Shown here piece by piece: positions 1 through 24,256 of a stretch of 24,256 nt of DNA. The DNA comes from a virus. The notes beneath the pieces were generated by a model. That model made no database searches, was not told where the DNA came from, and saw only the letters and a list, made by a program, of their open reading frames with translations. The translations under genes were made by a program, and so were the position numbers. The DNA lies in the IMG/VR virus record IMGVR_UViG_3300024323_000020, positions 1 through 24,256 of that record. One strand, 5' to 3'. Positions within the stretch are counted from its first letter, which is position 1; the number at the start of each line of letters is the position of its first letter.

Positions 1-638
1 CGTGCGCAGCACCGCAGCCGCTTCTCGATCCGCGTGCTATTGGCGATCATGTTGGCGTTGCGCTCGGCATCGGTTACCGCTGCGGTGCTGCGCACGCGCA
101 CAATCGGGACCAAGGGTCGAATCTCAAACCGGCGGGGCTTGCACAGCATCAGCACGCCATGGCCTTGGTCGGATCGGTCCTCGCAGCACTCGATCTCGAA
201 CAGGCCCGCGAGCTTGCCCTTCCACCACTCCGCGCTTTCCACGATCAGGTGCGCCTGTCGGCCGTCCGCCATGACCTTTTTCGAGGGTCCAGTGGCGATC
301 ACCAGCAGCACATGCCGCCGCGCCAGCGCGTAAATGTGGAGCAGGACGTTTCCCAACAGATCAGGCTCGATATGCTCGAGCACGTCAGCACAGACCACGA
401 CATCGGCCCGCGCCGGGTCGCCGTCCTTTCCCTCGATGCAGGGGTCGTATTCCTCGGTCTCGAACTCCGGCAGCAGCCGCGCCAGATGGCCTTGACCGCA
501 GCCATAGTCCAGTACCGATTGGACACCCAGCGTCCGGACGATCTCGGCACATTCCTCGGCATCGACACCACGCCCATAGTCGAAACGGGCGTGAAGATCC
601 TTCTGCAGGTCGAGATAGGCCGCAGTGATTCGCCTCAT
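1..638 (-). CDS. SAM-dependent class I methyltransferase (3' end outside window)
   Basis: The frame is open from the start codon to the left edge, so the C-terminus is missing. About residues 42-50 read VLDYGCGQG, the glycine-rich SAM-binding motif I. An acidic strand end (EEYDP) and VCADVLEHI follow, as in Methyltransf_11/23-type enzymes. The chosen ATG overlaps the stop of the glycosyltransferase gene as ATGA, with GGAGG about 11 bases upstream; an in-frame ATG at 647 is possible but sits too close to that GGAGG. The substrate is unknown. Its place at the end of the capsid cluster, next to a glycosyltransferase, suggests modification of a virion component, glycan or small molecule rather than DNA, because no target-recognition domain is seen. 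Methyltransferase is fairly sure; the role is inference. Confidence 0.8.
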   Translation of the reverse strand, partial: MRRITAAYLDLQKDLHARFDYGRGVDAEECAEIVRTLGVQSVLDYGCGQGHLARLLPEFETEEYDPCIEGKDGDPARADVVVCADVLEHIEPDLLGNVLLHIYALARRHVLLVIATGPSKKVMADGRQAHLIVESAEWWKGKLAGLFEIECCEDRSDQGHGVLMLCKPRRFEIRPLVPIVRVRSTAAVTDAERNANMIANSTRIEKRLRCCA

Positions 639-1339
639 GCCGCCCATGACCTCCGCTGTTGCAACCATTCGGCGGCATAGGGCACGTTTTCGTATCCCTT
701 CATCCATGGGCCGCCCTCGGTGAAGTGCACCACCTTCGGATCGATGGATGGATCGGTGTGCCCGACCAGAAAATTCCACTCCGGGGGGAGTTCTCCGATC
801 TGGTCGTCTTCCAGCCAGCAGAACCGATGCAGGTCACGGCCCGGCAGCGCATTGACCATGGCCGGGGTCAGTTGCCGGTTCGCCTCATGCTCGAGATTGA
901 AGATCATGAACGATGACCAGTTCTTGCGGGCGTAGCGAAGCTGGGCCTGACCGTCCATCTTCTCGGTGGCTGCAGGCTCGTAACTGTGCTTGACGCACAT
1001 CACGGCCTTGCTGGGGTCGCAGAGATCGAACACCCGGGCGAGATTGGCCCGGGCCAGCATGTCGCAATCCATGAACAGCGCCCAGCCGGTCTGAGCCAGA
1101 TGCGGGACAAGGAACCGGCTGATCGCGAACTCGGTCGACATCGGTGCCTCGGAGATCACATCCCACAGGCGGTTGTCTCTGACCTCGGTCGGGCGGGTGT
1201 AAAGCCCCCGCCCCCTGAGTTCATCAAGGAACAGGCTCCGGATCGGAATTTGCATCGTGAGATGCTTGCGAATTGATACGCGGGCGACCGAGAACGCCTC
1301 GGCCTCCCGCGGATCATATCCGATCCAGATCGACCTCAC
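635..1339 (-). CDS. GT8-like glycosyltransferase
   Basis: This 234-residue protein has the layout of a short GT-A glycosyltransferase. The N-terminal strand IWIGYDPRE is followed by a central FMDCDML at about 90-95, whose DxD would bind the metal and nucleotide sugar. Near the C-terminus KVVHFTEGGPW resembles the metal-binding H-x-x-G-x-x-PW motif of family GT8. No signal peptide or membrane segment is seen, so it should act in the cytosol. It overlaps both neighbours as ATGA and sits between the likely decoration protein and a methyltransferase. Possible targets are capsid proteins, surface glycans or modified bases; none is shown by sequence. GT-A fold is likely, donor and acceptor unknown. 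Confidence 0.72.
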   Translation of the reverse strand: MRSIWIGYDPREAEAFSVARVSIRKHLTMQIPIRSLFLDELRGRGLYTRPTEVRDNRLWDVISEAPMSTEFAISRFLVPHLAQTGWALFMDCDMLARANLARVFDLCDPSKAVMCVKHSYEPAATEKMDGQAQLRYARKNWSSFMIFNLEHEANRQLTPAMVNALPGRDLHRFCWLEDDQIGELPPEWNFLVGHTDPSIDPKVVHFTEGGPWMKGYENVPYAAEWLQQRRSWAA

Positions 1340-1890
1340 AGCAGCGCCGTCATCGGGCCGGCGACGGGATAGGCCGCCTGAGCCGTGTTGAACGATGCCG
1401 TCGCGCCGATCGTGGTCGTCAGGAAGACGTTGCGGATTGGGTATTGAGATCCGGTCGCGATCGCGTCATCCAGCTTTCCGGACGTGTCGGTGGTGTAGAG
1501 CTGCGCCGCCTTCGCACAGGACGCCAGCACGTTGATGGTCGGGACGCCCGACACCATGAACCAGGCGAAGTTGCCCGACACCAGCGCCGTTGCATTCTGA
1601 TAGAATCCGATGCGGAGCTTGGTCACTTCCGAGGCGCCCCCGCCGAGGATCTGCTTCACGCTGGAATAGAGGACATCCATCATGACGACATCGTACTGAT
1701 TGATGCCGCCGGAGGCCTTGGCAAAGACCCAGATGGAGCCGTCAGTGCAGACCACCTCGGTCCCGACCTTGAACGGCGGGCCGGGATTTTCTGGCACGTT
1801 AGTGGCCGACGTGGCGGCGGTCTGGTCATAGGCCGTATAGATGGCCGTGAGGTCGACGCCCTCGATGCTCTGTGTGGTATACGAAACCAT
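1336..1890 (-). CDS. putative capsid decoration/stabilising protein
   Basis: The 184-residue product is rich in Ala, Thr, Val and Gly, with many short beta-strand-like stretches and no catalytic motif. It lies 12 bases downstream of the major capsid gene, the usual place for head decoration or cement proteins. GGAG is seen 8 bases before the ATG, and the gene overlaps the next one as ATGA. The decoration role is inferred from position and composition; I do not recognise a named family. A head-tail connector or minor capsid protein is the main alternative. Confidence 0.6.
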   Translation of the reverse strand: MVSYTTQSIEGVDLTAIYTAYDQTAATSATNVPENPGPPFKVGTEVVCTDGSIWVFAKASGGINQYDVVMMDVLYSSVKQILGGGASEVTKLRIGFYQNATALVSGNFAWFMVSGVPTINVLASCAKAAQLYTTDTSGKLDDAIATGSQYPIRNVFLTTTIGATASFNTAQAAYPVAGPMTALL

Positions 1891-1902
1891 GTGCTCAGCT
1901 CC

Positions 1903-2934
1903 TTAAGCCGTGAGGACGCCCTGGAGGAACCCGTTGCTGAGGGTCATATTCCCCGCCCAGCCCATGAGCTTCACCATCGCGTCCTGATTGACGGAAAACC
2001 GATCTGGATCGAGCGGCACCATGTTGCGCCGCGCGTGAGGCCGCCAGTGGATATACTTCGTGTTGACGAAGTACATCGTGTTGGTGGGGGCGCCGCCGAG
2101 GCCGGTCACGGTCGAGGACAGCTCACCCGGGAACGGATCGGTCGAGAAGCCCTGAAAGCCACCGTCCAGCACCACATCAGCCGTGTTGTACTTCAGGCTC
2201 TGATAGCCGAGAGCGCCGTGCTCACCGGAGCCGTTCTCGCTCGCAATGCGCTGGATTGCCTGCAGGCTCTGCCAATAGAGCTTGTAGAAGTTGTTGTCGG
2301 CCACGAGCAGATCCGGGCAGTCGCGGCCGCGCACCAGCGTCACCCACAGCGAATCCATGTACTGCTGGATGTTCGCCGCGGTCGCCGTGGCGCCGCCGTT
2401 GGTCAGGGCCGAATAGGCCTGGTTCTGCCAGAACGTCCATGTCGCGCGATCGATGCCGCCGACCACGCCGGTTGACGGTGAGGTGGCAATCAGCAGCTGC
2501 AGCCCGTTGACCGATCCGGTCACCGTGCCATCGCCGTAGATGCCCTGGCTCATGCCGTTCATGAAGGTGTCTTCGGCGTTCTCGATCCGGCTTTCCAGCA
2601 GGTCGATGATCGCTTCCTCACCGGAGTTCTGCAGTTCCTCGAGGCCGGAGATCGAGACGGCGACCGCCGACTGCCGGATCGGAAATTCCGCGGCCGAGAA
2701 GGTCTGCGACGGCGCGATGTTCAGGGTCTGGTAACCAGAGTACCACTGGAACGTCTGGTTGTTGGCATAGTTCAGTTCCTGAACGATGGTGCGACCGCCG
2801 GAGAAAGTCTTGATCTTGCCGCGGCGGGATAGGCGAGCCAACAGAGCGTTGTTGCGGCTCATGTTGTCGGCGAGTTCACCCGTGCGATTCCGCAGGGTGG
2901 TCGTCACGATTTCAGACAGATTCGGAAAGGCCAT
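1903..2934 (-). CDS. major capsid protein
   Basis: A 343-residue protein that builds the icosahedral head shell. The N-terminal region begins MAFPNLSEIVTTTLRNR and has the helical, arm-like character of HK97-fold capsid proteins. Later segments, such as the helix with SGLEELQNSGEEAIIDLLESRIENA split by short gaps, resemble the E-loop and spine-helix region of this class. It ends in a beta-rich stretch with KYIHWRPHARRNMVPL. The order scaffold, capsid, decoration protein is the standard head morphogenesis order. AGGGG precedes the ATG. No separate protease is visible, and the large upstream scaffold fits a scaffold-dependent procapsid. The family assignment is confident; the exact subfamily is not. 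Confidence 0.88.
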   Translation of the reverse strand: MAFPNLSEIVTTTLRNRTGELADNMSRNNALLARLSRRGKIKTFSGGRTIVQELNYANNQTFQWYSGYQTLNIAPSQTFSAAEFPIRQSAVAVSISGLEELQNSGEEAIIDLLESRIENAEDTFMNGMSQGIYGDGTVTGSVNGLQLLIATSPSTGVVGGIDRATWTFWQNQAYSALTNGGATATAANIQQYMDSLWVTLVRGRDCPDLLVADNNFYKLYWQSLQAIQRIASENGSGEHGALGYQSLKYNTADVVLDGGFQGFSTDPFPGELSSTVTGLGGAPTNTMYFVNTKYIHWRPHARRNMVPLDPDRFSVNQDAMVKLMGWAGNMTLSNGFLQGVLTA

Positions 2935-2951
2935 CGCCTACCCCTGTTGGG

Positions 2952-4070
2952 TTAGGCCCTCTGTCCTTCTCTCAGCTCTCCGATGGCTGCAAGGATGGAT
3001 TCCCGCGGCGATGAGCCTTTCGGCTTGACCGATGCACCGTTGACCGGCGCTCCGTTGGGGGAGCGTACGGATGGTGAAACGGCGGCTTGGCGCGCTCGCG
3101 CGGCCTTCTCGGCATTGGTCTTGGCCAATTCGGCTTGTGCCTTCGCCTGCTTCTCCGCTTCGATCGCGGCGGAAACCTCGGGATGGATCGTGACTGCCTT
3201 TTGATAGGCGCCCTCCAGATCTCCCGGTGAAACAATCCCGGACTGCATGAGCTGGCCCATCATGACACGGACCTTCTCGAAATGCGCGTGCTCAGGCTTG
3301 CTGGCGAAAGATGTCAGTTCAGATGCAATCCGATTCTGCTCAGCCGTCTGCAGCTGCTGCTTGATCGTATTGACTTCCTGAACGATGTTGCCGAACTGGT
3401 CGATGACGGGCCGAAGTGGCTCGGGAATATCCTGGGCCGGTGAGGGCTGGGACGGACTTTGGACCAGTGATTGGAGATCAACCCCGTACTGCCGCGCAAG
3501 GTTGTGAAAGGCCTGCATCCGTGTGGCCGGATTGCGAAAGGCACCTTCCCATTCCACCAGCGTTTTGACCGCTTGGGCGTCCGACTGAATGCCGTTCTGT
3601 TGAAGGATCGGGCGAATCGGATCGAGGACTTGCGTAATTTCGGTGAGCTGAGCGGTTTTACCTCGGTACTCTTCGAAACCCTTGGCCTGCTCGGCTTCGC
3701 GTTTGACCGCGAGCGCGCGTGCCTCGGGAGACATGGTTTCCCAGACTTTGGACCATATCGGGGGCGGGCTGGTTGGATCAGCTTGCGCGTCCGGCTTGGT
3801 CTCTACCGGCTTCTCGGCCGGAATCTCGGGTTTATCGGTCTTGGCGAACTTGCCGGTCGCGACATCGCGCGCCCTGGTCGCCTCTTCCTTGCGGACGGAT
3901 TCGATTGACTTGTTGAGCTGCTCACGGAGCGTCAGGGGTTTCTCGGGAGAGGCCTCCGCTGGGGGCGTTTTAGAAGCCCCTCCCGATTCTCCTGGCTCCC
4001 CAGAAGGTATTTCGGCCGGCTGCACCCCGGAATTGCCATCGTCCATTAATGCGTCGGCCAATTCGCTCAT
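2952..4070 (-). CDS. capsid scaffolding protein
   Basis: The 372-residue product is acidic, strongly charged and low in aromatic residues. The first 120 or so residues are disordered and rich in Pro, Glu, Lys and Ala. A helical middle follows, containing PIWSKVWETMSPEARALAVK-type sequence and coiled-coil-like stretches such as EVNTIKQQLQTAEQNR. The tail is rich in Ala, Lys and Glu and ends in a short amphipathic helix (ESILAAIGELREGQR), the kind of helix-turn element that binds coat protein in P22-like scaffolds. It sits 17 bases upstream of the capsid gene and begins with an ATGA overlap. Scaffold is inferred from composition and position rather than a catalytic motif. Confidence 0.75.
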   Translation of the reverse strand: MSELADALMDDGNSGVQPAEIPSGEPGESGGASKTPPAEASPEKPLTLREQLNKSIESVRKEEATRARDVATGKFAKTDKPEIPAEKPVETKPDAQADPTSPPPIWSKVWETMSPEARALAVKREAEQAKGFEEYRGKTAQLTEITQVLDPIRPILQQNGIQSDAQAVKTLVEWEGAFRNPATRMQAFHNLARQYGVDLQSLVQSPSQPSPAQDIPEPLRPVIDQFGNIVQEVNTIKQQLQTAEQNRIASELTSFASKPEHAHFEKVRVMMGQLMQSGIVSPGDLEGAYQKAVTIHPEVSAAIEAEKQAKAQAELAKTNAEKAARARQAAVSPSVRSPNGAPVNGASVKPKGSSPRESILAAIGELREGQRA

Positions 4071-4372
4071 GATTTATTCCTTAATTCATAAATTGAGCGC
4101 TGTATAGCCTCGCGGCGCGCGCCGCGGTCCAAAAGGATGGGTTTCCGGGGGTGAATAGGCTCCGTCCCTATCTCGATACAGCCTGCAGCGCGCGTTTCCC
4201 TCGAAAATGCCCGCTTGCTCGAAATCACCGCTCCGGTGGCGTGATGCTTCAGCGGCTCCATATTGTCAGAAATGACGTAGGGAGCTGCTGATGCTGTGGA
4301 TGGCCGTGCACATGGCCATGGCTCGTCCAGATCGTGCCATTCTCCACAGGTTTTGCACATGCGAACGGTCAT
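4067..4372 (-). CDS. small Cys-motif conserved phage protein
   Basis: The 101-residue protein opens with CKTCGEWHD and a third cysteine at WPCARP, which could hold a single zinc ion. The centre reads MEPLKHHATGAVISSKRAF followed by TRAAGCIEIG, a pattern I recall from uncharacterised phage proteins placed between portal and capsid genes. The C-terminus is basic and helical. Both ends overlap neighbours as ATGA, so expression is probably coupled to scaffold and capsid. The function is unknown; minor head protein or assembly factor is a guess from position. Confidence 0.7.
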   Translation of the reverse strand: MTVRMCKTCGEWHDLDEPWPCARPSTASAAPYVISDNMEPLKHHATGAVISSKRAFSRETRAAGCIEIGTEPIHPRKPILLDRGARREAIQRSIYELRNKS

Positions 4373-4524
4373 GCGAGTTTCTTCCTCGCATTCAATTCCC
4401 TGAACATAGCGGCCCTCAGACGGATGGATTCGGACCGGGAATTGATCCCGTGTTTTTCCTCCAGCCGCACGAGAATGCGATTATAGGCCGCCATGGTCGG
4501 CTTCACTGATTGCCTGATTTTCAT
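4369..4524 (-). CDS. small basic hypothetical protein (51 aa)
   Basis: A 51-residue, strongly basic helical protein. Its ATG overlaps the stop of the proline-rich gene as ATGA and its TGA overlaps the ATG of the following gene the same way, which is the main reason to call it. The stretch RILVRLEEKHGINSRSESIRLRA resembles a ribbon-helix-helix DNA-binding unit, in which a short strand precedes two helices and the second carries SRSESIR-like residues. That resemblance is tentative. No longer open frame on either strand competes here. Confidence 0.6.
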   Translation of the reverse strand: MKIRQSVKPTMAAYNRILVRLEEKHGINSRSESIRLRAAMFRELNARKKLA

Positions 4525-5375
4525 AGAATCTCCCGCAAAATCGCTTCCAACTCGATTTCCTCATCCTCGCCCTGCTGCGCCATGACAACCTTCTGCTGTT
4601 CACGTTGCAGCGCCGCGATGGTCTGCGCCAGTCCAGTGACATCCGGCGGCGGTACCGGCGGCATGACGAACGGCACCGGAGGCGTCTGATATTCGACCTC
4701 CGGCCCGTAAACGGCAAGCTCGATCGCAGCGCGCCGACGGGCCTTTTCCTCGAGCTCGTAATCCAGCGGGCCCGGGCCGGAGCGCTTCTTGCGCTTCTTG
4801 ACGTAATGCCCATCATGCTTGTCCCCGATATCCGGTGGCGTGATGAGGATCTGGAACCCCACCATGACCGGCACGCGCGAGGGATAAACCGGGTGCGGCC
4901 GCGAATAGTCCACGGGGATGAACGGACGGCCATAGTTCAGTGGCAGGTTCGGATAGATCTGATCCGGCGCGCGTGGCGGGAACTGCCGATTTACTGCTTG
5001 CCCCCAATAGGGGGTAACTGGCTGGATGAAGTTCGCGACCAGCGTCGGATAAAGCTGGTCCTTCCCGGGAAGCGGTTTCTTCGGCCTGTTATAGTCCGTC
5101 GGGAAGAACGGTATCGGGTTGGTGAATATGTTGATGTTGGTATGGTGCTGGTCGACCTTGGCAAGCCGCACCGGGTTAATGGGCGGTTTGAAATCATTCC
5201 GGATCGGCATCGGCGTGGTCGCCAGGAGCCCGGCGAATGAGCCGAGCACCATGGTCTCGACGATAACGCGACGCCGCGGCAATGGCGTCTGCGGTGGATT
5301 GACGGATGGCGCAGACCCGCTGGGGAGTTGCCCCAGCGCCAGCCTGCCTAATGCGTCAAATCCGAGCAGGGACAT
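4521..5375 (-). CDS. proline-rich phage protein with repeats
   Basis: The 284-residue product is unusually rich in proline, tyrosine and arginine in its central part. Degenerate copies of F-[FI]-P-x-DY-x-RP and DQ-[LI]-YP-x-L recur between about residues 85 and 165. The N-terminus has a moderately hydrophobic patch (ETMVLGSFAGLLATTPMP), possibly one membrane-interacting helix. A basic KKRKKR stretch lies near 195, then a coiled-coil-like acidic end (LAQTIAALQREQQKVVMAQ). It sits between the transglutaminase-like and scaffold genes. I do not recognise a family. A structural or injected virion protein is possible. Confidence 0.7.
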   Translation of the reverse strand: MSLLGFDALGRLALGQLPSGSAPSVNPPQTPLPRRRVIVETMVLGSFAGLLATTPMPIRNDFKPPINPVRLAKVDQHHTNINIFTNPIPFFPTDYNRPKKPLPGKDQLYPTLVANFIQPVTPYWGQAVNRQFPPRAPDQIYPNLPLNYGRPFIPVDYSRPHPVYPSRVPVMVGFQILITPPDIGDKHDGHYVKKRKKRSGPGPLDYELEEKARRRAAIELAVYGPEVEYQTPPVPFVMPPVPPPDVTGLAQTIAALQREQQKVVMAQQGEDEEIELEAILREIL

Positions 5376-5378
5376 GAG

Positions 5379-6311
5379 CTATGGATACCAAGTCGATTCC
5401 CACGTCGCCTGCGACTGGACCGTGAAGCCGAGGCCGGTGATGTAGGATGTCCGCGATGATAGCGCACTCGGGACGTAGGCGTACCACGTCGATCCGGATT
5501 TGACGGCCGGAATCTGGTATATGCGATTGCACCACGCCCTCACATTGGCGTCTGTTTGCCCCCAAAATTCCTCCCACAGCCCGAAACCAACGTCGTAGGA
5601 AGTCTTCTTCTCGCTGATCCGAACCATGGTCGCGTTGGTAATCCCGAGGTTGATCAGGTCCTTGAGGTTGAGGTGGTTGCCGGAAGAGTCGGCGAAATAG
5701 ACACCGTTCGTCACATCCCAAAGCCGCCATGCGCCCGATGATTTCTCCTCGAAAACGATGTGGCCGATATCGTTGTTGGTTGGAACGATGCCCTCCGTCA
5801 TCTGGACTAGCCGGGCCGGGATTGCCGGAGCGAACTGGCTCATCATCGTGCGCATGAGATCGGCGATGTAGCCGCAGTGCATCTCTACCGGGCGCGTCTT
5901 CAGCGCATTCAAATACGCTGTCAGGTCAGCGCTTCCGAGCGGGATTGACGTTCCATCATCGTACTTTCCGTCCAAGTGACAGGCTGAAAAAGCAGAGATA
6001 TACGCTGGGATGTTGGTCGCGTCCCAAGTTATCCGCTGCATGATCACTTCGGTTACGGGATCAGCAAACAGATAGCGGCCGAGCGCCGTGAGGTCGTATC
6101 CTACGCCGTTGTAGACATAGAGCCCAGGAACGACGTGGAAGGTGGAAGGAAGCGCGAGGGTTGCCGATGGGGCAAGCGGGATCGAGGTGTAGCCCGTCCC
6201 AAGAGCCAGATAAAATCGTGTGTCCATTTTTTTCCTGTTTGGTTCAGCATAAATTATGGTCGGGTAAAACAAGGACGCAATTGAAGCGACGAGTGATCTT
6301 CGCGTGATCAC
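5379..6311 (-). CDS. transglutaminase-like cysteine hydrolase/transferase with putative signal peptide
   Basis: Residues 145-150 (HCGYIA) place Cys146 at the head of a helix. PARLVQM follows at 165-171, then His184 in GHIVFEE and Asp199 in WRLWDV. The spacing of 38 and 15 residues matches the Cys-His-Asp core of the transglutaminase-like superfamily (papain-like fold), which cleaves or crosslinks amide bonds. The start is a GTG overlapping the fibre gene stop as GTGA. It gives an N-terminus with TRRSLVAS, a hydrophobic core and IYA-E, like a signal peptide, possibly Tat-type. An internal ATG at 6227, preceded by AGGAAAAAA, could yield a form without it. Virion or periplasmic action is inferred; the substrate is unknown. 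Confidence 0.68.
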   Translation of the reverse strand: MITRRSLVASIASLFYPTIIYAEPNRKKMDTRFYLALGTGYTSIPLAPSATLALPSTFHVVPGLYVYNGVGYDLTALGRYLFADPVTEVIMQRITWDATNIPAYISAFSACHLDGKYDDGTSIPLGSADLTAYLNALKTRPVEMHCGYIADLMRTMMSQFAPAIPARLVQMTEGIVPTNNDIGHIVFEEKSSGAWRLWDVTNGVYFADSSGNHLNLKDLINLGITNATMVRISEKKTSYDVGFGLWEEFWGQTDANVRAWCNRIYQIPAVKSGSTWYAYVPSALSSRTSYITGLGFTVQSQATWESTWYP

Positions 6312-7366
6312 GCGGTTCTTCCCCGCGTATCAATCCATCCGGTGGTGGATATCGTGAACGTATCAGATGCGCCCGATGCGCTGGCGCGTGACCTGATCTG
6401 AGCGGACGCATTGGTGAGCGTTCTGAATTGCCCGCCCGCGGTGAACGAAGTGATTCCGGTACCACCAGCTTGTGCTGAGTACGAAAAGATTGATGATGAT
6501 GGGGTTTGGTCCGTTAACGACAAGGGGGACATCAGAACAAAATGGTTGGAGGTGACGGCCTGATCAGCAACGCTGTAAATTGCTTCGACCACGACGCCCG
6601 TTGGGACCGTCAATGTTCTGGTAACTGCCGCTGTGCCGGGATTGGTGGCAGCTACATCCTGAATCGGAACGTCCCACAGAAACGTATCGCTGCTTTGCTG
6701 GAATAGCGTCCATTGGGACGATCCGTTGGTCTTCATCGATCCAATGCGCCGGAACAGCGTGTAATTCGTCGGCATGGTTGGCGACGTCGCCGAAAGCGAC
6801 ACCAACACATCGGTCACGCCGGTATCGAGGCGCTTGATGATGTGAGTGTGATACCATGTGCTGGCGGCGATCGAGCCGGTGTCAAGGCCGCCGTTTCCGG
6901 TCCCAACCGCCCACGCGCTCGTTGTCTTGGCCACAGCCGCATAAAGCCGAAGGATGTTGACGGCGGTGCTGTCCGCAGCCCATCCGGTCGCCACTGAGAA
7001 CGTGGTGCTAGCGCCGGCCGTCGAGAGAGTCAGCCCGAACAGCTGCCCGTCGACCGGATCGAGATCCTCTCCATAGGCCACGATCGCGACTTGCGGCGCC
7101 GCGGTGAAGCTGATCTTGGCCGTAGTTCCGGCAGAGTTGAATAGTACCGTCGTCCGCGCCAGCGTGGTCCCGGCCACGGTATAGGCGCCATAGCCGCACT
7201 CCCATTGCGTCAGGTCCGCGCTTTCGGCCCGGTATTTGTAGATCGCGGCGTTAACGGCCTGGGCGCTGGCCGGGGTCTGATACCCCAGCACAGCCGCGGA
7301 AACGACAAAATCGCCCGTCCCGCTTGATGCTGCGGTGAACCGGCAGACATCGGCGAAAGAGGCCAT
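6308..7366 (-). CDS. phage fibre-like structural protein
   Basis: The 352-residue protein is rich in Thr, Ser, Ala and Gly. Its N-terminal domain carries features common in phage fibre and head-fibre proteins: a FADVCRFTAASSGTGDF start, a Y-to-WE-x-G-x-G-x-Y turn (QWECGYGAYT) near 55-62, then LARTTVLFNSAGTTAKISF. The remainder is beta-rich with no enzymatic motif. It starts directly at the end of the preceding structural gene and overlaps the transglutaminase-like gene as GTGA. It may be a head fibre or small adsorption appendage, because it sits inside the head module rather than with tail genes. Exact location on the virion is not known. Confidence 0.65.
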   Translation of the reverse strand: MASFADVCRFTAASSGTGDFVVSAAVLGYQTPASAQAVNAAIYKYRAESADLTQWECGYGAYTVAGTTLARTTVLFNSAGTTAKISFTAAPQVAIVAYGEDLDPVDGQLFGLTLSTAGASTTFSVATGWAADSTAVNILRLYAAVAKTTSAWAVGTGNGGLDTGSIAASTWYHTHIIKRLDTGVTDVLVSLSATSPTMPTNYTLFRRIGSMKTNGSSQWTLFQQSSDTFLWDVPIQDVAATNPGTAAVTRTLTVPTGVVVEAIYSVADQAVTSNHFVLMSPLSLTDQTPSSSIFSYSAQAGGTGITSFTAGGQFRTLTNASAQIRSRASASGASDTFTISTTGWIDTRGRTA

Positions 7367-7882
7367 TTACAGCACTTCGTAGAAGATATTCGCGCCGATC
7401 GCGCCGGCCGTGCCGACGTTGGCCGAGGACAGGACAGTTTCGGAGTTCGAGGTCGTCGCCACGCCGACGGACACCCATTCTTCCTCGGATCCCGGGTTGG
7501 TCTGCCACTGGATGATACCGCCGAAGGCGTTGAACGTCAGGTTGAGCCGGGCAATCGAGACGGCAGGCGACCGATTTGGCGGGGTCGAGGCCGCCACCAT
7601 GGCCACCGGAGCCGTGGATACCGCAGTCGCTGCGATGTTGACCGGGGCGTCGGAGTTCGGCAGGGCCAACGCCGTCGGCGTGATCGCCAGCGCGGACGAT
7701 CGCGCCAGGCAGGTTGCGGTGACCGCGCTCGAGCTGGCCTGTCCCATCAGCAAGACCTTGCCGATCTTGAGGATATCGGTCGCCGAGCCTGCCTTGAGAG
7801 CCGCGAACGTGCCGGCGGACAGCACGCCATCGGCCTGCGCGGTCGGGGTGAAGGTGGAGACCTGGAAGATGCGCTTGGACAT
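7367..7882 (-). CDS. hypothetical virion structural protein
   Basis: The 171-residue protein is low in charge and rich in Ala, Thr, Ser and Val. The C-terminal half shows beta-strands, with a WQTNPGSEEEWVSVG segment, and no catalytic motif. Its composition matches the neighbouring fibre-like protein. The stop lies immediately before the fibre-like gene's start, and the start has a GGAAAACCC ribosome site 4-9 bases upstream. Position between portal and fibre genes supports a head or connector surface role. I do not recognise a named family. Confidence 0.62.
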   Translation of the reverse strand: MSKRIFQVSTFTPTAQADGVLSAGTFAALKAGSATDILKIGKVLLMGQASSSAVTATCLARSSALAITPTALALPNSDAPVNIAATAVSTAPVAMVAASTPPNRSPAVSIARLNLTFNAFGGIIQWQTNPGSEEEWVSVGVATTSNSETVLSSANVGTAGAIGANIFYEVL

Positions 7883-7894
7883 GGGTTTTCCTTC

Positions 7895-8116
7895 TCAGCT
7901 TCGGGGCGCGCCGTCAGGCAGACGGGTAACGGCGACATTGACCCACATGGCGTTGCTACGGTGAGCGCGCATGATGAATGTCTTGTCCGGGCCTTCCGGA
8001 AGTAGTTCGTCGAGCGCCTTGGCGTAGGACGCCGCAGCAGATCGAAGCTTGGCCATGGTGGTGATCTGGTCTTCAGTCGGCTTGAGATATTCAAACGTCG
8101 ATTCATGAAGCGGCAT
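7895..8116 (-). CDS. Acb2/Tad1-like hairpin protein, putative signal-nucleotide sponge
   Basis: The 73-residue protein is almost wholly helical. Residues about 13-59 follow the pattern of small phage proteins annotated with the Acb2/Tad1 hairpin domain: a first helix (MAKLRSAAASYAKALDEL), a tight turn with PEGPDK, and a second helix ending in AMWVNVAVTR, then a short polar tail. Characterised relatives bind cyclic di- or trinucleotides and glycocyclic ADP-ribose and so blunt CBASS and Thoeris defence. I recognise the pattern by eye; ligand-contact residues were not checked. It sits between a zinc protein and virion genes, so expression would be late unless it has its own promoter. A small structural helper is the alternative. 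Confidence 0.55.
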   Translation of the reverse strand: MPLHESTFEYLKPTEDQITTMAKLRSAAASYAKALDELLPEGPDKTFIMRAHRSNAMWVNVAVTRLPDGAPRS

Positions 8117-8127
8117 TTTTTGTTCCT

Positions 8128-8451
8128 TTACGGGATCAGCAATGAGCCCTGCTTGAGAAGGTTATCCACCACTTTCTTGTATGGCGTATGGATGTAGCCC
8201 GCCTGGTTTGCCTCAAACGCGCAGCCGTCACAAATGTAATGCCCCGCGCACTTCGCGCAGTAATGCCGGTCACGGGTCCTGAATGGATTCTTGACCACAT
8301 GCGCATCGCAATGACTGCAGTGCAGCGTCTCCGTCTCGTAAACCTTGCCCTCGCGGCAGAACAGCGGGTCATAGCCGGCCCAGCGCGCCACATCCTCGGG
8401 CAGACCCGGGGAGGCGCGGTGGTCGATGACAAGCTCGCCCATCTGTTTCAT
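8128..8451 (-). CDS. zinc-binding conserved phage protein
   Basis: The 107-residue protein starts MKQMGELVIDHRASPGLPED, an N-terminus I recognise from uncharacterised phage proteins near portal genes. It then has CSHC, CAKC and CDGC pairs plus nearby histidines, enough for two zinc sites of treble-clef or ribbon type. The C-terminus is helical (KKVVDNLLKQG). The ATG overlaps the preceding small gene as ATGA; an in-frame ATG nine bases later is possible. The role is unknown. Zinc knuckles near the portal suggest a nucleic-acid or assembly contact, which is inference only. Confidence 0.75.
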   Translation of the reverse strand: MKQMGELVIDHRASPGLPEDVARWAGYDPLFCREGKVYETETLHCSHCDAHVVKNPFRTRDRHYCAKCAGHYICDGCAFEANQAGYIHTPYKKVVDNLLKQGSLLIP

Positions 8452-8618
8452 GCGCGGATTTCTCTCAAAATTAGTTCGTTCCTTCTGAAGTTCTCATCAA
8501 TCAGGCGCTGTCTTTCAGTGCATATTGCACTCAGCCTTACCCAGCGCACTCCATCATATATTTCTGCCCGGAGTGGTCCGATGAGCCATTTTCTGCGATA
8601 TCTCACACTCAAAATCAT
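8448..8618 (-). CDS. small basic hypothetical protein (56 aa)
   Basis: A 56-residue frame with an ATG overlapping the portal stop as ATGA and a TGA overlapping the zinc-protein ATG as ATGA. It fills exactly the otherwise empty space between two solid genes. The product is basic, with a strand-rich first half (SVRYRRKWLIGPLRAEIYDG) and a charged helix at the end (RQRLIDENFRRNELILREIR). No family is recognised. Double coupling is the evidence for translation; function is unknown. Confidence 0.6.
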   Translation of the reverse strand: MILSVRYRRKWLIGPLRAEIYDGVRWVRLSAICTERQRLIDENFRRNELILREIRA

Positions 8619-10984
8619 TCGTTGAACTCCGTCGTGATGTGCGAGGCCTTGCCGTCCGGACCGCGGTGGATGACCTTGGGCGCCGCGTTCCGCCGCGATG
8701 CGATATCAAACACCTTGGCCGCCTCGGCGATCTGGTGCAACGCCATGTGGGGGTGGATGCCGTCCGAATCGGTGCCGCCGCCCTCGCCCTCCTTGGGCGT
8801 CGAGGCTTCGATCCGCTTGGAGTGGAATTCAAGCTTCTTGATCTCGAACTCGATCTCTTTCATGCGGAGGTCGATCTTCTTGCTTTCCAGATCGATCGTC
8901 GCGTTGCGCTCCTCGCCCTGATTCTCGATCTCCTGCCGGCGGATTTCGCTCTGTGCCTTCATGCGCTCCGTCTCGGCCTTGATCATCTCCGGGTCTGGCT
9001 TCTGCTGCGGATTGGCGGCCTTCGCCTTGGCATCCTGCTCGGCCTTGTCGCAGAACTCCTCAATGGCCGATTCCAGATCACGGCCAACCCGGAAGCCACG
9101 GACGCCAAAGCCCAGCATCTTGGCCGCCAAGGGCGCGAACTCCGGCACCATGGCTGTCACCTGGGCCGCAGTCTCGATGAACTTCGTGGTCGCGGTCAGA
9201 AATTCGATGCGCTGCGCTTTCTCCTGCTCGGCATCGCCCTGCACGGTCGAATCAGTCTCGATGTCGATCCGGAAGCCGCGCAGCTTGTCCTGCCGCAGTA
9301 GCGCGATCGCTTCCATGATCATGGCCAGCTTGCGTTGCTGGGCCATGTTGGGTGATTCGACCCCCACGGGCGCCGGAGCGGGGGCAGGAGGCCCGTTCGG
9401 TGTCTGTGGGGGGATCGGCGCCGGGGATGTCGGCGCTGACTGCATGGGCAGCTGCCCCATGGGCGGCACTGCCGCTTGCGGGTTCATCGGCGGGCCGCCG
9501 TTGTGACCCATCATCGGGTTTGGGGGAGGTGACGCTGGAGGATCAAGCCCCTCATCGTACAGCGCGCCCGACACCTCGATCAGCGTCTCCGGGCTGTAAT
9601 GCTCCGCGATGATCTCGCCCATGATGCAGATCACATCACGGCAGTACCGCGCCATCGCATCCTGACGCTCCTGCACCCGGGTCGAAGAATTGTTGCTCTT
9701 CAGCCGCTGGCCGCCCATGGTCTCCCGGGCGTCGGACGTGCCGCGCATGATGTCGGAAATACCCGTGGTGCGGTCGAGGTCTTCAATGATCTTGGCCCGG
9801 ACCTCGATCAGGATCTGCAGCGTCTTGGAAATTGCCTCGATCGGCACCCAGTCAATCGCGCCCTTCAGCCCGCCCTTCTCGGCGAACATGGCCCACGAAT
9901 CGACCGGGATCAGGTTCGGCTCGGCCGCTTCCTCAAACACCCGCTTGAGCGACTGCGCCGCGCTGTCATAGACACCAACGACTTTGGTCGAGGCCGTCAG
10001 GATGTCGATGCGCTTGGTGAGCTCGTCGATCTGGATGTACTGGTCCTGGCTCTCCGCATAGTCCGGCACCGGGATCATGGTGTCGTTGGTCATGGTGGCC
10101 GAGAGCGGCTCGGGGCATGGGAAGAACCCCTGCAGCTTCAAGGGGTCGTCGACCTCCTTGCAGATCTTGTCGTAGCTCTTGGCGATGAAATAAACGCACC
10201 GGCCCGGCTTCCACCAGATTTCGTGCACGGTGGCCTGCATGCCCTCCTGGCCGGATAGCTGGCTGTCGCCCTTCTGGTCGCCCTCGGTCTTCGGCTTGTG
10301 GTCGAGTTCGATCTCTTTCCCGATCTTTTCCCCAAAATTCTCAATCAGGTCTTCACGGGACAGGAACAGCCGGCGGCCCACACCCTCGACCTCGGTCCAT
10401 GTCCTGGCACCGGCCGGGAAGGTAAGGAAGTCCTCCCAATGCACGTAATCTACAGCCAGGTTCTCACTTGCCAGCTCCTCGGTGTCGGCCTGCTCCTCCT
10501 CTTTTGCATCCTCGCCCGTCTCGGTGACATCATCCTCGGCGGTCTGCTCCGGGCTGACCGAGCGCTCGAACTTCGGCGCATAGCGAATCCAGCACTGGCC
10601 ACGCCCGGGGATCAGGTAGTCATTACGCGCCCGGCGCATGGTGGCGTCAAAGCCGCACATCGCGACCTCATACCGCAATGCACGCTCGAGGATGGTGGCC
10701 GCCACCCGGCCGGTCGGGTCCTTGTCGAGGAACCGCCGTTCGCTGATCGGGACTGGCGTCTTGGAATAGATGACCGGCTTCAGGGTTTCGACATTGGACC
10801 AGAACAGGTTGAGCCGCTTGGCAGCCCCCTTGCTGCTGTCGTCCTCCTCGTTCCTGTCATCCCGGTAGTTGCGGCATATCTTCTTGGCCCTCTTGTGCCA
10901 CTTGCTATTGGCCTTCTCGCACTGCTCGATCTGGGTTTTCCAGTGAGCCGCCATCTCCTGTTCGGGCTGGAGCGCGATGGTCAT
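8615..10984 (-). CDS. portal protein (P22-like, large)
   Basis: The 789-residue product forms the dodecameric ring at the head vertex through which DNA is packaged and ejected. The N-terminal stem/clip part (1-450) includes FWSNVETLKPVIYSK, DYLIPGRGQCWIRY and a long DQYIQIDELTKRIDILT helix, as in the roughly 700-residue P22/podovirus portals. Residues 481-540 form a proline-rich linker containing GHNGGPP. FRIDIETDSTVQGDAEQEK at about 571-589 is a hallmark of this portal class. Residues 650-725 are a charged coiled coil, perhaps the barrel. It follows terminase and a structural gene, and both ends are ATGA-coupled. The linker and long charged tail look longer than usual. Confidence 0.88.
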   Translation of the reverse strand: MTIALQPEQEMAAHWKTQIEQCEKANSKWHKRAKKICRNYRDDRNEEDDSSKGAAKRLNLFWSNVETLKPVIYSKTPVPISERRFLDKDPTGRVAATILERALRYEVAMCGFDATMRRARNDYLIPGRGQCWIRYAPKFERSVSPEQTAEDDVTETGEDAKEEEQADTEELASENLAVDYVHWEDFLTFPAGARTWTEVEGVGRRLFLSREDLIENFGEKIGKEIELDHKPKTEGDQKGDSQLSGQEGMQATVHEIWWKPGRCVYFIAKSYDKICKEVDDPLKLQGFFPCPEPLSATMTNDTMIPVPDYAESQDQYIQIDELTKRIDILTASTKVVGVYDSAAQSLKRVFEEAAEPNLIPVDSWAMFAEKGGLKGAIDWVPIEAISKTLQILIEVRAKIIEDLDRTTGISDIMRGTSDARETMGGQRLKSNNSSTRVQERQDAMARYCRDVICIMGEIIAEHYSPETLIEVSGALYDEGLDPPASPPPNPMMGHNGGPPMNPQAAVPPMGQLPMQSAPTSPAPIPPQTPNGPPAPAPAPVGVESPNMAQQRKLAMIMEAIALLRQDKLRGFRIDIETDSTVQGDAEQEKAQRIEFLTATTKFIETAAQVTAMVPEFAPLAAKMLGFGVRGFRVGRDLESAIEEFCDKAEQDAKAKAANPQQKPDPEMIKAETERMKAQSEIRRQEIENQGEERNATIDLESKKIDLRMKEIEFEIKKLEFHSKRIEASTPKEGEGGGTDSDGIHPHMALHQIAEAAKVFDIASRRNAAPKVIHRGPDGKASHITTEFNE

Positions 10985-11310
10985 ACGCTAAACGACCCCA
11001 TCGCGATCACTGAGATATTCGCCCCGGTCGTGACCTTCCATGGCCCGGAGGTGCTGAACAGGTTCAGCGGCACATAGAACGGTGCCAGCGAGGGAAGCGC
11101 CGTGGTTGCGCCTCCGGCATAGATCGGGATCGAGGTCGAGCCGTCCAGCAGCGTCACAACCCCGCCAGCGGCGGTCGCCGCCGTGATAAGCAGGCCTGCG
11201 ATGAAGTCCCCCGTGGCCCCGTTCGTACCGAGCACCTGGGCCGTCTGGCTAGCCGCAACCGTCTCGTACATCGCGTTGACGGTCATCATGGGATTGCGAA
11301 CGCCTGTCAT
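10981..11310 (-). CDS. conserved phage structural protein
   Basis: The 109-residue product is Ala/Thr/Gly-rich with beta-strand character (LLITAATAAGGVVTLLDGS and a WKVTTGANISVIAMGSF end). The start at 11310 is chosen because its ATG overlaps the terminase stop as TGATG; upstream in-frame codons would intrude into the terminase gene. It overlaps the portal start as ATGA. No enzymatic motif is seen. Small proteins between terminase and portal in related phages are usually uncharacterised, and a connector or head-surface role is possible. Confidence 0.65.
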   Translation of the reverse strand: MTGVRNPMMTVNAMYETVAASQTAQVLGTNGATGDFIAGLLITAATAAGGVVTLLDGSTSIPIYAGGATTALPSLAPFYVPLNLFSTSGPWKVTTGANISVIAMGSFSV

Positions 11311-12815
11311 CAGACCCTCTCGTTCTTCCGCTGCCGGCTCTGCGCGGCCCACAAATCATCAAGCGTGACCTGATTCCCAGCCCCGACCAGCAGCAGCTTT
11401 TGAGCCGGTTTCGGCACAAACTGTTTTATATATGGCCTTGACATGCACGCATAGCGAATTTCGTCCGGGGCATGGTCTTCGCTCTCGGTGTCCACATCCT
11501 CGGGCTTGTTGGTATCATGCTGCAGCGCCGGCAGCGTCCTTATCGAGTCGCGGCAGGTGCTAAAGAAGTAGATCCCGGGCCGCTCTCCGTCTCCGTTGAG
11601 GCGCGCACGTACTTGATCCCATCCACCCATAGCGCCACGGGCAGACACCCGGGCGTTATCAGCTCGTCGAAAAAATACTCCGCGCGTAGCCATCCGCTCC
11701 GCGATCGAAGGACCGCCATCGCTCGCAAAGGCTGCGGGGTCGAGGACACCGTAAGTGATTGCTGGATTACCCTCGATGTCCTTCGGCTCATCACGCTCCC
11801 TTTCCTTGATGCCGTCGGCTACGTCTTCGGCGGGGAGCTTGAGGCCGACGTTGGGGGCACTGGCGCCGTACCATTCTCGATAGCGGACGAGACTTCCTCG
11901 GGGTATCTGTCGTAAATCTCCAGTGCCGCACGTAATTGTGTCTCCCGCGACCGCCCACCAACCAATCGAAAAAGGCTTCGCAGATCCCCAATCACCGCTG
12001 CGAAACCGCGTCCAGTTCGCGGGGATTTGGAATGGTGCAATGACATGCTTTGCCTCCGAAAATTCAGGGAAGAACGCCCCCTCGATCACTGACCAGTCGC
12101 CCTCAAGCCAGGCCCGTACCAGCTGCGCGTTGCCCACCATCTGCAGGTTCGCCACGTACTCGGCGCCCAGATAGCGGTTGTCCTGCAGCTTGGAGGGGAT
12201 GAACACCCGCTCCCGCTTCACGCTCTCCTTGGTCCACGGGTTCTCGTACGTCTCGGTGATGGTCCGCCAACCAAGCGGTGCAGGATCGATATAGCGAGCG
12301 CGCACCCACTGATGGCCAGGTCCGCCGGGATTCCCGGTGGCCCTAAACCCACACGGAATGCCATGACCGCTCCTAAGTGTGGCCATAAGCTTGAAAACAG
12401 GGCCAGGCGAAGGAAACGTGCCGATCTCCTCGATATAGACCCTTGTGTGTGATCGCCCCTGGTAGGCGTCCGCATCACTGTCATGATCGAGATACGCGAA
12501 CTGAAACCGTGACCCATTGGGGAACCGCCAGAACTTCTCCTGCTCATGGTAGCTCGCCCCAAGCTGCCTGAACAGCTGCCGGCTGCGCTCGATCGTGTCG
12601 ACCAGCTGCGTCCGCTCGCGGCGGAACATGATCCCGTTGCAGTGCTCGCCGTACTGGTCCTGATGGCTGACCCATTCGCCCAACATGCCGTCAGTCTTGC
12701 CGCCGCCTCGAGCACCCCCAAAGAACACCTCGAAGATCGGGCAGGCCAGCAGGGCCTCCTGTGGGCCTGGCTGCGGTCCCCAGATTACGTCGTAGACTTG
12801 GCTGGGCTTAGCCAT
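11310..12815 (-). CDS. terL: terminase large subunit
   Basis: The DNA-packaging motor and genome-cutting nuclease. With the ATG at 12815 the protein is 501 residues. Residues 33-41 (GGARGGGKT) are the Walker A loop, 125-130 (RVYIEE) the Walker B with catalytic glutamate, and the ATPase coupling region follows with FRATGNPGG. The C-terminal RNase H-like nuclease begins around FRSGDWGSAKP, which supplies the first metal-binding aspartate; a second acidic site is likely in YGVLDPAAF. The longer frame to 12887 would read through the preceding small gene in an Arg/Ser/Trp-rich stretch, so it was rejected. It lies downstream of a likely small subunit and before portal. Confidence 0.93.
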   Translation of the reverse strand: MAKPSQVYDVIWGPQPGPQEALLACPIFEVFFGGARGGGKTDGMLGEWVSHQDQYGEHCNGIMFRRERTQLVDTIERSRQLFRQLGASYHEQEKFWRFPNGSRFQFAYLDHDSDADAYQGRSHTRVYIEEIGTFPSPGPVFKLMATLRSGHGIPCGFRATGNPGGPGHQWVRARYIDPAPLGWRTITETYENPWTKESVKRERVFIPSKLQDNRYLGAEYVANLQMVGNAQLVRAWLEGDWSVIEGAFFPEFSEAKHVIAPFQIPANWTRFRSGDWGSAKPFSIGWWAVAGDTITCGTGDLRQIPRGSLVRYREWYGASAPNVGLKLPAEDVADGIKERERDEPKDIEGNPAITYGVLDPAAFASDGGPSIAERMATRGVFFRRADNARVSARGAMGGWDQVRARLNGDGERPGIYFFSTCRDSIRTLPALQHDTNKPEDVDTESEDHAPDEIRYACMSRPYIKQFVPKPAQKLLLVGAGNQVTLDDLWAAQSRQRKNERV

Positions 12816-12951
12816 CCACGACCAAGCCCATCGCCAAGAAGATCGTGACCCAGCCCTCGACCTCGACATCAGACATCGGCACGACATAGCCCGGCGTCTC
12901 AGTCGGCCTGCGGATCGCGCGCAGCAAGTTGCGGAGCTCGTCCGTGGTCAC
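12808..12951 (-). CDS. small hypothetical protein (47 aa) before terminase
   Basis: The frame begins with GTG overlapping the preceding stop as GTGA and ends in TAA eight bases into the terminase start, so it is coupled at both ends. The product begins VTTDELRNLLRAIRRP and ends in a hydrophobic helix (EGWVTIFLAMGLVVDG). It could form a helical hairpin with the last helix buried, or insert weakly in a membrane. No family is recognised. Its place among terminase genes suggests a packaging accessory role, but that is only positional. Confidence 0.55.
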   Translation of the reverse strand: MTTDELRNLLRAIRRPTETPGYVVPMSDVEVEGWVTIFLAMGLVVDG

Positions 12952-13163
12952 TTCAGGGCCTCATCGATCATGGTGCGCCAGATATCCTCAGCACCATAAC
13001 TGATTGACATCGTTTTGATTTGCCTGATTGCTTCAGTAGGCTCGCGCATGGCCTCGAGCGCGGCCCGGGCCATCGTTGCATAGTCCTGATCTATCGTATC
13101 GCTTTGCTTCAGCGGCGCTTCCGCGATCGCCTTCGCCACCCTCTCGATCATCTCGCCTGCCAT
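12948..13163 (-). CDS. hypothetical phage protein (71 aa)
   Basis: The start at 13163 is two bases after the stop of the likely small terminase; the longer frame adds a poor N-terminus inside that gene. The product is helical, with MIERVAKAIAE, ATMARAALEAMREPTEA and a C-terminal IWRTMIDEALK. This pattern, with AR-A-A-L-E-A-M-REPTEAM-like repeats, is familiar from many small rhizobial phage proteins of unknown function. It is GTGA-coupled to the next gene. Function unknown. Confidence 0.65.
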   Translation of the reverse strand: MAGEMIERVAKAIAEAPLKQSDTIDQDYATMARAALEAMREPTEAIRQIKTMSISYGAEDIWRTMIDEALK

Positions 13164-13165
13164 GC

Positions 13166-13483
13166 TCAATGCTCCGTCCTGTGCTGCGGTGGGACGTAGG
13201 TCTGCTCCCATTCCTCGGGGGTCTTGATCGCCGGGGGCGCCCGAATCACTCGGGTTGTGACCTCGCCAGCGTGTTCAACGAACACAGTATCAGGCAAGAC
13301 TTTCTTCAAAAGCCCAAGTGCAGCAGTGACTTGCGCTGGCTCTAGCTGAATTTTTCCGTTTACGTACAAAATCAATCGCTTGGTCAGCAATCCTGCCTGT
13401 ATTTTCCTCCGGGTGTTTTTCTCCCAGTCGTTTCCGAGCAGGGAGCCTCCGACCACCTTGCGCTTGGTGCGATCAGATCCCAT
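13166..13483 (-). CDS. terS: putative terminase small subunit
   Basis: The 105-residue product has a basic N-terminus (GSDRTKRKVVGG), a helical middle and the segment LEPAQVTAALGLLKKVLPDT, which resembles the helix found in many phage small terminases before a beta strand. VEHAGEVTTRV then PEEWEQTY follow, as in that group. The small subunit binds the packaging site and presents DNA to the large subunit. The chosen ATG sits 11 bases inside the upstream gene; earlier starts would overlap it more. A small unrelated gene lies between it and terL, which is unusual but tolerable. The evidence is pattern and position rather than a decisive motif. Confidence 0.58.
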   Translation of the reverse strand: MGSDRTKRKVVGGSLLGNDWEKNTRRKIQAGLLTKRLILYVNGKIQLEPAQVTAALGLLKKVLPDTVFVEHAGEVTTRVIRAPPAIKTPEEWEQTYVPPQHRTEH

Positions 13484-13655
13484 CGGTCTCGCCTGATAGC
13501 CTGAAGTGACGCTTGAGCGTGGGGTCAAGAGCATCCCATTTGGCCTGGTCGAACCTGATGCGATTCATCAGGCTGCCGAAGGTCTTGCTGACGATCAGCG
13601 CCAGCTCATAGGCCGTGATGTCTGGCTGCGGCTCGAATGTTGCATGAATGACCAT
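13473..13655 (-). CDS. hypothetical protein (60 aa)
   Basis: The ATG at 13655 overlaps the preceding stop as TGATG, so this start is preferred over an earlier in-frame codon at 13673. The product has a central helix (YELALIVSKTFGSLMNRIRF) and ends in a basic, polar stretch. It overlaps the next gene by 11 bases. No known domain is recognised. Position immediately upstream of the likely small terminase hints at a packaging or late-gene helper, without direct support. Confidence 0.6.
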   Translation of the reverse strand: MVIHATFEPQPDITAYELALIVSKTFGSLMNRIRFDQAKWDALDPTLKRHFRLSGETDGI

Positions 13656-13876
13656 CACACGCCCTCCGGCCATGGTTCCTTGATCACGTCGTATCCCATG
13701 TGCTTGTCCGGAACCTTGATCTTGTTGACCTGCTCAGGCCTGATTGAGACGCATAGCACGTTGCGGGATTTCCCGCTATCCGGGTCGACTTCGGTGCGGA
13801 CCCAGACGGAATGGTATTGTGGTGGCGCGTTGAGGCGCAGGATCAGGGTCTGCGCAGCTTGGAGGATGTCGCTCAT
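13655..13876 (-). CDS. hypothetical protein (73 aa)
   Basis: The start at 13876 overlaps the stop of the small membrane protein gene as ATGA. The product has an N-terminal helix (MSDILQAAQTLILRLN) and a strand-rich middle (HSVWVRTEVDPDSGKSRNVLCVSIRP) containing one cysteine. No metal site or catalytic motif is evident. The pattern resembles small, soluble phage accessory proteins. Function unknown. Confidence 0.62.
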   Translation of the reverse strand: MSDILQAAQTLILRLNAPPQYHSVWVRTEVDPDSGKSRNVLCVSIRPEQVNKIKVPDKHMGYDVIKEPWPEGV

Positions 13877-14094
13877 TTTCCGCTCTCCAAGCCCACGCAT
13901 CCAGCTTTCCAAATGACCAGTCCCACGCAGAACAGCGTGCCGGCAGCTCCAAACTGATAGATGATCGCCACAGCCATCAAAGACAAACCGATAATCCAGA
14001 AGGAAATATCGTATTTCGTATCCTGATCTGCTTCATTCCAAGCAATGCCCAGCCTTCGAAGCGATTTGCGTGTTCCAGCCCATGAGTCACTCAT
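13873..14094 (-). CDS. small membrane protein with two predicted helices
   Basis: After a polar N-terminus of about 30 residues, FWIIGLSLMAVAIIYQ and GTLFCVGLVIWKAGCVGL form two hydrophobic stretches joined by a very short turn (FGAAG). This predicts a small helical hairpin in the inner membrane with both ends on the same side. The shape is compatible with a holin-like or exclusion protein, but there is no endolysin beside it and it is in the replication-to-packaging stretch, so no lysis function is claimed. Coupled at both ends by ATGA. Confidence 0.62.
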   Translation of the reverse strand: MSDSWAGTRKSLRRLGIAWNEADQDTKYDISFWIIGLSLMAVAIIYQFGAAGTLFCVGLVIWKAGCVGLESGK

Positions 14095-14261
14095 TCTGCC
14101 GTCTCCTGTTCCGTCGGCTCATCGCAAGCCAACCTCATCTGCTTGATCGCAAAGTCAATTCCCGCGTTGTAGCCACGCTGGAACGGATATTCGATCCGTC
14201 TTTCCTTGAATTTCCCGGCAATCAGCCTGTCGTAAAGCTCTGCCACCAGTTGTTCGCTCAT
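14091..14261 (-). CDS. hypothetical protein (56 aa)
   Basis: The ATG is preceded by GAAAAAGAAA and the TGA overlaps the next ATG as ATGA. The product is soluble and helical: MSEQLVAELYDRLIAGKFKE, then a basic-aromatic region with RGYNAGIDFAIKQM and an acidic end. The motif Y-N-A-G-I-D is frequent in small uncharacterised phage proteins. No function can be assigned. Confidence 0.62.
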   Translation of the reverse strand: MSEQLVAELYDRLIAGKFKERRIEYPFQRGYNAGIDFAIKQMRLACDEPTEQETAE

Positions 14262-14280
14262 GGGGTTTCTTTTTCAACGG

Positions 14281-14553
14281 TCAGAGAACACATCGCGGAC
14301 ATGGCACCATAAATGCCTTATCCTTGTCTGGGCTGCTGGATTTGACACGTCGAGCGCCGTCACAAACGTCACACCGCTCAACGAAATCTGCGACCTTGTT
14401 GCGAGCCTGACCGAGCAGAACGATAGCATCTGTTAGCAACGGATCGGCGCCAAGGTGCTCTACGGCCAGCATGACGCTACGAATCATCGTCTCTGCGTCA
14501 CAGTTAAGGTCCAGCCTATCGCGTCTTGGAACGCCATTATCCACTCGCTTCAT
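14281..14553 (-). CDS. zinc-ribbon-like hypothetical protein
   Basis: The 90-residue protein has a helical first half (ETMIRSVMLAVEHLGADP, LLTDAIVLLGQARNKVADF) and a C-terminal pair CDVC and CPRC separated by about 22 residues. This matches a DnaJ-type or rubredoxin-like zinc ribbon. GGGAAA lies just before the ATG. Such proteins may help fold or bind nucleic acid, but nothing more specific is seen. No overlap with either neighbour, unlike most genes in this arm. Confidence 0.62.
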   Translation of the reverse strand: MKRVDNGVPRRDRLDLNCDAETMIRSVMLAVEHLGADPLLTDAIVLLGQARNKVADFVERCDVCDGARRVKSSSPDKDKAFMVPCPRCVL

Positions 14554-14654
14554 GATATTTCCCTATCTGATGGTTCGTCTAAAACTTCCCGATTCGAGAG
14601 GAAGTGGTCTGCAATGGACGAAAGCGCGGAAGCGTCGCGTCACCCAACTACCAG

Positions 14655-14981
14655 TCACGATGCCTTTGCAAATCGCTCCGGAGGCCTGTCATTCTGCTCG
14701 AAATACTTGCAGCTCATCGCATCTTCGGGGATTGCTGGCCCCTCTTCGCGCATCAGTTGCTTGTACTTGCTGCAGATCGCCGGCTTGATAAGCCCGCGGT
14801 ATTTACCGCCCTTGGCCCGATAATCGTCCTTGACGTGAGCCCACATCGTGCACTCCCGACAGGTCTTTCCGCGAGGTCCAGTTCCGGCGAAATGAGCCTG
14901 GCCGGGATGGGTTGCTCTTGCCATCGCATCAGCCGGTGCGGACGTCAGTTTGTCGCTCAATGCGTCCTTGAACAAACTCAT
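14655..14981 (-). CDS. Cys-rich conserved phage protein
   Basis: The 108-residue product has GKTCRECTMW, then IKPAICSKY and MSCKYFEQ, giving four cysteines that could bind one zinc. The region GKTCRECTMWAH followed by KPAICSKYKQLM is one I associate with uncharacterised rhizobial phage proteins. The ATG at 14981 overlaps a TGA as ATGA, which supports a coding frame directly upstream (14978-15109). Function is unknown; a metal-bound DNA- or protein-contact role is likely only by analogy. Confidence 0.68.
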   Translation of the reverse strand: MSLFKDALSDKLTSAPADAMARATHPGQAHFAGTGPRGKTCRECTMWAHVKDDYRAKGGKYRGLIKPAICSKYKQLMREEGPAIPEDAMSCKYFEQNDRPPERFAKAS

Positions 14982-15486
14982 CGGTCGATCCTTTCCATGA
15001 ATCCCTCGTGGAGATCGTCAAACAGTCGGCGCTTTTCCGCCAACGGTAAGCGCGTCCCATATTGCTTGCAGCGCGATTTTCGCGTGTGGAGAGAAATTCT
15101 TGCCTGCACACCATCGGATGAAGTCCATCTTGCTTCCTTTCCCTGCCCTTGAGTTCAGATTGTCGCATGCAGAGCTTCGCCGGTAACAGCGAAGCCTGCC
15201 CTTCGAGACGAGTTGTCTGCAGAGGGATCGTCGGATCGAAGAACCCTTCCGGGTAGGCCGGGGTCATGCGGTCGGCCTTTACTCTCGCTTGTTGGCGCGG
15301 AACCACCAGAAGCCGATCCGTCAGCCGCCAGCTATCCTCCGGGTCGTAATGTTCAACGGCGCCCGGACCTGCTCCACGACAGCCGCCAGCCGGCGCAGAG
15401 CTTTCAAAGGTGCCGCAGATTTCCGCAACAACCCTGGCTAGGCTCGCGGTTCCTGGCCCGATGGACGGGTTACCGCTGAAATGCAT
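14929..15486 (-). CDS. uncertain long ORF, N-terminal part more coding-like
   Basis: The frame is open for 185 codons from ATG 15486 and, without a start codon, for a further 38 codons upstream. Its first 115 or so residues look protein-like (ARVVAEICGTFESSAP, EDSWRLTDRLLVVP, MTPAYPEGFFDPTIPLQ). The C-terminal third turns Arg/Ser-rich, ends inside the neighbouring Cys-rich gene and competes with two small frames, so it is likely not translated as drawn. The gene may be 3'-decayed or frameshifted. No family is recognised. Confidence 0.35.
   Translation of the reverse strand: MHFSGNPSIGPGTASLARVVAEICGTFESSAPAGGCRGAGPGAVEHYDPEDSWRLTDRLLVVPRQQARVKADRMTPAYPEGFFDPTIPLQTTRLEGQASLLPAKLCMRQSELKGRERKQDGLHPMVCRQEFLSTRENRAASNMGRAYRWRKSADCLTISTRDSWKGSTDEFVQGRIERQTDVRTG
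14978..15109 (-). CDS. possible small basic protein (43 aa, GTG start)
   Basis: This frame ends in a TGA overlapping the next gene's ATG as ATGA, the usual junction in this arm. The product is basic at first (ISLHTRKSRCKQYGTR) and then helical and charged (LPLAEKRRLFDDLHEGFMER), which looks protein-like. GTG is the only good start; no strong ribosome site is seen. It overlaps two competing frames on the same strand, so at most some of these can be real. Confidence 0.4.
   Translation of the reverse strand: MQARISLHTRKSRCKQYGTRLPLAEKRRLFDDLHEGFMERIDR
15018..15128 (-). CDS. possible very small protein (36 aa)
   Basis: ATG at 15128 is preceded by AAAGGAAGCAAG, a good ribosome site. The 36-residue product (MDFIRWCAGKNFSPHAK, then IALQAIWDALTVGG) is amphipathic and helix-like. 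It overlaps the 14978-15109 frame over most of its length, in a different reading frame. The site strength favours it; the junction pattern favours the other. Function unknown. Confidence 0.35.
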   Translation of the reverse strand: MDFIRWCAGKNFSPHAKIALQAIWDALTVGGKAPTV

Positions 15487-15607
15487 CTGAGGGGGGTTGG
15501 ATTTGGGGCTTGAGGATGCTAAGTGAGCATCTACGGATTGAGGTTGGTCCCAAACGTAAACCTTGATCAGAGCCGAGCGGCTGCGAACCGCGTCGGTTCA
15601 TCCTTTT

Positions 15608-15639
15608 AAGACCCTTGTCATTCATTTGGCAAGGGTCTT
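15608..15639. terminator. 12-bp hairpin over the end of the DnaA-like gene
   Basis: The arms AAGACCCTTGTC and GGCAAGGGTCTT pair over 12 positions (one T-G wobble) around an 8-base loop. The stem covers the stop of the DnaA-like gene and the ATG at 15621. No T-run follows on the minus strand; on the plus strand it is followed by a loosely T-rich stretch. It could act as a weak terminator, processing site or translation brake. Confidence 0.35.
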
Positions 15640-16166
15640 TCAATTTGAGCCCGTAGCGCGGCCACCTGTACGGCGAAATCCGGGTCCGCGGCCATCAGGG
15701 CTTTCACCTTCCAGATCGCGTGGTAGGCGGTCGAATGGTCTCTGTCGCCAAACCTGCGGCCTATCTCGGAAATGGATTTCCCTGTGGTTTCAGAGGCTAG
15801 GTACATTCCGACCTGGCGAGCCCTGACGAATTGCACGAACCGCCTATCCGAGAGCAGGTTGACCATGGTCACGTTTCCCCAAGCGCAGACCAGCTTTTGG
15901 ATGTTCCTGATCTCATTGGCGCGAAAAACAGGGTTATCCACAGGTTGTGGAGGTATTTTGGTCTCCGGAATGACCGGATAGACCAGAATCTCGCGCAGAT
16001 TGGCTTTGACCTTCGGAGGCGCCGGCGCCAGTTCCCGCTGGGAGGCCGAGGGGCATTTCACCCCCGTATCGACCTTGGCCTTGGCAGCAATGCTCAATTT
16101 AAGGGCATGGTGGCGGGCCTGGATCTCAGAGAGGCTGCGGTTCTCAAGCTCGGTCCATGCTGTCAT
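15618..16166 (-). CDS. DnaA domain-IV-like DNA-binding protein
   Basis: The 182-residue product ends (about 112-156) in the helix-turn-helix of the DnaA C-terminal domain: VQFVRARQVGMYLASETTGK, SISEIGRRFG, then GDRDHSTAYHAI, close to the DnaA signature G-x-RDHST. That domain binds DnaA boxes at origins. No Walker A or AAA+ part exists; the first 100 residues are Pro/Lys-rich and probably disordered. The ATG at 16166 has GAAGGA six bases upstream, so it is preferred to the TTG at 16172. It may direct phage replication or interfere with host DnaA. The domain is firm; the role is inference. Confidence 0.8.
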   Translation of the reverse strand: MTAWTELENRSLSEIQARHHALKLSIAAKAKVDTGVKCPSASQRELAPAPPKVKANLREILVYPVIPETKIPPQPVDNPVFRANEIRNIQKLVCAWGNVTMVNLLSDRRFVQFVRARQVGMYLASETTGKSISEIGRRFGDRDHSTAYHAIWKVKALMAADPDFAVQVAALRAQIERPLPNE

Positions 16167-16349
16167 TTGCAATCCTTCGTCGTATCCATACGATCCTGCA
16201 TTGCACAGGTATTTTTGGCAGCCTCTGAAAATTCCTTTTGAAGGTCCGCCTTCGATATGCGATTTTTCAGAGATGCCTCAAGCGATCGCCTCCACGGAGG
16301 CCAAACGGGTCAAGGGCCGAACCGATACCCGCGTGAATTCCCGTCTCAT
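16163..16349 (-). pseudogene. small gene split by an apparent frameshift
   Basis: The ATG at 16349 overlaps the RusA-like stop as ATGA, and a coding-like frame ends at 16163 overlapping the DnaA-like ATG the same way. They are in different frames. The first part stops at 16278 after 23 codons; the second (RSLEASLKNRISKADLQKEF, then SEAAKNTCAMQDRMDTTK) has no usual start codon. A single indel near 16280-16300 would join them into one protein of about 61 residues. Decay, programmed frameshift or sequence error are all possible. Confidence 0.4.
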
Positions 16350-16735
16350 GCGCAAGCCCTCACAATCACCCGCATTCCGGCCGGTGCGTGTCCCCAGATC
16401 ACATGCAGCCCGCGCATGTTCTTCTTGGCGTCGTTGGCGATGATCTCGATGCGTCGGAGATAGTCGATCACCGATTTGATGCCGTTGTCCGCGTCGAGTT
16501 CGCAGTGGTCTTCGGACAGGACGATGGTCACGGTGAAGCGCTCAAGACGGTCGAACTTCGGCGGTTTTGCCGAACGCTTGGCGGCCATCACGAATCGATC
16601 GGCCTGCTCTTTCCATGCCCGAAGCTTGGGCTGGGCGCTCCAGTCGACCCGGCGGGTCCGGTTCACGGACAGCGGCGGCGGCAGGTCGAGCATGACCACA
16701 TCTTGGGCAGGGAGATCGTCAAGGGCGTACATCAT
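16346..16735 (-). CDS. RusA-like Holliday junction resolvase
   Basis: The 129-residue protein begins with a strand and LPPPLSVNRTRR, like the substrate-binding start of RusA. Residues 81-91 (DADNGIKSVID) give the metal-binding D-x-DN, conserved Lys and third aspartate, and IANDAK near 99-104 fits the later acidic position of the family. RusA dimers cut four-way DNA junctions and clear branches before packaging. The start at 16735 overlaps the preceding stop as ATGA. The C-terminus is shorter in conserved basic residues than E. coli RusA, so activity is not certain. Confidence 0.7.
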   Translation of the reverse strand: MMYALDDLPAQDVVMLDLPPPLSVNRTRRVDWSAQPKLRAWKEQADRFVMAAKRSAKPPKFDRLERFTVTIVLSEDHCELDADNGIKSVIDYLRRIEIIANDAKKNMRGLHVIWGHAPAGMRVIVRACA

Positions 16736-17175
16736 GGATTCGCCTCGCGCCAAATCTGATCGGCCTCCGCTTGCGTCAGGATGCCCTTATCCTTGCGGCC
16801 GACAAGAATGCTCGGCGGCAGCCGGATGTGATCGTCGACCGGACGCCAGAGATGCAGGCAATGGGGATGATTATTGACGTATTCCGACCGCGGTGGGTGG
16901 AATTGAATGACGCACTCCTCCTCCGACCAGAAGAGATCCTTCACGAAGCACATTTCCTGCCAATTAGGCGGGCGCCTGCGCGTTGAAACAGAGACGTGCT
17001 CCCATCCTGCAGACATCTTGTCGTCGGCATCAGCGCCGCTAGCAACGATGCAGAGCCGCTCTCCGCACGGACCTTGCATAAAGAACTGGCCGTATGCACC
17101 CCATGATGGGTCACTCCGGGTTGGTCCCGACAACACCCGACCAGATTCTAGTTTTTCAGGTAGGTCCTTCCGCAT
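16732..17175 (-). CDS. DUF7694-like conserved phage protein
   Basis: The 147-residue protein contains GWEHVSVSTRRRPPNWQEM, then FVKDLFWSEEECVIQFHPPR and YVNNHPHCLHLWRP. This run is highly characteristic of a widespread, uncharacterised phage protein family (I recall the name DUF7694). The histidines and cysteine in the HPHCLHLW segment could bind metal. The start at 17175 overlaps the previous stop as TGATG and excludes a longer Arg/Pro-rich extension. It precedes the RusA-like gene. Function unknown, family membership likely. Confidence 0.78.
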   Translation of the reverse strand: MRKDLPEKLESGRVLSGPTRSDPSWGAYGQFFMQGPCGERLCIVASGADADDKMSAGWEHVSVSTRRRPPNWQEMCFVKDLFWSEEECVIQFHPPRSEYVNNHPHCLHLWRPVDDHIRLPPSILVGRKDKGILTQAEADQIWREANP

Positions 17176-17603
17176 CAGGACCCCCTTTCGGGAGCGCGGA
17201 GGAATGTCGGCAGCGGCTCCAACTGAGCCCGCTGTTCTCTCGCGCGGTAATAGGCGAGATCGTCGCGCCAGCATTTCAGCTCGTCGATCGGGACCAGCAC
17301 GTAGCCGGCGGGAGGGTAGGCTTCTGACGGACCGGGCGTAACTCCGGCTTCCGCGTTTACGGACCTGCTGCTTGACCGGATTGCTCCGGGGCCTACGTCA
17401 GTCTCCAGTCTGGGTCTCTCCCCAGCACCGTCAGAACTCTGATCAATGCTAGCCGCTGCAGGGGAGGACTCTGCAGCGGCCAGCTCACCCGCGCCACAAG
17501 CCGGCATCACTGACGGCTCACGCTCACCGGGGCTGATGTGAGGCGCTGAGGATGGCGCGGGTGAAGTCTTGAAGGGGTTTGCGAGGTCGAGGGCGGGGTG
17601 CAT
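17175..17603 (-). CDS. hypothetical protein with disordered N-terminus
   Basis: The first 95 of 142 residues are rich in Pro, Ser, Ala, Glu and Gly and are probably disordered. The end has an ordered YVLVPIDELKCWRDDLAYYRAREQR, a strand-helix unit often seen at the end of small phage proteins beside replication genes. AAAGAGAAG lies before the ATG, and the stop overlaps the next start as TGATG. No family or function is assigned. Confidence 0.6.
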   Translation of the reverse strand: MHPALDLANPFKTSPAPSSAPHISPGEREPSVMPACGAGELAAAESSPAAASIDQSSDGAGERPRLETDVGPGAIRSSSRSVNAEAGVTPGPSEAYPPAGYVLVPIDELKCWRDDLAYYRAREQRAQLEPLPTFLRAPERGS

Positions 17604-17623
17604 TATGCTTCTCTTTCAATGAG

Positions 17624-18184
17624 CTAACACGAGCACGAAAAGATGCCTACCGGGCCGCCATCCGGCGTCTTGCCCGTGACCGCCGCGTAGTGGGTCCAGA
17701 ACTCGTCTGGCGTGCTCTGGCCTTCCCACTTGTCGCCCTCGATCAGATAGTCACCCCACCTATTTCCGGGGTCGCAATGAGAGGCCGCTACGCGCATCAT
17801 CTTGTCGTAATCGGCGTCGACTGCATCCGCAAAATCGCGCAACCATTTCTCGGATGCCGATGACGTGGCGCGGCCATCATTGGCGATATCCGGATGGGAC
17901 CAAAGATGCTTCAGGCTGGTGATCGTGTTCGGATAGAGCATCATCCAGAAACGATCTCCTTCCTTGACACCTTTCGGCAGGAACGGGTCAACGATGCCGA
18001 GCAGCTTGTAGCCGCCTGCTGGCTTGGATGTGACGCGATATCCATGCTCGGTAAAGCCAATGTGTTGCCCCGGCTTGAGAGGTTCGGCTGCAACCACAGA
18101 CATGACAGCCACGTGGATGGCATCGCGCTCATATTGAGCGGCGTGAAATTTGCCGATCGTCTGCTGTGTGTCTTCTTTGCTCAT
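17624..18184 (-). CDS. conserved phage protein of unknown function (186 aa)
   Basis: The middle of the protein carries RDAIHVAVMSVVAAEPLKPGQ, then LGIVDPFLPKGVKEGDRFWM and LYPNTITSLKHLWSHPDI, followed by a WLRDFAD helix and GDYLIEGDKWEGQ. The C-terminus is GIFSCSC. This arrangement is familiar from uncharacterised phage proteins in several hosts; the small beta fold of the middle would fit binding of a partner. Its ATG directly abuts the repressor's TAA (TAAATG), so it is second in the leftward operon. Role unknown. Confidence 0.75.
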   Translation of the reverse strand: MSKEDTQQTIGKFHAAQYERDAIHVAVMSVVAAEPLKPGQHIGFTEHGYRVTSKPAGGYKLLGIVDPFLPKGVKEGDRFWMMLYPNTITSLKHLWSHPDIANDGRATSSASEKWLRDFADAVDADYDKMMRVAASHCDPGNRWGDYLIEGDKWEGQSTPDEFWTHYAAVTGKTPDGGPVGIFSCSC

Positions 18185-18382
18185 TTATGCCTCCAGAAAG
18201 TCGTCAGCGCGCAGCTTGCCGCGCGATAGCTTGATCAAACGCGAGATGAGAGCCAGCGACGGAGCCTGTTGACCAAGCTCGATGCGGCATAGGGATGGCA
18301 CCGACATATCAACCTTCTCGGCCAACTCTGCCAATGTCAGTCCGGCGTCTTTGCGGTATTTTCGTAGAGGATGATTTGCCAT
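18185..18382 (-). CDS. XRE-family transcriptional repressor (Cro/CI-like)
   Basis: With the ATG at 18382 the product is 65 residues, nearly all helix-turn-helix: RKYRKDAGLTLAELAEKV, then MSVPSLCRIELGQQAP, then helices to the end. It is the size of Cro and lacks a self-cleavage or dimerisation domain. It probably binds the divergent control region and governs both arms. A start at 18394 is an alternative; neither has a clear ribosome site, and the promoter spacing would put transcription start about at the 18382 ATG, as for leaderless lambda cI. It is the first gene of the leftward operon and abuts the next, so it is coupled to late genes. Confidence 0.85.
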   Translation of the reverse strand: MANHPLRKYRKDAGLTLAELAEKVDMSVPSLCRIELGQQAPSLALISRLIKLSRGKLRADDFLEA

Positions 18383-18389
18383 GAGCAAA

Positions 18390-18418
18390 TTCATCGCACA
18401 GAAAAAAACTTTCGTCAA
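18390..18418 (-). promoter_or_regulatory. putative leftward promoter for the repressor operon
   Basis: On the minus strand TTGACG (18418-18413) and GATGAA (18395-18390) are separated by exactly 17 bases. The -35 box is good, the -10 box weak. Transcription would start near 18383, right at the repressor ATG. Predicted by eye only. Confidence 0.45.
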
Positions 18419-18422
18419 ATGG

Positions 18423-18481
18423 AAAACAACTGTTGATTTTGTTTTCGGCATGTGAAACAAGAGGGCATCAGATCGCTGATG
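18423..18481. promoter_or_regulatory. putative operator cluster and rightward promoter region
   Basis: Three short inverted repeats lie here: CAAC-T-GTTG at 18427-18435, TTGTTT / AAACAA at 18439-18444 and 18455-18460, and CATCAG-ATCG-CTGATG at 18466-18481. The last ends at the ribosome site of the first rightward gene. TTGATT at 18433-18438 could be a -35 box, with no convincing -10. Together they suit operators of the adjacent repressor. Confidence 0.45.
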
Positions 18482-18491
18482 GAGAGCCGCC

Positions 18492-18656
18492 ATGGCCTAC
18501 ACAATCGAAACCGTCCGCACTCGCTGGGGCTTCGTCGCTATCATCCGCGACCAGTCCGGCCGGATCGTCACGCAGACCGTTGAAGTCGCCAAGGAAGGCC
18601 ACGCCCATCGTGGCGCCCGCGCGATCTGCCTGAACCTGAAAAAGGCGGTGGCGTGA
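18492..18656 (+). CDS. small early protein (54 aa)
   Basis: First gene of the rightward arm. ATG has GGAG seven bases upstream. The product is basic and strand-rich at first (YTIETVRTRWGFVAIIRDQSG), then a helix (RGARAICLNLKKAVA). Its fold could be a small beta-sheet plus helix, but no family is recognised. The stop overlaps the next start as GTGA or TGATG. Early expression and position beside the operators suggest host takeover or regulation, without direct evidence. Confidence 0.65.
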   Translation: MAYTIETVRTRWGFVAIIRDQSGRIVTQTVEVAKEGHAHRGARAICLNLKKAVA

Positions 18657-18898
18657 TGGAACAGTGCCGCACCCACCACTTCGATAACGGCGACGTCATC
18701 ACCGGGCTTTGCCCGAACGGCGAGTTCGGCGCCTATCTTGAGCGCCATGACGGCCGGGTCCGCGGTTACGGCCATACCCGCTTTGCGGCGATCGCCGACC
18801 TCGTTGAATCGCTTGACCTGCAGGAGCCGGAAGACTTCGACCGGCAGTCCGCCGCGTTCGACCATGCGCACGACCTCCGCAAGAACTGGGAGGCGTGA
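18656..18898 (+). CDS. hypothetical early protein (80 aa)
   Basis: The ATG at 18656 overlaps the preceding stop as TGATG; a GTG three bases earlier is equally possible. The product has strands (FDNGDVITGLCPNGEFGAYLE), then GYGHTRFAAIADLVESLD and a charged helix ending NWEA. A beta-alpha pattern with a basic turn is visible. No known domain. The stop overlaps the next gene's start. Confidence 0.62.
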   Translation: MEQCRTHHFDNGDVITGLCPNGEFGAYLERHDGRVRGYGHTRFAAIADLVESLDLQEPEDFDRQSAAFDHAHDLRKNWEA

Positions 18899-19092
18899 TG
18901 ATGGCGACCAAGACCTATGACCCCGCCTGCTACGCGCTCGCCGAGCAGTTTTTGGCTGATGAGCCGCGCCTCAACACTGAGGCCGCGAAGATCACGCTGG
19001 CGGCCGAAATCCAAGACTGCATCGAGCAAGAGATCAATTTCATGCGCCATCAGTTGGCGCCGGCTCGCAAGCACGAGGTGGCCAATGGGTGA
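18898..19092 (+). CDS. hypothetical early protein (64 aa)
   Basis: Two adjacent ATGs and an in-frame GTG lie after GGGAGG; 18898 is chosen because it overlaps the preceding stop as TGATG. The product is acidic and helical: YDPACYALAEQFLADEPRL, then LAAEIQDCIEQEINFMRHQL. The first part is a pattern I know from uncharacterised small proteins of rhizobial phages. No function assigned. Confidence 0.62.
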   Translation: MMATKTYDPACYALAEQFLADEPRLNTEAAKITLAAEIQDCIEQEINFMRHQLAPARKHEVANG

Positions 19093-19498
19093 GCCAAATC
19101 TTGGACTGCCTTGGTATGCCGATGAAGATCAGCGCGAGGGCATGGCTTGGAATATCCATATCGTCGAGATGAACCAGCCCCACATGCGCATTTGCTTCAT
19201 GGCTACATCGCCAGATACACGACCACAAGAGCGCGCCGCGTTCATCATCGAGGCCTGCAACAACCACGACCGCCTCACCCGCGAGAACGAGGCGATGCGG
19301 AAGGCGCTGGAGGACTGTCTCGGCTGTGTAACTGCGGCTGAAGCCGAAGGACTGCATGAAGTAGTCGAAGAACTACGCGGCTTCAGCGAGCAGACAGATC
19401 GCCTCATTGATCTAGTCGAGCGCCGACTAATCTGGGTTCGAAACTATGCAGAGCCCGCCCTCTCCTCTCTCAAGGAATCCCCCGATGCGAAAGCCTGA
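19085..19498 (+). CDS. hypothetical early protein (137 aa)
   Basis: ATG at 19085 follows GAGGTGG and overlaps the preceding gene by eight bases; the longer frame back to 18917 is Arg/Ser-rich noise inside that gene. The N-terminal part is strand-rich (AWNIHIVEMNQPHMRICFMA). The pattern ERAAFIIEACNNHDRL, then a coiled-coil-like helix, is common in small phage proteins. The C-terminal half is helical and charged (LHEVVEELRGFSEQTDRLI). Function unknown. Confidence 0.65.
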   Translation: MGEPNLGLPWYADEDQREGMAWNIHIVEMNQPHMRICFMATSPDTRPQERAAFIIEACNNHDRLTRENEAMRKALEDCLGCVTAAEAEGLHEVVEELRGFSEQTDRLIDLVERRLIWVRNYAEPALSSLKESPDAKA

Positions 19499-19646
19499 GC
19501 CCGAACTGGTCGCCTGCTACATCAAGCTCCTGCCCGAATTTCTGGCGGTAGTGGTGCTCATCAGCATGTGCATACTCGTAGCCAGCGAGGCCAGCAACGT
19601 GATCCTTCGCGAACGGCTCGCCGCGCATCAGATGGTGCGGCGATGA
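19485..19646 (+). CDS. small single-helix membrane protein
   Basis: The 53-residue product has one long hydrophobic stretch (IKLLPEFLAVVVLISMCILVA) near residues 12-32 and a basic C-terminus. AAGGA lies nine bases before the ATG, and the stop overlaps the next ATG as ATGA. The topology is not decided by sequence. Roles such as superinfection exclusion or host membrane interference are possible; no lysis role can be claimed. Confidence 0.6.
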   Translation: MRKPEPELVACYIKLLPEFLAVVVLISMCILVASEASNVILRERLAAHQMVRR

Positions 19647-19756
19647 AATTCACAGCCACGATCGCCCCGCCTCTCGCCGCCGCACTCGCCGGAACGCTGT
19701 TCATGATCGTGGAACACTATTACGTGGCTCCGTTGCTCGCAAGGTGGTTCGAATGA
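19643..19756 (+). CDS. very small membrane protein (37 aa)
   Basis: Both ends are ATGA overlaps, which supports translation. The product is 37 residues with a hydrophobic core (TIAPPLAAALAGTLFMIVEH) and aromatic residues at its C-terminal edge (HYYVAPLLARWFE), as in short membrane-spanning peptides. It follows another small membrane protein and may work with it. No family recognised. Confidence 0.55.
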   Translation: MKFTATIAPPLAAALAGTLFMIVEHYYVAPLLARWFE

Positions 19757-20340
19757 ACGAGAGCGATCTTCACAGGGCCATTGAGGCCGCCAAGAGCCTA
19801 CGCTTGGAGATCGCGCGCATGTGCTGCGGCGACGAGCAGTTGCTCGCCGACACGTTCGAGGGTGAGACCACGCTTGACGCAGAAATCCGCGCCGCGGTGC
19901 TCCTGATCGAGGAGGACGAGATTTTCGTCACCGGCATCAAAGCGCGCGAGGCTGAATTGAAGAATCGGCGGCTGCGGTTCGAGAAGCGCATTGAAGCGAC
20001 GCGCGGGCTGATCGAGCAGGCCTTGACGTTGGCAAACTGGCAGAACCTGGAGATGGACATCGGAACCGTCGTGCTCGGCAAAGCCGCGCCACGGCTGGCG
20101 ATCGACGACGAGAGCGCGATACCGACGCAGTTTTGGAAGCGCAACGATCCGACGCTCGACAAGGCGGGACTAACAAAGGTTCTGCGCGAACGCCAAAAGG
20201 CGTTGGACAATCTCTTTGCAGCCAAGATACCGCCAGAAGCCCGCGCGCTCGAGATCGAGAAATTGAACGCAGAGATGCCGGCTATCCTCGGCGTTCACAT
20301 GGAAACTGACGGCGTAACGCTGACAATTCGAAGGGCCTGA
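19753..20340 (+). CDS. Gp157-like siphovirus protein (recombination module)
   Basis: The 195-residue product has the Gp157 layout: a long helical first half with KAREAELKNRRLRFEKRIEA, a helix EQALTLANWQ, then strands MDIGTVVLGKAAPRLAIDDE and ESAIPTQFWKR, and a final hairpin GVHMETDGVTLTI. Gp157 family members sit beside single-strand annealing proteins in many phages and have been linked to phage resistance in streptococci; the biochemical role is unsettled. The start at 19753 overlaps the previous stop as ATGA. It is immediately upstream of bet. Confidence 0.82.
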   Translation: MNESDLHRAIEAAKSLRLEIARMCCGDEQLLADTFEGETTLDAEIRAAVLLIEEDEIFVTGIKAREAELKNRRLRFEKRIEATRGLIEQALTLANWQNLEMDIGTVVLGKAAPRLAIDDESAIPTQFWKRNDPTLDKAGLTKVLRERQKALDNLFAAKIPPEARALEIEKLNAEMPAILGVHMETDGVTLTIRRA

Positions 20341-20341
20341 C

Positions 20342-21280
20342 ATGAACCAGATTGCACGAATCCAGCCGGCCGGCGTCGCCTCGTGGACCTCGCGCCAGCT
20401 CGACACCATCAAGCGCACGGTCGCCCGCGACACCAACCACGATGAGTTCGACCTTTTCATCGAATACGCGCGATCGAAGCAGCTTGATCCGTTCTCAAAA
20501 CAGATCATCGCCGTTGTCTACTCCAAGGACGACGAGAAGAAGCGCAAGATGACGATCATCGTCACGCAAGACGGCCAGCGCGTCTTAGCGTCCCGGTGCC
20601 GCGATTATCGGCCGTCCGAGACGGAGCCGGAGTTCACATATCAGCCGGATTTCAAGTGCCAGACCAACCCGCTCGGCATCGAGAAGGTAACGGTTACTCT
20701 GTGGAAACAGGACAGCGGCGGTGCCTGGCACCCGGTCAAGGGTTGGGCCTATTGGGATGAGTATGCCCCGATCAAAGAGGAGTGGGCATTCGATCAGGAG
20801 TCCGGCAAGCGCAAGCCGACCGGGAAACTGACCATCGATGCATCGGGAAACTGGGCCAAGATGCCCCGCGTCATGCTGGCCAAGTGCGCCAACATGGTCG
20901 CGCTGCGCGCCGGCTGGCCGGAGACGTTCTCTGGCCTCTATGTGGAGGAGGAGATGGACCGCGCCAAGGCGACCGACCTAACCGCCTCCGAGATGGTTGA
21001 GCACGAGCGCGAGGAACGCCGCATGAAGTCGATCGCCATGTCAGACGATGAATACCCGTTCGTCGACCACGAAGGGACAATGACATTCATCCCGGCTGGC
21101 AGGTACGGCGACCGCGTCATCATGATGGCCCGGAACTGCACGGACCTCGCCGAACTCGACAGCATGAAGACCAGCAACCGGGAAGGCCTGCAGCGGTTCT
21201 GGGCTCGCCACAAGGATGATGCGCTATCGGTCAACGCCGAGCTGGAAAAGCTCCGCAGCGCGCTCGCAAAGGTCGCCTGA
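20342..21280 (+). CDS. bet: Bet-type single-strand DNA annealing protein
   Basis: This 312-residue protein anneals complementary single strands during phage recombination and replication. Near the N-terminus DTIKRTVARDTNHDEFDLF, then AR-SKQLDPFSKQIIAVV, followed by MTIIVTQDGQRVLASR, are the central signatures of the Bet/RecT family. The C-terminal part carries KMPRVMLAKCANMVALR and an acidic end of lower conservation. No lambda-exonuclease partner is seen nearby; the flanking genes are Gp157-like and a shortened HNH-like protein. The start is one base after the Gp157 stop. Assignment is firm. Confidence 0.92.
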   Translation: MNQIARIQPAGVASWTSRQLDTIKRTVARDTNHDEFDLFIEYARSKQLDPFSKQIIAVVYSKDDEKKRKMTIIVTQDGQRVLASRCRDYRPSETEPEFTYQPDFKCQTNPLGIEKVTVTLWKQDSGGAWHPVKGWAYWDEYAPIKEEWAFDQESGKRKPTGKLTIDASGNWAKMPRVMLAKCANMVALRAGWPETFSGLYVEEEMDRAKATDLTASEMVEHEREERRMKSIAMSDDEYPFVDHEGTMTFIPAGRYGDRVIMMARNCTDLAELDSMKTSNREGLQRFWARHKDDALSVNAELEKLRSALAKVA

Positions 21281-21281
21281 C

Positions 21282-21560
21282 ATGAAGCCGCTCGCCATCC
21301 GCGCCGGCCATCTGATATTCGAGCATGTGCAGCCTGACGGCCTCGGTGGAGAGCCTACGATCGACAACTGCAAATGCTACTGCGATGTCTGCGCGGACAA
21401 GAAGACAGTTGAGGAAGACAATCCGCGCATGGCCAAGGCCGACAGAGTACTGAAGCGCTCCTATGGCCTGATGCCGACGAAACGGCCGATTGCATCACGA
21501 GGCTTTTCCAGGCGCCAGCGCACCCATGCGGGACGGCCGCCGGTTCAACGTTTTAGCTAA
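21282..21560 (+). CDS. HNH-like protein, shortened and lacking the last histidine
   Basis: The start at 21282 lies one base after the bet stop; the longer frame is noise inside bet. Residues 11-42 (LIFEHVQPDGLGGEPTIDNC, then CYCDVCADKKT) follow the HNH pattern: first His15 after an acidic residue, LGG, Asn29, and CxxC. Where HNH nucleases have CH before the KT, this protein has CA (Ala38), and the usual N-terminal CxxC part is absent. The rest (ADRVLKRSYGLMPTK, then RGFSRRQRTHAGRPP) is the basic tail of such phage HNH proteins. It may be a non-cleaving DNA-binding remnant. Confidence 0.65.
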   Translation: MKPLAIRAGHLIFEHVQPDGLGGEPTIDNCKCYCDVCADKKTVEEDNPRMAKADRVLKRSYGLMPTKRPIASRGFSRRQRTHAGRPPVQRFS

Positions 21561-21576
21561 TGGGAAATAAAGGAAA

Positions 21577-21765
21577 ATGAGAAAACCACGACTTCATAAG
21601 CGGATGTACGCCGTATCTAAGGAAGGAACCGGCATCATCGCAGGCACGATGGCCTACTCCCGGAAAGCCGCTATCGAGCACTTCACGCCGCACTGCAATT
21701 GGGAAATGTACAAGCGAGCAGGATACCGAACCGTGCTGGCGCGGGTCGAGATCATTATTCGATAA
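21577..21765 (+). CDS. small basic hypothetical protein (62 aa)
   Basis: AAAGGAAA directly precedes the ATG. The product is basic, beginning RKPRLHKRMYAVSKEGTG, with a helical SRKAAIEHF and a C-terminal strand (RTVLARVEIIIR). There is no cysteine pair or membrane segment. It is unlinked by overlap to its neighbours. No family recognised. Confidence 0.6.
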   Translation: MRKPRLHKRMYAVSKEGTGIIAGTMAYSRKAAIEHFTPHCNWEMYKRAGYRTVLARVEIIIR

Positions 21766-21781
21766 TTGGGAATCAACGCAC

Positions 21782-22150
21782 ATGACACGCGGCGAACGAA
21801 TACTAGAAGCGATCGAGGACGAGGTTCTCCAACGCCTCAACCCATCTGGTGATGACTGCCCAGAGTGCGGCGGCGATGGTTACACATATGATTGTTTCGA
21901 GGAATTTGCTTGCATCGATCCGGAATCGGGATGCGCCGACTGCGCTCGTCGCTGTCTCTGGTGTGCAGAGCTGAAGCGCGACCGTCTGAAGGGCGTCCGT
22001 GAGGCCGTGATTGAGGCGAATGACGTCGATGTTGCTACTGCTTGGCTGAAGCAGATCGGCCGGTGGCGCGACGGTATCACCGAAGATCAGATCAGGGCTG
22101 AGCTTGTCAAAGCCCAAAGCAGCGTTAATGCCCCGGCAGGGAAAGGTTGA
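21782..22150 (+). CDS. zinc-ribbon phage protein (122 aa)
   Basis: Residues 26-61 contain CPECGGDGYTYDC, then FACIDPESGCADCARRC and LWC, at least eight cysteines with a CxxCGGxGY start like the DnaJ zinc-finger repeat. Two zinc sites are possible. The rest is helical (RLKGVREAVIEANDVDVATA, AWLKQIGRWRD). It resembles small phage zinc proteins of unknown role, and might hold a protein or nucleic acid. It is not coupled by overlap to its neighbours. Confidence 0.7.
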   Translation: MTRGERILEAIEDEVLQRLNPSGDDCPECGGDGYTYDCFEEFACIDPESGCADCARRCLWCAELKRDRLKGVREAVIEANDVDVATAWLKQIGRWRDGITEDQIRAELVKAQSSVNAPAGKG

Positions 22151-22153
22151 GCC

Positions 22154-22546
22154 ATGAGCAAGTTGGACCCGTTGGAAATGCTACTCGACGCGGCGAGGTT
22201 CATTGAACGCGACAAGCCAGAATGGGCCAAGGCTGCACGCGAATCCGTCGCCGCCATCCGCGCTCAGTCCGACGTGCGGGCCCCCGCTCCTCATCAGGGC
22301 GAGCCGGTCGCGTGGCGGTGGAAATTCCATGGGCAGTGGTTCGTCAGCGTTTACCCTGCACCTAACAAACACCCATGTGAACCACTCTACGCCGGCCTGC
22401 CACCATCTGCCGCCATCGCCGAGGACTGCGCCAAGATCGCTGAGGGGCATGTCGGTGCGGCCAACGATCCGAACTACGACGAAGCATGCCGCGACATCGC
22501 GAAGGCGATCAGGGACACGCATATCGTTGAAGGAGTGGGGAAATGA
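22154..22546 (+). CDS. hypothetical early protein (130 aa)
   Basis: The first 40 residues form helices (LEMLLDAARFIERD, KAARESVAAIRA). GEPVAWRWKFHGQWFVSVYP and EPLYAGLPP follow, a pattern familiar from Ea22-like and other accessory phage proteins where a short aromatic beta-unit precedes EPLY. The end is helical. The stop overlaps the next ATG as ATGA. The exact function is unknown. Confidence 0.65.
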   Translation: MSKLDPLEMLLDAARFIERDKPEWAKAARESVAAIRAQSDVRAPAPHQGEPVAWRWKFHGQWFVSVYPAPNKHPCEPLYAGLPPSAAIAEDCAKIAEGHVGAANDPNYDEACRDIAKAIRDTHIVEGVGK

Positions 22547-22938
22547 TAGACCCTGCGCTGCGCCATTCGTGCGAATGCACGCTCTGCCAGGAGAAAACCG
22601 ACGAAATCGATCGTCTACGGAAAATCGCAATCGAGCGCATGGACCTGTTCAAACAGGCTGCGAACAACGTTGAGCAATTGGATGCTGAGGTAGCCAGTCT
22701 CCGCGCCCAGCTTACCGGATGCGGAGGCGACGTGAAGGCATGCACGTCTGACGTGCCGTGCGCTTTTGGCGCGCTGGCCCAGATCGAGAACCTCCGCGCC
22801 CAGCTTGCGAGCGCGCGGAAGGCGCTGGCATGGATCAAGGCCAACAAAGGCGCACATCCCGGCAACATCGTCGCAGTGATCGAAGAATGCGAGCGCGAGG
22901 TCGGATGTTCCTTGACTGACGAGAAAGGCACATCATGA
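22543..22938 (+). CDS. coiled-coil hypothetical protein (131 aa)
   Basis: The N-terminus has CECTLCQEK, a possible half zinc site. Two helical, heptad-like segments follow, one with NNVEQLDAEVASLRAQL and the other with ALAQIENLRAQLASARKAL, interrupted by a Cys-rich turn (GCGGDVKACTSDVPCAF). Both suit a coiled coil and dimer formation. ATGA overlaps at both ends. No family recognised. Confidence 0.65.
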   Translation: MIDPALRHSCECTLCQEKTDEIDRLRKIAIERMDLFKQAANNVEQLDAEVASLRAQLTGCGGDVKACTSDVPCAFGALAQIENLRAQLASARKALAWIKANKGAHPGNIVAVIEECEREVGCSLTDEKGTS

Positions 22939-23126
22939 AACCGGCCCGAGACGACGATATCCCGAAGGCGACTCACGAAGGCACCGCCACTTTGTTCGGT
23001 GTCAAGGTCCGAACGTTTCGCCTGGATGATGGCCGATCGGTAATCCATGCCGATGACTTCCATAAGCTGCTCGATGCGATGTTCGATCCAGCGTTGTCTT
23101 CTGCTTACCGAAAGGACGAGACATGA
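22935..23126 (+). CDS. hypothetical protein (63 aa)
   Basis: ATGA-coupled at both ends. The product has a strand hairpin (TATLFGVKVRTFRLDDGRSV) and a helix (DDFHKLLDAMF). The pattern fits a small beta-alpha domain often seen in phage accessory genes. Function unknown. Confidence 0.6.
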   Translation: MKPARDDDIPKATHEGTATLFGVKVRTFRLDDGRSVIHADDFHKLLDAMFDPALSSAYRKDET

Positions 23127-23365
23127 CTTTATCGCCAGAGCAGATTGATCAACTCCGTAGCGTGCTCATCCGAGTTTCTGATTTGCCATATTTCAAGAAT
23201 GATCTTGTCGCGGAAATCGTTCATGATGCGAGACTTGCTCTGGTAATCTTGACACCACACCCCATAACGGGAGCTGAAATACGAGCATATCAAGAAGAGC
23301 ATCAGGTGGGTTTCTACGACGCGAAGGCAGCATTAAAGACCGCAGACCGCGAGGGTTCAAAGTGA
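23123..23365 (+). CDS. hypothetical protein with UBA/EF-Ts-like helices
   Basis: The 80-residue protein ends in EIRAYQEEHQVGFYDAKAAL, followed by KTADREG. This resembles the N-terminal UBA-like fold of elongation factor Ts, where E-[LI]-R-x6-G-[LFV]-x2-[AC]-K-x-AL-x2-[AT]-[DN] is typical; a few uncharacterised phage proteins share it. The first half is helical (LSPEQIDQLRSVLIRV). ATGA and GTGA overlaps flank it. A role in binding a host protein is only suggested. Confidence 0.55.
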   Translation: MTLSPEQIDQLRSVLIRVSDLPYFKNDLVAEIVHDARLALVILTPHPITGAEIRAYQEEHQVGFYDAKAALKTADREGSK

Positions 23366-23550
23366 CGGACTGGCAACCGATTGAGACCGCACCGAAGGAT
23401 GGAACGTGGGTCAAAGTTCGTGGGCACGACTATGGAGACCGCGCGCGCAAGCGACACCATGCGATTGCCTTCTACGAAAATGACGTCTGGCACGAGGTAG
23501 GAAGCGAAGGCAGCATCCTCTATTACCTCGACGGGTGGAAGCCGCTGTAG
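23362..23550 (+). CDS. DUF551-like protein (GTG start)
   Basis: The start GTG overlaps the preceding stop as GTGA. The product opens WQPIETAPKDGTWVKVRG, the signature of DUF551 and related small phage proteins, and ends FYENDVWHEVG, then YYLDGWKPL, matching the aromatic end of that family. It is complete at 62 residues. Function of DUF551 is unknown. Confidence 0.78.
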   Translation: MTDWQPIETAPKDGTWVKVRGHDYGDRARKRHHAIAFYENDVWHEVGSEGSILYYLDGWKPL

Positions 23551-23577
23551 CGTTTCACACCACTTAAGGAAAACACG

Positions 23578-23787
23578 ATGCCAGACCCATACGCCAATGG
23601 TGCCGAGGATTACGCCGAAAGTCTCGGAAAGCCATCTGAGTTGGAAATACGGATAGCCAAACACCTCTGGCACCGCTTTGGCAATTCGAGCGTCGAGGAA
23701 TGGGAAAACGAAACCCACAAGGCCGATTACATTGACGCTGCAGTATCAGTTCTTTACACGGCGCACCGAGCATGGAGGAAACCGTGA
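23578..23787 (+). CDS. hypothetical protein (69 aa)
   Basis: AAGGAAAACACG precedes the ATG. The product is acidic in its first half and then helical (LEIRIAKHLWHRFG, DYIDAAVSVLYTAH). It lacks membrane or metal motifs. Its stop overlaps the next GTG as GTGA. No family is recognised. Confidence 0.6.
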   Translation: MPDPYANGAEDYAESLGKPSELEIRIAKHLWHRFGNSSVEEWENETHKADYIDAAVSVLYTAHRAWRKP

Positions 23788-24188
23788 GCAAAATAACAGT
23801 CACCGTTTCCGGCGAAACAGGCTCCGGTAAATCAGCCATCGTCGGAGAGATCGAGATCGCGTTAAAAGCCATCGGCGTCCCGGTGACTGTCGCCGAACGC
23901 GATACGATGGTTGTCGCTGACTATCAGTATTGGATCAACCTCTACAAGCCAGAGGTGACGATTGTCGAGCATAACATTCCGGTCGCGGCACACCCCACGG
24001 AAGGAGGAAAATGCTACTCTCCCGAAGTTCCTTCATGGGTCGATGCAGCAGCCTTACAGGCCGCTCGTGAAATAGCCGCTTTGGCTGGACCTGTTCCAGC
24101 GTATCAGAAAATTGCAGCCATTCAGACCATCGTAGCGCGCGAAATGATGCGCGCTCGGCGAGGCGGCCGACATCCGCAATCTCGGTGA
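23784..24188 (+). CDS. P-loop NTPase-like protein
   Basis: A GTG overlapping the previous stop as GTGA starts a 134-residue product. Residues 10-17 (GETGSGKS) form a Walker A loop after a beta strand (KITVTVS); the following helix (AIVGEIEIALKAIG) and strand (TIVEHN) complete a short P-loop core. Small proteins with a similar start occur in other phages, with unknown substrate. The last 7 residues are Arg-rich and a more coding-like frame continues to the right edge, so the C-terminus may be altered. No catalytic acidic residue is certain. Confidence 0.65.
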   Translation: MSKITVTVSGETGSGKSAIVGEIEIALKAIGVPVTVAERDTMVVADYQYWINLYKPEVTIVEHNIPVAAHPTEGGKCYSPEVPSWVDAAALQAAREIAALAGPVPAYQKIAAIQTIVAREMMRARRGGRHPQSR

Positions 24189-24256
24189 CGTGAAGTGGAT
24201 CGCAACGGAGGATACTAGCAGATCGGGCAAGCAAAGCGGTTTGGATTGGTCCTGTT

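Follow-up and report, generated by a model that had tools for sequence, protein, structure and literature searches.

A standalone Acb2/Tad1-type hairpin gene among the head genes of an IMG/VR virus: a likely mobile cargo gene

A small gene lying among the packaging and head genes of a virus recorded in IMG/VR encodes a standalone hairpin protein. Pfam, profile–profile comparison, structure prediction and a conserved pocket tyrosine and basic residue all support its assignment to the Acb2/Tad1 hairpin family. Taken as a whole, the observations are probably best explained by a mobile single-gene cargo encoding a minimal sponge of the Acb2 type. On the strength of homology and of the pocket residues, the most likely function of the product would be to sequester a cyclic-nucleotide signal, as Acb2 does. 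The window referred to throughout is the entire stretch of DNA that was analysed, 24,256 nucleotides corresponding to positions 1 to 24,256 of record IMGVR_UViG_3300024323_000020.

Gene and genomic setting

The acb2-like open reading frame starts with ATG, occupies exactly positions 7895–8116 on the minus strand and encodes 73 amino acids, among which the motifs AKLRSAAASYAKALDEL, PEGPDK and AMWVNVAVTR, pointed out in an earlier sequence-only reading of the window, are all present. The term "helix-turn-helix" used in that reading holds in the sense of a helical hairpin and fails in the sense of a DNA-binding motif. The close homologues found in IMG/VR, together with figures indicating purifying selection (both given below), confirm that the frame is a real gene and not a product of chance. 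On its upstream side, an 11-bp gap (8117–8127) containing a Shine–Dalgarno-like AAGGAAC separates it from a minus-strand gene at 8128–8451, whose 107-aa product carries CxxC pairs of zinc-ribbon-like character. This flanking protein is conserved in the lineage and bears a weak likeness to the zinc finger of formamidopyrimidine DNA glycosylase. On the downstream side, a 12-bp gap (7883–7894) with AAGGAA precedes the next gene, which lies on the same strand at 7367–7882 and encodes 171 aa.

The wider surroundings bear out the placement of the gene within a head cluster, namely a minus-strand block that includes the genes for the portal protein (8615–10984; phrog_12082, E 9e-180), the terminase large subunit (11310–12887; phrog_2, E 3.8e-32) and the major head protein (1903–2934; phrog_9953, E 1.2e-112). 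A 56-aa open reading frame (8448–8618, minus strand) overlaps both the portal stop and the start of the following gene. The more specific description of a position between portal and fibre genes is correct on the portal side; the fibre label has no family hit behind it, the product of 6308–7366 having given no informative match in Pfam or PHROG. Elsewhere in the window, a minus-strand gene at 635–1339 encodes a 234-aa protein that matches phrog_28018 (E 1.7e-61), a family of unknown function, and weakly resembles glycosyltransferase family 8.

Family membership and predicted fold

The kinship with the Acb2/Tad1 hairpin family, initially recognized by eye, was recovered by HMM search: PF24729 matches the protein across the whole domain (profile positions 2–58 of 58, E 3.6e-5) with a score of 24.3 bits, which for this protein by itself lies under the curated cut-off of 27 bits. 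The cut-off is exceeded by seven of the nine relatives that were scored one by one, and all 50 aligned relatives match PF24729, with a best E-value of 2.7e-10. A further match is provided by phrog_1454 (E 7e-7). When a profile of the 50 relatives was aligned by hhalign with a profile of 11 known members (drawn from T4 Vs.4, PaP2 p26 and Vibrio, Rhizobium, Paenibacillus, Lactococcus and Mycobacterium phages), the two were joined with 98.2% probability at E 4.5e-14 over 63 columns with 30% identity. Ten of these known members score above the Pfam cut-off; the remaining one, PaP2 p26, is the solved Acb2. Sequence searches of the PDB, whether started from the single protein or from the 50-relative profile, found no Acb2 chain, so that the link had to be made by comparing profiles and folds. 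Neither PADLOC nor NCBIfam matched the protein.

The AlphaFold monomer, predicted with a mean pLDDT of 96.2, contains the paired-helix hairpin that the earlier reading had described: two long antiparallel helices (residues 15–38 and 43–64) joined by a turn and preceded by an N-terminal segment that bears the pocket tyrosine. In a VIA-align comparison with PDB chains, T4 Vs.4 ranks first (Z 6.7), followed by Acb2 8h2x (Z 6.2), an unrelated T7 portal–tail component (Z 6.1) and Acb2 8h2j (Z 5.9), with Tad1 at rank 18 (Z 4.0–4.9); for helical hairpins a Z under 8 is only moderate, unrelated ones score close, and the ranking supports an Acb2 fold in the model, short of proof. Foldseek against the PDB returned weak E-values (1.5 for Vs.4). 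Among BFVD models, 12 of the 13 best matches are named Acb2/Tad1 hairpin, with probabilities of 0.99–1.00.

Distribution and selection

Close homologues were found in IMG/VR at 68 loci in a first scan and at 111 in a second, the copies being 55–81% identical among the matches listed. Across 84,980 species genomes a single locus was detected; the contig that carries it, a 42.6-kb "loop", belongs to a Verrucomicrobia MAG. The best full-length matches in a set of 50,697 phage records are only 25–33% identical, and a megablast comparison of the window with phage records turned up no related sequence. The genomic surroundings of the relatives are unlike those in the window: in 67 of the 68 loci the flanks have no detectable gene in common with it, and in 49 other larger gene-bearing records the window terminase is matched in one and the capsid in three, all weakly. 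According to neighbour lists that are approximate because they derive from a simple ORF caller, replication and recombination genes (Sak4, exonuclease, SSB, polymerase, helicase) accompany the relatives in 26 of the 94 loci considered, whereas 14 loci have terminase, head–tail adaptor or portal genes as neighbours and the others fall in neither class for want of an assignment. From its occurrence, the gene looks like an anti-immunity gene widely traded among unrelated phages.

The gene is under purifying selection, with a median pN of 0.19, pS of 0.78 and dN/dS of 0.17 (pairs with usable dS). Conservation of this strength is unusual and out of character for a gene engaged in an arms race, and it counts against the interpretation as a sponge.

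Pocket residues and ligand

In an alignment of 17 diverse family members, Y10 of the window protein, equivalent to Y8 of T4 Vs.4 and Y11 of PaP2 Acb2, is the sole invariant column, and the position 15 residues further on, R25, is occupied by arginine or lysine in every member. The corresponding residue of PaP2 Acb2, K26, likewise 15 positions after the tyrosine, is the basic residue of the pocket; a search of the accessible literature found no report of Acb2 K26A or Y11A mutants. For the T4 member, mutation of the tyrosine (Y8A) has been reported to disrupt cyclic-dinucleotide binding (PMC12657218). The subfamily to which the window protein belongs has its own signature, in which G42, P43, D44, K45, T46, R50, R53, M57, W58, N60, T64 and R65 are fixed and in which helix 2 reads R-A-H-R-S in the window protein as opposed to T-x-L-E-E or T-K-L-K-E in known members. 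Owing to this divergence of helix 2, the ligand could differ from that of the known members, or binding could have been lost.

The alternative that follows from the signature, namely that the protein has the Acb2/Tad1 fold and serves a purpose other than anti-CBASS activity, by binding a gcADPR-like or undescribed signal or by housekeeping nucleotide binding, is the best placed of the competing explanations and is nevertheless judged unlikely. The replacement of the canonical helix-2 residues by invariant ones (GPDKT, R50, R53, MW, N60 and T64–R65) speaks for it, as do the strong constraint on the gene and the fact that Tad1 and Acb2, within one family, bind different sets of signals (PMC12043709). 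Set against these points, the shared tyrosine is the very residue tied to cyclic-dinucleotide binding in T4, and occurrence as a movable cargo suits counter-defence.

Empty site and mobility

Eighty loci encoding relatives of the window portal were fetched, and a profile search of their six-frame open reading frames showed the acb2-like gene to be absent from all 80. The same profile found no match in the whole records of the portal relatives, a result that says little by itself. Three of the loci (L106, L109 and L125) belong to the lineage of the window, with portals that are 60–72% identical and capsids, where present in the record, that are 91–95% identical. In these three, the counterparts of the genes at 8128 and 7367 (the latter 74–96% identical) abut directly, being separated by 0 to 10 bp in which there is no acb2-like gene; at the empty site of L106, the counterpart of the 12-bp gap is the 10-bp sequence AGGAAATACA. 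The simplest reading is the insertion of a single gene between its two present neighbours, with loss of the gene from the three relatives as a possible alternative. The site documents a single gene that comes and goes. Two phages of the same lineage (loci L120 and L128, listed also as the pair L192 and L193) carry a different PF24729 protein of 65 aa elsewhere in the genome (41 bits in the one that was scored), encoded in L193 at 1486–1683 on the minus strand. This protein is matched only from profile position 9 onwards and apparently represents an independent acquisition.

The empty site bears directly on the proposal that the gene belongs functionally to its operon and encodes a minor protein of head structure or assembly, its hairpin likeness reflecting no more than a common and simple fold. 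Such a role would fit the tight spacing among head genes, helical hairpins are common, and the T7 portal–tail component scores nearly as high as Acb2. The proposal is very improbable: the sequence-profile evidence obtained by hhalign is specific, 26 loci have a relative of the gene in the vicinity of Sak4, exonuclease, SSB and DNA polymerase genes, and phages with portals and capsids as closely related as those above do without it at the same place. Because the gene is missing from phages of the same lineage in which the site is otherwise intact, a structural protein was rejected in favour of a cargo gene.

Position and transcription

The sequence-only reading had regarded a place among head genes as unexpected for a gene of this kind. 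It is not without precedent, given the 14 of 94 relatives near packaging or portal genes and the example of Vibrio phage D96b (OZ196129), in which an Acb2-family gene directly follows the portal gene, two genes before that of the major head protein. The D96b protein is of the PaMx33 type (51.5% identical to PaMx33 Acb2) and the phage is unrelated to that of the window. The D96b gene (L188:1480–1776) is annotated as hypothetical; related genes were found in 117 Vibrio phage records, and the records that match at 99% or above number 97 in all. A further example is Mycobacterium phage MalagasyRose, where the gene for a PF24729 protein of 195 aa (L189:866–1453) immediately precedes those for the two terminase subunits, small and large. 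A literature search, with most subscription papers outside its reach, found no reports of Acb2 in structural gene clusters or metagenomes.

The suggestion that the gene might have its own promoter was not upheld, as a scan gave two sites where 2.1 were expected and none just upstream of the gene. Given the tight spacing and the lack of promoter-like sites above chance, the gene is probably transcribed together with the head genes. The minus-strand block also contains DnaA-like, RusA-like and regulator genes, and the transcript may therefore not be purely late. The product of 15618–16172 (minus strand, 184 aa) contains the C-terminal DNA-binding domain of DnaA (PF08299, E 2e-20) and no other DnaA domain that could be found. 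At 19744–21280, on the plus strand, Gp157-like and RecT-like genes form a recombination module that diverges from the minus-strand head block. That the protein might travel in the virion and act at genome entry, which would account for its location, is an idea with hardly any likelihood, suggested by gene position only and opposed by the presence of the same gene in replication regions of other phages and by a protein that consists of the hairpin and a short leading tail, with no fusion or extra domain.

Proposed function

As a minimal Acb2-type sponge, copies of the protein would assemble into a hexamer like that of Acb2, and pockets formed by Y10 and R25 would capture a defence signal, either a cyclic dinucleotide or trinucleotide or something related, and hold it undegraded. 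Sequestration of the signal would keep a CBASS-like effector from firing. With no evident promoter of its own, the gene would be expressed with the head genes and its product would appear in step with the capsid proteins. Capsid mutations have been found to help acb2-deleted phage escape CBASS (PMC10419184), which makes a sponge co-produced with capsid proteins plausible; the position in a head operon is in keeping with the view that CBASS reacts at about the stage when capsids are produced.

Acb2 has been described as relatively rare and confined to certain phage groups (PMC11722364). The genes considered here form a separate Acb2-type subfamily spread over more than 110 environmental viral contigs, mostly with unrelated packaging and capsid genes. 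Should the product prove to bind a defence signal, many uncultured phages would seem to be under pressure from signalling of this kind, and the fixed helix-2 signature would offer a handle on ligand specificity. A more far-reaching version, which is put forward tentatively and as a whole is rather doubtful, holds that a distinct, unusually conserved and highly mobile GPDKT/HRSNAMW subfamily, common in environmental phages but hardly ever met with in isolated phages or in the sequenced genomes of bacterial species, binds a signal unlike that of the PaMx33 and T4 Acb2 proteins and is made together with capsid proteins.

Comparison with known systems

The earlier naming of the protein as Acb2/Tad1-like is accurate for the hairpin family and does not extend to Tad1 in full. 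The C-terminal hairpin of Tad1 from a Clostridium botulinum prophage (PDB 7uav/8kbf) weakly matches the window protein, at the low Z-scores given above, whereas the N-terminal antiparallel β-sheet domain of Tad1 (PMC12043709) is absent from a protein that comprises a short tail and the hairpin only. Another group of comparable proteins is that of the short Acb2/Tad1 hairpins of Gram-positive phages, namely Paenibacillus phages Pahemo and Tripp, Lactococcus phages 1706 and P1046 and Mycobacterium phage Myrna, for which no functional tests were found. These share with the window protein a short loop, a turn resembling P-x-x-[RD]-x-K and an arginine at the basic site, with 25–32% identity over the domain; several differ in possessing N- or C-terminal extensions, and several have T-x-L-E-x in helix 2. 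Acb2 itself, represented by PaP2 p26, the product of PaMx33 orf24 and T4 Vs.4, is, like the window protein, a standalone hairpin with an N-terminal segment. Several differences exist between the two: the window protein is shorter (73 aa compared with 88–93), lacks the long insert between the helices of Acb2, carries arginine rather than lysine at the basic site and RAHRSNAMW rather than TKLKEASMW in helix 2, and is only 16–24% identical overall. In common they have the conserved tyrosine (Y11 or Y8 in Acb2, Y10 here) with a basic residue 15 positions later, an MW-like motif and A-[IV] at the end of helix 2, features shared with a protein that, as a hexamer, takes cyclic dinucleotides and trinucleotides out of circulation and leaves them uncleaved (PMC12043709).
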